DNA of 64,000 bases from an uncultured Cryomorphaceae bacterium (lineage in GTDB: Bacteria; Bacteroidota; Bacteroidia; Flavobacteriales; Schleiferiaceae): NCBI GenBank assembly GCA_902614915.1, contig CACMMX010000001.1, forward strand, positions 1 to 64,000, read 5' to 3'. The notes beneath the pieces were generated by a model, which saw nothing but the letters and a program-made list of their open reading frames with translations, was not told where the DNA came from and did no database searches. How positions within the stretch are numbered: the stretch's first letter is position 1; every line of letters starts with the position of its first letter. Of this stretch, positions 1 through 64,000 are shown piece after piece. A program made the position numbers and the translations under genes.

Positions 1-53
1 ACGGCTCAATATGTTTGTTATTTTTGAGCTAATTAGAAAATCAAATATATAGA

Positions 54-878
54 ATGAAAAAGGTATTTGTTTTAGCTACGACAATTGCGTTAATATTGTC
101 AAGCTGTGTTAGTAAGCAGAAATATGTTGAATTGGAAGAAATGCAAAAGGCAACTTCTGATAAATTAAGTAACACTAAAATGGAATTGGCGGCAACCACC
201 GCAGAGAAGAATGCACAAGCTGCAGAATTAGCATCCTTGCGTGCTCAATCTTCAGATTTGATGAAGCAAGTTGGTGATTTAACACGTATGAGTGCTAAAA
301 ATGCTCAAAATATGGAGAAGACCCTAGAGAGCATTAATGAAAAAGAATCAACAATCACAAATCTTCAAGATGCAATGAACCGAAAGGATAGCGTGACATT
401 TGCATTGGTCACTTCTTTGAAAGGAGCTCTCGGCGATATTAACGATGAAGATGTGCAAATAAGTGTTGAGAAAGGTGTTGTTTATGTGAATTTATCTGAC
501 AAACTCATGTTCAGACCAGGTTCAGCTTACGTAAATAAAGATGCTAAATCAGTTTTAGGTAAGGTTGCTAAGATTATGACTATAAAACCTTCCTTAGAAA
601 TATTGGTGGAAGGTCATACAGATACAGACCCAATAGCCACTGATTGTATTAAAGATAATTGGGAATTAAGTGCACGTCGTGCTGCGAATATTGTTCGTGC
701 ACTTCAGAATGATTTTGCTATTGCGCCTGAACGTATGACGGCTGCAGGCCGCGGTGAATATGTTCCAGTTGCATCTAATGATACTCGTGAAGGTCGTGCA
801 GCTAACCGTCGAACTCGTATTGTTGTTCTTCCTAAATTAGATGAATTTAATAAAATGATTGAAGACGGGTTGAAGTAA
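54..878 (+). CDS. OmpA-family outer-membrane lipoprotein (C-terminal peptidoglycan-binding domain)
   Basis: Lipobox LSSC; coiled-coil N-terminal half; OmpA_C signature ILVEGHTDTDPI...NWELSARRAANIVRAL...GRGEY.P...RAANRRTRIVV. Confidence 0.93.
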   Translation: MKKVFVLATTIALILSSCVSKQKYVELEEMQKATSDKLSNTKMELAATTAEKNAQAAELASLRAQSSDLMKQVGDLTRMSAKNAQNMEKTLESINEKESTITNLQDAMNRKDSVTFALVTSLKGALGDINDEDVQISVEKGVVYVNLSDKLMFRPGSAYVNKDAKSVLGKVAKIMTIKPSLEILVEGHTDTDPIATDCIKDNWELSARRAANIVRALQNDFAIAPERMTAAGRGEYVPVASNDTREGRAANRRTRIVVLPKLDEFNKMIEDGLK

Positions 879-900
879 AAATTGACTTGATAGAAACACA

Positions 901-932
901 AAAAGCCCGAATTCTGGTTATTCGGGCTTTTT
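901..932 (+). terminator. Rho-independent terminator after the OmpA-like gene
   Basis: aaaagcccgaat-tctggtt-attcgggctttttt inverted repeat followed by T-run. Confidence 0.9.
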
Positions 933-985
933 TGTATTCTCTAATGAAGGAAGACTTTAAATATTTTACACTTGCAACTTATTTT

Positions 986-2563
986 CTAGTATATCTTACT
1001 GTTTGGTGCAAAAGGCAGATTTGACATTTCCGCCACTTTATCCACAATAGCGCTAACGGGTATTTTTTCGAAACTTTCGCTGTGTTCAATATCTAGTCCA
1101 AGGATTATAAAAGGCACATGCGTGTCATAGAGAAAACCCGAGCCGTGTGTAGAACCGTAAGGGCCATAGAAAATACAATTTGGCTGAAGAGAGAATATAA
1201 GATCACCACCATACCTGCTTTGGTATCCCTCATGGTGTAATTCTAATAAGTCATCGTTGCCGCTGCTCCTAACCTCTGTTGCTGTATAAACACGCATAAA
1301 TGGATCAATCCCTTCCGTAATAACAGCAATCTGGGTAGCATATTCTTTAGCCCAATCATTTAAGTGTATATGATGATTGAAAATTTTAAAAACTGCATTT
1401 TTTACCCCTAAAATATTTTCAATTCGAAGATTTAAATCCCCAATTACATCAGCGTTTTGATAATTTCTGACGTTTAACCCCTCATGAGATAAGTGATTTG
1501 GGTTTTCACTGGCTCCATGATCTGCAGTTAAATAAAGGACGTAATCTTTGCGTCCAATTTCATCGTCCAATACTTTGATGAGTTTACCAAGTTGACGATC
1601 TAGCTTTAAATACATATCATGAATCTCTCTTGATCGCACACCAAAAGTGTGTCCTGCATAATCAGTAGAGGAAAAGCTTATTCCCAAGAAATCAGTGTAT
1701 TTGTCTTTTCCTAATTCTTCCTTTTGTAAGACTTTGAGTGCTAGTTCTAGCACTAATTGATTACCTATAGGGGTGTTCTTTAAAGCATCAAGGCCGTTGT
1801 TATTAATAAGTTTTTTTAAATTATAAGGGAAACTAGAAGTTCCTTTATTAAGTTTTGGTTCATACGGATTTTCATCAGGTAAACTCTCGTCATATTTCCT
1901 TTGTGCCATTTCTAGCTTCCAGTCTTTTTTTGCCATATCCATGGCGTGTTCACGTTCGTTATACTTCTCAACATAATCCGGTAGCTCATCTTCATAATAG
2001 CTACTTGTCACAAAATGTAACCTTTTATCTAACCAAAAAGCCCCATCTGCAAAATGACCTGCAGGGAATATGGCACCTCTGTCTTTAACACTGACTCCAT
2101 AACTTTTACCACGATTATTGGTAAATAACTTGATACCGTCAGAAAAAGTTAGGGCCTTTAAATTTTTTGGCGATCGGCGAGAAGAACGTTCAATGGTTCC
2201 AATTGGGCTTACTGCAGTGTCCTCTGCGCAATACATTTGATAGTTGGACTCACGAACCCACCAATCGTTTGCTACAATTCCATGGTATTTTGGGGTTGTA
2301 CCAGTTGAAATGGAGGCGTGACCAGGTCCTGTATATGTTGGGATATAGTTATAATGAGTGTTTCTGAAAACCTTACCGTCTTGAAGCATAATTTGAAATC
2401 CTCCGTCTTCAGAAAATTGATGGCTAAACCGCTGTAAATATTCAGCACGCATTTGATCCACGACTACCTGGACTACAAGCTTTGGTTGCGCTTGAATGCC
2501 TAGGGCAATTAGGATGGCAGCAACTGTTCTAGATGATTTTTTTTGATTTGAATTTCTTCCCAT
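986..2563 (-). CDS. PafA-like alkaline phosphatase family protein (type I phosphodiesterase/nucleotide pyrophosphatase superfamily)
   Basis: VVVDQMRAEYL, nucleophile region YTGPGHASISTGTTPKYHGIVANDWW, STDYAGHTFG, TADHGA, HEG, STHGSG metal-site motifs; hydrophobic N-terminal signal. Confidence 0.88.
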   Translation of the reverse strand: MGRNSNQKKSSRTVAAILIALGIQAQPKLVVQVVVDQMRAEYLQRFSHQFSEDGGFQIMLQDGKVFRNTHYNYIPTYTGPGHASISTGTTPKYHGIVANDWWVRESNYQMYCAEDTAVSPIGTIERSSRRSPKNLKALTFSDGIKLFTNNRGKSYGVSVKDRGAIFPAGHFADGAFWLDKRLHFVTSSYYEDELPDYVEKYNEREHAMDMAKKDWKLEMAQRKYDESLPDENPYEPKLNKGTSSFPYNLKKLINNNGLDALKNTPIGNQLVLELALKVLQKEELGKDKYTDFLGISFSSTDYAGHTFGVRSREIHDMYLKLDRQLGKLIKVLDDEIGRKDYVLYLTADHGASENPNHLSHEGLNVRNYQNADVIGDLNLRIENILGVKNAVFKIFNHHIHLNDWAKEYATQIAVITEGIDPFMRVYTATEVRSSGNDDLLELHHEGYQSRYGGDLIFSLQPNCIFYGPYGSTHGSGFLYDTHVPFIILGLDIEHSESFEKIPVSAIVDKVAEMSNLPFAPNSKIY

Positions 2564-4461
2564 ATATTCATTTTAGAGCTTAGCTCTTCTTTTTGCTTCT
2601 CATAGTTGGGGTAGAAATCTGGATCTTTCATTAGTTCCATATAAGCACTACTATCTGCCAATTTTTTATCCCAATCTTCTATAAGTACCTCTAAGTTCTC
2701 AATTTCTTCCTCAATACGTTCTAATTTTCGCGTTAAACTTCTCAAGTCTTTTTCAAGTTGTTTTCGCTCTTTGTAACCAAGGTCTTTATTTTTATCGCCT
2801 TGTTTTCTTTTTTTTACCGCTGCCGATTTTGCTTCAACAGCCCTCATATTTTTTAGTTTACGCTGTTCAAGATAGTATTCTATACCTCCTAGAAGAGTTT
2901 TGACCCGCTGATCCCTAAATTCTACCGTTTTTGTCACAAGGCCTTTTAAAAATTCACGGTCGTGACTCACCACCAATAAAGTGCCGTCAAAGGTGAGTAA
3001 GCTTTTTTTTAGTACACCCTTGCTATTAATATCAAGATGATTCGTAGGTTCATCCATTACCAAAAAATTTATGGGTTTTAAGAGCAGTTTACATAATGCT
3101 AAACGGCCCCGTTCGCCACCACTCAGCACTTTCACCTTTTTCTCAACGTCTTCTCCGCGGAACATAAACGACCCCAGTAGACTGCGAGCATGTTTGCGCA
3201 TATTTTCTGGAGCCGCATCTTCAATTGTTTGAAGTGCTGTTAAACTACCTTCTAATTCGTCTGCTTGATCTTGAGCGAAGTACCCTAAAAGAATATTATG
3301 ACCAAGGGTCAGGGTTCCTTCTGCGCTTATTTCTTTCAATAATGCTTTTACCAAGGTAGATTTTCCCTGACCGTTCTGTCCTACAAAAGCAATTCGATCT
3401 CCCCGTTCAATTTCTAGATCCACTTTGTTTAGTACCAAATTGTTTCCATAAGATTTCCGAACATTTTCTGCTTTTGCCACCACTTTCCCTGAGCGCGGAG
3501 CGGGTTGAAACTTAAAATGCATGGCTGAAGTATCTTCTTTATCTACTTCAATTCGCTCTAGGCGATCTAACTTTTTAATTAAACTTTGAGCAAAAGAGGC
3601 TTTCGAAGCTTTAGCCCTAAATCGCTCAATAAGTTCTTCGGTTTGCTTTATTTCTTTCTCCTGATTTTTCGCTGTGGCTAATTGTTTTTCTCGTAAATCA
3701 GTTCTTAACTCAACATAGCGGGAATAAGACACATTGAAATCATGGACTTTACCTAGAGTAATTTCTATTGTTCTTGTAGTTACATTATCCAAGAAAGTGC
3801 AATCGTGACTAACTACAATGAGTGTTTGTTTACTTTCGCTAAGATGATGCTCTAGCCAAATGATACTTTCTATATCAAGATGATTTGTAGGTTCGTCAAG
3901 CAGCAGCAGTTCAGGCTTCTGCAACAGTAGTCGCGCCAGCTCAGCACGCATTTGCCAACCACCGGAAAAAGTATGTAATGGATTGTGAAAGGTTTGTCGA
4001 GTAAATCCTAAGCCTTTTAATACGAGCTCAACATTTGCGTCTATACTTTCTCCGCCCAATAAACCATAGCGTTCACTCAATTCGCTAAGTTCATCTATAA
4101 GGGCATTATAGCTTTTGCTTTCATAGTCTGTTCGACTTTCAAAATCTCTATTTATTTCTTCAATACGTGAGTTGATTTTAGTTAATTCATCAAAAGCACC
4201 GCGAGCAATTTCCACAATACTTTTCTTCGCGTCAAGCTTTAGATCTTGCCTTAAAAACCCTACTCGAACCTCTTTTGCTTTGCTGATTGTTCCAGAATCA
4301 AGATGGTAATCCCCAGCAATTAACTTTAATAGCGTAGACTTACCAGCTCCGTTCCGTCCTACAAGGCCAATTCGGTCTCCAGGATTAATCTGAAACCCTA
4401 TTTTATTAAATATCGCTCGACCACCAAAAAATAATGAGGCTTTGCTAATTGCTAAAATCAT
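2509..4461 (-). CDS. ABC-F family ATP-binding protein (Uup/EttA-like)
   Basis: Two Walker A motifs (GRNGAGKSTLLK, GQNGQGKSTLVK), two signature motifs (FSGGWQMR, LSGGERGR), no TM domain, C-terminal coiled coil. Confidence 0.95.
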   Translation of the reverse strand: MILAISKASLFFGGRAIFNKIGFQINPGDRIGLVGRNGAGKSTLLKLIAGDYHLDSGTISKAKEVRVGFLRQDLKLDAKKSIVEIARGAFDELTKINSRIEEINRDFESRTDYESKSYNALIDELSELSERYGLLGGESIDANVELVLKGLGFTRQTFHNPLHTFSGGWQMRAELARLLLQKPELLLLDEPTNHLDIESIIWLEHHLSESKQTLIVVSHDCTFLDNVTTRTIEITLGKVHDFNVSYSRYVELRTDLREKQLATAKNQEKEIKQTEELIERFRAKASKASFAQSLIKKLDRLERIEVDKEDTSAMHFKFQPAPRSGKVVAKAENVRKSYGNNLVLNKVDLEIERGDRIAFVGQNGQGKSTLVKALLKEISAEGTLTLGHNILLGYFAQDQADELEGSLTALQTIEDAAPENMRKHARSLLGSFMFRGEDVEKKVKVLSGGERGRLALCKLLLKPINFLVMDEPTNHLDINSKGVLKKSLLTFDGTLLVVSHDREFLKGLVTKTVEFRDQRVKTLLGGIEYYLEQRKLKNMRAVEAKSAAVKKRKQGDKNKDLGYKERKQLEKDLRSLTRKLERIEEEIENLEVLIEDWDKKLADSSAYMELMKDPDFYPNYEKQKEELSSKMNIWEEIQIKKNHLEQLLPS

Positions 4462-4596
4462 GGTGATAAAAATAGCAAATCGTAGCGCTTTGTAGCTGTT
4501 AATTTGAGGTAATACAAACAGCCCGATTTTTATTTAAGGTCTATTTATCTGAGCTCTGCCTATAAGTAGGCTTTTTTGTGAAAGTATATTTTCTTT

Positions 4597-5640
4597 TTAA
4601 AACCTAGAAGGCAAACAATCTTCGAGTAGATCGGTGTCATAAATCAAATGTTCAACAAGTACCTTGGCCAGGTAAGGAGCCATCAAAACTGCTCTCGACC
4701 CCATACCGCCAAAAATCCATGTATGCGCCAAATCGTGTCTTCCAACAAGGGGTCGACGATCTTTGGTAGCAGGTCGTATTCCACTAAAGTGATTTTTGGT
4801 TTTAAATGAACCCTCCCATACTTCTTGAATATGTTGTTCGAGTTCTTTTCGTTTCGCAGCGGTAGGACCTTTTTCAAACCCATTCCATGCATAGGTCGCT
4901 CCAACAGTTACTTCGTTATTTCCTTCACTTAGCATGAAATGCTTTTGGTGAATACACTCATTATACAACGGTTTGTCAAGTTCCACACGTATTAGCTCTC
5001 CTTTGACTGGGGCAAACCCTTTTTGTTCTAATGATTTTTTGTTAAGCGCCATTTGTGCGCCTGTACAACTTATTATACCATGTGCCCGAATATCTTGGTA
5101 GTTTACTCCTTCGTTATCACGTTTAACAATATCCCAAATAAAGCGTTCTTCAATGAAGGAATCTGTTGCTTTGAGGGTGTTGTGAACCCCTTGAATAAAA
5201 GGTATTACTTTTAGTCTGCCGGTACTTTTCATTCTACCACTTTTGAAGCTTCCTTTTACTCCTTCTGGCAGTGGAACAATCTCTTCATCAATGTAACTCT
5301 TGTATGCAGGGTTATCGCATAATTCTATCCACTTATTTTGTTCACCTGCATTAAAAAAAATCCGTCTTATTGAGATAGGGTCAAAAAATTGACTTTTAGT
5401 CCATTTTTCTATGTCACGGTATACTGTCTGTAATTCATTTATCATGGTATCTGCTTGCCAAACTTTCTTCATTCGTTTCAAGACAATTGGATTCCAAAGA
5501 CCTGCGGCAACAGAGGAACTTATATTTTCAGAAGGTAAATCGTACATCATTACGTTTGCTCCATATTTCAAAAGCGTATAACTGAGTACACAACCTGAAA
5601 TACCACCCCCAACAATTATATAATCTACATGTCTAGACAT
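4597..5640 (-). CDS. FAD-dependent oxidoreductase (DAO family)
   Basis: N-terminal Rossmann motif DYIIVGGGISGCVLSYTLL; C-terminal HFSGIRPATKDRRPLVG..FGGMGSRAVLMAP. The ORF-track start at 5661 is probably too early; MSRHVDYIIVGGG at 5640 preferred. Confidence 0.85.
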   Translation of the reverse strand: MSRHVDYIIVGGGISGCVLSYTLLKYGANVMMYDLPSENISSSVAAGLWNPIVLKRMKKVWQADTMINELQTVYRDIEKWTKSQFFDPISIRRIFFNAGEQNKWIELCDNPAYKSYIDEEIVPLPEGVKGSFKSGRMKSTGRLKVIPFIQGVHNTLKATDSFIEERFIWDIVKRDNEGVNYQDIRAHGIISCTGAQMALNKKSLEQKGFAPVKGELIRVELDKPLYNECIHQKHFMLSEGNNEVTVGATYAWNGFEKGPTAAKRKELEQHIQEVWEGSFKTKNHFSGIRPATKDRRPLVGRHDLAHTWIFGGMGSRAVLMAPYLAKVLVEHLIYDTDLLEDCLPSRF

Positions 5641-5675
5641 AAAAAAAACTCCTGCGAACAAAGGTAGCAGGAGTT
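5641..5675 (-). terminator. Rho-independent terminator downstream of gldN (also contains a candidate promoter element, see findings)
   Basis: Minus strand aactcctgc-taccttgttc-type loop-gcaggagtttttttt: 9-bp stem followed by T8. Confidence 0.8.
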
Positions 5676-5701
5676 TTTATAGTTGTTAGTTGTATTCACA
5701 T

Positions 5702-6547
5702 TTAATATGTCCACATATCGTGTTCTTTATTTCGCAAATCTTCTTTGATTGCGGCAGCCTCGAGCAATTGGGACATAGCACTATTTTTCTTATAATCTGC
5801 AATTGTTCTATCGTATACATTGTCTTGCTTCGTGACGACAGAATTGAATTTCCTAAAGTGCATGATCTGATCAAAAGTTAATCTTTGATTGTTATTCTTT
5901 TCGTTATAAGCCACAGCTGTAGCCATAGCATAGCGTGCGTCCGGGAACCAAATCCAAAATGGATTGTAGGTCAATGACTTGTTTCTTGGATCGCGAACTT
6001 CTGGTGCAATACCAATAATTCTATTTTTTAATTCACCTCGTTGCTTATCAAAATACCAATCACTCTTTAAGTGGTAGGCAACAACATTGTTCGATTTAAT
6101 CGTTATCGTATCAATAGCTAGAGGAGGGCCAAAGGGATCATCTGGGTCAGGAATGGTATCGTATGATTCAATTTTTTCACGAACCTCTTCTACAGTTAAT
6201 GGTAATTCAAATTTATCATCACGGAATATTTCGGTAATCGTATTTTCACTTATAATACCTTCAACCAACACGTCCCATAATGACTTACGGTCAGGCATAG
6301 GCTTGAGGGGATAAAATAGTGAAAGATTAATTTTTTCTCTTAAATCAATCCTTTCCCATTGACGTTCTGACCACAACATATCATCTTGACGCAGGAATGG
6401 ATAAGGAACAACTCTATTATTTTTGTAATGTTTAGAGGTTTCTGGAACAATACCATCATCTGACGGGTCTAAAATCTGGGAATTTGCTTCATTGAGAAAC
6501 AACCCAACTGCAAATACTGCAAGTACAAAGTTTTTAAATTTCAACAT
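5702..6547 (-). CDS. gldN: Gliding motility / type IX secretion protein GldN
   Basis: Synteny K-L-M-N; GldN-like YPFLRQDDMLWSERQWERIDLREKINLSLFYP. Confidence 0.95.
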   Translation of the reverse strand: MLKFKNFVLAVFAVGLFLNEANSQILDPSDDGIVPETSKHYKNNRVVPYPFLRQDDMLWSERQWERIDLREKINLSLFYPLKPMPDRKSLWDVLVEGIISENTITEIFRDDKFELPLTVEEVREKIESYDTIPDPDDPFGPPLAIDTITIKSNNVVAYHLKSDWYFDKQRGELKNRIIGIAPEVRDPRNKSLTYNPFWIWFPDARYAMATAVAYNEKNNNQRLTFDQIMHFRKFNSVVTKQDNVYDRTIADYKKNSAMSQLLEAAAIKEDLRNKEHDMWTY

Positions 6548-6548
6548 C

Positions 6549-8069
6549 TTAATTCAAGTCAATTGTAATTGGCGCTACTTTTGGTTTAATACCTTTTTTG
6601 GTGATCGCTTTTATATTCCTAATAATTACCGGGGTTCCCGGTTTTGCTTTGTCCAGGGCTGCACGGGCACCAGGGCTAAGGGTATTCCCTCTACAATCAA
6701 TTGGTGCAAATGGTGGTACTATAATTTGAAAACTTGTGACTTTCAGTGGTAACTCAAAATCAAAGTTGTTGAATTTTGCTTCAACTTTAGCTTTTTTAAT
6801 CAAATTAGCAGACATTAAACCATCTGTTTTTCCGAAAATGGATCCAGCAGCATCAGGTAAATTTTTGATACGGTACTTTTTGGAACCCATAGACTTCCAT
6901 GATTCACCGTCTTTAACACTAACTTTTACGTCTATTTCACCTCCTCTATAACGCGTTACATCAGCGGTGTAGTTACCTTTCCTATCTTTTTTTATTTCTT
7001 TATTAGCTACTTTAATGTTTTCAGGTTCATAGCCAGGGACGGATATTTCTAAGGGATTATCAACTCCGCGATAGAGCACATTCATTTTAGAAGCGGCAAT
7101 AACTACATTAGGAGGAGCTACATTGAATGTTCCTTCTACTGGATATATTTTTTCTTCACCATTCTGAACTAGTTTAATTTCTCCATTCCATTTGGTTTCA
7201 CCTATTTGATTCGCTGGCAATCGAACTTTTGCAACACCCCCTATGATATCTTCCTCACTTAATTCCTTCCCATTAATACTTACAGTTGGCTCTTGAGTAT
7301 CATCATATGCCGCCAAGAAAACCTCTGCTTCGTATTCGTCTCCTTGAGTTACATATGTGCTCTTGGATACTACAACGCTGCGAACGCCAGTAAATTTCAA
7401 ATCTGAGGCGCTAATATTCTTTTGTAGATAATCAATTACATCTGCTTCAGTTGTTCGGACATCAGTCTGAAGCTTCGTAAGATAATTAGTAACCGATATA
7501 AGTGGGTAGTGTTCAAACTTGATGTTTTCCCATTTCATGACGGTTCCATCAATATTTTTTTCACTCAAGTCAAATCTATCGTCAATCGAATTAGAAAGCG
7601 TAACATTATCGACTGAATTAGACTTCATGAATTCCCGATACTCTATTAATAAAGATTTCAGCTCGGCACCGTTGGGTTGTTGAAGAAAATACTGAGGGGA
7701 AGCAGTTAAATTATCCATTCTTCTCGGCTTATTCGGATCGTCCTCTTCTGGACCCCCTGCAACATCAATAACACCTTTTTTAAGGTCTCCAATTTTATCA
7801 TATAGAGCCGAAGAACGTGCCATTACATCATTGGCTTTATCTCTCCAAGGACCTGCTTTTACTTCATTTTCTGACGCTGCTGCCTCAAAAGACAGATACG
7901 TACGCGCATTTTGTTTTTCTATTGTCTCAATTGAAGCTTCTTGGCCCTTTTGTGCTTCATAAATGCTATCTATTACCTCCCGACTTACGTTTAGTGCGAG
8001 TAGTGCTGTCAACACGAGATACATCATGTTGATCATTTTTTGACGCGGTGATAAGTTTCCTCCTGCCAT
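6549..8069 (-). CDS. gldM: Type IX secretion motor protein GldM
   Basis: N-terminal AGGNLSPRQKMINMMYLVLTALLALNVS typical of GldM; synteny. Confidence 0.97.
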   Translation of the reverse strand: MAGGNLSPRQKMINMMYLVLTALLALNVSREVIDSIYEAQKGQEASIETIEKQNARTYLSFEAAASENEVKAGPWRDKANDVMARSSALYDKIGDLKKGVIDVAGGPEEDDPNKPRRMDNLTASPQYFLQQPNGAELKSLLIEYREFMKSNSVDNVTLSNSIDDRFDLSEKNIDGTVMKWENIKFEHYPLISVTNYLTKLQTDVRTTEADVIDYLQKNISASDLKFTGVRSVVVSKSTYVTQGDEYEAEVFLAAYDDTQEPTVSINGKELSEEDIIGGVAKVRLPANQIGETKWNGEIKLVQNGEEKIYPVEGTFNVAPPNVVIAASKMNVLYRGVDNPLEISVPGYEPENIKVANKEIKKDRKGNYTADVTRYRGGEIDVKVSVKDGESWKSMGSKKYRIKNLPDAAGSIFGKTDGLMSANLIKKAKVEAKFNNFDFELPLKVTSFQIIVPPFAPIDCRGNTLSPGARAALDKAKPGTPVIIRNIKAITKKGIKPKVAPITIDLN

Positions 8070-8111
8070 TTTTTAGGGTTTTATACGGTTGTAGTAATTA
8101 ATACTGGGTAT

Positions 8112-8750
8112 TTATTTACCCATGGCGGTTAGCATACCTCCGTATACGCTATTTAATGATTCCAAGTTACCTTTGAATGAAGTTAATTCGTTAGCTACGC
8201 TGGTGGCAGTGTCAGAGGCGACAGCTAATTTTTCCATCACATCATTCTGACGTTCAACTTGTGCGGTAGTATTCTCTAGCTGTACTGCATATAGAGCATT
8301 TAGGCTTTCCATATGGGTAGCAGCAGTACTTAATTGATCTGAATAAGTTGCTGTTGCCCCAGCGGCATCTACAACACCACTTAAACTACTCGCAGTTTCA
8401 CTTAAAGAACGCATTCCTTCGCCTAATCTTTCAATTAGAGCTGCTTCAACCCCACCTTTTTCGAGGGCATTATCAAGTTGAGAAGTTATGGACGTAGGCT
8501 TGTCTGGATCATTGACCTCTAGTTCCGGGTATATTAATGACCAGTCATAATCTTTGGCAGGTTTTTCAATCGCTGCAATCAAAAAAATGAAGGCCTCAGT
8601 TCCCAAGCCAATAGTTAACATAATGTCTGCCCCAGGCAAGTGACGAATTTTGAAAAGAGCTCCGAGAATAACTACTGCGGCACCCGCACTGTAAGCGATA
8701 TGTGAAAATTTCTTGTATTTTTTTGTTGTTGTGTCTATGAATTTAGCCAT
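8112..8750 (-). CDS. gldL: Type IX secretion motor protein GldL
   Basis: Two N-terminal TM helices with FKIRHLPGADIMLTIGLGTEAFIFLI; synteny. Confidence 0.96.
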   Translation of the reverse strand: MAKFIDTTTKKYKKFSHIAYSAGAAVVILGALFKIRHLPGADIMLTIGLGTEAFIFLIAAIEKPAKDYDWSLIYPELEVNDPDKPTSITSQLDNALEKGGVEAALIERLGEGMRSLSETASSLSGVVDAAGATATYSDQLSTAATHMESLNALYAVQLENTTAQVERQNDVMEKLAVASDTATSVANELTSFKGNLESLNSVYGGMLTAMGK

Positions 8751-8773
8751 TTTAAAATTTGAATTAAGGTTTA

Positions 8774-10189
8774 TTAAAAGTCCTTAAGGTCTCTACCTAA
8801 GAAACTCTGAACTGTTCTGAATCCGATGTAACTTTTTGCGGTGTCTTGATATTCATAATCACGAGCACCCAATTGAAGGAAATAAGCCACATCCTTCCAG
8901 GAACCACCTCGAATAACTTTACGTTTCATTGTCTCACTTTCCTCTTCAAACGCATTGTATTGAAATTCAGAAGCTATATCGCTACCGAAGGCATAAGATT
9001 GAACATCAAATGCAGTAGAAGTCCACTCGCTTACATTACCTGACATACAGTAAAGATTAAAACCATTAGGAGAATATGCAGTAGTTTTCACCGGGTAAAA
9101 CCCACCGTCCGCGGTTAAATTTCCACGTCTTGGTTTAAAATTGGCCAAATAACATCCTGAACTATTAGTTGCGTACGGACCTCCCCATGGATAAGTGGTT
9201 AATTCTTCACCTCCGCGTGCAGCATATTCCCATTCAGCTTCTGTTGGTAAGCGGAAATCATTTTCAGTAAGTTCACCAGAGCTTTTTAGATAATCACGAC
9301 GATACTTGCTTCTCCAATTGGCAAAAGCACGAGCTTGCCTCCAATTTACACCCACAACAGGATAGTCATCATAGGCAGGGTGCCAAAAGTACTTATCGTG
9401 CATTGGTTCATTAAAAGAGTAGGTAAAGTCATGAATCCAAACTAATGTATCTGGATAAACATTGACAGTTTCTTTTTCAAAAAACGAAGAACGATTACTT
9501 TCTGCTTGGGTATCTTTTATGAAATCGCGGTAACTGAATAATTCACCATCTCCGTCTTCGTCTTTGTAATCAAACTTAGCACGATTCAATTTCGAGGCTG
9601 CTTTCTGCTTGTTAATCCAATAATAAGTGTAGTTTAATTGTCGCGTATCTAAGTGTCGATAACCTAGCCATTGCTCTTCAGGATCAAGATACATGCTTTC
9701 AACTACTTCTGTATATTCTTGTGATGGGTAACGATTTTTATCCCACTCTAAATAGGGGTCCCAATTGAGCCTGCGCATCATACTGTCTGGATATTCTAAT
9801 GCCACATATTCTTGGAAAGCAGTGGGATCCTCTAGCTCAGCCAAATCAATGTATTCGAATTCTTCCACTAAACCTTCTGCTAATCTCGTTCTTGCTATAG
9901 AATCACGAACCCAACTCACAAATTGGCGGTATTCATTGTTAGTGACTTCTGTTTGATCCATGTAGAATGCGGAAATACTTACTGTTTTAGCAGGAGCAGT
10001 GTATGCATAGGGTACATCTTCATCATGATTTCCCATGGTAAAACTTCCCTGCGGAATGTAAACCATGCCATATGGCTCACTTGGATACCAAGTTGTTCTG
10101 TTTTGGACGCCAACCAATTCACCGTGGTCGTTGCTTCCACAAGAGGCTAAAAACCCAAGCGATATTAATCCAAAGAAAATCTTTTTCAT
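8774..10189 (-). CDS. gldK: Gliding motility lipoprotein GldK (formylglycine-generating-enzyme-like/SUMF1 fold)
   Basis: Lipobox LASCGS; YIPQGSFTMGNHDEDVPYAYTAP, FRLPTEAEWEYAARGG, VIRGGSWKD; internal Met start at 10189 gives a clean signal peptide. Confidence 0.95.
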   Translation of the reverse strand: MKKIFFGLISLGFLASCGSNDHGELVGVQNRTTWYPSEPYGMVYIPQGSFTMGNHDEDVPYAYTAPAKTVSISAFYMDQTEVTNNEYRQFVSWVRDSIARTRLAEGLVEEFEYIDLAELEDPTAFQEYVALEYPDSMMRRLNWDPYLEWDKNRYPSQEYTEVVESMYLDPEEQWLGYRHLDTRQLNYTYYWINKQKAASKLNRAKFDYKDEDGDGELFSYRDFIKDTQAESNRSSFFEKETVNVYPDTLVWIHDFTYSFNEPMHDKYFWHPAYDDYPVVGVNWRQARAFANWRSKYRRDYLKSSGELTENDFRLPTEAEWEYAARGGEELTTYPWGGPYATNSSGCYLANFKPRRGNLTADGGFYPVKTTAYSPNGFNLYCMSGNVSEWTSTAFDVQSYAFGSDIASEFQYNAFEEESETMKRKVIRGGSWKDVAYFLQLGARDYEYQDTAKSYIGFRTVQSFLGRDLKDF

Positions 10190-10236
10190 AATTATATTTA
10201 ATTTCAACTGTATTCTCATTTTATACGGACTTTATA

Positions 10237-11175
10237 TTACAAAAATATGGGATTTCTGTAACTTCCTTTTTCTTTAGGCGGTATTTCGATGGTGAAGCAA
10301 TAACTCATCATAATTTCATGAGACCCGCTGCTTGAATTTCTTAAGCTTGAGGTGGTGAGATCATAGGAGTATGAAGCTCTCAAATCTTTTGTTATTTGAT
10401 ATCCAGCCATAATTGACAGCGCATCGTATAACCTATAGGTAACGCCGCCCCATATGTCATTATTATATGTTACTGCTGCATTTATGTCAAATTGAGTGGT
10501 CACTAAATCTGTTTTCACCATCATTGCAGGTTGCAAGACAAAACCGTTTTGAAGATCGAGATCGTATCCTCCCATTAAAAAGTAATGCCGCTGACCACGA
10601 AGTTGAGCATTTCCTGTTCCCCCGGTGGCAGTAAGAATATCTTTCGTTTCGAGAAGCCTTGAACTGCTTAAGCCAACATACCAGTTATCTCTGTAATAAT
10701 ATGTACCAAAACTAAGATCAGTTGCTAAGGAGGTCGCTCCAAGTTGAATTAGTGAAGGGTCGTTCATTGTTTGGGGCGGTGCCCAAACCCCTGAGGTCAC
10801 ATTTTTATTTCGAAAATCAACACGTACACCTATACCTAGCTCTCCACCTGCTAAAATAGATTGATATCCATAACCTACACCTGCGGTAATGTCCTGAAAA
10901 AAACCAATAATATCATTAGTAACATTGACAGAAAGTCCTCCGCCGATAATATCTAGGGGTACATTCGCAGAAAAGTTTTGAGTGGTGGGAGCATTTTCAA
11001 AACCAACCCACTGAGAACGATGCGCAGCAGATAAACATATTGCATTACCTGAGCCTGTAACTCCTGGATTGTAGTAAATTTTATTATTCGAAAATTGTGT
11101 AAATTGGATGTCTTGTTGAGCCCAAATATTTGATACACAATGTATTGCGAATAAAGCTAGGTAAGTTTTTTTCAT
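10237..11175 (-). CDS. PorP/SprF family type IX secretion membrane protein
   Basis: QQDIQFTQFSNNKIYYNPGVTGSGNAICLSAAHRSQWVGF signature; directly upstream of gldK. Confidence 0.93.
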   Translation of the reverse strand: MKKTYLALFAIHCVSNIWAQQDIQFTQFSNNKIYYNPGVTGSGNAICLSAAHRSQWVGFENAPTTQNFSANVPLDIIGGGLSVNVTNDIIGFFQDITAGVGYGYQSILAGGELGIGVRVDFRNKNVTSGVWAPPQTMNDPSLIQLGATSLATDLSFGTYYYRDNWYVGLSSSRLLETKDILTATGGTGNAQLRGQRHYFLMGGYDLDLQNGFVLQPAMMVKTDLVTTQFDINAAVTYNNDIWGGVTYRLYDALSIMAGYQITKDLRASYSYDLTTSSLRNSSSGSHEIMMSYCFTIEIPPKEKGSYRNPIFL

Positions 11176-11252
11176 GGATTAAAACACTAACGCCTTTTGA
11201 CGGCTGCTAAAGATAGAAAAATTCCATTGCTATCAACATTTTTTTCTTTGAG

Positions 11253-12407
11253 TTAACCGGCTTTTTGCTGTGCTTTCCACCACCTTTTCGGGATTGTACC
11301 CTGTAAAGCTTCTAGATAATCATCATTGCTGCATGGGACTAATGAGAACCTATCTGACTTGAACTTTCCTTTAGGTATTTCTATCCACCAACGCCCACTG
11401 TTAGGACTCTTGTAAAATTTCAAGGTATCTTCTTCATCAATTAGTACTGTGTATTTCTCGTAGGTTGTTCTCGTTCCTACCGGGAAATCTCCATATCTCA
11501 ATGAAACACCTTCTAAAAAATACCATAATACATGGGCACATAAATGAGCACTTTGTCCTCTTACATCATACTTAGGGTTATACTCAAAAAGACCTAGTTG
11601 ACTCACCGTATCGCTCATTCCTGCGTAACGGATTATAGCACAAAGTTCATCCCCGGAAAATCCATGCGGGGAGGTATAAAAAGTTCCCGGATTATAACTT
11701 TGTCTTACCACATTGATGTCCACGCTCACTAAATCTGCTTCACGCAGCAATGGCTCAGTAATATTGATTTTTGCTTGAGCATCACCTAATCTTAGGCCTT
11801 CAAAAAATAGCTTATCTATCAGCCCAATTTCGTCAGGGCTGTTAAAGTAGGTCTGGTAACCAATATTTGTAAAGTTGTAAAGGTTATGCGGTTCTTGAAG
11901 CACCAAGTGGCTCACATAGCTTTGGTGATCTAAATCTCTCCCTTCACTGCCTACATCAAGCCTTGAATCTAAAGATACCACATTTACCATTTTTTCCATA
12001 TTATCAAACGCCCTGTAGTTGCCATAGGTCAAATCTTGAGATCCTCCAATGGTAATGGTTATAATGCCTTTTTGGAGCATATTTTTACAAAAGTCTATTA
12101 GTAGTTGAATAGTGTCTACATGTCGCTCTCCGCTATAAATATTTCCAAGATCAGCAATGTTAAAATCCCAGTTTCCCTCTTGCAATTGGTATAGATAGGG
12201 TCTAATATGATCAGCAGCTGCAGCACAACCGGTATTTCTATAAGCACGTCTATCTTCTTGAACCCCAACGATAACAATTTTGATATCCTCCAAAGAAGGA
12301 ATACCGTCTAATTCAGAATGTCGTTTTATTTTGTGACCCAATTGGCCGGGCTCTAAAACAGGCAACTTTGAAAGTACACTTTCAGGTACGGGACTTAAGT
12401 ATTCCAC
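11253..12407 (-). CDS. Arginase/formimidoylglutamase-like (ureohydrolase-fold) protein, metal ligands degenerate
   Basis: Ureohydrolase-like segments VVIVGVQEDRRA, ITIGGSQDLTYGNYRA, VVSLDSRLDVG, LVSVDINVVRQS but canonical His/Asp ligands not present; adjacent to topA. Confidence 0.75.
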   Translation of the reverse strand: MEYLSPVPESVLSKLPVLEPGQLGHKIKRHSELDGIPSLEDIKIVIVGVQEDRRAYRNTGCAAAADHIRPYLYQLQEGNWDFNIADLGNIYSGERHVDTIQLLIDFCKNMLQKGIITITIGGSQDLTYGNYRAFDNMEKMVNVVSLDSRLDVGSEGRDLDHQSYVSHLVLQEPHNLYNFTNIGYQTYFNSPDEIGLIDKLFFEGLRLGDAQAKINITEPLLREADLVSVDINVVRQSYNPGTFYTSPHGFSGDELCAIIRYAGMSDTVSQLGLFEYNPKYDVRGQSAHLCAHVLWYFLEGVSLRYGDFPVGTRTTYEKYTVLIDEEDTLKFYKSPNSGRWWIEIPKGKFKSDRFSLVPCSNDDYLEALQGTIPKRWWKAQQKAG

Positions 12408-12440
12408 GATTTATTTTTTTCTCGTGTTCAATTTACCCTC

Positions 12441-14732
12441 TTATTTGCGCTTTGCCCTTCTTTTTGTGGGGCCTGCAGCGATAAGTTCTTCACAAGCGCT
12501 TCTGTTTAAGCTTTCAGGCTCTTTATCCTTGGGGATTTTATAATTTTTACCACCACTCTTAATATAAGGCCCATAGCGACCTTTGAGTATTTGTATGATA
12601 GGCTCCTCTGTAAATTCAGCAATAATATTGTTGGAATCCTCTTTGACTTTGTCTTCAATAATTTTAACAGCCTGCTCAATGCTCACCTCTTCTGGAGTAT
12701 TTTCTGTTAAACTATAGAAATTCTTATTCCACATTAGGTAAGGCCCATATCTTCCTACGTTTGCCTTGACTTCCATATTTTTATAAATACCTAAGGTTCT
12801 TGGCAACACTTCTTTTCTAAGTGCCATTTCCAATGTTGCATCATAGAAGCCAACGCTATGTGGTAACTTTTTGAAACGGGGCTTGTTTTCCTCATCTCCA
12901 TCACCAAATTGAAAAACAAAGCCATAACGAGCAAGTTTTACATAAACAGGCTCGCCCGTATCAGGTTCTACACCGAGAAGACGGCTCGCTCGAGCATTTT
13001 TAGGGGCGTTTTCAATCAGCGGGTGGAATTCGCTGTAGAATTCTTTGATACTGTCCTGCCAACCTATTAACCCTTCCGCTACGGTATCAAAATTTTGTTC
13101 TGCTTTAGCAGTAAATTGATAATCCATAATCAAACTGTAATGCTCAATTAGGAAGTCTGTTACAACCTTACCGATATCCGTTGGAAACAATTTATTCTTA
13201 TCGGCGCCGTAATTTTCCGTATCTATGATGTAACGCACACCGTCAGTTTTAGCGCTATATATTTTGTATTCTCTAGAATTTCCCTTCAAGCTGTCCTTGA
13301 TAACGTATTTCCTTTTCTGTATTGTTGAAATAGTGGGTGCATAAGTAGATGGACGACCTATTCCTAATTCTTCTAATTTTTTGACCAACGAAGCCTCAGT
13401 ATATCTTGGCGCATGTTTCGTGAAACGTTCGGTTGCAGTGATTTCGGCTGAAGTGAGTAAATCGCCCTCAGTGACTGAAGGTAATTGCTCGTCTATTTGT
13501 TCAATGTTCTCCTCATCAGTTCCCTCTTGATACACACGAATAAACCCATCAAAGGTGATAATCTGGCCTCGAGCAGTGAACATCTGTGTATCAGGTGCTT
13601 TTGTATTGGATATCTTTATAGTAGTATTTTCAAGTTTGGCCTCTGCCATTTGTGAGGCAATGGTGCGCTTATAGATCAAGTCATATAATTTTTTCTGACG
13701 ATCATCTGCACCGGCAGCTGCCTTTCCAAAATTCGTAGGTCTAATAGCTTCATGCGCCTCTTGAGCTCCTTTACTATTGGTGTTAAACTTACGTGCTTGG
13801 TGATATTTTTGTCCATATTGCGACTCTACGTGAGCAGCAATTCCTGCAAGTGCATCATTACTAAGATTAAAGCTATCCGTTCTCATGTAGGTGATGTGTC
13901 CTGCTTCGTACAATCGTTGTGCTAGAGTCATGGTTTGACTCACGCTAAATCCTAGTTTACGACTGGCCTCTTGTTGAAGGGTAGAAGTTGTAAATGGAGC
14001 AGCAGGCGAGCGCTTTCCTGGGCGTTTTTCAACAGATTCAACTTTATATTGAGTACCAACGCATTGTTCAAGAAATTGACGTGCTTCTTCTTCTTGTAAA
14101 TTTTTAGAAATCTCTGCTTTAAAACTGATTTTTTCGTCGGAGAATATGCCACTTACTTTGAAACTTGAAGTTGGTATATGCCCTTCTATTTCGCGCTCTT
14201 TCTCTACAATTAAGCGTACAGCTACACTTTGAACTCTGCCTGCGCTCAGACCACGTTGAATACTCTTCCATAAAACAGGACTTAATTCATAACCAACCAA
14301 TCTATCTAACACCCTGCGAGCCTGTTGCGCATCTACCAATTCTTTATTGATTTTTCTTGGATTTTCTACCGCCCGAAGTATTGCACTTTTTGTAATCTCA
14401 TTAAATACTATCCGTTCCGTTTTTTCGTCGGTTAAATCTAGACTTTCATACAAGTGCCATGCTATGGCTTCTCCCTCTCGGTCTTCATCCGATGCTAGCC
14501 AAACCTTTTCTGATGATTTAGCGGCTTTTTTCAATTCCATAACTAATGAGGCTTTGCCCTGCGAGACGCAGTACTTAGGAGTAAAGTTGTTTTCGATGTC
14601 TATAGCTATCCCTTTACCGCATAGGTCACGGATGTGACCGTAAGAGGACATGACTGAGAAATCATTACCCAAGTATTTTTGGATAGTTTTAGCTTTTGCA
14701 GGAGACTCAACGATGACTAGATTGCTCGCCAT
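12441..14732 (-). CDS. topA: DNA topoisomerase I
   Basis: ASNLVIVESPAKAKTIQKYLG, SSYGHIRDL, ASDEDREGEAIAWHL, GHITYMRTDS; start corrected to MASNLVIV at 14732. Confidence 0.98.
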   Translation of the reverse strand: MASNLVIVESPAKAKTIQKYLGNDFSVMSSYGHIRDLCGKGIAIDIENNFTPKYCVSQGKASLVMELKKAAKSSEKVWLASDEDREGEAIAWHLYESLDLTDEKTERIVFNEITKSAILRAVENPRKINKELVDAQQARRVLDRLVGYELSPVLWKSIQRGLSAGRVQSVAVRLIVEKEREIEGHIPTSSFKVSGIFSDEKISFKAEISKNLQEEEARQFLEQCVGTQYKVESVEKRPGKRSPAAPFTTSTLQQEASRKLGFSVSQTMTLAQRLYEAGHITYMRTDSFNLSNDALAGIAAHVESQYGQKYHQARKFNTNSKGAQEAHEAIRPTNFGKAAAGADDRQKKLYDLIYKRTIASQMAEAKLENTTIKISNTKAPDTQMFTARGQIITFDGFIRVYQEGTDEENIEQIDEQLPSVTEGDLLTSAEITATERFTKHAPRYTEASLVKKLEELGIGRPSTYAPTISTIQKRKYVIKDSLKGNSREYKIYSAKTDGVRYIIDTENYGADKNKLFPTDIGKVVTDFLIEHYSLIMDYQFTAKAEQNFDTVAEGLIGWQDSIKEFYSEFHPLIENAPKNARASRLLGVEPDTGEPVYVKLARYGFVFQFGDGDEENKPRFKKLPHSVGFYDATLEMALRKEVLPRTLGIYKNMEVKANVGRYGPYLMWNKNFYSLTENTPEEVSIEQAVKIIEDKVKEDSNNIIAEFTEEPIIQILKGRYGPYIKSGGKNYKIPKDKEPESLNRSACEELIAAGPTKRRAKRK

Positions 14733-14930
14733 AAATTTGAATTCAGTTAAAAAAATGAGGGCACAAAGTAAAAGCGAAATAGATAATCTTAACAACAACT
14801 TTTTTTGTAAAAGTGTTCTATCCAATAAGTATTACTTCGTAATAGAAAGTTTTCAATCAGACAAATTGTCAGTTTTCATTGTATCTTTGCGAAATCGCAA
14901 GAGAAAGTAAAGTTTTGAGCGCAAATAAAT

Positions 14931-16412
14931 ATGAAAGGAAAAACTAAACGCGCAAGCGGCAGGGGTCTTTACGCCGAGGGTGACAAGAATCCATATGAGC
15001 ACGTGGGATCTATCCTCGAAACCAAGAACCCACTTGGACCGAAAAAGTTGTACATAGAATCATATGGTTGTCAAATGAATTTTTCTGACAGTGAAATTGT
15101 TGCATCAGTTTTAGGCAAAGAAGGATACAGTACCACACAGAATTCGGAAGAGGCAGATTTAGTGCTTCTGAATACATGTTCGATTCGAGACAAGGCAGAA
15201 CAGACAGTTAGAAATAGATTAAATCACTTCAATGGCCACAAGCGAAACAATCCAGACTTGAAGATTGGGGTATTGGGTTGTATGGCCGAACGCATCAAGG
15301 GTAAATTACTTGATGAGGAAAAACTAGTGGATCTTGTTGTAGGACCTGATGCCTACAGGGACTTACCAAACCTTCTGCAAGAACTTGATGGAGGAAGGAA
15401 GGCGGTAAATGTCATACTTAGTAAGGAAGAGACCTATGAGGATATTGAGCCCGTTCGCCTTGGTGGAAATGGGGTCAGTGCTTTTGTCACAATTACTAGG
15501 GGATGTGATAATATGTGTTCGTTTTGTGTAGTCCCTTTTACGCGTGGTAGAGAGCGTTCAAGAAATCCACAGACAATAGTAGATGAAGCTTTAGACCTAC
15601 AAAAACAAGGATATAAAGAGATTACTTTACTTGGACAAAATGTAGATAGTTACCTCTGGTATGGTGGAGGGTTGAAAAAAGATTTTGAAAAGGCTTCCGA
15701 ACTAGCTAAGGCAAGTGCCATTCATTTTGCAGATCTAATGGCAATGGTCGCGGAAGCTGTTCCAAGCATGCGGATTCGGTTCTCCACCTCCAACCCACAA
15801 GATATGGAGGATGATGTGTTAGAAACTATAGCTAAGTACAAGAACATTTGTAATTACATCCACCTTCCTGTTCAAAGCGGTTCTTCAAGAATTTTGGAGT
15901 TGATGAATCGTGGTCATAATCGTGATGAATATATGGCATTAATCGAGCGAATCAGACGAATTATTCCTGGCTGTGCCATATCCCATGACATGATTTCTGG
16001 TTTTCCTACCGAGACGGAAGAAGATCATTTAGAAACCTTAAGTCTAATGGAATTTGTGAAATATGATTTTGGGTATATGTTTTTCTACAGTGAACGACCT
16101 AACACGTATGCTGCAAGGAAAATGCAGGATGACATTCCAATGGATGTAAAAAAGCGTAGACTGAACGAAATTATTAAGTTGCAGAATTCTCACAGCCTCC
16201 AAAGACATGAGGACATGATTGGTAATACCTACGAGGTGCTTGTGGAAGGCACATCAAAGAAAAGCAATGAGCAGTTGTTTGGAAGGACTGATTCTAACAG
16301 CGTAGTGGTTTTTGATAGAGGGAATTTGAAACCGGGAGATTTCTGTTCAGTTAAAGTTGAGAAATGCACTGCAGCAACATTAATTGGTACAGTCGTTGAC
16401 CAATTGAATTAG
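14931..16412 (+). CDS. miaB: tRNA-2-methylthio-N6-dimethylallyladenosine synthase MiaB
   Basis: YIESYGCQMNFSDSE, LNTCSIRDKAEQ, radical-SAM GCDNMCSFCVVPFTRG, TRAM-like C-terminus. Confidence 0.97.
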   Translation: MKGKTKRASGRGLYAEGDKNPYEHVGSILETKNPLGPKKLYIESYGCQMNFSDSEIVASVLGKEGYSTTQNSEEADLVLLNTCSIRDKAEQTVRNRLNHFNGHKRNNPDLKIGVLGCMAERIKGKLLDEEKLVDLVVGPDAYRDLPNLLQELDGGRKAVNVILSKEETYEDIEPVRLGGNGVSAFVTITRGCDNMCSFCVVPFTRGRERSRNPQTIVDEALDLQKQGYKEITLLGQNVDSYLWYGGGLKKDFEKASELAKASAIHFADLMAMVAEAVPSMRIRFSTSNPQDMEDDVLETIAKYKNICNYIHLPVQSGSSRILELMNRGHNRDEYMALIERIRRIIPGCAISHDMISGFPTETEEDHLETLSLMEFVKYDFGYMFFYSERPNTYAARKMQDDIPMDVKKRRLNEIIKLQNSHSLQRHEDMIGNTYEVLVEGTSKKSNEQLFGRTDSNSVVVFDRGNLKPGDFCSVKVEKCTAATLIGTVVDQLN

Positions 16413-16424
16413 ACTAAATTATCG

Positions 16425-17645
16425 ATGGCAGTTGAGGTAAAGAATATTAAACAGCGTTTTGGAATCATTGGGACTTCCTCCTTGCTTGATAGAGCATTAA
16501 ACAAGGCTATACAAGTGGCTCCCACAGATATCAGTGTTTTGGTTACCGGCGAAAGTGGAGTAGGTAAGGAAAGCATACCTAAAATCATACATCAATTGAG
16601 TCATCGAAAACATAATCCATACATAGCTGTAAACTGTGGTGCCATTCCTGAAGGAACCATTGACTCTGAACTCTTTGGTCACGAAAAAGGGGCTTTTACG
16701 GGCGCCACTGGAGCCCGTAAAGGATACTTCGAGGAGGCCGATGGAGGAACTATATTCTTAGATGAAGTTGGCGAATTACCCCTTCCTTCACAAGTTAGAC
16801 TGCTCCGAGTTTTGGAGACAGGTGAGTTTATTCGTGTGGGTGCCTCTCGTGCACAAAAAATTGATGTGCGCGTGGTGGGCGCTACCAATGTAGGTATGCT
16901 TGAAGCAATAAAAAAAGGGAAGTTTCGTGAGGATTTGTATTACCGTTTGAATACTGTAGAAATCCAGTTACCACCGTTACGTCAACGTCCGTCGGATATT
17001 CATTTAGTATTCAGAAAATTTGCTGCTGATTTTGCTTCAAAATATCATCTACCTCCTTTACGCCTTGATGATGAGGCAGTGAGATTACTTGAGCAATATA
17101 GATGGCCAGGTAATATTCGCCAATTAAGGAATTTAGCCGAACAAATGAGTGTCATCGAGAAAACGCGATTGGTAGGCAAAGACATACTCAAGACATATTT
17201 ACCGCAGGTAGATGCATCCAATCTTCCTGCGTTGAGTGGCGTAAGAGTTTCTGATAGTAACGATTATAGTTACAGCAAAGAGCGTGAGGCTTTATACAAG
17301 TTGCTGTTTGAAATGAAGGCTGAAATTAATGCGTTGAAAGAATCAGCCGCAAACGAAAAGGGGATAACAGAAAAGATTCACAACGATTTTTCCAAACGCA
17401 GTCATGAATTATCAAGTCCTTCTTCTGTAAGTCAGGAGGTGACGATTATTTCGAATAAGGAACGTGAGCGATTTGACGAAAATCATACAATAGAAATTGA
17501 AAACTTAAGTCTTGTAGATAAAGAAATAGAACTCATTAAAAAGGCATTAGAAAAATCTGGGGGAAAAAGAAAACATGCAGCTAAAGAACTCGGAATTTCT
17601 GAGCGTACCTTATACAGAAAGATTAAACAATATAACTTGGAATGA
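16425..17645 (+). CDS. Sigma-54-dependent transcriptional activator lacking an N-terminal sensory/receiver domain
   Basis: GESGVGKE Walker A, intact ESELFGHEKGAFTGA-type loop (DSELFGHEKGAFTGATG), GGTIFLDEVGELP, C-terminal Fis-type HTH KKALEKSGGKRKHAAKELGISERTLYRKIKQ. Confidence 0.95.
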   Translation: MAVEVKNIKQRFGIIGTSSLLDRALNKAIQVAPTDISVLVTGESGVGKESIPKIIHQLSHRKHNPYIAVNCGAIPEGTIDSELFGHEKGAFTGATGARKGYFEEADGGTIFLDEVGELPLPSQVRLLRVLETGEFIRVGASRAQKIDVRVVGATNVGMLEAIKKGKFREDLYYRLNTVEIQLPPLRQRPSDIHLVFRKFAADFASKYHLPPLRLDDEAVRLLEQYRWPGNIRQLRNLAEQMSVIEKTRLVGKDILKTYLPQVDASNLPALSGVRVSDSNDYSYSKEREALYKLLFEMKAEINALKESAANEKGITEKIHNDFSKRSHELSSPSSVSQEVTIISNKERERFDENHTIEIENLSLVDKEIELIKKALEKSGGKRKHAAKELGISERTLYRKIKQYNLE

Positions 17646-18136
17646 GGACTCTGATTCTTTTTCTTGCGCTAATAGTTCTAAGCTCGTGCAAAGGAGGTTA
17701 TAGTTTTACAGGTGGTAATATTGGTGATGCAAAGTCTCTTTATGTTGGGTTCTTTGAAAATAATGCACAAATTGTAAATCCAGAAGCTTCCCAGCAGTTA
17801 ACGGAGGCGATTAAGAATATATTTGTTCAGCAGACGTCTCTTGAATTAAATGATGGTCCGTCGGATATGGAGTTTAATGGAGAAATTGTTGAATATAGCC
17901 TAAAGCCGCAAGCGGCGAGAGGTCCTTCTGAAGTGGCCCAAATGCGATTTACAATATCAATTTTGGTAGACTTTGAAAACAGATTAAAATTAGAAAATAA
18001 TTTTTCACAAAGATTTTCTAGATATCGAGATTACAATTCCGATTTGAATTTTTCAGATATTGAAACAGAATTATCAGAAGACATTATTAAAGAACTTACA
18101 GAAGATATTCTGAATAAGTCTATCGCGAATTGGTAA
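17642..18136 (+). CDS. lptE: LptE-family LPS assembly lipoprotein
   Basis: Lipobox LSSC, GGYSFTGGNIGDAKSLYVGFFENNAQIVNP, synteny after sigma-54 activator. Confidence 0.85.
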   Translation: MRTLILFLALIVLSSCKGGYSFTGGNIGDAKSLYVGFFENNAQIVNPEASQQLTEAIKNIFVQQTSLELNDGPSDMEFNGEIVEYSLKPQAARGPSEVAQMRFTISILVDFENRLKLENNFSQRFSRYRDYNSDLNFSDIETELSEDIIKELTEDILNKSIANW

Positions 18137-18137
18137 T

Positions 18138-19250
18138 ATGAATGCAAAGCAAATTAAAGCTTATTTTGAAAATCCTGAAAAGATGAATGCATCTGTATTG
18201 ATTTCCTTACAACAGGCTGTTAAAGATTTTCCATACGCTGCTGCCTTGCACATACTTTACATGAAAGCACTTAAAATTGAAGATAGCTATCAGTTACCAG
18301 CTCAGGTAAAAAGAACAGCTATTACAGTACCTGATCCGTCATTACTCAAGTCGTTTTATGATTCTTCATACAACGATGAATTATCTGCCATTGAGTTTGA
18401 CATTGATGCCTTAAAAGCACAAGCAAAAATTAAGATTAAAAACAAAAAAACAACGTCGAAAGATTCAAAGAAAGCTTTAGAAACAGTTGGGGATAATACG
18501 GCTTATGAAGTTGTAAGCAAGAAGGATGAAAAGGTAGAGCCTATTGTGAATAAAGTTTTAAAACCAACCACCGTAACGCGCGAACCAGGAAATTTCAATC
18601 ACTTACCGGAGAATGTGCGGAACGCTATTTTAAGATCTAAAAAATTAAATAATTCTACTTCTGAAGAATCTACGGAGGTAACTAAAGTGCCAGCGCAGAA
18701 AAAACAAATTTCATCGCAGAAAAAACAGGTGATAATCAAGGTAGATGAGAATTTCACTACAGATAAATCGAATCAACAAAAAAAACATAAACCTAGTAGA
18801 GTTAAGTCAACCCGAGAAGCTTCTGATTATGACGGTATTAAAGTAAAAGATGATGTTCGTATTATGCCATTTAGTGAGAAAGCTTCGTTTTTGGAATGGT
18901 TGAATGCCGACTATTTCGTGGAAGTAAAAAAAGTTAATTCATCTGAAGAATTTGCAAAAATTGAAGTTGTTCAACAAGAGCATGAATTTGGAGAGGGAGA
19001 AGTACACAGAATCATAAAAAAACTTCCAAAATTTGAACCCACAATTTCTGATGGTAAGATTAATGTTTTTAACCTAGAGGCTGATAAAGAAGGTAGATTC
19101 GTTACGGAAACATTAGCAGAGATTTATTTTAATCAAAGAGTATTTGATAAAGCAATAAAAGCTTATGAGATTTTAAGTTTGAAATACCCAGAAAAAAGTA
19201 GTTTCTTTGCCGACCGAATAAAAGCAATTAAGAAAGAAATAAACTCATGA
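18138..19250 (+). CDS. Hypothetical protein with Lys-rich low-complexity linker and C-terminal TPR-like region
   Basis: ORF in operon lptE-X-secG; TLAEIYFNQRVFDKAIKAYEILSLKYPEKSSFFADRI TPR-like. Confidence 0.8.
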   Translation: MNAKQIKAYFENPEKMNASVLISLQQAVKDFPYAAALHILYMKALKIEDSYQLPAQVKRTAITVPDPSLLKSFYDSSYNDELSAIEFDIDALKAQAKIKIKNKKTTSKDSKKALETVGDNTAYEVVSKKDEKVEPIVNKVLKPTTVTREPGNFNHLPENVRNAILRSKKLNNSTSEESTEVTKVPAQKKQISSQKKQVIIKVDENFTTDKSNQQKKHKPSRVKSTREASDYDGIKVKDDVRIMPFSEKASFLEWLNADYFVEVKKVNSSEEFAKIEVVQQEHEFGEGEVHRIIKKLPKFEPTISDGKINVFNLEADKEGRFVTETLAEIYFNQRVFDKAIKAYEILSLKYPEKSSFFADRIKAIKKEINS

Positions 19251-19612
19251 CAGCGTTATTTTCGATTCTAATAGTAGTAATATCATTACTTCTTGTTTTG
19301 GTAATACTCGTTCAAAATCCCAAAGGTGGTGGCTTAAGCTCCGCTTTTGGAGGAGATAGCCCTCAAATGTTAGGTGGTGTCAAAAAGACTACTGATTTTT
19401 TGGATAAAGCCACTTGGGGATTGGTTATTGGATTGTTTGCACTTGTAGTTGCTATGAATATGGTTGGAGGAGATGCCTCTGAAGAAGATGATACCCTCTT
19501 GCGTGAGCAGGTTGAAAGCGCCATCCCATTTCAGCCAGCACCTGTTCCTATTTCAACAGAAGCTCCTGCAAAAGAAATCCCTGTAGAGGATCTTCCTGAA
19601 AGCGTAGAATAA
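19247..19612 (+). CDS. secG: Preprotein translocase subunit SecG
   Basis: LVLVILVQNPKGGGLSSAFGG, second TM helix, acidic/Pro tail. Confidence 0.95.
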   Translation: MTALFSILIVVISLLLVLVILVQNPKGGGLSSAFGGDSPQMLGGVKKTTDFLDKATWGLVIGLFALVVAMNMVGGDASEEDDTLLREQVESAIPFQPAPVPISTEAPAKEIPVEDLPESVE

Positions 19613-19769
19613 TAAAATACATGCCAAAAACCTAATGACAATTCATTCGGTATTTATTTTAACTGACAGTTTTTCTCTTATCCTATTGCAGTTGATGTCA
19701 GAGTGGCATTAAAAAAGATTTGGCATAAAATTTCGATAGAGAAGATTATAATTAATTAAAATTCAAAAG

Positions 19770-20048
19770 ATGGCAGATTTAAACATTCGTCCATTGGCTG
19801 ACCGAGTAATAGTAGAACCGGCAGCCGCCGAAACTACGACTGTATCCGGAATCATAATTCCAGATACCGCTCAAGAAAAACCACAAAGGGGAAAAGTAGT
19901 GGCCGTTGGCCAGGGTAAAAAAGATGAGCCAATCACAGTAAGCGTAGGAGATGAAGTTCTTTACGGAAAGTATAGTGGAACTGAATTCAAATTCGAAGGT
20001 ACTGATTATCTCATCATGCGTGAAGCCGATATTATGGCAATTGTTTAA
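19770..20048 (+). CDS. groES: Co-chaperonin GroES
   Basis: [16 protein letters not shown]...[22 protein letters not shown]. Confidence 0.98.
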
Positions 20049-20061
20049 TCCTAACTGATAA

Positions 20062-21705
<1,644 letters not shown>

Positions 21706-21726
21706 TTCTCATTTTTAGCTAGAAAT

Positions 21727-21756
21727 AAAAAGCCACCCCACGGGGTGGCTTTTTTA
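21727..21756 (+). terminator. Rho-independent terminator after groEL (potentially bidirectional)
   Basis: aaaaagccaccccacggggtggctttttta. Confidence 0.92.
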
Positions 21757-21900
21757 TACCTTTATTCCGAAGATTTGCTAAAAATTTCGGTAATCACCAG
21801 GATATTATTACCTAAATTAATGGATGGACGTATTAAGGCCGTAAGGGTGGCGATTTTGGTTTCGACATAGCCGTCTTTAACCTTCGCTATTCTTTCTGAT

Positions 21901-22587
21901 TTAGCGCGTAAAAGCTTCCAAATACTTCTCGATGTATTGTTCGCGGTCCTTGTACTTGTATTGCATGATATAGCGTGGATGCTCGAGCGGCAAGAATTCA
22001 GGGGTAAAGTGATGCTCTTTATTGAGTTTTTCAAGGAACTTCAGATTTTTCCCCGTACCAAAGACAATAATGCGTTCATTTTTACCGGCCAATTCAATCT
22101 GCTTTTTAATCTGCGTAACTAAAAATGGTGCCAGCGCGTTGGAAAAACTTGAGCGATCGTAATAGTTGAAGTTAATCCAATTACCATTTTTGTGCATCAC
22201 AAAGCCCAATGGGCATACGGAGCCAATAAAGAATTGTTCATAGAACTTTTTAGAACCACCGTAAGAATTTATTGCCTCATAAACGAATACTGAACTCGGC
22301 TCGTACGTCGAAAAACTTTTGAAAGGGATACCGCATTCAATTAATCGCTTGGTATCCGTGAAAGGGATTCCGGTGGCACCAGCACCCAACCTTCCTGGGT
22401 TAATTCCAAGGATTAGGTTTCGAGAGGTGTTATCATTATAGAACTTGTGATAGAAGCTATATAAGGCCTGATCTTGCTCGGAGCTTGCATCCTCAAAGGG
22501 ATTTAGGACATCTAGATCTTCATGGAGTAAGGAACGGTCGAAATCGAGCGATTTATAGAAGGCTAGAATGCGATCGGCCTTTGTCAT
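21901..22587 (-). CDS. SMUG2/DUF4918-type uracil-DNA glycosylase family protein
   Basis: NLILGINPGRLGAGATGIPFTDTKRL UDG-superfamily motif 1; C-terminal PLEHPRYIMQYK. Confidence 0.85.
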   Translation of the reverse strand: MTKADRILAFYKSLDFDRSLLHEDLDVLNPFEDASSEQDQALYSFYHKFYNDNTSRNLILGINPGRLGAGATGIPFTDTKRLIECGIPFKSFSTYEPSSVFVYEAINSYGGSKKFYEQFFIGSVCPLGFVMHKNGNWINFNYYDRSSFSNALAPFLVTQIKKQIELAGKNERIIVFGTGKNLKFLEKLNKEHHFTPEFLPLEHPRYIMQYKYKDREQYIEKYLEAFTR

Positions 22588-23150
22588 TTTTTGTTGAATT
22601 CACTCATGGTTGAGCTCAGTCCAGCAAGCGTAAAACTCTGACAAGCTTTAACACAATGTTCTAATAGTGCTGGAAGATTGAGTTGTTCATCATTATTCCA
22701 ATGCCCAAGTACATAATCCACTTGACTACCTTTAGGAAATTCATTACCTATACCAAATTTCAACCTTGGGTAATTTCCATGTCCGATTTTTTGTTGAATA
22801 TCCTTTAGTCCATTATGACCTGCATCTGATCCTTTACCACGTATACGGATAGCACCAAAAGGAAGGGCAATGTCATCAACGATAACTAAAATGTTCTCAA
22901 TCGAAATATTTTCCTCTTTCATCCAATAAAGAACGGCTTTACCACTTAGGTTCATGAATGTGGTTGGTTTAATGAGAATTAAGGTTCTACCCTTGCTTTT
23001 TGCTCGAGCAGTCATTGCATAACGCCCAGCTTCAAAAACAACATTGGACGCCTTTGCCAATGCGTCCAATGTTAAAAATCCAATATTATGACGGGTATTT
23101 TCATACTCGGAACCGGGATTACCCAAACCGATAATGAGAAACTTTTTCAT
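22584..23150 (-). CDS. pth: Peptidyl-tRNA hydrolase
   Basis: FLIIGLGNPGSEYENTRHNIGF, KPTTFMNLSG, DDIALPFG, GHNGLKDI. Confidence 0.98.
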   Translation of the reverse strand: MKKFLIIGLGNPGSEYENTRHNIGFLTLDALAKASNVVFEAGRYAMTARAKSKGRTLILIKPTTFMNLSGKAVLYWMKEENISIENILVIVDDIALPFGAIRIRGKGSDAGHNGLKDIQQKIGHGNYPRLKFGIGNEFPKGSQVDYVLGHWNNDEQLNLPALLEHCVKACQSFTLAGLSSTMSEFNKK

Positions 23151-23167
23151 ACCCCTTAAGGTACAAT

Positions 23168-23791
23168 TTATTCTTCAGCAGTAGATTCAGCGGTAGCCTC
23201 GGCTCCTTCCTCAGCAGCACCCTCTTCATCCTCCTCCTCGTCAACCGCACCACGTGCTTTCTTAACTGTAACGATAACTGCAGTATCTGCATTAAGGATT
23301 TCACAATCACTCGGAGTTACATCACCTACTCGAATAGAATCGCCAATTCTCAAATTAGTAATATCTAATTCAATGTTATCAGGAAATTTACCTGGAATAG
23401 CTCGAATAGAAAGCTGACGCAAGATTGTTTTGAGTTTACCACCATTTAAAACCCCTCTGGCTTGTCCGCTGAGAACAACAGGTATATTCATTGTAACCGC
23501 GTTTCCTTCTACTAACTGAATAAAGTCAATATGTATCAACTCATCAGTTACTGGATGGAATTGCATGTCTTGGATTACAGCTTCCACAGAAACGTCACCA
23601 ACGGTAATTTTTGCCGTTTTAGCTTCTGCAGTATAAATAAGAGATTTGAAAGCGAAAACTGGCGCTGAAAAGTGAATTGGCTCTTTTCCGCCATAAACAA
23701 CACAAGGTATATTACCTGACTTACGCTCTGCTTTTGCATACTTAGAACCTACATTAGTTCTTTCATTTCCTTTAATTTCAACAGACTTCAT
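23168..23791 (-). CDS. rplY: Ribosomal protein bL25 (CTC form)
   Basis: GNERTNVGSKYAKAERKSGNIPCVVYGGKEPIHF; acidic C-terminal tail; synteny prs-rplY-pth. Confidence 0.96.
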   Translation of the reverse strand: MKSVEIKGNERTNVGSKYAKAERKSGNIPCVVYGGKEPIHFSAPVFAFKSLIYTAEAKTAKITVGDVSVEAVIQDMQFHPVTDELIHIDFIQLVEGNAVTMNIPVVLSGQARGVLNGGKLKTILRQLSIRAIPGKFPDNIELDITNLRIGDSIRVGDVTPSDCEILNADTAVIVTVKKARGAVDEEEDEEGAAEEGAEATAESTAEE

Positions 23792-23815
23792 CTTTGATCT
23801 TTTTTTATTCTGATA

Positions 23816-24754
23816 TTACATTATGAAGTGTCCTGAAATGCTCTCATGATGGTGAACATTCTTCATCACTTGAGCGAACATTTCAGCAACTGAGATCACG
23901 CGGATCTTCGGATTTTTTTTTGTTTGTGGAATAGTATCGGTAATTACCAATTCTTCTAATGCGCTGTTTGCAATTCTTTCATGAGCTGGTCCGCTTAAAA
24001 TGCCGTGTGTACAATAGGCACGAACAGATTTAGCGCCTTTCTCTTTTAACATTTCTGCCGCTTTGCATAGTGTACCACCTGTGTCTACCATGTCATCGAC
24101 GAGTATTATGTTTTTGCCAAAAACATCACCAATAACTGTCATCTTACCAATCAGGTTGGCCTTCTTACGTTCCTTATAACAAATAACTACATCAGCTTCG
24201 AGTTTTGATCCGTAGGCATGTGCTCTTTTCGCACCGCCCATGTCAGGTGAAGCGACGCAAAGATTATCTAAATTCATGGCTTCCACATCTTTTATGAAAA
24301 GTGCAGATGAATATAGGTGATCAACGGGAACTTCGAAAAATCCCTGAATTTGATCCGCATGAAGATCCATAGTCATTACTCTAGTCGCTCCTGCAGCCAT
24401 GAGAATTTTAGCAGCCAATTTAGCCCCAATTGGAACCCTTGGTTTATCTTTTCTGTCTTGACGCGCTAAACCAAAGTAAGGAACTACAGCTGTAATATGC
24501 TTGGCAGATGCACGTTTTGCTGCATCGCACAACAATAGGAGCTCCATCAAATTATCTGCCGGAGGGTTGGTGCTTTGAATTAAGAATACACGATTTCCGC
24601 GCACGGTTTCTTCAAATGAAGGACAAAATTCACCATCGCTAAACTCTGTTATTTTCACATGACCTTGTTGTACACCATATTGAACAGCAATATTATTGGC
24701 GAGCTCCATAGTATGACGTCCTGCAAATATTTTAGCATCAGGTAGCATTAGCAA
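23816..24754 (-). CDS. prs: Ribose-phosphate pyrophosphokinase
   Basis: KIFAGRHTMELANNIA, DLHADQIQGFF, VDDMVDTGGTLCKAA PRPP loop; true start may be 24748. Confidence 0.97.
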   Translation of the reverse strand: MLMLPDAKIFAGRHTMELANNIAVQYGVQQGHVKITEFSDGEFCPSFEETVRGNRVFLIQSTNPPADNLMELLLLCDAAKRASAKHITAVVPYFGLARQDRKDKPRVPIGAKLAAKILMAAGATRVMTMDLHADQIQGFFEVPVDHLYSSALFIKDVEAMNLDNLCVASPDMGGAKRAHAYGSKLEADVVICYKERKKANLIGKMTVIGDVFGKNIILVDDMVDTGGTLCKAAEMLKEKGAKSVRAYCTHGILSGPAHERIANSALEELVITDTIPQTKKNPKIRVISVAEMFAQVMKNVHHHESISGHFIM

Positions 24755-24919
24755 TTTATATCAGTGTTGTTAATGTAATTTATACACTTCCTAAAGGGGT
24801 GCAAATGTAAGTAAAAGAACGTTAAAAATGATTCTTAAATGGATGTGCATTGATTTTAATCAGTAAAATGTTAGGAGAATGCGATATCGCATTTATTTTT
24901 GTACCAAATTCCGAGTTAC

Positions 24920-25001
24920 GCCTGGGTGGCGGAATTGGTAGACGCGCTGGATTCAAAATCCAGTTCCCTCGGGAGTGCGGGTTCGATTCCCGCTCCAGGT
25001 A
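24920..25001 (+). tRNA. tRNA-Leu(CAA)
   Basis: gcctgggtggcggaattggtagacgcgctggattcaaaatccag...gcgggttcgattcccgctccaggta: long variable arm, anticodon loop TTCAAAA, T-loop GTTCGATTC; CCA not encoded. Confidence 0.95.
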
Positions 25002-25081
25002 CTGAAAGGGAGACATTCGAAAGTTTGTCTCCCGTTTCTTTTTAGCATTTAATGTTAAATAGAGATATATATTTGATGAGC

Positions 25082-25501
25082 ATGAATAAGCAAGAAAAAT
25101 ACGATAAAGCATATTTAAAAATGGCACTTGAATGGGCGCAATTGAGCCATTGTGAAAGAAAAAAAGTAGGCGCTCTAATCGTAAAGGATCGAATGATTAT
25201 CTCCGATGGTTTTAATGGTACACCTACGGGTTTCGAAAATCCATGTGAAGACGATGAAAACTATACGAAGTGGTACGTATTGCATGCAGAAGCGAACGCG
25301 ATTACAAAAGTAGCAAGTAGCACAGCAAGTGCTAAGGGAGCAACATTATATATTACAATGAGCCCTTGCCGAGAGTGTAGCAAGCTTATTCACCAAGTTG
25401 GTATTATAAAGGTTATTTACATAAATGAATATAAGGACCGAAGCGGTTTAGACTTTTTGATTAAAGCTGGTGTTGAGGTAGTACAAATGGATATCGATTG
25501 A
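25082..25501 (+). CDS. Deoxycytidylate (dCMP) deaminase family protein
   Basis: VLHAEANAI (HAE) and TMSPCRECSKLI zinc motifs; ORF track starts at 25052, MNKQEKYDKAYL (25082) preferred. Confidence 0.93.
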   Translation: MNKQEKYDKAYLKMALEWAQLSHCERKKVGALIVKDRMIISDGFNGTPTGFENPCEDDENYTKWYVLHAEANAITKVASSTASAKGATLYITMSPCRECSKLIHQVGIIKVIYINEYKDRSGLDFLIKAGVEVVQMDID

Positions 25502-26958
25502 AAAGAGAAAGTTTTATTATTTGGTTAGGAGTTTTTCTGCTCATTGGACTTTGGATAGGAAGTAAGTTTGGTCATTCCATACCTGAAAAAGACAAAATGG
25601 CTCAATTCTTTAAATACCTCAAGAATGAATATATTGAAGACATCGAATTAGACTCTCTAGAAAACCAAGCAATAGATTATATTCTATCGTCTTTAGATCC
25701 GCATAGCTCATATATTCCGCCTGAACAAGGAGTTGTTATGGCAGAAAGAATGGAAGGTGTTTTTTCCGGAATCGGTGTAGAGTTTACTGTTAAAAACGAT
25801 ACACTAGTTTTTATAAATATTATACAATCAGGTCCTGCATATGATTCAGGAGTTCAGTCTGGTGACCGTGTTTTTGCAATTGATGGAGATACAATTGTAG
25901 GAGATGAATTGAATAATGAGGTGGTCACCTCAAAAATTAAGGGCAAGAGAGGAACCAAGGTTCAATTAGATATCAAAAGAAAAAAGAAATTGCTGACTAT
26001 TGAGTTAACACGAGATCTTGTCCCAATCGAGAGTGTCATTCATTTAGAAACAGAGGATAGTATTGGTTATTTGAAAGTAGATCGGTTTTCGGAGACGACT
26101 TATAATGAATTTCTGGGTCACTTGGAGCAGTTATCTGCAGAGGGAATGAATAAACTGATTGTAGATTTAAGAGATAATCCTGGTGGATATCTCCACGAGG
26201 CAGTAGCGATGGCAGATGAATTTCTTGAAAAGGGGAAACTAATCGTTACCACGCGCTATCGAAACGGTTCTATTCACAATGTAAAAGCAAAATCAGGTGA
26301 CCGATACGAATCTATACCTATTCATATAATAATAAATGAAAATTCTGCGAGTGCATCGGAGGTTTTTACTGGCGCCCTTCAAGATAATGACCGTGCTACG
26401 GTATATGGAAAAACCTCCTTCGGCAAAGGACTTGTTCAGGAAGATAAAATTCTAGGGGATGGTTCAAAAGTCCGACTAACGGTGGCGTACTATTATACTC
26501 CCAGTGGTCGTTCAATTCAAAAACCATACAAAGCAGATCAAGTGTTTAACAAAGGAGTGTTCTTAAGTGATACAGGACGAGTTTTATATTCTCAAGGAGG
26601 CATAGAGCCTGATATAGAATTGCATAATGATAGTGTGTCTTATTTTTGGACTTTCTCGTTTGGGACTATTGATGCTTTTGGTTTCGAATTTGCTGATTCC
26701 ACGAGAGAGTCTTTCCAACAATTAACTCTACCCACATTCTTATCAAGCTTCACGATTCCAGATAAAATTTTGTTGCTCTTCCTAGAATTCGGAGGTTATG
26801 GATTGTCCTTAGAAGATTTAGGTGCATCAGACAGAAAAGAATTAAAGCTCCTTTTAAAAGCTGGAATTGCAAAGAATTTATGGGGTTTTGATGCCTACAG
26901 AAAAGTCGTCCTTCTTGGTGATCCCATTATTGAAAAAGTTAAAAGTCACTTGAAATAA
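25498..26958 (+). CDS. C-terminal processing peptidase (S41 family, PDZ domain)
   Basis: PDZ region GIGVEFTVKNDTLVFINIIQSGPAYDSGVQSGDRVFAIDG; S41 NENSASASEVFTGALQDNDRATVYGKTSFGKGLVQ; TTG start overlapping the upstream stop. Confidence 0.95.
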   Translation: MKRESFIIWLGVFLLIGLWIGSKFGHSIPEKDKMAQFFKYLKNEYIEDIELDSLENQAIDYILSSLDPHSSYIPPEQGVVMAERMEGVFSGIGVEFTVKNDTLVFINIIQSGPAYDSGVQSGDRVFAIDGDTIVGDELNNEVVTSKIKGKRGTKVQLDIKRKKKLLTIELTRDLVPIESVIHLETEDSIGYLKVDRFSETTYNEFLGHLEQLSAEGMNKLIVDLRDNPGGYLHEAVAMADEFLEKGKLIVTTRYRNGSIHNVKAKSGDRYESIPIHIIINENSASASEVFTGALQDNDRATVYGKTSFGKGLVQEDKILGDGSKVRLTVAYYYTPSGRSIQKPYKADQVFNKGVFLSDTGRVLYSQGGIEPDIELHNDSVSYFWTFSFGTIDAFGFEFADSTRESFQQLTLPTFLSSFTIPDKILLLFLEFGGYGLSLEDLGASDRKELKLLLKAGIAKNLWGFDAYRKVVLLGDPIIEKVKSHLK

Positions 26959-26969
26959 ATTGATTAAAT

Positions 26970-27002
26970 AAAAAACCCCGAAGGCTTTGCTTTCGGGGTT
27001 TT
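26970..27002. terminator. Bidirectional Rho-independent terminator between convergent genes
   Basis: aaaaaaccccgaag-gctttg-ctttcggggtttta. Confidence 0.9.
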
Positions 27003-27022
27003 AGTGTTTCAATGAGAAGATT

Positions 27023-27232
27023 TTAATGGTCGTGACCTTCGTGTGTTTCCTCCTCCATTGGAGCTTCTTCCATTGTAGAGTCAGCTGCTGTAGTGTCTAC
27101 TGCCTCTTCCATTGGCTCTTCAGCTGGTGTTTCCATCATTGGCTCTTCAGCCGGTGCTTCTTCCGCTGGTGCAGCACAAGCTACCATGGCTAATGCTATG
27201 ACCGCTGAAGCAAAAATGTTAAATTTTTTCAT
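27023..27232 (-). CDS. Small Glu/Pro/Ala/Thr-rich predicted lipoprotein
   Basis: MKKFNIFASAVIALAMVACAAPAEEAPAEEPMM...: lipobox AMVAC then acidic repeats and HEGHDH C-terminus. Confidence 0.8.
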   Translation of the reverse strand: MKKFNIFASAVIALAMVACAAPAEEAPAEEPMMETPAEEPMEEAVDTTAADSTMEEAPMEEETHEGHDH

Positions 27233-27284
27233 TTCGCGAACGATTATTTATTGATATGTTGCCAATATAATACATATCAAATCC

Positions 27285-28838
27285 TTAAATATCAATAAAC
27301 GAGGAAAGTTTTCCAAACTGTGCATTTAAGGATACCGTTTCATTTGTTATTGCTGTTAATTTACTCAAGGGGATACGTATCTGTTCCATGGTATCGCGAA
27401 ATCTTACCGTTACTGTGTTGTCTTCAAGGGTTTTGTGATCTACGGTTACGCATAATGGGGTTCCAGCCGCATCTTGTCGTCGGTAGCGTTTTCCGATAGC
27501 ATCCTTTTCGTCGTACTGAACTATATGATCCAATTTGAGTGATTCAGTGACTTCTCGCGCTTTTTCAGGCAGCCCATCTTTTTTAAGAAGTGGTAGGATC
27601 GCAACTTTATTCGGAGCTAAGAAAGCAGGGAGTTTCAATACTGTACGTTGACTTCCGTCTTCAAGAGTTTCATGCATAAGGCTCTTGGAAAGTACGGCAA
27701 GAAACATCCGGTCTAGACCTATAGAAGTTTCCACTACATAGGGAACATAATTTTCACCAAGCTCAGAATCAAAATATTGTAATTTCTTCCCGCTATATTC
27801 CTGGTGCTGCTTTAAATCAAAATCAGTTCGCGAATGAATACCTTCAAGCTCTTTAAATCCAAAAGGGAAGTTGAATTCGATATCTGTAGCCGAAGCGGCA
27901 TAATGTGCTAACTTTTTATGATCGTGGAAGCGGTAATTGCTTTCGTCAAAACCGAGGCTTTTATGCCATGCTAAACGCTTTTTTTTCCAGTTTTCGTACC
28001 ACTCCATCTCTGTGCCAGGGCGCACGAAAAATTGCATTTCCATTTGTTCAAACTCTCGCATACGGAAGATAAATTGGCGTGCTACGATTTCGTTTCTAAA
28101 AGCCTTTCCAATCTGAGCGATACCAAAAGGGATTTTCATTCTTCCTGTTTTTTGAACGTTGAGGTAGTTCAAGAAGATACCTTGCGCAGTTTCGGGACGA
28201 AGGTAAAGTGTAGATGCACCCTCGGCTACTGAACCCATCTGTGTGCCAAACATGAGATTGAACTGGCGTACATCTGTCCAATTCATTGAGCCACTTACCG
28301 GACATTTGATTTGTTCGTCTTCGATAAGTTCCTTGATGTCTGCAAGGTCTTCTGCGTCCATTGCTTTTACGAAACGATCTATGATAGCCTTCATTTTTTC
28401 CTGATAGCCTGCAACTCGACCATTCGTGGCTAAAAACTGTTCTCTATCAAAACTCTCACCAAAGCGCTTTGAAGCTTTTTTGACCTCTTTCTCAATCTTC
28501 TGTCGGATCTTCTCCACGTGATCTTCAATTAAGACATCTGCTCGATAGCGTTTCTTACTGTCTTTGTTATCAATTAGTGGATCATTAAAGGCATCTACAT
28601 GGCCGGATGCTTTCCAGGTGTTTGGGTGCATAAATATGGCAGAGTCAATGCCGACAATATTTTCGTGCATTTGAACCATTGCACCCCACCAATAGGCCTT
28701 AATATTGTTCTTGAGCAAAACCCCGTTTTGTCCGTAATCATAAACGGCGCTTAAGCCGTCATAGATTTCGCTGCTTTGAAAAATAAACCCATATTCTTTA
28801 GCATGGGAAATAACATTTTTGAATAAATCTGTGTCCAT
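27285..28838 (-). CDS. glyS: Glycine--tRNA ligase (alpha2 type)
   Basis: SEIYDGLSAVYDYGQNGVLLKNNI, LRPETAQGIFLNY, PFGIAQIGKAFRNEI. Confidence 0.98.
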   Translation of the reverse strand: MDTDLFKNVISHAKEYGFIFQSSEIYDGLSAVYDYGQNGVLLKNNIKAYWWGAMVQMHENIVGIDSAIFMHPNTWKASGHVDAFNDPLIDNKDSKKRYRADVLIEDHVEKIRQKIEKEVKKASKRFGESFDREQFLATNGRVAGYQEKMKAIIDRFVKAMDAEDLADIKELIEDEQIKCPVSGSMNWTDVRQFNLMFGTQMGSVAEGASTLYLRPETAQGIFLNYLNVQKTGRMKIPFGIAQIGKAFRNEIVARQFIFRMREFEQMEMQFFVRPGTEMEWYENWKKKRLAWHKSLGFDESNYRFHDHKKLAHYAASATDIEFNFPFGFKELEGIHSRTDFDLKQHQEYSGKKLQYFDSELGENYVPYVVETSIGLDRMFLAVLSKSLMHETLEDGSQRTVLKLPAFLAPNKVAILPLLKKDGLPEKAREVTESLKLDHIVQYDEKDAIGKRYRRQDAAGTPLCVTVDHKTLEDNTVTVRFRDTMEQIRIPLSKLTAITNETVSLNAQFGKLSSFIDI

Positions 28839-28852
28839 TCTTAGTTAAAATC

Positions 28853-29443
28853 TTAAACCGGTTGTAAAAGAGGTATAAGGTTGGTGAAAAATAATTTTAC
28901 CGCAATTGCGAGCAAGATAATACCGAAAACTTTTCGCAGCACACTCAAACCGCCAGGTCCTAATATTTGTTCGAGTCGCTCTGTATTTTTTAAAACGATA
29001 TACACCACAATCATATTCAGCACAATTGCAATGATGATGTTTATCATAGCGAATTCTGCTTGTAATGAGACTAGTGAAGTCATGGTGCCTGCTCCTGCAA
29101 TTAAGGGGAATGCTATAGGTACGATGGAGGCTGTGCTTGCGCTCTCCTCTTTATAAAGTGTAATTCCAAGTATCATTTCGAGTGCTAAGAAAAAGATAAT
29201 AAAGCTCCCAGCGATTGCAAAACTTTGAACATCTACCCCTAATAGATTGAGAATGCTTTCACCTAGAAACAGGAAAACAATCATAATTACTCCTGCTACC
29301 ATAGTTGCTTTTTCGCTTTGAACATGGCCTACTTTCTTGCGAAGACCTACTATTATGGGGATGCTCCCCGGAATGTCAATAACAGCGAATAAAATTAAGA
29401 ATGCGCTGAGGGCATCATTGTAATTAAATCCCACGATACTCAT
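28853..29443 (-). CDS. MarC family integral membrane protein
   Basis: Multi-TM; LFAVIDIPGSIPI, PLIAGAGTMTSLVSL. Confidence 0.92.
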   Translation of the reverse strand: MSIVGFNYNDALSAFLILFAVIDIPGSIPIIVGLRKKVGHVQSEKATMVAGVIMIVFLFLGESILNLLGVDVQSFAIAGSFIIFFLALEMILGITLYKEESASTASIVPIAFPLIAGAGTMTSLVSLQAEFAMINIIIAIVLNMIVVYIVLKNTERLEQILGPGGLSVLRKVFGIILLAIAVKLFFTNLIPLLQPV

Positions 29444-29505
29444 TTTTTGGTAAAATTAGCGACATCAAAACAAATTGTGCTTGTTCTGTTAGTTAGTTTT
29501 GCCTA

Positions 29506-30096
29506 ATGATTGAAATCGATAATAAATTACTATCAACTGATCTGTTTGACAGAGAATTCGTTTGTAACCTTAGTGCTTGTAAAGGTGCTTGTTGCGTTGA
29601 AGGTAATGCTGGAGCACCAGTTGCCAATGATGAGGTTGACATATTAGACTCCATTTATTCCAAGGTAAAACCGTATTTAACTGAAAAGGGAATACGTGAA
29701 ATTGAGAAAGTAGGAACATCTGTAGACGGTATAGGAGAGAAGGAGACCCCAATTATTGATGGAAAGGAATGCGCATATGCCATTTTCGAAAAGGATGGTA
29801 CTACAAAATGTGGAATAGAGCAAGCATATAATGATGGAGAGGTGAATTGGAAGAAGCCCATATCCTGTCATTTATATCCTATTCGCATCACTAAATACGC
29901 ATCTTTTGATGCCCTCAACTATGATAAATGGAGCATATGTTCTTCAGGCTGCTCCTTGGGCGAAGAATTAAAAGTTCCGGTTTATAGATATCTTCGTGAA
30001 CCAATAATCCGAAAATATGGATTAGACTTTTACGAAAAAATTCAAATTGCCGCAGATTTGATGAAAAAAAATAACGAGAGTAATTCATCATTTTAA
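29506..30096 (+). CDS. DUF3109 family Cys-rich protein
   Basis: FVCNLSACKGACCVEGNAGAPV, PISCHLYPIRI, WSICSSGCSLG conserved cysteines. Confidence 0.88.
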   Translation: MIEIDNKLLSTDLFDREFVCNLSACKGACCVEGNAGAPVANDEVDILDSIYSKVKPYLTEKGIREIEKVGTSVDGIGEKETPIIDGKECAYAIFEKDGTTKCGIEQAYNDGEVNWKKPISCHLYPIRITKYASFDALNYDKWSICSSGCSLGEELKVPVYRYLREPIIRKYGLDFYEKIQIAADLMKKNNESNSSF

Positions 30097-30297
30097 GTTC
30101 GGTGGTTTATTAAAAATCGCTCTCTCAATTGTAGCCTTCATTTCAGCTAAAAATATTTCAAATATCGTTGTTAATAACTGTGGGAAAAACCCAAATGTTG
30201 TGGCTTGGTATTGGCTGAAATCATAGCCATGTTTGTATAGGTCGTTTAAGCGGTAACACGCTGCAATGAATCTACTCCGCTGACTAACAGAAAACAT
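30088..30297 (-). CDS. Small hypothetical protein convergent to the DUF3109 gene
   Basis: 69-aa ORF, hydrophobic centre, overlaps stop of the DUF3109 gene by 9 bp; coding status uncertain. Confidence 0.4.
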   Translation of the reverse strand: MFSVSQRSRFIAACYRLNDLYKHGYDFSQYQATTFGFFPQLLTTIFEIFLAEMKATIERAIFNKPPNLK

Positions 30298-30363
30298 AAT
30301 TAGCTGAAAAACAATACATTAATATAATTTAATGCAGGTTTTTAGCCCTTAATTTTTTGCAAT

Positions 30364-31344
30364 ATGCAACAAGAGCCAATTTTACAAGAGAATAAAAACA
30401 GGTTTGTTATTTTTCCAATTCAGCACAGTGATATTTGGGATTGGTATAAAAAGCAAGAAGCATCTTTTTGGACTGCAGAGGAGATTGATTTACATCAAGA
30501 TGTCGTGGATTGGAAAAAGCTCAATGATGATGAACGATATTTTCTCAAACATATCTTAGCATTCTTTGCCGCATCTGATGGAATTGTAAATGAAAATCTA
30601 GCAGAAAATTTTGTTAACGAAGTGCAATATTCCGAGGCAAAATTTTTCTATGGTTTTCAAATCATGATGGAAAACATACATAGTGAAATGTATTCTCTGC
30701 TCATAGACACCTTAGTTGATAACGATGTCGAAAAAGATGAATTGTTTAATGCTATTGAACGTTTTCCCGCAATAAAGAAAAAAGCGGATTGGGCATTACG
30801 CTGGATTGAGTCAGATTCTTTTGCTGAACGCTTAATTGCCTTTGCTGCAGTGGAAGGAATATTTTTCTCCGGAGCTTTTTGTAGTATTTTTTGGATGAAG
30901 AAACGCGGATTATTGCCAGGCTTAGCCACTTCAAATGAATTTATTTCTCGAGATGAAGGTCTCCATAGAGATTTTGCATGTCATTTACATAATCAGCATT
31001 TAGTCCAAAAAGTTCCTGTGGAGAGAATTACTCAAATTATAGTCGAGGCACTCAATATTGAACGAGAATTTATTACCGAATCATTACCTGTAAACCTAAT
31101 AGGAATGAATGCTAAGTTAATGTCAGAATACCTTGAGTTTGTAACAGATCACTTATTAGAAACATTGAATTGTCCCAAGGTATATGGTACTGCAAATCCT
31201 TTTGATTTTATGGATATGATTTCGCTTGAAGGGAAAACAAACTTTTTTGAAAAAAGAGTTTCAGAATATAAAAAAGCTGGAGTTGGGGAAAGCCAAGACG
31301 ACCACAATTTCGATCATGCCTTTGGAAACGAAGCAAGTTTCTAG
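30364..31344 (+). CDS. nrdB: Ribonucleoside-diphosphate reductase class I beta subunit
   Basis: [44 protein letters not shown] di-iron ligand motifs. Confidence 0.98.
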
Positions 31345-31380
31345 CCAAAACAATATCTAAAACATAAGACCTTCAAAGCT

Positions 31381-33870
31381 ATGATGCGCGTACTTAAAAG
31401 AGACGGAAGAAAAGAGGCAGTAAAGTTTGATAAGATTACTGCACGCATAGAAAAATTATGCTATGGATTGAGCGAATATGTAGACCCAGTAGCTGTTGCT
31501 AAGCGCGTTGTTGACGGCGTTTATGATGGTGTAACAACTTCTGAACTTGATAATTTGGCCGCGGAGACTGCAGCTTCAATGACTATCAAGCATCCTGATT
31601 ACGCAAACTTAGCAGCCAGAATAGCAGTAAGTAATTTACATAAAAGCACTAAAAAAAGCTTTTCCGAAACGATACAGGATTTACACGAATATATAAACCC
31701 CGAAACGGGTAAAAGAGCTCCATTGATTGCAGATGATGTGTATGAAATCATTCAAGGTAATGCAGAGTATCTTGATTCTCAATTAATATATGATAGGGAT
31801 TTTTCATATGATTACTTCGGTTTTAAAACGTTGGAAAGATCCTATCTCCTACGAATGCACGGTAAAATAGTAGAGCGGCCTCAGCATATGTTGATGCGCG
31901 TGAGTATTGGTATTCACAAAGACGACTTGGAAGGCGCCTTGGAAACCTATGAGCTCATGAGTAAGAAATATATGACACATGCAACTCCAACGTTATTCAA
32001 TGCCGGTACACCCAAGCCTCAAATGAGTTCCTGCTTTCTTTTAACCATGCAGGAAGATAGTATAGATGGTATTTATGATACATTGAAACAAACAGCTAAG
32101 ATTTCACAAAGTGCCGGCGGAATAGGCCTAAGTATTCATAATGTGCGTGCGACAGGCTCGTACATTGGTGGTACTAACGGAACTTCAAATGGTATTGTTC
32201 CAATGCTTAGGGTGTATAATGATACTGCTCGCTATGTAGACCAAGGTGGTGGAAAACGAAAAGGGTCTTTTGCTATTTATGTTGAACCATGGCATGCTGA
32301 TATTTATGATTTCTTGGATTTGAAGAAGAACCATGGAAAAGAGGAAATGCGAGCAAGAGATCTTTTCTATGCAATGTGGATTCCTGACTTATTTATGGAG
32401 CGAGTTGAAAAGAATGAGGATTGGACTCTTATGTGTCCAAATGAATGCCCTGGCTTGTTTGATTTCCATGGACAAGAATTTGTAGACTTGTATGCAAAGT
32501 ATGAAAGTGAAGGTAAGGGTCGTCGTACCGTGAAAGCGCGCGATGTTTGGGCTAAGATTATGGAAAGCCAAATAGAAACAGGGACACCATATATGCTTTA
32601 TAAGGACGCAGCAAATTTGAAATCAAACCAGCAAAACTTAGGTACTATTCGTTCTTCGAACCTATGTACTGAAATTTTAGAATACACCTCAACCGATGAG
32701 GTTGCTGTTTGTAACCTTGCCTCAATAGCTCTTTCTATGTTTGTAGAAGATGGAGTATTCGATCATCAAAAATTATACGATGTAACTTATAAAGTAACTT
32801 ACAATTTAAATCAAGTAATTGACCGCAATTACTATCCAGTCGCAGAAGCACGTAATTCCAATATGCGTCATCGACCAGTGGGTTTGGGCGTTCAAGGTTT
32901 AGCAGATACTTTCATCAAACTGCGTGTGCCTTTTGATTCAGATGAAGCAAAGGTATTGAATAAAGAGATTTTTGAAACGATGTATTTTGCTGCTGTGTCT
33001 TCCTCAAAAGATCAAGCCATTAAGGATGGTACCTACGAATCCTATGAAGGTTCACCAATATCCAAAGGCCAATTTCAACATAACCTTTGGGGTGTTGAAG
33101 ATGATGAGTTAAGTGGACGATGGAACTGGCAAGAACTTCGGGAGGAAGTTAAGAAACACGGTGTAAGAAATAGCCTCTTAATGGCACCAATGCCAACAGC
33201 TTCGACGTCTCAGATATTAGGGAATAATGAGTGTTTTGAACCGTATACTTCAAATGTGTATACGCGTCGCGTATTATCTGGTGAATTTATTGTTGTGAAT
33301 AAGCATTTGCTTAACGATCTTATAGAGTTAGGTCTTTGGAATGATGATATGAAAAATGCATTGATGGCAACCAATGGTTCTGTACAAAATATTGATGGTG
33401 TTCCAGAAAATCTTAAGGCTATATATAAGACCGTTTGGGAAATATCAATGAGAGATATTCTCGATATGGCAGCTGACCGTGGGCTATTCATTGACCAGAG
33501 CCAAAGTTTGAATCTTTTTATGGAAAGTCCAAATATGGGTAAATTAACCTCTATGCACTTTTATGCGTGGAAAAAAGGGTTGAAAACCGGGATGTATTAC
33601 TTGAGATCTAAACCAGCATCTAGTGCAATCAAGTTTACAGTTAAGAAAAATGCGAAGACTGCTATGAGTCCGAGTGTGAGTGCTGGTGTTACCGGTGATA
33701 ATGTTCAGGTAGATTCTGCTACTACTCCTGCACCATCTCAAGTTGAGGTTGAAGCTAGAGTAAAACTTCAAAAAGAGGCCTTGGTAGAGGTGAGCGAAAA
33801 GTCAAACACTAAGAATAAAGTTGTCTGTTCTGTAGAGAATAATGAGGAATGTGCGTCATGTGGTTCGTAG
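31381..33870 (+). CDS. nrdA: Ribonucleoside-diphosphate reductase class I alpha subunit
   Basis: N-terminal ATP-cone; [30 protein letters not shown]-terminal redox tail [14 protein letters not shown]. Confidence 0.99.
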
Positions 33871-34222
33871 TGAATAAATGAAAGTTCTTTATTACTCTCT
33901 TTAAATAGGTTTCATTGCATTAGCTTGACTCAGAGAGAGCTTCTTATTCAAAAAGTTAACGCTGACTTTATTTTTTGGCCAAAAAAATGTGTTTTTTGAA
34001 TCTAATCATTCACTACCTCTTTATTGAAATCTATTTGCTAATTCTTTAAAAATGAGGACTCTCTGGTTAAAATAAAATGCCTAGATCATTCTTTTAAATC
34101 CTGGTGCACTTACTTTATTCTTAAGTTATTATAGGATTGTTGCAGATTCGCCTTTTTTCGTTGTATAATCAAAGACTAACATTATAGTTTTTTAGACTTA
34201 AGCCAAGTATCTTTGGCATGGA

Positions 34223-34978
34223 ATGAAAAGACTGTTTCAGATTTTTGGTGGAGGCCTTGGATGGTCTTTAGGAGGGCCTATAGGGGCAATCCTCGGGGTT
34301 GCTCTTGCCAACAGCCTCCATGACCGTATGGAGGGTAATAATTCGAGTCGTCTCAGGTCTTCATTCTCTTCGAGTAAGAGTACTTCATCAGCTCCAAGCG
34401 ATTTCCATTTAGCCCTATTAGTTCTTGCAGCACGCGTGATTAAAGCAGACGGAAAGGTAGCTCAACAAGAATTGGATTTCGTTCGAGCACAGTTCGTAAG
34501 TATGTTTGGACGGGAACGTGCCAATGAAAGTTTTCAAATTTTCAGGAAAATAGTTGATCAAAATATACCGCTCACGAAGGTGTGTAATCAAATAAATGGT
34601 TTCACCAATCACAGCACAAGATTACAGCTACTTCATTTTCTGTTCAAGCTAGGTTTAGCAGATGGGCACCTTCATCAAAATGAGATAGAGGAGATTAGAC
34701 GTATCGCTCGAAACTTAAGAATTAGTTCTTACGATTTTGAATCTATAAGAGCAATGTTTGCAAAAGAGACAGACGAGGATTGGGCATTTAAAGTCCTAGA
34801 AGTAAGCCAAAAGGCATCGGAAAGCGAAGTCAAAAAGGCATATCGAAAGATGGCATTAAAATATCATCCTGATCGCACCATTGATGTAGGTCCAGAAGCA
34901 CAGGAGTCTGCTAAAGAGACGTTTTTGAATGTGCAAAAGGCATATGAACACATCCAAATTATAAAGGGCTGGAGCTAA
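34223..34978 (+). CDS. TerB-DnaJ (DjlA-like) protein
   Basis: Gly-rich N-terminal TM GGGLGWSLGGPIGAILGVALANSL; TerB-like middle; J-domain with KKAYRKMALKYHPDRT (HPD). Confidence 0.9.
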   Translation: MKRLFQIFGGGLGWSLGGPIGAILGVALANSLHDRMEGNNSSRLRSSFSSSKSTSSAPSDFHLALLVLAARVIKADGKVAQQELDFVRAQFVSMFGRERANESFQIFRKIVDQNIPLTKVCNQINGFTNHSTRLQLLHFLFKLGLADGHLHQNEIEEIRRIARNLRISSYDFESIRAMFAKETDEDWAFKVLEVSQKASESEVKKAYRKMALKYHPDRTIDVGPEAQESAKETFLNVQKAYEHIQIIKGWS

Positions 34979-35952
34979 TGGCTAAACTTGCTGATATTAA
35001 GGCGCCAATTGCGCAGGAAATGAAGGAGTTTGACAAAAGATTTAAGTCAAACCTTCGTTCAAATACTCCTGTTGTTGACCGTATTATGAATTATATGGTT
35101 AGGAGAAAGGGAAAGCAGTTGCGACCTATACTAGTTTTTCTAACTGCAAAAATGTTAGGTAACATACAAGATCGTACTTATATCGGGGCCTCTTTAATTG
35201 AATTAATGCACACCGCTACACTCGTTCATGATGATGTTGTTGATGATGCCGATATGCGCAGGGGCTTTTTCTCTATCAATGCACTTTGGAAAAATAAAGT
35301 TGCTGTATTAATAGGGGATTACCTATTATCTCAGGTGCTTCTTCTTGCGGTTGATCGAAAAGAATATGAGCTTCTTGAAACAGTAAGTACCGCTGTAAAG
35401 AGTATGAGTGAAGGCGAACTATTGCAAATAGAGAAGGCTCGTAAATTGGATATTACAGAAGATGTCTATTACCAAGTTATCAAGCAAAAAACAGCAGTAC
35501 TCATGGAAACTTGTTGCGTTGTTGGTGCGCAAAGTGCTAACGCTACTGAAGAGGTTCAGGGAAAAATGCAAAGGTTTGGAAGGGAGTTGGGCTTAGCTTT
35601 TCAAATTAAAGATGATTTATTCGATTTCGAAAAGGTAAACCTGACGGGTAAACCCTCCGGTATCGATATCAAGGAACAAAAGATGACCTTGCCTTTAATC
35701 AATGCGCTTCAAAATACAACACCGACAAAAAGAAAGAAGATAATTAGAATAATAAAGAAATACCATAACAGACCAAAGAAAGTAGCAGAAGTGGTAGACT
35801 TTGTTCGTAATTCGGGAGGTTTAGATTATGCTAGAGAGAAGATGGAAAATCATTTAAGGAATGCTTCGGAAATTCTTTCTGATTTTCCTTCGAGTAAGGA
35901 GCGCGATGCACTTAATAAAGTCATTGCTTATACTGGTGCGAGAAAAAAGTAA
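34978..35952 (+). CDS. Polyprenyl synthetase
   Basis: LVHDDVVDDADMRRG and FQIKDDLFDFE Asp-rich motifs. Confidence 0.96.
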   Translation: MAKLADIKAPIAQEMKEFDKRFKSNLRSNTPVVDRIMNYMVRRKGKQLRPILVFLTAKMLGNIQDRTYIGASLIELMHTATLVHDDVVDDADMRRGFFSINALWKNKVAVLIGDYLLSQVLLLAVDRKEYELLETVSTAVKSMSEGELLQIEKARKLDITEDVYYQVIKQKTAVLMETCCVVGAQSANATEEVQGKMQRFGRELGLAFQIKDDLFDFEKVNLTGKPSGIDIKEQKMTLPLINALQNTTPTKRKKIIRIIKKYHNRPKKVAEVVDFVRNSGGLDYAREKMENHLRNASEILSDFPSSKERDALNKVIAYTGARKK

Positions 35953-35970
35953 ACTGTAAACTGAATATGT

Positions 35971-36786
35971 ATGGAAGATATTTTAGGAGTTTCTATTGAG
36001 ACCATCACTAATAATGTCTTGTCTTGGGCTAAACAGATGGTAGTGGCTCTTTTTATTCTATGGATTGGAATGAGATCAGTCAAGTTTATGATTCGTGGGT
36101 TCAATAAGGCAATGACTTTACGGAATTTAGATTCTAGTCTTACCACCTTTTTGGAGTCGTTATTAAAGATTGTATTACAAGCATTCGTATTAATTGCAGC
36201 TATTAATCAATTGGGTGTTGCGACAACCAGTATTATCGCTGTTCTCGGCGCTGCTGGTTTGGCAGTCGGTATGGCTTTAAGCGGTACTTTACAAAATTTT
36301 GCTGGAGGAGCTATGATTTTGATGTTTAAACCATTTAAAGTGGGTGATTTCATTGAGGCGCAAGGCTACGCCGGGAGTGTGAAGAGCATTCAAATTTTCG
36401 TAACTACTTTGACCACACCAGATAATAAAGTCATTATTCTTCCGAACGGTCCTTTGAGCAATGGGTCGTTAATTAATTACAGTACTCAAGAATTTAGAAG
36501 ATTAGATTGGACCTTTGGAATAGGATACGACGCTGATCTTGATACGGCAAAGGCAATCATTAGAGAGTTGCTAGAATCTGACGAACGCGTGCTTCAGGAG
36601 AAACCAATTTTGGTAGAACTAGCCACTATGGCCGATTCATCCTTAAATATTATTACTAAGGCTTGGGTCAAGGCTGAAGACTACTGGTCTGTAAATTATT
36701 CAATAAACGAAAATGTATATAAGACATTTAATACGAAAGGAATTTCTATTCCATATCCACAAATAGATGTACATTTACACAAATAA
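35971..36786 (+). CDS. MscS-family small-conductance mechanosensitive channel
   Basis: TM3-like GAAGLAVGMALSGTLQNFAGGAMILMFKPFKVGDFIEAQGYAGSV. Confidence 0.95.
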   Translation: MEDILGVSIETITNNVLSWAKQMVVALFILWIGMRSVKFMIRGFNKAMTLRNLDSSLTTFLESLLKIVLQAFVLIAAINQLGVATTSIIAVLGAAGLAVGMALSGTLQNFAGGAMILMFKPFKVGDFIEAQGYAGSVKSIQIFVTTLTTPDNKVIILPNGPLSNGSLINYSTQEFRRLDWTFGIGYDADLDTAKAIIRELLESDERVLQEKPILVELATMADSSLNIITKAWVKAEDYWSVNYSINENVYKTFNTKGISIPYPQIDVHLHK

Positions 36787-36808
36787 TAAAACGAAACTCA
36801 GCTTGCAC

Positions 36809-36833
36809 AGCCATCCCTAGGGATGGCTTTTTG
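36809..36833 (+). terminator. Rho-independent terminator after the mscS-like gene
   Basis: agccatcc-ctag-ggatggctttttg. Confidence 0.85.
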
Positions 36834-36856
36834 ATTAGAAAACATATCTTGCACGT

Positions 36857-38779
36857 ATGGCTAGGATACCTCAGGAAATCATTGAACAAATTTTCACAAC
36901 TGCTCGTATTGAAGAGGTTATAGGAGAATTCGTTCAGTTGAAGAAGTCAGGCAGTAATCTTAAAGGGCTTAGTCCTTTTAATAATGAGAAAACGCCAAGC
37001 TTCATGGTGAGTCCGGCCAAGCAGATATTCAAATGTTTTTCTTCCGGTAAAGGAGGTAGCGCAGTCACCTTTCTAATGGAAATGGAGCAGATGAGTTATC
37101 CTGAAGCCTTGCGTTGGATAGCCAAAAAATACAACATTGAAATACCCGATGCTCGTCCTCAAACTCCAGAAGAAATAGAGGCGGGTAATATGCGCGAAGC
37201 GGTCTACCTAATTACGGATGTGGCATCAAGGTTTTTTCAGGGGCAATTGCTTGAAACGGATTCCGGTAAAGCTATAGGGCTGAGCTATTTAAAACAGCGC
37301 GGGTATACGGACTTTACCATTGAGAAATTTCATTTAGGCTATAGTCCTGAAAGATCGAATGCCTTCGCAGAATATGCATTATCCAATCAATACAGCGAAA
37401 ATGCATTGATTGAAAGCGGTATCTCGATGAAAAATGAGCGGGGCTGGTACGATCGTTTTCACGGTAGAGTAATCTTTCCAATTCACAGTGTAAGTGGCAG
37501 AGTCTTGGGCTTTGGGGGTAGAATTTTGAGCAGTAACACAAAGGTTGCAAAATATTTAAACAGTCCAGAGAACCCAATTTATAATAAGAGTAAAGTGCTC
37601 TATGGCTTGTATCAAGGCAAGCAGGAGATTATGAAGCGCGATGAAGCTTTTTTAGTAGAGGGCTATACTGACGTTATAAGCTTCTTTCAAAACGGCGTAT
37701 GTAATGTAGTTAGTTCCTCTGGAACTGCGCTCACTGAAAGACAGATAGGAATGTTAAAGAGGTATACACCGAACATTACGCTCTTATTTGATGGTGATGC
37801 AGCAGGACTACGAGCAAGTTTTAGAGGATTAGATATGATGCTTGAACAAGGCGTCAACGTAAGGGTGGTCAGTTTTCCGGAAGGTGAAGATCCCGACAGC
37901 TTTGCCAAGCAAAGAACAAACGAAGAACTTGAGGAATTTCTCGAGACTAACAAGAAAGATTTTATCAGTTTTAAAACTGCTGCACTACTGCAAGACGTTG
38001 CGGGTGACCCGTTAAAATTTGCGGAAATGGTTCGGGATGTGGTAGGAAGCATTAGCAAAGTACCGGACCAAATTGGACGAGAAGTCTTTATTAAAGAAGC
38101 GGCATCTATTTTGGAAATGGAACCAAATTCCCTCTACGAAGAACTAGCCCGATTACAGGGTCTTCAGGAAAGGCAAAGAAGGAAAAACCAAGCTCAAGCA
38201 CCTCTAATGGAAGTGATGCCAGCCGATTATTCTGCTGATCAAAAGATTTACGGTTATGAACAGGAGAAGAAGGTAATTCATCTTCTTATTTCAAAAGGTA
38301 CAGATAATATGCTGGATGCCGATTTAGATGAAGAAGAAGTGGTACCTGTTGCCATAGCCAATTGGATTGTGGACGAACTTGAGGAAGATCACATTGAGTT
38401 TTTGAATCCTATTTACGCCAGGATGTATAATTTATTAGCTGATGAGATTGAACAAGAACGAATACCTTCAATGGATTGGTGGGTGAGACAAGAAGATCAA
38501 GACATTGTAAAAGAAGTTACGGACGCATTGACAGATAAATACACTCTTGCGAATTGGAAGTCAAAAGACATTTATTTACCGGAGGAAGAGAAAACAATTT
38601 TCACTTTGGTAAAAGAGACTACCATGCGCATGAAATACGTCCATGTTGAGCGAAAGCTACAGGCCCTTAAGGATTATCTGAAGATGGAAAACGCCGACTA
38701 TGATTACTATATGGTTCAGTTTCAAAAGTGGAACAGTGCACGCCAGATAATTAATGAAAAGCTAAATCGAGTCGTTTAA
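36857..38779 (+). CDS. dnaG: DNA primase
   Basis: Zn region FNNEKTPSFMVSPAKQIFKCFSSGKGG; GRVIFPIHSVSGRVLGFGGRIL; TOPRIM VEGYTDVISFFQNG, LLFDGDAAG. Confidence 0.97.
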   Translation: MARIPQEIIEQIFTTARIEEVIGEFVQLKKSGSNLKGLSPFNNEKTPSFMVSPAKQIFKCFSSGKGGSAVTFLMEMEQMSYPEALRWIAKKYNIEIPDARPQTPEEIEAGNMREAVYLITDVASRFFQGQLLETDSGKAIGLSYLKQRGYTDFTIEKFHLGYSPERSNAFAEYALSNQYSENALIESGISMKNERGWYDRFHGRVIFPIHSVSGRVLGFGGRILSSNTKVAKYLNSPENPIYNKSKVLYGLYQGKQEIMKRDEAFLVEGYTDVISFFQNGVCNVVSSSGTALTERQIGMLKRYTPNITLLFDGDAAGLRASFRGLDMMLEQGVNVRVVSFPEGEDPDSFAKQRTNEELEEFLETNKKDFISFKTAALLQDVAGDPLKFAEMVRDVVGSISKVPDQIGREVFIKEAASILEMEPNSLYEELARLQGLQERQRRKNQAQAPLMEVMPADYSADQKIYGYEQEKKVIHLLISKGTDNMLDADLDEEEVVPVAIANWIVDELEEDHIEFLNPIYARMYNLLADEIEQERIPSMDWWVRQEDQDIVKEVTDALTDKYTLANWKSKDIYLPEEEKTIFTLVKETTMRMKYVHVERKLQALKDYLKMENADYDYYMVQFQKWNSARQIINEKLNRVV

Positions 38780-39289
38780 GAGTCGCTCAATTTCTGTCTT
38801 GGCGAATAGTAATCGTTCTTCAAGTGTTTCATGGTAAAGATGTATAGTTGTGTTTGGCAGCTCGTTTAAAACGTTTACATATTGTTTATGTAGATAATCT
38901 CGTCTTTCCAAGTCTATACGCAGCGGATCATATGCGGCTTTCACATTAGGATAGCACAAGAAATAGATAATATGATTCGGTATATCAAGTAGTTCATTAT
39001 CAACGACATCAAATTTGTCAGTTTTCCAAACATGCAAAACAATGCCGTCAGTATCGAATACTTTGGTTTGGTCTGAATTATAATAACCTTGAGAAGTTAA
39101 AAGTGCCAATTGACCCTCTTCAATGAGATTATAATCTGCTCGTGTCATTGGGTTTATCTGCGTATTTGGTGAGGCTTCCAAATACGTTCGTGCATATTCT
39201 GGGATGCACAATAAATTAAAATGCGCTGCTATCTTCTTTGAAATAGTACTTTTAAAGGTGCTCTCCGTTCCTGTGAAAACAAAATGCAT
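38762..39289 (-). CDS. NadR-like/AAA_28-type ATPase or kinase with atypical P-loop
   Basis: FVFTGTESTFKSTISKKIAAHFNLLCIPEYARTYLE resembles the NadR RNK domain; overlaps upstream gene by 1 nt. Confidence 0.75.
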   Translation of the reverse strand: MHFVFTGTESTFKSTISKKIAAHFNLLCIPEYARTYLEASPNTQINPMTRADYNLIEEGQLALLTSQGYYNSDQTKVFDTDGIVLHVWKTDKFDVVDNELLDIPNHIIYFLCYPNVKAAYDPLRIDLERRDYLHKQYVNVLNELPNTTIHLYHETLEERLLFAKTEIERLLNDSI

Positions 39290-40467
39290 TACAAATCAAT
39301 TTTATACATAAATAACAATTGGCCCTCATACAATTTCAAGTCTTGAGATGCTAGATTGTAATACGTAGCAACTTCTTCAATAGGAGTACTTTCAAAACGT
39401 TGCATACCGATTTTTTCAAGTACCATCCAGTTGCCGATATTGGGAGATAATGCACGACTAAAGAGACGGTGTAAACGTAATTTTTTTGCTTGCTCAACTG
39501 TGGCTGATGCACATTCTGTAGCAAAACCTTTTCCCCAATACGCTTTGAAAAATCTAAAACCTAAATCGATACCCCAGTTATTATTGACTAATTCGCACCA
39601 GCCTAGGGGTTTTTTAGAAGTGTTTTCTATAACCATCCATCGACCGAAGCCGTCCCGCTGATAATTTGGATAAGAATGGATGATGTCTAATGCATTTTCT
39701 TCACTGGAAAAGCCAGCATTCCCTATATAACGTGTCACTGAAGGGTCTGAATTGAGCCTACATAACCAGTGCGCATCGTTTGGCTCCCACTCTCTTAAAT
39801 GAGTACGTAATGACTTGAAAGGAATCATTTTTTTTCGATGGGATGCCATGCAGATATAGTGCTTTCCCATTTTAGCAACTTGAACTAAACATTGCATTTG
39901 ATAAGGCCGTTGTGCGCATGTCTTATTAATCCAAGCTATACCCCAACCTTGTTTTTTGATTTTATCCCATTCAAAAGAGACAATGTTCAAATCATCTTTG
40001 AACTCAATACCTCCTGCACCATATAGCTTAAATAGACTTTCCTTAATTCCCCAAATGAATTGAACCGCATCTTGCGTTGAACATTGGAATTTCTCCACTT
40101 CTTTTTGTGAAGTGAATTTTGAACTTATACTTTGTATATTCTGTCGTTCAACCTCAATGTCTATACCAACTTCAAGATCTTCGCTATGGCATGCTGTAGC
40201 ACCTTCTTCACAATGACTAAGACTGATAAAGGCATTCGGAATTACAGGTTTTTTTTCCTCATATTTTAATTCTGAAATAGTACCGCAAACTTGTAACAGT
40301 GCAGCACGACTGTAAACAAACTCTTTTTTCTTATACGAGTTGGTAAATGTTGTATACCGATACGCATCTATTGGACAAAATAGTTTTACTATGTCTGATT
40401 CGTGGTACGTGGGGTTGATTGAAACCCGAATGCTACTAGATAGAAATTTAAACGGATAACTCAACAT
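39289..40467 (-). CDS. Fusion of 4'-phosphopantetheinyl transferase and GNAT (RimJ/RimL-like) acetyltransferase
   Basis: PPTase VGIDIEVERQNIQSISSKFTSQKEVEKF...WGIKESLFKLYG; GNAT LGFRFFKAYWGKGFATECASATVEQA...NWMVLEKIGM. ORF-track start is 40524; Met at 40467 preferred because the longer start overlaps the ahcY promoter. Confidence 0.85.
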   Translation of the reverse strand: MLSYPFKFLSSSIRVSINPTYHESDIVKLFCPIDAYRYTTFTNSYKKKEFVYSRAALLQVCGTISELKYEEKKPVIPNAFISLSHCEEGATACHSEDLEVGIDIEVERQNIQSISSKFTSQKEVEKFQCSTQDAVQFIWGIKESLFKLYGAGGIEFKDDLNIVSFEWDKIKKQGWGIAWINKTCAQRPYQMQCLVQVAKMGKHYICMASHRKKMIPFKSLRTHLREWEPNDAHWLCRLNSDPSVTRYIGNAGFSSEENALDIIHSYPNYQRDGFGRWMVIENTSKKPLGWCELVNNNWGIDLGFRFFKAYWGKGFATECASATVEQAKKLRLHRLFSRALSPNIGNWMVLEKIGMQRFESTPIEEVATYYNLASQDLKLYEGQLLFMYKIDL

Positions 40468-40478
40468 AAACTGAACTG

Positions 40479-40508
40479 TTTGTAAGACGCTGGTGTTGTA
40501 TATCTTTG
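40479..40508 (+). promoter_or_regulatory. Bacteroidetes-type promoter of ahcY (TTTG-N18-TATCTTTG)
   Basis: -33-like TTTG at 40479-40482 and -7 TAnnTTTG match TATCTTTG at 40501-40508; start codon 19 nt further on. Confidence 0.75.
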
Positions 40509-40527
40509 CATCAAATTTAATCACTTT

Positions 40528-41841
40528 ATGAGTTCAACAATACAATACGTTCCGTACAAAGTTAAGGATATGTCGTTGGCCGATTGGGGCCGTACTGAAA
40601 TCAAATTAGCCGAAGCTGAGATGCCAGGTTTAATGGCACTTCGTGAAGAATACGGAGCAAGCAAACCATTGAAAGGAGCGCGTATTGCAGGATGTCTTCA
40701 CATGACCATTCAAACGGCTGTTTTAATAGAAACGTTGGTGGAATTGGGTGCAGACGTAACATGGTCATCATGTAATATTTTCTCTACCCAAGATCATGCG
40801 GCAGCCGCCATAGCGGCCGCCGGTATACCAGTTTATGCATGGAAAGGTATGAATGAAGAAGAGTTTAATTGGTGTATTGAACAAACGTTATTTTTTGGTG
40901 AGGATCGTCAGCCGTTAAATATGATACTAGACGACGGGGGCGATTTAACAAATATGGTATTCGATGAATTTCCCGAGTTAGTAAATGGAATCAAAGGATT
41001 ATCTGAAGAAACTACAACAGGTGTTCACCGCTTGTATGAGCGCGAAATTAACGGAACCCTAATGTTGCCAGCGATAAATGTAAACGATTCAGTTACGAAA
41101 TCTAAATTCGATAATAAATATGGCTGCCAAGAATCAGCTGTTGATGCCATTCGTCGTGCAACGGATGTTATGATTGCGGGAAAGGTTGCTGTAGTTGCGG
41201 GTTATGGTGATGTAGGTAAGGGCACAGCTGCCTCCCTAAGAGGAGCAGGTGCTCGAGTAATTGTAACTGAGATTGATCCAATTTGTGCATTGCAGGCCGC
41301 TATGGATGGCTTCGAGGTTAAGCGAATGGAAAATGCTATTCCACGCGCTCAAATTATAATAACGGCGACAGGCAACAAAGACATTATTCGCGAAGAACAT
41401 TTCCGAATGATGAACGATAAAACCATTGTATGTAATATTGGTCACTTTGATAACGAGATTGATATGTCTTGGTTGAACGGGACCTATGGTGAAACCATGA
41501 AAGTTATCAAGCCTCAGGTCGATTTATACAATGTTAACGGCAATGAAGTTATTGTTCTCGCAGAGGGCCGATTGGTAAACTTGGGTTGTGCAACGGGTCA
41601 TCCTTCATTTGTAATGTCCAACAGTTTTACGAACCAGACGTTGGCGCAAATAGAGTTATGGTTACATAGTAATAAGTATGAAAACAAGGTCTATACTCTA
41701 CCTAAACATTTAGATGAAAAGGTTGCTGCTTTGCACTTAGCAAAGATTGGTGTGGAATTGGAAACGCTGCGTAAAGATCAGGCTGATTACATTGGGGTAA
41801 CTGTTGAGGGTCCGTTTAAACCTGAACATTACAGATACTAA
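40528..41841 (+). CDS. ahcY: Adenosylhomocysteinase
   Basis: [62 protein letters not shown]-terminal KPEHYRY. Confidence 0.99.
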
Positions 41842-41849
41842 AAATCTTA

Positions 41850-41883
41850 AAAGAGGCCGCTTCGCAAGAGTGGCCTCTTTTTT
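41850..41883 (+). terminator. Rho-independent terminator after ahcY
   Basis: aaagaggccgcttcgcaagagtggcctctttttt. Confidence 0.88.
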
Positions 41884-41924
41884 GCCACTGTTTTCTGATA
41901 TTTACCAAGTATAACTCTATTTCA

Positions 41925-42551
41925 ATGCGTGTATTATTCCTCATCCTTTTATTTGTTTTTGTTCCTTTTTCTTCAAAGGCCCAAGCAAAGTTGGTTATTG
42001 AAGAGGTTGATATGGGAATTCTCGCAGGCTATCACTCACTTTTGACAAATCCTTCTGCATTTATTTTAGGTGAGGAGTATGAATTGGGTGGTTATTTAAA
42101 GGATACAAAAAATGGAGGGGTTATATCATTTTCTGCCTCCTACATTCGCAACGGTGCATTTGGCTCATTGGTTAATATGCCATACTTCCAGGACAACGAC
42201 AGTTGCCGTATTTATCCTCTGTATTTCATTGGTAAGTTTTCTTCCGCTAAAGTCAGATTCGGAAAACTCTGGGAAGGTGACTTTTTGGACATTTTTTTAA
42301 ATGTGGGCTTTGGCTACATGAATGGTGCTGACAGACCACGATTACCTAATGCTTCTAACAGATTACAAAATATGGGTTTTCTAGATTTACTGTATTTAGA
42401 CCCCGAGAATCCGGTAAACGTTTTTACCATCCCAATTGGATTAGATATTCAATGGTACGGTTGGGACGGCAGCACAAATGCTTTGGGTTTCAAATATGAA
42501 ATCAATGGATGGGCAAACTATTTTGGAGTTGGATTCACCTATTTACTATAA
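41925..42551 (+). CDS. Hypothetical secreted/outer-membrane protein
   Basis: Signal peptide MRVLFLILLFVFVPFSSKAQA, aromatic C-terminus WANYFGVGFTYLL. Confidence 0.75.
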   Translation: MRVLFLILLFVFVPFSSKAQAKLVIEEVDMGILAGYHSLLTNPSAFILGEEYELGGYLKDTKNGGVISFSASYIRNGAFGSLVNMPYFQDNDSCRIYPLYFIGKFSSAKVRFGKLWEGDFLDIFLNVGFGYMNGADRPRLPNASNRLQNMGFLDLLYLDPENPVNVFTIPIGLDIQWYGWDGSTNALGFKYEINGWANYFGVGFTYLL

Positions 42552-42557
42552 ATATAG

Positions 42558-42590
42558 AGACCCCTGTAGTGCATAGTGCTACAGGGGTCT
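42558..42590. terminator. Rho-independent terminator-like hairpin between convergent genes
   Basis: Perfect 12-bp stem agacccctgtag-tgcatagtg-ctacaggggtct. Confidence 0.75.
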
Positions 42591-42613
42591 TTATGGTATA
42601 GAGCAGTTTTGAT

Positions 42614-42736
42614 TTAGCTACCGCAAGCTTCGCATTCTGGATTGTCAATACTGCAGGCTTCGGGCTGTTCTGCTTGTTCTAGTTCTTGGACGAAATTTGC
42701 GAAAGAATCGTCTATTCTGGAATCGTTAGTGTTCAT
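42614..42736 (-). CDS. 40-aa small protein with NrdA-tail-like C-terminus: MNTNDSRIDDSFANFVQELEQAEQPEACSIDNPECEACGS
   Basis: Own translation of the minus strand (below ORF-track length cutoff); C-terminus parallels the NrdA tail [14 protein letters not shown] encoded at 33829-33870. Confidence 0.65.
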   Translation of the reverse strand: MNTNDSRIDDSFANFVQELEQAEQPEACSIDNPECEACGS

Positions 42737-42932
42737 TGCGTATGTGTTTTGTTTTGTCTCTTTTCTAAACTACCAAATGGATTTACTCATTTGCGACTTA
42801 TCTAAAAAGCGTTATTAACAATTTCATTTTTTGATTTTGTGGGAGTTAGCCGTCATTTTTTTAATAACTCGCTCATCGAATTGAAAAAATATTAAAAAGG
42901 AAGATGCAATTTGTAGTTAAATATGAGTTTCT

Positions 42933-43919
42933 ATGTTAACGAATCGTTTCATAAATCTGCTTATTACGTTTCTTTTTGCTTATCACGTAAGTGCACAAAT
43001 AAATATTCGTAAAGCTTATATCCAAGAATTTTCACAGATCGCAGTAGATGAAATGAATAGGAGCGGCATTCCCGCCTCAATCACTTTAGCTCAAGGTATT
43101 TTGGAGAGTGGTAATGGACAAAGTGAATTGGCTAATAAGTCAAATAATCATTTTGGAATAAAGTGTCACAGTACTTGGAAAGGCGAAAAGGTGTTTCATG
43201 ATGATGATAGTAAGGGAGAATGTTTTCGTGCTTATGATAATCCCAAACATAGCTACGAAGATCACACGGATTTCTTAGTTCGTGGTTCTAGATATGAATT
43301 TCTATTTGAATTAGAATTGACCGACTATCGCGGTTGGGCAAGAGGACTCAAAAAAGCTGGGTATGCTACAGCACCTGACTATGCCGATAAATTAATTCGG
43401 ATAATAGAGGATGAAAATCTACACAGATTTGACCTTACATTATCTGCACCATTAATCGTGTCAGGAGATACGATAGTTTCCAAGATTACTGGACCTACAT
43501 TGAGTGAAAAAGGGAAGGTGGTTAAAAACTCAAAACGAAAATTTTTGATTCATAGACTGAAATATCATGAAAATAAAACACCATACATTATTCTTCAGCA
43601 TGGTGAATCTATCGAATCCATTGCAGATTCGTTACATATGCGAATCGCAGTTTTACTCGCTATAAACGACGCCGGATACGAAACGGTATTCAATGCCGGT
43701 GAAGCTGTTTATATTGATTACAAAAAAGGTCGTGTAAAACAAAAATATATGGTCGCGCCTAAAGGGACCACTATGAGGGCGATAAGCCAACAATATGCCG
43801 TTCCAATTCGTAAGCTCTATAAATACAATGATTTTAAAATAGGTCAGCAACCCAAAACGAGCGAACAAATTAGACTGAAGCCAAAGTCAATTAAGGAACG
43901 ATTATCTCGTGAAAGATGA
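42933..43919 (+). CDS. Peptidoglycan glucosaminidase (N-acetylglucosaminidase domain) with C-terminal LysM-like repeats
   Basis: SIAQ-type IPASITLAQGILESGNGQSELANKSNNHFGIKCH; HGESIESIADSLHMRIAVLLAIN and APKGTTMRAISQQYAVPIRKLYKYN. Confidence 0.92.
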   Translation: MLTNRFINLLITFLFAYHVSAQINIRKAYIQEFSQIAVDEMNRSGIPASITLAQGILESGNGQSELANKSNNHFGIKCHSTWKGEKVFHDDDSKGECFRAYDNPKHSYEDHTDFLVRGSRYEFLFELELTDYRGWARGLKKAGYATAPDYADKLIRIIEDENLHRFDLTLSAPLIVSGDTIVSKITGPTLSEKGKVVKNSKRKFLIHRLKYHENKTPYIILQHGESIESIADSLHMRIAVLLAINDAGYETVFNAGEAVYIDYKKGRVKQKYMVAPKGTTMRAISQQYAVPIRKLYKYNDFKIGQQPKTSEQIRLKPKSIKERLSRER

Positions 43920-43983
43920 GGAATTAAGTTCTTAAAAAAGAGGTAATAAATTCTTAAGTATGGTTTCTTATTTTTTCCGCAGT

Positions 43984-44126
43984 CTAGAGAACAATAAATA
44001 GCAAGGTACTTATACTGCCAATTAAGAGAAGTTTTCGTGCACCTGTCCAATGTAAAAGCTCAAAACTAAGCTAAGCGTTAAAGCGGACAAACCAAAATAC
44101 CCAATTGTGTTAATAATTTTTCCCAT
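43984..44126 (-). pseudogene. Possible frame-disrupted small two-TM protein with GldL-like H-W-x-G-A motif
   Basis: Frame 1 MGKIINTIGYFGLSALTLSLVLSFY..., continuing in the -1 frame as HWTGARKLLLIGSISTLLFIVL*. Confidence 0.45.
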
Positions 44127-44157
44127 ACTATTTAATTATAAAAAAAGGTAATTTACA

Positions 44158-44255
44158 TTTGTCCTGTCTCAAAGGGGTGCCTAGAAAGTTTCTGAACATA
44201 AAGGCTGAGATTATACCCATCGAACCTGGGCAGGTAATGCTGCCAAGGAACAAAA
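44158..44255 (+). promoter_or_regulatory. TPP (THI-element) riboswitch
   Basis: aaaggggtgcct...aaggctgagattatacccatcgaacctgggcaggtaatgctgccaaggaacaaa: GGGTGCC, CTGAGA, ACCC, GAACCTG, CAGGTAATGCTG and AGGAA core elements. Confidence 0.95.
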
Positions 44256-44315
44256 AGCAATAATTGTGTAATACGCGTTGTTGCCCCTTGACGTGGTTTA
44301 ATAACTAAAATTAAC

Positions 44316-46469
44316 ATGAAAAAAATAATGTTATCTGTAGTTGGCCTAGCTCTTTCGCTATTCGCCACTGCGCAAGAAAAGACCGATTCAGTCAAAGTAG
44401 ACATTCGACTTTTGCCTAAAGTGGAACTTAACGAGGTTAATGTATTAGGAACTTGGGCTCAAAAAGAAGATCCAATTGCTCAAATCAATCTAACAAAAAA
44501 GGATGTTGAAGCGCTAAATACGGGTCGTGATCTTCCTTATGTTTTACAAGATGTCACAGGTGTCGTAAGTTTCTCTGACGCTGGTAATGGTGTTGGATAT
44601 ACCAACATGCGTGTGCGTGGTTCGGATATCACTCGTATTAATGTTACGGTGAATGGAATTCCAATGAATGATGCTGAAAGCCACGGCGTATTCTGGGTAA
44701 ATACACCGGACCTCATGTCTTCCACCAATGCCATCCAGTTACAGAAAGGTGTTGGAACCTCCACCAATGGTTCAGGAGCATTTGGGGCAAGCCTTGGATT
44801 GAGCACCTTGGGTGCCGGTGAAAAAGGCGGTCGAATTACTCTGGGTGCTGGTTCTTTCGGTACACAGCGCGCTACAATAGAAGCGAGTACTGGAAAGACC
44901 GAGAGCGGTTTTTGGATGAATACGCGTATTTCGTCTATTACCTCTGACGGATATGTTGAGCGGGCTTCTTCAGACCTGCAATCATACTATGTGAGCGCAG
45001 GTTTTGCCGATGGCGGCCATTACTTTGAAGCTATCCGCTTTGGCGGTGGTGAACGTACCTACCAAGCTTGGTATGGTGTTGATTCAACCACAATGTACGG
45101 TCAGAATGCTTTTCCTCAGTTTAACGCTGCAGGTGCATTGTATGACGATAATTGGAATGTAATTGGAACTTATAACGATCAAGTAGATAATTACGGTCAG
45201 GAGCATACACAGTTGCACTACCGCTATTCAAACCTCTTTGGTGGAACATTTGCGGCGGCATTGCACCATACTGCAGGTGCTGGATATTATGAAGAGTACA
45301 ATCAGAACACCGTTTATAATGATTTTGGAATCGGCGACTATGTTTCGGCAATGGATACAGTGTCCTATGGTGATGTCGTTACTCGAAAATGGTTAGACAA
45401 TGCATTTTATGGGGCTACCTCTTCATGGACGTATGAAAAAGACGGTCAGCGCTTGCAGCTAGGCGGTGGTGCACATCGTTATGATGGCGCACACTTTGGC
45501 AAGGTGATTTGGGCAAACAATCCCAACGTGAGTACTCTTGACGCAGACTACTATACAGGTGATGCCATCAAAGACGATGCTAACTTCTATGCTAAATACG
45601 CTTTGACTAAAAACAACCTCTTGGTCTATGCAGACGCTCAATACCGTTTTGTTAACCACAGCTCAACAGGTGGCTCAGCAACGGGACCGGCAAACTTTGA
45701 CCGTACGTTCAACTTCTTCAATCCAAAGTTAGGTTTGACTTACAACTTTGGCGGGAATCAAATTTTTGGGGCTTATGCCGGTATTGGTCACCGCGAGCCG
45801 AATCGTACAGATTTGCAGTATGCCGATGATCCCAATGAATTGCTGGCGGAGCGGATGTTGGATATCGAATTCAATTTCCGCAACTCAGGAGAGCGGTGGA
45901 TTTTTGATGTGAACGCATATCGTCAGCAGTATCAGAATCAATTGGTACTTACAGGTGCAATTGATGCGCAGAATTACCCAATCCGCGAGAACGTTGGACA
46001 AAGTTTCCGTCAAGGCCTAGAGTTTACCGGTGCTTACGAGCTGACATCAGCGCTTTCGGCGAGGGCCAATTTGGCACTAAGTCAGAATGAGAACGTAAAC
46101 TGGGTAAGTGATCCTACATCTTCTTTTGTGGGCAACACGACAATTGCCTTCTCGCCAAGCACGGTTGCTAGTGCTCGTTTGACCTACGTAAAGAAAGGTT
46201 TTGAGGCGACACTTTGGAACCAATATGTAGGTAAGCAGTACATGTCGAACGAAGCGCTTGAGGCGCATAGCCTACCCGCTTATCATGTCATCAATGCACG
46301 TACTTCTTATACATGGTATGGTAAATATCCAAATGTAACAGGATTTGTTGAGTTCAGAAACCTTGGCAATACCTCATATGCTGCCAACGGATATATGTGG
46401 GGCGATTTTGCTTACTACTACGCTCAGGCAACTTTCAATATCATGACTGGTCTGACCTTTGAATTTTAA
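44316..46469 (+). CDS. TonB-dependent outer-membrane receptor, probable thiamin(e)-related transporter
   Basis: Plug domain LPYVLQDVTGVVSFSDAGNGVGYTNMRVRGSDITRINVTVNGIPMND, C-terminal aromatic LTFEF; preceded by TPP riboswitch. Confidence 0.93.
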   Translation: MKKIMLSVVGLALSLFATAQEKTDSVKVDIRLLPKVELNEVNVLGTWAQKEDPIAQINLTKKDVEALNTGRDLPYVLQDVTGVVSFSDAGNGVGYTNMRVRGSDITRINVTVNGIPMNDAESHGVFWVNTPDLMSSTNAIQLQKGVGTSTNGSGAFGASLGLSTLGAGEKGGRITLGAGSFGTQRATIEASTGKTESGFWMNTRISSITSDGYVERASSDLQSYYVSAGFADGGHYFEAIRFGGGERTYQAWYGVDSTTMYGQNAFPQFNAAGALYDDNWNVIGTYNDQVDNYGQEHTQLHYRYSNLFGGTFAAALHHTAGAGYYEEYNQNTVYNDFGIGDYVSAMDTVSYGDVVTRKWLDNAFYGATSSWTYEKDGQRLQLGGGAHRYDGAHFGKVIWANNPNVSTLDADYYTGDAIKDDANFYAKYALTKNNLLVYADAQYRFVNHSSTGGSATGPANFDRTFNFFNPKLGLTYNFGGNQIFGAYAGIGHREPNRTDLQYADDPNELLAERMLDIEFNFRNSGERWIFDVNAYRQQYQNQLVLTGAIDAQNYPIRENVGQSFRQGLEFTGAYELTSALSARANLALSQNENVNWVSDPTSSFVGNTTIAFSPSTVASARLTYVKKGFEATLWNQYVGKQYMSNEALEAHSLPAYHVINARTSYTWYGKYPNVTGFVEFRNLGNTSYAANGYMWGDFAYYYAQATFNIMTGLTFEF

Positions 46470-46478
46470 GTATTGAAG

Positions 46479-46514
46479 TATCCCCTAGTTGAATTATAGC
46501 TAGGGGATATTTTT
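46479..46514. terminator. Rho-independent terminator between convergent TonB receptor and TPM gene
   Basis: tatcccctag-ttgaattatag-ctaggggatattttt. Confidence 0.85.
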
Positions 46515-46519
46515 CCCAA

Positions 46520-47305
46520 CTACCAAGATCCGGATGCACCACCGCCGCCGAAATCACCGCCACCGAAACCTCCGAAACCACCACTACTGGAAAACCTACC
46601 ACCTTTTCCATATCCACCAGTAGAATAACCTCTGCCTCTCATTGTGTACCCGCCAGAGCTGAGAAGCCACCACAGTGGTGAAACCCTAAATTCTCCGTTA
46701 CGACTACCACCCACTTTACTATTACGGCTTAAGTAAATCAGTATGAAAATGATAAGAATAATGAGTTTTCCGAAATTTTTCTTTCCTGAACTACTTCCAG
46801 ACAATCTGCCGCCGTTTCCATCATAGGTGCCATTTAAAACCTCAATAATCGAATTTGCTCCAACAAGGAGTCCATTGAAATAATCCTGCTGCTTGAAATA
46901 AGGTAGAATTTCAGTTTCAATAATCTGTTTGGTAGTGAAATCTGTTAGATAAGGTTCAAGACCATATCCATTTTGAATGGATACTTCTCTGTCAACGGAG
47001 GCTACCATAATGAGGCATCCATTGTCTCTGTCTTTTTGTCCGATTTTCCATTTTGCGGCGATTTCTGCGGTAATCAAATTGATATTGTCACCACCTGTTG
47101 TAGCAACGGTAACTATTGAGATTTGGGTAGAGGTAGTATCTGCATAGTCAAGTAACAAATTTTCAAGATAAACCTCTTCTTGTGGTGAAAGAATATCGCT
47201 AAAATCGGATACTAATTTATTAGGTATTGGGGCATTTAACAGATGTTGTGCATTTTGTGCGAACATCCCAAAAGGGATAACCAAGTATATTATCCAGTAT
47301 TTCAT
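46520..47305 (-). CDS. TPM-domain (YgcG-like) membrane protein with Gly/Ser-rich tail
   Basis: VSDFSDILSPQEEVYLENLLLDYADTTSTQISIVTV; GGFGGFGGGDFGGGGASGSW C-terminus. Confidence 0.92.
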   Translation of the reverse strand: MKYWIIYLVIPFGMFAQNAQHLLNAPIPNKLVSDFSDILSPQEEVYLENLLLDYADTTSTQISIVTVATTGGDNINLITAEIAAKWKIGQKDRDNGCLIMVASVDREVSIQNGYGLEPYLTDFTTKQIIETEILPYFKQQDYFNGLLVGANSIIEVLNGTYDGNGGRLSGSSSGKKNFGKLIILIIFILIYLSRNSKVGGSRNGEFRVSPLWWLLSSGGYTMRGRGYSTGGYGKGGRFSSSGGFGGFGGGDFGGGGASGSW

Positions 47306-47308
47306 TGG

Positions 47309-47752
47309 TTAAACTTTAGATATTTCATTGGACAATTCGTCTATATCATCATTTTTTCTCGGAAAGAATTCACCTAAGGCTTTACCAGTTATTTTAATAC
47401 CAGCAATAAGTCCTTCTGAGAAATGCTCTTCTTTAAACTCAGTAATCATTAAATCAACAATTTCTTGCCAAAAGTTATCGGGTACTTTTTGATTGATTCC
47501 CTCTCCTGACCATAGCGCAAGCTTGCGGTCTTGAATTGCTAGGTAAAAAAGAACTCCGTTTTTTTCCTCAGTCTTGTGCATTTTCAATTTTCCGAACCAA
47601 TACCTGGCCCTATTTTCTGCCGAGTATTTCCCAGTTGACTTTTCAAGATGTATACGAATTTCTCCAGATGTCTGAAGTTCTGCTTGTGAAATCGCGTCGA
47701 CTAAATTTTGCTCTTGTTCATCAGAAAGTAACGAACGTACATAATCACTCAT
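47309..47752 (-). CDS. TPM-domain protein
   Basis: LSDEQEQNLVDAISQAELQTSGEIRIHLE; next to LemA and YgcG-like genes. Confidence 0.9.
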   Translation of the reverse strand: MSDYVRSLLSDEQEQNLVDAISQAELQTSGEIRIHLEKSTGKYSAENRARYWFGKLKMHKTEEKNGVLFYLAIQDRKLALWSGEGINQKVPDNFWQEIVDLMITEFKEEHFSEGLIAGIKITGKALGEFFPRKNDDIDELSNEISKV

Positions 47753-48342
47753 TAGAAAGAAACATCTGGTACGTTCTCAGTCCCTTGATCTGTTTCGAAG
47801 TAGCCTTTTTTCTCAAATCCAAACCTTGACGCAATAAGCGTCTTGGGAAATTTACGAATAGTTGAATTGTAGTTTTTGATGCTAGTATTAAATCTATCAC
47901 GTTCAATCTTAATACGATTTTCAGTTCCCTCTAATTGACTTTGTAGACCTAAGAAATTTTGATTTGCCTTTAAATCTGGGTAGCGTTCCACAGTAACTAG
48001 CAATCTAGATAATGCACTACCCAATTGACTTTGTGCTGCTTGAAAATTTGTTATAGCCTCTGGGCTTAAGTTATTAGCGTCTACGGTAATTCCCGTTGCC
48101 TTTGAGCGTGCTTCAATTACGCCAGTGAGAGTTTCTTTTTCAAAATCTGCATAACCTTTGACTGTATTGACAAGATTTGGGATAAGATCAGCTCGGCGCT
48201 GATAAGCACTTTCAACTTGTGCCCACTTTCCATTTGTTTCTTCATCTAAGGTAATTAGTCCGTTGTAAGCCCTAACAACCCATCCAACTATGACAACAAG
48301 GATTCCAATGCTAGTAAGTAAGGTTACTGTTGATTTTTTCAT
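47752..48342 (-). CDS. LemA family protein
   Basis: YNGLITLDEETNGKWAQVESAYQRRADLIPNLVNTVKGYADFEKETLTGVIEARSKA. Confidence 0.97.
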   Translation of the reverse strand: MKKSTVTLLTSIGILVVIVGWVVRAYNGLITLDEETNGKWAQVESAYQRRADLIPNLVNTVKGYADFEKETLTGVIEARSKATGITVDANNLSPEAITNFQAAQSQLGSALSRLLVTVERYPDLKANQNFLGLQSQLEGTENRIKIERDRFNTSIKNYNSTIRKFPKTLIASRFGFEKKGYFETDQGTENVPDVSF

Positions 48343-48359
48343 TTTGATTCATTTAAGAA

Positions 48360-48695
48360 TTAATCAGCTTGCATCGTGCGCAATATTTTTTGTAATTCTG
48401 ATTTTATGTAGCTTAATTTCTCGAGTGCCTCAACTTTTTGCACAGCAGCTTTTCCTTCTTCTTTCAGGTGTTTTTTGGCACCATCTATGGTGAATCCACG
48501 ATTTTTTACCAAATGAGTAATAGTGCTTATTACTGCTATATCTTCTTTAGAGTATTTGCGCTTACCAGAGGAATTCTTTTTGGGTTTTAGTTGTTTGAAT
48601 TCACGTTCCCAATAGCGCAGATTTGACGTATTAAGTCCAAAATGAGAAGCAACTTCTCCAATTGAGTAATAAAGTTTATCAGGCAAATAACTCAT
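48360..48695 (-). CDS. MerR-family transcriptional regulator
   Basis: YYSIGEVASHFGLNTSNLRYWEREFKQLKPKKNSSGKRKYSKEDI. Confidence 0.95.
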   Translation of the reverse strand: MSYLPDKLYYSIGEVASHFGLNTSNLRYWEREFKQLKPKKNSSGKRKYSKEDIAVISTITHLVKNRGFTIDGAKKHLKEEGKAAVQKVEALEKLSYIKSELQKILRTMQAD

Positions 48696-48721
48696 AAAAT
48701 GAAGGTATGAACAATTGCTTA

Positions 48722-49693
48722 TTAATCGAAACTTTGATTGGAGTGTGAACTAATCTTTAGTATTTCTTCATATTGTTCCGGACTTAAGTCATTGAAGAAA
48801 TAATTAATCGGATTGATTTTTCTTCCATCTTTGATGACTTCATAGTGAAGATGTGGTGCAGTTGAAGAACCTGAGGAACCTACATAACCTATCAAATCAC
48901 CACGCTTTACCTTTTGACCTATTTTAGCTTCAATTTCATTCATGTGAGCATACAGAGTTTGGTAACCAAAGCCATGGTCTATGACGATATGACGTCCGTA
49001 ACCTGAACGGCTGCGTTTACAGGTGGTGACCTTACCGTCACCTGTTGCATAAATGGGGGTTCCCTTTGGTGCGGAGAAATCAGTGCCCCAGTGCATTTTG
49101 CGAACTTTATAAATTGGATGTATTCTATAACCGAAGCCAGATGCCATACGCTTTAAATCTTTATTTGCAACGGGTTGTATAGCTGGAATGGACGCCAACA
49201 TCTGTTCTTTATTTCGCGCCATTTCCACAACATCATCGAAGCTTTTACTTTGAACATATGCCCGTTTAGCGACTTTATCTAATTTCTTACGGGTATCCAT
49301 CAATAGTTCAGAATTTGAAAATCCCTCTAGATTTTTATACCGATTAGCACCACCAAATCCTGCTGTACGAACTTCTTTAGGAATCGGGCCGGCTTCAAAA
49401 ATGGTTCTATAAATCTCATCGTCACGCTTTTCGATTTCTTGAAGCACATTGGATAATTGTTCTAACTTTCCATTCATAAGGTCATATTGAATAACCATAT
49501 TATCCAATTCACGCTTCATTTTATGCTCTTTAGGACTTTCAAGCCAGAGGTCTGCCACGGTATAAAAAATGAAGCCAAATGCTGCTGATGTGATGCCAAA
49601 TAAAGCCAACTTTTTAATTCTTTGCCTCCAATTCTGTTCTATCTTTTTGTAAGACAGTGTTTTAGAATCATATGTGTATTTTACTTTAGCCAT
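48722..49693 (-). CDS. M23-family peptidase
   Basis: ASGFGYRIHPIYKVRKMHWGTDFSAPKGTPIYATGDG...GFGYQTLYAHM...SSGSSTAPHLHYEV; Met at 49693 preferred over 49723. Confidence 0.95.
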   Translation of the reverse strand: MAKVKYTYDSKTLSYKKIEQNWRQRIKKLALFGITSAAFGFIFYTVADLWLESPKEHKMKRELDNMVIQYDLMNGKLEQLSNVLQEIEKRDDEIYRTIFEAGPIPKEVRTAGFGGANRYKNLEGFSNSELLMDTRKKLDKVAKRAYVQSKSFDDVVEMARNKEQMLASIPAIQPVANKDLKRMASGFGYRIHPIYKVRKMHWGTDFSAPKGTPIYATGDGKVTTCKRSRSGYGRHIVIDHGFGYQTLYAHMNEIEAKIGQKVKRGDLIGYVGSSGSSTAPHLHYEVIKDGRKINPINYFFNDLSPEQYEEILKISSHSNQSFD

Positions 49694-49802
49694 GTTTTGT
49701 GCGTTATTTTTGCTATGACGCATTTTGATACCAATATTGTGCCATAAAGAAACAAAATTTGATAAACACTTAACTGTAGCACTCCAAAAGAGAATTCACA
49801 AT

Positions 49803-52403
49803 ATGCCTACCTCGAAAGAAATACGCCGGACTTTCTTACAGTACTTCGAATCAAAAGGACACGATATTGTACCTTCAGCACCAGTGGTCAATAAGGATGA
49901 CCCTACACTCATGTTTATTAATGCGGGTATGAACCCATTCAAGGACCTTTTTCTAGGAAACGCAATCCCAAAGAATGCTAGAATCGCAGATACTCAGAAA
50001 TGTTTGAGGGTAAGTGGAAAGCACAACGATTTAGATGAAGTTGGCCACGATACTTATCATCATACCCTTTTCGAAATGCTTGGAAATTGGTCCATTGGCG
50101 ATTATTTTAAAGCAGATGCGATTGGCTGGGCATGGGATTTATTGACTAACGTTTATGGTTTGGATAAGGAACGATTATACGTTACCGTTTTTGAGGGAGA
50201 TACAAAAGACGGCCTTCCGAGAGATGACGAGGCGGCTGAGTTGTGGGGCAAATTTGTGCCAAAGCATCGTATTCTCAATGGATCAAAAGCAGATAATTTC
50301 TGGGAAATGGGAGAAGTTGGACCTTGTGGCCCATGTTCGGAGATTCATATTGACCTAAGAGGTGAGGGTGAGAGGAAAAAAATAAGTGGCGCATCTTTGG
50401 TAAATCAAGACCATCCTCAAGTTGTAGAAATATGGAATTTGGTCTTTATGCAATTTAATCGTCGCGCTAATGGTGATTTGGAGAACTTGCCAGCCCAACA
50501 TATCGATACTGGAATGGGCTTTGAGCGTCTTTGTATGGCATTGCAAGACAAGCAATCAAATTACGATACGGATGTATTTACACCTTTAATTTCTAAAATT
50601 TCCAAAATTTCTGGATTTGAATACGGCTCCTCTGAAGAAACGGATATTGCCCATCGAGTGATAGTGGACCATCTTAGGGCAGTAGCTTTTTCCATTGCTG
50701 ACGGGCAGCTTCCTTCAAGCTCTGGTGCAGGCTATGTCATTCGCCGTATTTTAAGACGCGCCGTTCGTTATGGATATTCGTATTTGAACCTAAAATCTCC
50801 TTTCATCTACCAATTAGTAGCAACCTTGGAAGAAGAGATGGGCGAATTTTTCCCAGAAATCAGTGCGCAACAAGCTCTTGTAGAAAAGGTCATTGAAGAA
50901 GAAGAACAAAGTTTCTTAAAAACCTTGGCACAAGGCTTGGCTAAGCTGGAAGAATTTTTAGCAGCCGAAGTTAAAGTCTTAGACGGCAAACGAGCTTTTG
51001 AGTTATACGATACGTACGGTTTTCCAATCGATCTCACTGCACTAATTATGCGAGAGAACAACCGCGAAGTGGATATGGATAGCTTTACAACAGAGATGTC
51101 TAACCAAAAGGAGCGCTCTCGTGTCGCAACAAAACTTAGTACTCAAGATTGGATAGAGTTGGAAGAGTATGATAAAGAAGAATTTGTAGGCTACGACTAT
51201 GTAGAGGCAGAAGTTCGTATAATAAAATACCGTAAAGTGAGCACTAAGAAAAAGGACTTCTACCAATTGGTGTTTTCCATGACTCCTTTTTATCCTGAAG
51301 GTGGAGGTCAGGTGGGTGATACAGGTACTCTTGTTCAAAATCATCAAATCATAACCGTCACGGATACGAAGAAAGAGAACGGGGTGGTTGTTCATTTTAC
51401 CGATGACCTACCAAAAGATTTAGGGGGTATATGGCAGGCTAAAATAAATGTCAATAATCGGAGTGCAACGGCAAAAAACCACAGTGCAACTCACTTGCTG
51501 CATGAAGTGCTTCGAGAAGTGTTAGGTAATCATGTGGAGCAAAAGGGATCTTTGGTTCGTCCAAATGATCTCCGTTTTGATTTTTCTCACTATCAAAAAG
51601 TCAATCAAGATCAATTGGATCAAATAGAGACAATTGTGAATGAAAGAATTCAAGCAAATTACCCGCTTGATGAATACCGTAATATACCAATTTCGGAGGC
51701 AAAGAATATGGGTGCGATGGCTTTATTCGGTGAAAAATATGGTGATACGGTTAGGGCAATTAAGTTTGGTTCATCAATAGAGCTTTGCGGGGGAATTCAC
51801 GTTGATGCTACAGGCTCAATTGGCTTATTTAAATTTATCTCTGAAGGTGCAGTAGCTGCAGGAATACGCAGAGTCGAAGCAGTAACTGGCAAAGCAGCCG
51901 TAGCCTATGTAAACGCAGAACTTCAAAAACTTCGTACTGCAGCGGAAGTGCTGAAGAATCCGCAAGATTTTCCGGCTGCCGTGCAGCTGCTAAAGAATAA
52001 AGAGACAATAGCACAGAAAGAAATTGAATTGCTACGTAAAGAAATAGCATTGAATGTAGTTCGTGACTTGGAAAATGATGCTATTGAATATAAGGGTAGT
52101 CGGGTTATCGTAGCGCGAACAACCCTAAATCCTGGAAGTACGAAAGACATAGTATTTAAGCTAAAATCTTCACCAAATACCCTTGTAATTATTGGAAATG
52201 TTTCAGAAGCAAAAGTAACTGTCAGCATTGGTGTGAGTGATGATTTGGTTGCCAAAGGATGGCATGCAGGTAATGCGGTTAATGCCCTCGCCAAACATAT
52301 TCAAGGAGGAGGAGGAGGACAACCTGCTTTTGCAACTGCTGGCGGGAAAAATCCAGAGGGAATCGATAAAGTATTAGCCGATTGGCCGAACCATTTTGTT
52401 TAA
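49803..52403 (+). CDS. alaS: Alanine--tRNA ligase
   Basis: TSKEIRRTFLQYFESKGHDIVPSAP, MFINAGMNPFKD, editing-domain HSATHLLHEVLR, GGGGGQPAFATAGG; start corrected to 49803. Confidence 0.98.
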   Translation: MPTSKEIRRTFLQYFESKGHDIVPSAPVVNKDDPTLMFINAGMNPFKDLFLGNAIPKNARIADTQKCLRVSGKHNDLDEVGHDTYHHTLFEMLGNWSIGDYFKADAIGWAWDLLTNVYGLDKERLYVTVFEGDTKDGLPRDDEAAELWGKFVPKHRILNGSKADNFWEMGEVGPCGPCSEIHIDLRGEGERKKISGASLVNQDHPQVVEIWNLVFMQFNRRANGDLENLPAQHIDTGMGFERLCMALQDKQSNYDTDVFTPLISKISKISGFEYGSSEETDIAHRVIVDHLRAVAFSIADGQLPSSSGAGYVIRRILRRAVRYGYSYLNLKSPFIYQLVATLEEEMGEFFPEISAQQALVEKVIEEEEQSFLKTLAQGLAKLEEFLAAEVKVLDGKRAFELYDTYGFPIDLTALIMRENNREVDMDSFTTEMSNQKERSRVATKLSTQDWIELEEYDKEEFVGYDYVEAEVRIIKYRKVSTKKKDFYQLVFSMTPFYPEGGGQVGDTGTLVQNHQIITVTDTKKENGVVVHFTDDLPKDLGGIWQAKINVNNRSATAKNHSATHLLHEVLREVLGNHVEQKGSLVRPNDLRFDFSHYQKVNQDQLDQIETIVNERIQANYPLDEYRNIPISEAKNMGAMALFGEKYGDTVRAIKFGSSIELCGGIHVDATGSIGLFKFISEGAVAAGIRRVEAVTGKAAVAYVNAELQKLRTAAEVLKNPQDFPAAVQLLKNKETIAQKEIELLRKEIALNVVRDLENDAIEYKGSRVIVARTTLNPGSTKDIVFKLKSSPNTLVIIGNVSEAKVTVSIGVSDDLVAKGWHAGNAVNALAKHIQGGGGGQPAFATAGGKNPEGIDKVLADWPNHFV

Positions 52404-53203
52404 TGAATAAGTTGATAATTATTTTCACGTTTGGACTAAGCGTTTATGCTTACGGTCAGAAAGAGAACACTATTGAATATTTCACCGATAGTGATATTAG
52501 CGATACACGTTTTTCAATAGCAGGAATTTATGCGCCATCATTTTCATCAAGGCGACTTGCATTGTATGAACCGCAGATAGACGGTAATGAAATTTATACA
52601 TTAAATAGTAATGTTGCTTCTGGCGTTTTAAGTCATCGATACGGAATCATCTCTTATTATGAGTTAACAGCCATTTTTCATCTGGGAATTGGATTTGTTA
52701 CCGATCAAGGTGGATTTATAACGAATGGCTTCGAGGTTTTCAATCAAAACGCGGCGGTTCAACCAAGCTCCATTGGATCTTACGCCGCTAGAACTGATAT
52801 ATATGCCATAAATATTCCACTTCAAATGATATTTCATACGCAGATGACAGAGTCTTGGGCATTACAGGTAATCCCATCCTACGACTTGATTTTTTATCAG
52901 AAGATTTATCGTAATTGGATAGGAGAAGATGCGCCTATTCAAGGAGTTGACTTTCAGGATGACGATGTTGCAGGTGTATTGGGAACCATGTATCAACGTG
53001 GGTCTACAACAAAATATCATAAAGGAACTAACGGTACAATAGGTTTTGCATTAGGTAATGAGTTTACCATTATAGATAACCTAGTCTTTATTGCGCGAGG
53101 TGAGTTCCGATTAGCGGCACTACCGATAAATAAGCTTGACGTTGGTCTCAGTGAAGTCCCTTACAGCATAGGTGGCGCTTTTGGCTTCCGATATTATTTA
53201 TAA
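52403..53203 (+). CDS. Hypothetical secreted/outer-membrane protein
   Basis: Signal peptide MNKLIIIFTFGLSVYAYGQ; TAATG overlap with alaS stop; C-terminal FGFRYYL. Confidence 0.75.
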   Translation: MNKLIIIFTFGLSVYAYGQKENTIEYFTDSDISDTRFSIAGIYAPSFSSRRLALYEPQIDGNEIYTLNSNVASGVLSHRYGIISYYELTAIFHLGIGFVTDQGGFITNGFEVFNQNAAVQPSSIGSYAARTDIYAINIPLQMIFHTQMTESWALQVIPSYDLIFYQKIYRNWIGEDAPIQGVDFQDDDVAGVLGTMYQRGSTTKYHKGTNGTIGFALGNEFTIIDNLVFIARGEFRLAALPINKLDVGLSEVPYSIGGAFGFRYYL

Positions 53204-53257
53204 ATATTCTTTTATCACAAAACCAGGTTTGGGCCTTTTTTTTTAGGATTGAAAATT

Positions 53258-53833
53258 TTATTCCCCTTTTGCGCTATCCACCGCTCCTTCAAGAGGTGTT
53301 TCACGATTTTTGTTGAGCATCTTTACCATTCGTTCGGTTATGTCGAAATCTGTATTGGCATAAATAATTTGTCCGCCTTCTTCATAGAGGAGAATGAAAT
53401 CGAGGTTGAGCTCGTCTTTTAGTACAGCGATGGCTTTATCCATGTCCTCACGCATCATTTTGGTGAGGTCCTGCTGTTTCTTTATGAGTTGGGTTTGTGC
53501 TGCTTGCTCTACTTCTAAGTATTGCTGTTGAACGCGCATTAGGTCTGCCTCGTTTGCTTCACGCTGACGTGCACTCATTTTAGGCGCTTCTTGTTGGTAA
53601 AGGGCGATGTTCTCTTGCATTGTTTGTTGACGACGCTGTAAGTCCTTAAGGAGTATTTTTTCTTCTTCAATTAGCTCTTGGGCCAATTCTTCAAAGTAAT
53701 GATACTGACTCTGTAAAGAATCGATACGAACGTAAGCAAGGCGCATGCCGCTTGCAGTATTTTCTACCGTAGTCGGCTGGGAGCAAGCAGCCATAATAGA
53801 GAGGCCTAGAGCAGCTAAAAAAAACTTTTTCAT
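53258..53833 (-). CDS. OmpH/Skp-like periplasmic chaperone lipoprotein
   Basis: Lipobox MAAC; LAYVRIDSLQSQYHYFEELAQELIEEE coiled coil; LDFILLYEEGGQIIYANTDFDITERMVKMLN. Confidence 0.88.
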   Translation of the reverse strand: MKKFFLAALGLSIMAACSQPTTVENTASGMRLAYVRIDSLQSQYHYFEELAQELIEEEKILLKDLQRRQQTMQENIALYQQEAPKMSARQREANEADLMRVQQQYLEVEQAAQTQLIKKQQDLTKMMREDMDKAIAVLKDELNLDFILLYEEGGQIIYANTDFDITERMVKMLNKNRETPLEGAVDSAKGE

Positions 53834-55830
53834 TTAAATCCTAATTTGTTTAGAACGTCTTCATCAACGAGATTCGGTACGGTCACCCTTAAATTAGATC
53901 TTAATTTCATCTCGCGCTCGATAGCGAATATAGCTTCTTTATTTCTTGCCCACGACCTTCTAGCGATTCCATTGTTGACATCATAAAGGAGCATGTTTTC
54001 TAATTTGTACTCTGCCGCATCAGAACCATCAAGCAGCATTCCGAAACCGCCGTTGATTACTTCACCCCACCCGACGCCTCCGCCGTTATGAATACTAACC
54101 CAAGTAGCTCCTCGGAAACTATCACCAATAACATTTTGAATGGCCATATCCGCAGTAAAGCTGGAGCCATCATATATGTTGGATGTTTCTCGGTAAGGAC
54201 TATCAGTCCCACTTACGTCATGGTGGTCTCGTCCTAAGATTATAGGGCCTATCTTACCTGCGGCTATGGCTTTATTAAAAGCACGAGCAATTTCAATACG
54301 ACCTTCGCTATCGGCATACAGAATACGAGCGTGTGAGCCGACGACTAATTTATTTTTCTTGGCGCCCTTAATCCAACGAATATTATCAGCCATCTGTTGG
54401 CGTATTTCTTTTGGTGCCTCGTTCATTAACCTTTCTAAAACATCCCTGGCAATCGCATCTGTTTTATCTAAATCAGCGATATCGTCACTAGCACATACCC
54501 ATCGGAATGGACCAAAACCGTAGTCGAAGCACATAGGCCCCATGATATCTTGAACATAAGACGGATAGCGGAATTGCTCACCATCTTCGGCCATGATTTC
54601 TGCACCGGCACGTGAGCTTTCAAGTAAAAACGCATTTCCGTAATCAAAGAAATACATACCTTTTTCCACTAAGGTATTGACTGCCTTAACGTGCCTTTTC
54701 AAGGTTTGCTGAATACGTGTTTTAAAATCCTCTGGGTTATGAGCCATCATTTTGTTAGACTCTTCGTAGCTCAAGCCTAAAGGATAATAGCCACCTGCCC
54801 AAGGGTTATGCAGAGACGTTTGATCCGAGCCTAAGTCAACGTTGATATTACGCTCAACCATACGCTCCCATAAATCCACAATATTGCCGATGTATGCGAT
54901 GCTCCTTGCTAATTTTTGTGCTTGAAATTCTAGAGCAAGGTCAATAGCCCTATCTACACTGGAGGTGATTTCGTCTACCCATCCTTGTTCGTAACGCTTA
55001 TAGGCTGCTTTTGGGTTAATCTCTGCTGTAATGCTAACTACCCCGGCAATATTCCCTGCTTTAGGCTGCGCACCTGACATACCTCCTAAACCTGCGGTGA
55101 CGAATAATTTCCCCTCTGGTTTACCACTAGATTTCATTCGTGCTGCATTCAATACTGTTATAGTAGTTCCGTGAACGATACCCTGTGGGCCAATATACAT
55201 GTAGGAACCTGCAGTCATCTGACCATATTGGGTGACACCTAAAGCGTTGAATTTTTCCCAATCGTCCGGACTACTATAATTAGGAATCATCATTCCGTTC
55301 GTCACAACCACGCGCGGTGCGTCTTTAGTAGAAGGGAATAAACCCATAGGATGACCGCTGTACATATGCAAAGTCTGTTCCTCAGTCATCTCGCTGAGGT
55401 ATTTCATTGTTACGAGGTATTGAGCCCAGTTCTGAAATACAGCACCATTCCCACCGTAGGTAATAAGCTCCTCAGGATGTTGCGCTACCGCCGGGTCTAG
55501 ATTATTTTGTATCATTAACATAATAGCAGCCGCCTGAGGTGTTTTACAAGGATATTTGTCAATTCCGCGCGCGTACATTGGGTAAGAAGGCTTGAACCGA
55601 TACATGTAAATACGTCCATAGTCTTTTAGTTCTGTCAAAAACTCAAAAGCTAATTCCTTATGCCAATCCTTTGGAAAATAACGAAGCGCATTTTCTAATG
55701 CTAATCGCTTTTCTTTTTCTGTCAAAATATCCTTGCGTTTTGGCGCTCGATTTACTTCTTTACTTATTCTTCTCTTTGGCGGCAATATTGCAGGAATACC
55801 TGCGGCAATCATTTCTTGAAAAGTAGTCAT
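53830..55830 (-). CDS. hutU: Urocanate hydratase
   Basis: MYSGHPMGLFPSTKDAPRVVVTNGMMIPNY, TAGSYMYIGPQGIVHGT, GGMSGAQPKAG, RDHHDVSGTDSPYRETSNI. Confidence 0.96.
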   Translation of the reverse strand: MTTFQEMIAAGIPAILPPKRRISKEVNRAPKRKDILTEKEKRLALENALRYFPKDWHKELAFEFLTELKDYGRIYMYRFKPSYPMYARGIDKYPCKTPQAAAIMLMIQNNLDPAVAQHPEELITYGGNGAVFQNWAQYLVTMKYLSEMTEEQTLHMYSGHPMGLFPSTKDAPRVVVTNGMMIPNYSSPDDWEKFNALGVTQYGQMTAGSYMYIGPQGIVHGTTITVLNAARMKSSGKPEGKLFVTAGLGGMSGAQPKAGNIAGVVSITAEINPKAAYKRYEQGWVDEITSSVDRAIDLALEFQAQKLARSIAYIGNIVDLWERMVERNINVDLGSDQTSLHNPWAGGYYPLGLSYEESNKMMAHNPEDFKTRIQQTLKRHVKAVNTLVEKGMYFFDYGNAFLLESSRAGAEIMAEDGEQFRYPSYVQDIMGPMCFDYGFGPFRWVCASDDIADLDKTDAIARDVLERLMNEAPKEIRQQMADNIRWIKGAKKNKLVVGSHARILYADSEGRIEIARAFNKAIAAGKIGPIILGRDHHDVSGTDSPYRETSNIYDGSSFTADMAIQNVIGDSFRGATWVSIHNGGGVGWGEVINGGFGMLLDGSDAAEYKLENMLLYDVNNGIARRSWARNKEAIFAIEREMKLRSNLRVTVPNLVDEDVLNKLGFK

Positions 55831-55831
55831 G

Positions 55832-55996
55832 TTATTTTTTATTTACTCTGTGAGTTCTTTTGTCGTAACCATAAGGACAATGTTTACATCCATTTTGACA
55901 GCAATAGCCACGCTTTATATGGTACTTTTCAGTAAACACGATATACCCTTGTTCTGTTTTATAAAAATCCTCCGGGTCCAATTCCTTTTTAAACAT
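55832..55996 (-). CDS. 54-aa DUF5522-like Cys-rich small protein: MFKKELDPEDFYKTEQGYIVFTEKYHIKRGYCCQNGCKHCPYGYDKRTHRVNKK
   Basis: Own translation (below ORF-track cutoff); YIVFTEKYHIKRGYCCQNGCKHCPYGY matches the DUF5522 pattern; stop lies 1 nt before the hutU start. Confidence 0.85.
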   Translation of the reverse strand: MFKKELDPEDFYKTEQGYIVFTEKYHIKRGYCCQNGCKHCPYGYDKRTHRVNKK

Positions 55997-56052
55997 CGTA
56001 ATCTGCAGCATTTGGGTCTGCTCAAATTTACATCACTGTACCTTTGTACACT

Positions 56053-56883
56053 ATGAAATCAGATCAATTTCCTTTTATGCTGCCCTCACCACTAGAAAAG
56101 TTAAACTTCGAGGGTTGCGATTTATGGATTAAACGCGACGATCTTATCCACCCCGTCGTCTCTGGTAACAAGTGGCGTAAACTCCAAGGTTTTTTTCAAA
56201 TGCTAGGTACCAAAGAACCCATCACGACCTTTGGTGGCGCTTTTAGCAATCATTTACCTGCTGCAGCTTTTGCTGCCAAGTACTTTGGACACCCTATTAT
56301 GGGTGTGGTGCGTGGCGAAGAACTAGATGCTACGAGCAATGGCCTGCTCGCCTATTGTCATTCACAGGGAATGATCTTGGAATTCATTTCTCGTAGTGCG
56401 TACAGGTCTCTGCGAAAACAAGGTTGGATAGGCTACGAAGGAAGGTTACTTCCGGAAGGAGGCGCAGGATTGCATGCTCTTGAAGGCTGTGGTGAAATTT
56501 GGAAAGAATTGGTCCATGACCCCGATCATTTGGTTCTAGCTTCAGGTACAGGAACTACAGTTTTGGGCATTCTTGCTGCCATGCCATATCTCTGCAAAAC
56601 TCGCATTCACGTCATCAGTGCTGTCAAAGGCGCTCTTAAGGAACGAGCTAAAGTGGAGCAGCAGGCCTCACTAAAACAAATCGTCCTTCACTGGGAAGAT
56701 GAAGTTCATTTCGGTGGTTTTGGAAAATGGTCACCTGCTTTAATCGAGAACGCCGAGATGTTTGAGCAGGCCACAGGAATACCTTTGGAACCAAATTACA
56801 ATGCCAAGGTGTGGGCCTATTTGCAACGGACGAACTTAGAAGGAAAAGTGGTGTGGATTCACACCGGCGGGGTTCGTTTTTAA
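56053..56883 (+). CDS. 1-aminocyclopropane-1-carboxylate deaminase/D-cysteine desulfhydrase-like PLP enzyme
   Basis: LWIKRDDLIHPVVSGNKWRKL, TFGGAFSNHLPAAAFAA, ASGTGTTVLGI, WIHTGG. Confidence 0.9.
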   Translation: MKSDQFPFMLPSPLEKLNFEGCDLWIKRDDLIHPVVSGNKWRKLQGFFQMLGTKEPITTFGGAFSNHLPAAAFAAKYFGHPIMGVVRGEELDATSNGLLAYCHSQGMILEFISRSAYRSLRKQGWIGYEGRLLPEGGAGLHALEGCGEIWKELVHDPDHLVLASGTGTTVLGILAAMPYLCKTRIHVISAVKGALKERAKVEQQASLKQIVLHWEDEVHFGGFGKWSPALIENAEMFEQATGIPLEPNYNAKVWAYLQRTNLEGKVVWIHTGGVRF

Positions 56884-58223
56884 ACGATTGATTCGAATAG
56901 CCTTAGCACCTCTTTTTCTATCTCTTTGCTGTCCCAGCGGTCTTCAATATCATCAATTGCCAAGATTTGTTGCATGATGCGATCGTGACGCTCGCCCTCG
57001 GCTTTGGCTTCGTGGTAGGGGATGTTGGTGAACTTAACCAGGGTGTAAAGCGGCGTCCATTTGTCTGGATGATTAGTTTGAACTTTACGCTCTATTTTTT
57101 TACGCAATTGGAAATATGGATTGGCTACGAGGTCGCGCATTTCGATGAAGTTTCTTAAACTTAAGTCTACTAAAGCATTACCTGCCGGTACGCGTTTTTC
57201 TGTGTAGGTTTCTAGCACTTTTTCCATATTGGAATCACCGTGCTCATCGAGCAGCTCTAAGAACACATGAACATCCTCCAGTGATCCATTCATGCCTTCT
57301 CCATAGAAGGGAACCGTAGCATGTGCAGCATCGCCAATTAGCATGGTGTTGGTGCCCCAATGGTACGGATTGCAACGAATACAAGCCAGAGCAGAGGTTG
57401 GATTGCTTTCCCACTGTTCCTCTAGATTTGGAATAAGTGGAATAGCATCTTTGAAATACTTCTCGAAATATCTTATGCCGTCCTGACCTGTGCTCAGGTT
57501 GTCCAAGCCATATTCACCGTTAAACGGGGCGAATACCGTCCCGGTAAAACCGTTGTCTTTATTGGCTAATCCCATCAGCATGAATTCGCGGCGCGGCCAA
57601 ATGTGTAGGGCATCAATATTGAGTTGAGGTTTGCCATCTTTTCTAGGAGGAATGTGAACTTCCTTGTATCCACTGTCGATAAAATCTTGACTGTAGTTGA
57701 AACGCGGTTGCTTCATTAACGCGCCCCTTACGGAAGAACCTGTTCCGTCACCACCAACAATCAAATCCGCTGAATATGCATTGTGTTGTTCGCCTTGTTT
57801 CATGAAAACTGTCCCGGTGTTGAAGTTTACGTATTCACAAAAGGCGTCAAAAGTGATGCTTACGTTCGGCAACGCCTCGGCCAATTCCACCAAAGTTTTA
57901 TTGAATTCACCACGGCTGATACTGTGGATGGCTTTATTATTAATGCTATAAGCAAAGTAGCTTTCATTGCCTTCTAAATCGTGAATCTGACGGCCGTAAG
58001 CCGGTACCACAATCTTGCGAATTTCTTCTTCAATCCCGGCATAGGCTAGTGCCGTCCAACCCCTGTGACTCACCACAAGGTTGATAGAGCGTCCTGAATT
58101 ATATCTCATTTTCCGTGGATCCGTTCTCTTTTCAAATACCTGCACATTATATCCTTTTTTACCCATGGCATAAGCCATATACGACCCTGCCAAACCGGCA
58201 CCAACTATGATTACTTTTTTCAT
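56880..58223 (-). CDS. kmo: Kynurenine 3-monooxygenase (FAD-dependent)
   Basis: VIIVGAGLAGSYMAYAMGKKGYNVQVFEKRTDPRK, SINLVVSHRG, MLIGDAAHATVPFYGEGMNGSLEDV; adjacent kynU. Confidence 0.95.
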   Translation of the reverse strand: MKKVIIVGAGLAGSYMAYAMGKKGYNVQVFEKRTDPRKMRYNSGRSINLVVSHRGWTALAYAGIEEEIRKIVVPAYGRQIHDLEGNESYFAYSINNKAIHSISRGEFNKTLVELAEALPNVSITFDAFCEYVNFNTGTVFMKQGEQHNAYSADLIVGGDGTGSSVRGALMKQPRFNYSQDFIDSGYKEVHIPPRKDGKPQLNIDALHIWPRREFMLMGLANKDNGFTGTVFAPFNGEYGLDNLSTGQDGIRYFEKYFKDAIPLIPNLEEQWESNPTSALACIRCNPYHWGTNTMLIGDAAHATVPFYGEGMNGSLEDVHVFLELLDEHGDSNMEKVLETYTEKRVPAGNALVDLSLRNFIEMRDLVANPYFQLRKKIERKVQTNHPDKWTPLYTLVKFTNIPYHEAKAEGERHDRIMQQILAIDDIEDRWDSKEIEKEVLRLFESIV

Positions 58224-59494
58224 GTTTGCTGTGCTTTAAGGTAGTTCAATAAGATTACACCAAAGGCCCTGATATCTTCAAAATTGTTGTAGAGCGGAAC
58301 CGGTGCCATACGAATAACATTAGGTTCGCGCCAATCGGCGATAACACCATGCTCCATAAGGTAGTCAAATAAGGGTTTTCCATAGCCGTGAACAAGCAAA
58401 GAAATTTGTGCCCCACGCTCATTGCGTGGAGTGATGATTTCAAAATTACTACCAGATTCTTCCGATACGTATTCCAGTACTTCCTGCAAATAGCCCGTTA
58501 GTTTTTTACTCTTTTCGAGTAATCTTCCTAACTCTGCCTTGTCGAATAAATCTAGGCTTGCCCGAAGCGGTGCCATTGCCATTACTGGTGCGTTAGACAA
58601 CTGCCAAGCTTCTGCGGTAGGAATAGGTTTGAAAGTCTTTGGCATTTCGAAACGCGTTTGTTTATCGTGCCCCCACCATCCTTCAAAACGAGGAATACCC
58701 GTCTTACCGTGGTGGCGTTCGTGCACAAAATAACCCGCTGTTGCGCCAGGACCGGAGTTGATGTATTTATAATGGCACCATGCGGCAAAATCCACGTTCC
58801 AATCGTGCAATTTGATTTTGATGTTGCCTGCACCATGAGCTAAATCCCAACCGACCATTATACCTCTATCTTGGGCAGAGGCGGTCAGATTTTTCATATC
58901 CATGACTTGGCCAGTATAGTAGTTTACCCCTCCAATCATCATCACGGCAATTTCTTCACCGTGATTATTAATAGCGGCTATAATGTCCTCCATGCGAATA
59001 TGGTGTTCGCCCTCTCGAGGACCAACTTCAACGAGGTGTTCCTTAGGGTCTAATCCGTGGTATCTTAGCTGAGATGCCAAAGCATATTGGTCTGATGGGA
59101 AGGCTTTGGCTTCACACAGTATTTTCGTACGTTTTCCTTCCGGTCGAAAGAAGCTTACCATCAAAAGATGGAGATTATTGGTCAGTGAACCCATCACTAC
59201 TACTTCCTCAGGCTTGGCGCCGACGAGTTTCGCTAGACTTTCCGAGAAGAATTCGTGGTACGGCATCCAAGGACGACGCGCATTTATATGTCCTTCTACA
59301 CCCATTTTTTTCCAATCCTCAAGCTCTTCACTCACGTATTTTTCAGCCAATTTTGGCATTAATCCCAGGCTGTTGCCCGTAAAATAGAGTGTTTGCTTAC
59401 CGTTAATCACAGGCAGGTGAAATTCTTGACGGAAGTGAGCCAATGAATCATTAGCGTCTAATTCCTGTGCATAATGCGGGTTAAGTATGTTCAT
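58220..59494 (-). CDS. kynU: Kynureninase
   Basis: LYFTGNSLGLMPKLAEKYV, VGWDLAHGAGNIKIKLHDWNVDFAAWCHYKYINSGPGATAGYFVHERH (PLP Lys); start corrected to MNILNPHY at 59494. Confidence 0.96.
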   Translation of the reverse strand: MNILNPHYAQELDANDSLAHFRQEFHLPVINGKQTLYFTGNSLGLMPKLAEKYVSEELEDWKKMGVEGHINARRPWMPYHEFFSESLAKLVGAKPEEVVVMGSLTNNLHLLMVSFFRPEGKRTKILCEAKAFPSDQYALASQLRYHGLDPKEHLVEVGPREGEHHIRMEDIIAAINNHGEEIAVMMIGGVNYYTGQVMDMKNLTASAQDRGIMVGWDLAHGAGNIKIKLHDWNVDFAAWCHYKYINSGPGATAGYFVHERHHGKTGIPRFEGWWGHDKQTRFEMPKTFKPIPTAEAWQLSNAPVMAMAPLRASLDLFDKAELGRLLEKSKKLTGYLQEVLEYVSEESGSNFEIITPRNERGAQISLLVHGYGKPLFDYLMEHGVIADWREPNVIRMAPVPLYNNFEDIRAFGVILLNYLKAQQT

Positions 59495-59511
59495 CGTTTT
59501 ATTATGGGTGC

Positions 59512-60360
59512 TTAAAGGTATGGTAAAAGCAGTACTAAGCCCAATAAGAACCATGGCAAACCTTCAATTAGAAAACTGTAGTATAGATCTCCCATTTCGG
59601 GTCTAGCGACAATTATTATTGTCGCAAAGAATAAGAAGAGTGTGAATGTGCTGACCATTGGCATTCCCAAGACCACTACAAGTATAAAAAAGCTCATCCA
59701 TAATGCGGCATGCGCTAGGTATATACTATTTTTTGGCCCTATTATATGGGGTAATGTTTTGATGCTTTCGGCGTCGAGTTTTATATCCCGAACATCAAAA
59801 GGAATCGTACATGCCATGGTCCAAAAGAACCGTTCTAAAAGCAAAGGCCAGCCATTGTAACCATTCCAAATTGCGGGCACAAATCCAGTACTATATGCCC
59901 AAACAAAGGAAATTATGAAAAGCTTTAATCCTGGTACTGAGCGCAGGCCACCTCCTTTATTCTTCATAATCCAAGGTAATGGGTACAACATGGCGACAGC
60001 GGCCCCAATGACATAGTAGAGGAAAAGGCTTTTTGATCCTATTTGAACTAATTCGATAATAGAGAACGTGGCACCACCTAAAATACTAAGCTTTGTAAGG
60101 TTAGGCATTTGTTGACGCCAAGCTGTTATTTTCGAGGTTTTTTCACTCCCGGAAGGACCTTCGAAATATCTAGCAAAACCATAGACAACTAGAGTGCCCG
60201 CTGCATTTAATAATGCTAGGCTATGTTGGTGGGCATCAATTAAGATTTCTGTAACACGAGTTAATGCGTAAACAGCCCCTGCAACCCAAAAGTTAGCATA
60301 TACAAAGAGGCGTAAAAAACCTGCAAAATTGTTTATAAAACCGTTGAAACTTCTTTGCAT
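59512..60360 (-). CDS. UbiA-like polytopic membrane protein
   Basis: About 8 predicted TM helices; second UbiA-like Asp motif PFDVRDIKLDAESIKTLPHIIG; first NDxxD motif not seen. Confidence 0.65.
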   Translation of the reverse strand: MQRSFNGFINNFAGFLRLFVYANFWVAGAVYALTRVTEILIDAHQHSLALLNAAGTLVVYGFARYFEGPSGSEKTSKITAWRQQMPNLTKLSILGGATFSIIELVQIGSKSLFLYYVIGAAVAMLYPLPWIMKNKGGGLRSVPGLKLFIISFVWAYSTGFVPAIWNGYNGWPLLLERFFWTMACTIPFDVRDIKLDAESIKTLPHIIGPKNSIYLAHAALWMSFFILVVVLGMPMVSTFTLFLFFATIIIVARPEMGDLYYSFLIEGLPWFLLGLVLLLPYL

Positions 60361-60431
60361 TCTTAGGTGTTAAAAATACGTCACTTATCCTATGTATATA
60401 GTATTTTTATAGTATTAAAACCAACCCTAAT

Positions 60432-63305
60432 ATGAAGCGCAATTCATTTGCCTACCGCCACATCGGACCGAAAGCTGTAGATGTTGATCAAATGTTGTCT
60501 ACTATAGGTGTGGATTCTATTGATACCCTTATCAACCAAACGGTACCTGCTGCCATTCGAGCAGAGAACCATTTAGAATTAAGTGAAGCAATGACCGAGG
60601 CTGAATTTAGTGCCCACATTTCAGCTTTGGGCGAAATGAATTCTATGTTTAAAACATACATAGGAATGGGATACCATCCTACTGTGCTTCCAGGGGTGAT
60701 TCAGCGAAATATTTTAGAAAATCCAGGTTGGTATACCGCTTACACACCCTATCAAGCTGAAATTGCACAAGGCAGATTGGAAGCTTTAATGAACTATCAA
60801 ACCGTGGTAGTGGACCTCACGGGCATGGAGCTTGCCAATGCCTCTTTATTAGATGAAGCCACGGCAGTTGCCGAGGCTATGAGCATGTTCCACGGAGCCA
60901 TGCCACGTGCTAAGAAAAAAGCCGGTGCTAACAAATTCTTTGTTGACAATAACACCTTTCCGCAGAGTATTGCGCTACTAAAAACTAGAACAGAGCCTAT
61001 TGGAGTTGAATTAGTTTTTGGTGATTATAAAACGTTTGAACCTACGGAAGAATTCTTCGGTGCTATGGTTCAGTACCCTAATGCAAATGGTTCGGTAGAA
61101 GATTATCGCGCTTTTGCTGCATACTGCAACGAGGCGGAAGTACAGCTTGTTGTGGCGGCAGATTTATTGTCATTGACATTGCTCACACCCCCAGGAGAAT
61201 GGGGAGCTGATGCTGTAGTCGGTTCTACGCAGCGTTTCGGAATTCCATTAGGATATGGTGGTCCTCACGCAGCTTATTACGCGACAAAAGAAAGTTATAA
61301 GCGTCACATCCCAGGTCGTATTATTGGTCGTACCATTGATACCGACGGCAATCCTGCCTTGCGCATGGCATTACAGACTCGTGAGCAACATATTAAGCGT
61401 GATAAAGCAACATCAAATATCTGTACTGCTCAGGTTTTACTTGCAGTCATGGCAGGAGCTTACGGAGTATATCATGGACCAGAAGGATTAATAGATATTG
61501 CTGAATCCATTCATTTAAAGGCAGCAACTTTGAATGCTGCTTTGAAGGGAATGAATCTTGAACAATCTAATGAATTCTTCTTTGATACGCTGAAAATTCA
61601 CCTTAGTTCAAGTGATGCTTCTGAGTTGAGAACCTTGGCGGAGGATGCTGAAATTAATTTTCGCTACTTTGATTCAAAATCAGTGGGAATCTCATTGAAT
61701 GAAACAACTACCGATTCAGATGTTGCCGAAATCATTGCAATTTTTGCCAAGGCAGAGCAGGTTAAAGAAATTGCCATGGATGATTTGCAGACGGCGATTC
61801 CTTCGTCATTGTCCCGCTCCACAGCATTTATGACTAACGAAGTATTTCATAGTTACCGCAGTGAGACAGATATGATGCGTTACTTGAAAACGCTTGAGCG
61901 AAAAGATTTGGCTTTGAATCACAGCATGATTTCTTTGGGATCCTGTACCATGAAACTAAATGCGGCCTCCGAAATGATACCATTATCTAATGCTGCATGG
62001 AATAGTCTGCATCCATTTGTACCTGTCAATCAGGCTGCTGGCTATATTGAAGTAATTAAGGCGCTTGAAAAAGATTTATCGGAAATCACAGGTTTTGCGG
62101 CAACGTCCTTACAACCTAATTCTGGTGCTCAAGGAGAATATGCGGGTTTAATGGTCATTCGCGCTTACCATCACGCAAACGATGACGACCACAGAAATAT
62201 AGCACTGATTCCATCGTCGGCACACGGTACGAATCCAGCCTCGGCCGTAATGGCTGGTATGAAAGTGGTAGTGGTAGCATGTGACGAAAAAGGTAACATT
62301 GATGTGGAAGACCTTCGTTCTAAGGCGGAACAATACAGTGATAACTTAAGTGCACTAATGATTACCTACCCGTCAACCCACGGCGTATTTGAAGCCAACG
62401 TAAAGGAGATTACGAGTATTATTCATAGTCATGGCGGTCAAGTTTATATGGATGGAGCGAATATGAATGCTCAGGTGGGTTTGACTTCTCCAGGAATCAT
62501 AGGTGCAGACGTTTGTCATTTGAATTTACACAAAACCTTTGCGATTCCACATGGCGGAGGAGGACCTGGAATGGGGCCTATTTGCTGCGCCGCACATTTA
62601 GCTCCTTTCTTGCCAAAACATGACGTTATAGAAATGGGTGGTGTGCAAGGAATTTCGAGTATTTCTGCTGCTCCTTGGGGATCTGCACTGATTCTTATGA
62701 TTTCTTATGCGTATATCAAAATGTTGGGCAGTAAAGGACTTACGGATAGTACGAAATATGCTATTCTCAACGCGAATTATATAAAAGAGCGACTTGCCGG
62801 TTCATTTGATGTTCTATACATGGGTGAGAATAATCGATGCGCACATGAGATGATTTTAGATTGTCGACCATTTAAGCGTAACGCAGGGGTTGAGGTAACC
62901 GATATTGCTAAACGATTAATGGATTATGGATTCCATGCACCTACGGTAAGCTTTCCGGTCGCGGGAACCGTTATGGTGGAGCCTACAGAAAGTGAAGGTA
63001 TAGCTGAGCTGGACCGTTTTTGTGATGCAATGCTAAGTATTCGTTCTGAGATTTTAGAAATTGAGGATAGTCGAGCGGAGACTATGAATAATGTTTTGAA
63101 GAATGCGCCACATACCCAAAATATGATTTGTAGCGATAAATGGGACTTCCCATACTCCCGAGCCAAAGCAGCTTTTCCACTATCCTTTATTAGTGAAAAT
63201 AAGTTTTGGCCATCAGTTCGTCGAGTAGATGACGCTTACGGAGACCGAAACCTAATCTGTACATGTGAGCCCATTGAAAGTTATATGGAAGAAACGGAAG
63301 TATAG
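60432..63305 (+). CDS. gcvP: Glycine dehydrogenase (decarboxylating), P-protein
   Basis: FAYRHIGP, MIGMGYHPTVLPGVIQRNILENPGWYTAYTPYQAEIAQGRLEAL-like start, LGSCTMKLNA, VCHLNLHKTFAIPHGGGGPGMGPI. Confidence 0.98.
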   Translation: MKRNSFAYRHIGPKAVDVDQMLSTIGVDSIDTLINQTVPAAIRAENHLELSEAMTEAEFSAHISALGEMNSMFKTYIGMGYHPTVLPGVIQRNILENPGWYTAYTPYQAEIAQGRLEALMNYQTVVVDLTGMELANASLLDEATAVAEAMSMFHGAMPRAKKKAGANKFFVDNNTFPQSIALLKTRTEPIGVELVFGDYKTFEPTEEFFGAMVQYPNANGSVEDYRAFAAYCNEAEVQLVVAADLLSLTLLTPPGEWGADAVVGSTQRFGIPLGYGGPHAAYYATKESYKRHIPGRIIGRTIDTDGNPALRMALQTREQHIKRDKATSNICTAQVLLAVMAGAYGVYHGPEGLIDIAESIHLKAATLNAALKGMNLEQSNEFFFDTLKIHLSSSDASELRTLAEDAEINFRYFDSKSVGISLNETTTDSDVAEIIAIFAKAEQVKEIAMDDLQTAIPSSLSRSTAFMTNEVFHSYRSETDMMRYLKTLERKDLALNHSMISLGSCTMKLNAASEMIPLSNAAWNSLHPFVPVNQAAGYIEVIKALEKDLSEITGFAATSLQPNSGAQGEYAGLMVIRAYHHANDDDHRNIALIPSSAHGTNPASAVMAGMKVVVVACDEKGNIDVEDLRSKAEQYSDNLSALMITYPSTHGVFEANVKEITSIIHSHGGQVYMDGANMNAQVGLTSPGIIGADVCHLNLHKTFAIPHGGGGPGMGPICCAAHLAPFLPKHDVIEMGGVQGISSISAAPWGSALILMISYAYIKMLGSKGLTDSTKYAILNANYIKERLAGSFDVLYMGENNRCAHEMILDCRPFKRNAGVEVTDIAKRLMDYGFHAPTVSFPVAGTVMVEPTESEGIAELDRFCDAMLSIRSEILEIEDSRAETMNNVLKNAPHTQNMICSDKWDFPYSRAKAAFPLSFISENKFWPSVRRVDDAYGDRNLICTCEPIESYMEETEV

Positions 63306-63356
63306 AACTTCCTGCGCCGATTAATTCTTCTTTACGCAGCGTTCGAGTGCATGTTA

Positions 63357-64000
63357 GTCTGCTTGAATTTGTCTTATATCCGCACCGGTAGGTCTCTGAT
63401 AGAGGGATAAATCAAAGTGCTTTGTAGCTGCATAGAGATGGTCAAAGATATCAGACATTATACCTTCGTAAAGTGACCATTCTGTTGTTGCTGTAAAGCA
63501 ATATACCTCCACCGGAATACCTTCAGTAGTTGGTTGTAATTGACGAACCATTAGGGTGAATTCATTATTGATACCAGCATGGTTTGTTAAATAAAATTCA
63601 ATATACTTTCTATATAAACCGATATTAGTTTGTCGTCGACCATTGAGTAAACTAGTACCCTGAGATTTCTTTTTCGAATTGGAGTCGTCTATTTCTTTTT
63701 GACGATCGACCAAGAACGGTTTAATGAGGTCTATTTCCATTAAGGCATCCATTAAATCTTTGTCTAAATGGCGAATAGAGGTAATATCAATGTTGATATT
63801 GCGCTTGATGCGTCTAGCACCACTTTCAGACATTCCACGCCAATTGACAAAACTGTCTTGCACAAATGCTGTAGCCGGAACGGTGCTCACCGTTTTGTCA
63901 AAGTTTTGAATTTTTATTGTGGTGAGGTCAATACTGAGTACATCTCCATCCACACTGTATTTCGAAAAAGTAATCCAATCGCCTACTTTCACTAGATCAT
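63357..64000 (-). CDS. MscS-family mechanosensitive channel (YbdG-like), 5' end truncated by window edge
   Basis: Frame open to the window edge reading DLVKVGDWITFSKYSVDGDVLSIDLTTIKIQNFDKTVSTVPATAFVQDSFVNWRGMSESGARRIKR. Confidence 0.85.

Follow-up and report, generated by a model that had tools for sequence, protein, structure and literature searches.

The window, that is, the whole stretch of 64,000 nucleotides that was analysed, carries at positions 42614-42736 of the minus strand (stop codon included) a gene for a 40-residue micropeptide, MNTNDSRIDDSFANFVQELEQAEQPEACSIDNPECEACGS, which has orthologues in related genomes. A first-pass annotation had called this open reading frame, and its strand, coordinates and 40-residue sequence were all confirmed on re-reading, as was the perfect 12-bp terminator hairpin (42558-42590, minus strand; -21.9 kcal/mol, z = -6.0) that lies 3' of the peptide gene, between two convergent genes. 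Most relatives have GC-rich inverted repeats followed by T-runs at the corresponding position, although the sequences differ. The divergent neighbour of the peptide gene encodes a glucosaminidase (42933-43919, plus strand; PF01832, 3.3e-39) and adjoins it in 17 of the 17 genus genomes having the peptide. Elsewhere in the window (39292-40524, minus strand), a gene for a 411-residue fusion of a phosphopantetheinyl transferase domain (ACPS) and a GNAT acetyltransferase domain adjoins ahcY.

The resident class I RNR is encoded on the plus strand by nrdB (small subunit, 30364-31344; PF00268, 1.4e-108) and nrdA (large subunit, 31381-33870; PF02867), the latter being the only RNR large subunit found in the 86%-complete genome. 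The distance of 8.7 kb between the peptide gene and nrdA was borne out, and the redox tail of NrdA was found where it had been placed, save that it starts at 33826 (to 33870 with its stop codon), 3 bases from the earlier figure of 33829.

Conservation of the peptide gene within the genus

Sixteen of the 24 other genus genomes keep the peptide at 80-88% identity over all 40 residues, and for this reason its match with the NrdA tail is not a product of chance. Every one of the 17 genus genomes in which the locus is assembled carries the gene. Over these 17 sequences dN averages 0.038 and dS 1.37, with a median dN/dS of 0.03, and third codon positions account for 31 of the 42 variable nucleotide columns; both a conserved reading frame in relatives and purifying selection, which the first-pass annotation had proposed as tests, are therefore present. 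The interval 42614-42736 of the minus strand is a real, strongly conserved gene, too short to be picked up by gene callers. For the peptide as a whole, no full-length match to a Pfam, NCBIfam or PHROG family was found; the NrdA profile NF005544 of NCBIfam aligns with it marginally, through its last stretch (profile positions 939-964 of 965), with E = 0.004, far below the family cut-off.

True absence from the other eight genus genomes is unsupported, since these have assembly gaps at the locus: contigs stop there in G006, G018 and G023, the neighbouring gene is only partial in G020, where the ahcY anchor was also not found, and the same anchor was not found in the remaining four. In the metagenome assemblies, contig ends are unusually frequent in the 2 kb or so around the peptide gene (G004, G006, G009, G013, G014, G016, G017, G018, G023 and G024), perhaps as a result of strain variation there.

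A conserved helix followed by an NrdA-type redox tail

The part of the peptide that matches NrdA is its last 13 residues. This tail, CSIDNPECEACGS-stop, agrees with the end of NrdA, as was first noticed, in three cysteines, the CxxC and the terminal GS, with a one-residue difference in length; it is encoded by codons 28-40 (42617-42655, minus strand), follows the pattern C-x6-C-x2-C-G-S-stop, and was recognized as a redox tail by its cysteine conservation and its match to the NrdA tail. Codons 3-21 (42674-42730, minus strand) specify an acidic amphipathic helix with the core [FWL]xx[FW][VILM]xx[LM], which we propose as a docking element. AlphaFold2, run on a 40-row alignment, predicted a helix at residues 3-21 (block pLDDT 69/90) and left the tail unstructured, in a model of modest quality overall (mean pLDDT 75). 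This predicted form sets the peptide apart from thioredoxin, glutaredoxin and NrdH redoxins, in whose thioredoxin fold the CxxC opens a helix, nor does the 40-residue peptide contain the ten-stranded catalytic barrel of NrdA, its ATP-cone or all-alpha domains or any Pfam RNR domain.

Alignment of 40 host and viral peptides showed the same order throughout, with an acidic helix, a short linker and then C[ST][IV][DN][ND]P[ED]CE[AN]CGS-stop, with some variation around invariant positions comprising the three cysteines and the glycine. Family members are 33-55 residues long and typically end in CSIDNP[ED]CE[AN]CGS-stop; the helix core motif occurs in 93 of 95 viral peptides, and the C-x6-C-x2-C spacing in 94 of these 95 as well as in all host peptides. 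Variants of the tail include DNPDCEAC and DDEDCENC. In the viral member L398 the helix motif is present as a tandem pair (NSWIVDL and DSWIVDL), hinting that the helix is a modular unit.

The first-pass annotation had described the peptide as copying the tail of the resident NrdA. The gene and its NrdA-type redox tail stand, but the copy does not: Bacteroidota NrdA tails read CSIDNPDDCEACGS, with C-x7-C spacing in 70 of the 73 that we collected, against C-x6-C in the peptide, and the helix is not derived from NrdA. A recent copying of the resident nrdA end is ruled out by this different spacing, the unrelated helix and the deep viral diversity described below. Searched against the PDB, the family profile instead matches best (E = 1e-4) the tail of Pseudomonas aeruginosa NrdA, PQACSIDNPDCEAC (5IM3), which has the x6 spacing and the form CSIDNP[DE]CEAC with three cysteines. 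The peptide has the redox tail ending in CxxCGS that marks class I NrdA but, unlike NrdA, is the product of a free-standing gene with no catalytic barrel.

Three cysteines together with acidic residues could bind metal, and the peptide might accordingly be a small Zn or Fe-S binder whose likeness to NrdA is coincidental. We consider this highly improbable, because SIDNP, CE[AN]CGS and the position of the stop codon are conserved as in NrdA, next to a separate helix, and because no spread of the tail over unrelated proteins was seen. The occurrence of a generic metal-binding tail on many unrelated proteins had been named beforehand as a possible refutation, and it was not seen among the 23 loci confirmed in a scan of 85,462 genomes: 18 of these encode the peptide, three are NrdA genes, and the other two are an unrelated haloarchaeal internal match (Haloarcula, L061, rejected as a family member) and an unexplained 30-residue Marinoscillum ORF. 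Judged by its sequence, the tail of the peptide is of the class I NrdA redox type and not a generic metal-binding tail.

Distribution among viruses and other bacteria

In another Flavobacteriales family, six of 12 genomes carry a 50-residue orthologue, whose gene neighbours differ from those in the genus and in most carriers include pyrG and holA nearby. Overlapping samples at three ranks (order, 398 genomes; class, 395; phylum, 398) yielded no further standalone copy, and nearly all other strong matches in them were NrdA ends. Short nrdA-like tails in G432, G669 and G460 were set aside as recent duplications, fragments or frameshifts of nrdA; at L109 (G432:C8), two repeats of the nrdA end lie downstream of it, embedded in a PIN-like gene pair that is itself present in repeated copies. 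The Marinoscillum ORF of about 30 residues (L062:10001-10069, MDLSCDKIKNAKAGGSCDIDNPECEACGG), which lies upstream of the gene for a small predicted secreted protein, is possibly another free tail peptide. At about 5917-5982 of L037 (G044:C62), upstream of a miaE-like gene, a 48-residue frame ends in LDEARGSCDIDDPECEVRGS, a degenerate tail with two of the three cysteines.

The first-pass annotation had been silent on viruses, as it had on the conserved helix and on the promoter element treated below. Scanning IMG/VR with the host peptides returned 224 contigs with relatives, and a second scan built from viral members returned at least 361, the two sets overlapping so that the counts are not additive. 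At all 160 viral loci that were read the peptide is a standalone short ORF, and these loci encode 95 distinct peptides, close pairs of which show a median dN/dS of about 0.09. Neighbouring genes on the viral contigs include those for an M15 endolysin, an amidase, a 3TM holin, PhoH, a ParB-like protein, a sigma-70 factor, MazG, a Holliday-junction resolvase and a portal protein. NrdA or NrdB homologues were not found in the flanks of the 160 loci, as would be expected if the host provides the target; furthermore, none of 47 whole viral records contained an RNR large subunit, against exactly one in the host genome, a partial piece of evidence since most of these records are fragments of 8-62 kb. 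Nothing comparable was found in 50,697 cultured-phage records or in PHROGs, where only an Acinetobacter phage NrdA tail matched, weakly. A tree of 103 peptides (48 columns) nests the genus within viral peptides of the F type, at a distance from the second family, and so suggests two separate bacterial acquisitions of the peptide.

The peptide gene adjoins endolysin and holin genes in several unrelated phages and is divergent to a glucosaminidase gene in the bacterium. It could then be a phage gene with some other role, for example late in infection, that bacteria domesticated twice and whose tail serves a redox partner unrelated to RNR. We give this only a slight chance, as other phages place the gene beside those for PhoH, ParB-like, sigma, MazG or portal proteins, the second bacterial family has it beside pyrG or holA, and there is no constant partner gene. 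The position among lysis genes in several viruses nevertheless counts against the RNR-assisting role proposed below, since it is not the expected place for a gene of dNTP supply.

Promoter elements and a proposed role in RNR function

Alignment of the 17 upstream regions revealed several conserved elements on the minus strand: a -7-like element, TAGTTTAG (42765-42772), which we take to be of the Bacteroidota promoter type from its consensus; the rare 11-mer TTGTTAATAAC (42811-42821) within a longer element, CTAACTCCCACAAAATCAAAAAATGAAATTGTTAATAACGC (42809-42849); and a second box, GAGTTATYAAAAA (42858-42870). A genome motif search showed that TTGTTAATAAC exactly matches the promoter of nrdBA, whose element GTTGTTAATAACTGTGGGAAAAACCC (30167-30192, plus strand) was aligned in 17 genomes and sits just 5' of presumed -33/-7 boxes; in it GTTGTTAATAAC is invariant in nearly all genomes and is followed by TGTGGGAAAAACCC with two variable bases. 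Exact copies of TTGTTAATAAC occur twice in the window, at the nrdBA and peptide promoters, where 0.07 would be expected, and seven times in the 1.65-Mb genome, with four occurrences of the reversed control. The other genomic sites lie upstream of dnaN and of the HU gene, between glmM and a TPR gene, near a cytidine deaminase gene and inside rpmJ, and those at nrdBA, the peptide gene, dnaN, HU and glmM recur in relatives. Similar TTGTTNATAA boxes precede the peptide gene in most members of the second family. The motif was also seen near atpD in one genome (with TTGTTGATAAC) and near rpiB in two.

From all these positions (G000:C3, C20, C22 and C41; L191-L217), TTGTTAATAAC may define a replication-linked regulon in the genus. 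DnaA controls nrdAB and dnaN in E. coli, and the presence of nrdBA and dnaN in the gene set fits the DnaA targets of E. coli and B. subtilis; DnaA is a candidate binder, and TGTTAATAA (equivalent to TTATTAACA) differs from the DnaA box consensus TTATCCACA and the resemblance is partial.

In class I RNRs thioredoxin or glutaredoxin reduces the C-terminal tail, which in turn re-reduces the active site (PMC5704485). Taken together, the sequence evidence indicates that the peptide probably acts on RNR or on the electron donors of RNR. The reading that we favour, tentatively and at slightly less than an even chance, is that it is a free-standing redox tail acting in trans, whose helix docks while its CxxC relays electrons from redoxins to class I RNR and so stimulates the enzyme. 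The acidic amphipathic helix would dock on RNR (or on a redoxin), the CxxC tail would be reduced by thioredoxin or glutaredoxin, and from the tail electrons would reach the disulfide in the NrdA active site, in addition to those delivered by the tails of the enzyme itself. The bacterium would express the peptide under the promoter element common to nrdBA, and phages carrying it would obtain more dNTP from the exploited host RNR. We counted in favour of this reading the identity of the tail to NrdA down to non-cysteine residues, the invariant cysteines and glycine together with the dN/dS of hosts and viruses, and the presence of TTGTTAATAAC at both promoters.

A precedent for a free RNR tail is NrdJb of the split class II enzyme NrdJa/NrdJb of P. 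aeruginosa, a separate polypeptide whose C-terminal, RNR-type cysteine pair carries out thiol-disulfide exchange for NrdJa (PMC4520616). NrdJb differs in being part of a class II enzyme on which NrdJa depends and in having a Cys-rich, partly zinc-bound domain (PMC5704485), whereas the RNR at issue is of class I and the peptide is 33-55 residues long. Nor is the catalytic partner here one that lacks a Cys tail of its own: the genus and the second family both keep intact NrdA tails, which rules out the peptide as a replacement for a lost tail and indicates that it would add to the tails of NrdA.

The same features could describe a brake on RNR, in which the helix would block a docking site on NrdA (the one used by the NrdB C-terminal peptide is a possibility) and a mock tail would compete with the real one for the active site or for thioredoxin. 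Yeast Sml1, Dif1, Spd1 and Hug1 are likewise short, mostly disordered and genetically separate RNR-linked proteins, although they are eukaryotic inhibitors for which the literature consulted describes no mimicry of the R1 redox tail. Hug1 is induced with RNR and yet inhibits it (PMC4245953), so that co-expression with RNR is compatible with an inhibitor, and Sml1 is reported, in the title of Zhang 2007 as cited in PMC5704485, to act via the R1 C-terminus. By eye, the acidic aromatic helix also bears a loose likeness to the C-terminal tails of R2, for example FTFDADF. We nonetheless regard inhibition as unlikely, because an inhibitor needs no redox-active cysteine pair, yet the three cysteines and CxxC spacing are invariant, and because a DNA phage gains little by blocking the RNR of its host; homology to Sml or Hug domains gave no Pfam match above chance.

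The RNR tail being a natural redoxin substrate (PMC5704485), the peptide might alternatively be a thioredoxin or glutaredoxin adaptor or decoy, its tail a recognition tag that recruits, buffers or redirects redoxins and affects RNR indirectly or leaves it unaffected. In G051, trxB and msrA lie about 6-8 kb from the peptide gene, but no conserved linkage to redoxin genes was apparent in the loci read and the promoter motif ties the peptide to nrdBA and replication genes, and we hold this role to be about as doubtful as inhibition. Sequence comparison establishes the gene, the selection on it, its architecture, its occurrence across viral contigs and the promoter motif common to it and nrdBA; that the trans-acting tail binds NrdA, is reduced by a redoxin and stimulates the enzyme instead of inhibiting it is what we infer.

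The rate at which DNA precursors are made is set by RNR, and some phages are known to encode the complete enzyme. The T4 genes for NrdA, NrdB and NrdC, which raise dNTP supply, bring an enzyme or a folded redoxin, whereas the phages described here bring the tail alone, RNR not having been found on the records examined. In the literature searched there was no description of such a peptide, nor of the strings CEACGS and CSIDNP. We are aware of no counterpart to a free-standing RNR tail peptide that phages spread, nor of an earlier bacterial or phage RNR effector of this tail-only kind. We judge it an even call that environmental phages spread an undescribed class of 33-55-residue peptides that mimic the redox tail of host class I RNR and act in trans on it, and that at least two bacterial lineages have taken over and wired to the replication/nrdBA promoter programme. 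If this is true, a tail-only peptide would be a minimal way to reprogramme the dNTP supply of a host. The peptide makes it testable whether re-reduction of RNR by its tail limits cells, and, being a naturally occurring tail that comes with a putative docking helix, it may be used as a tool.
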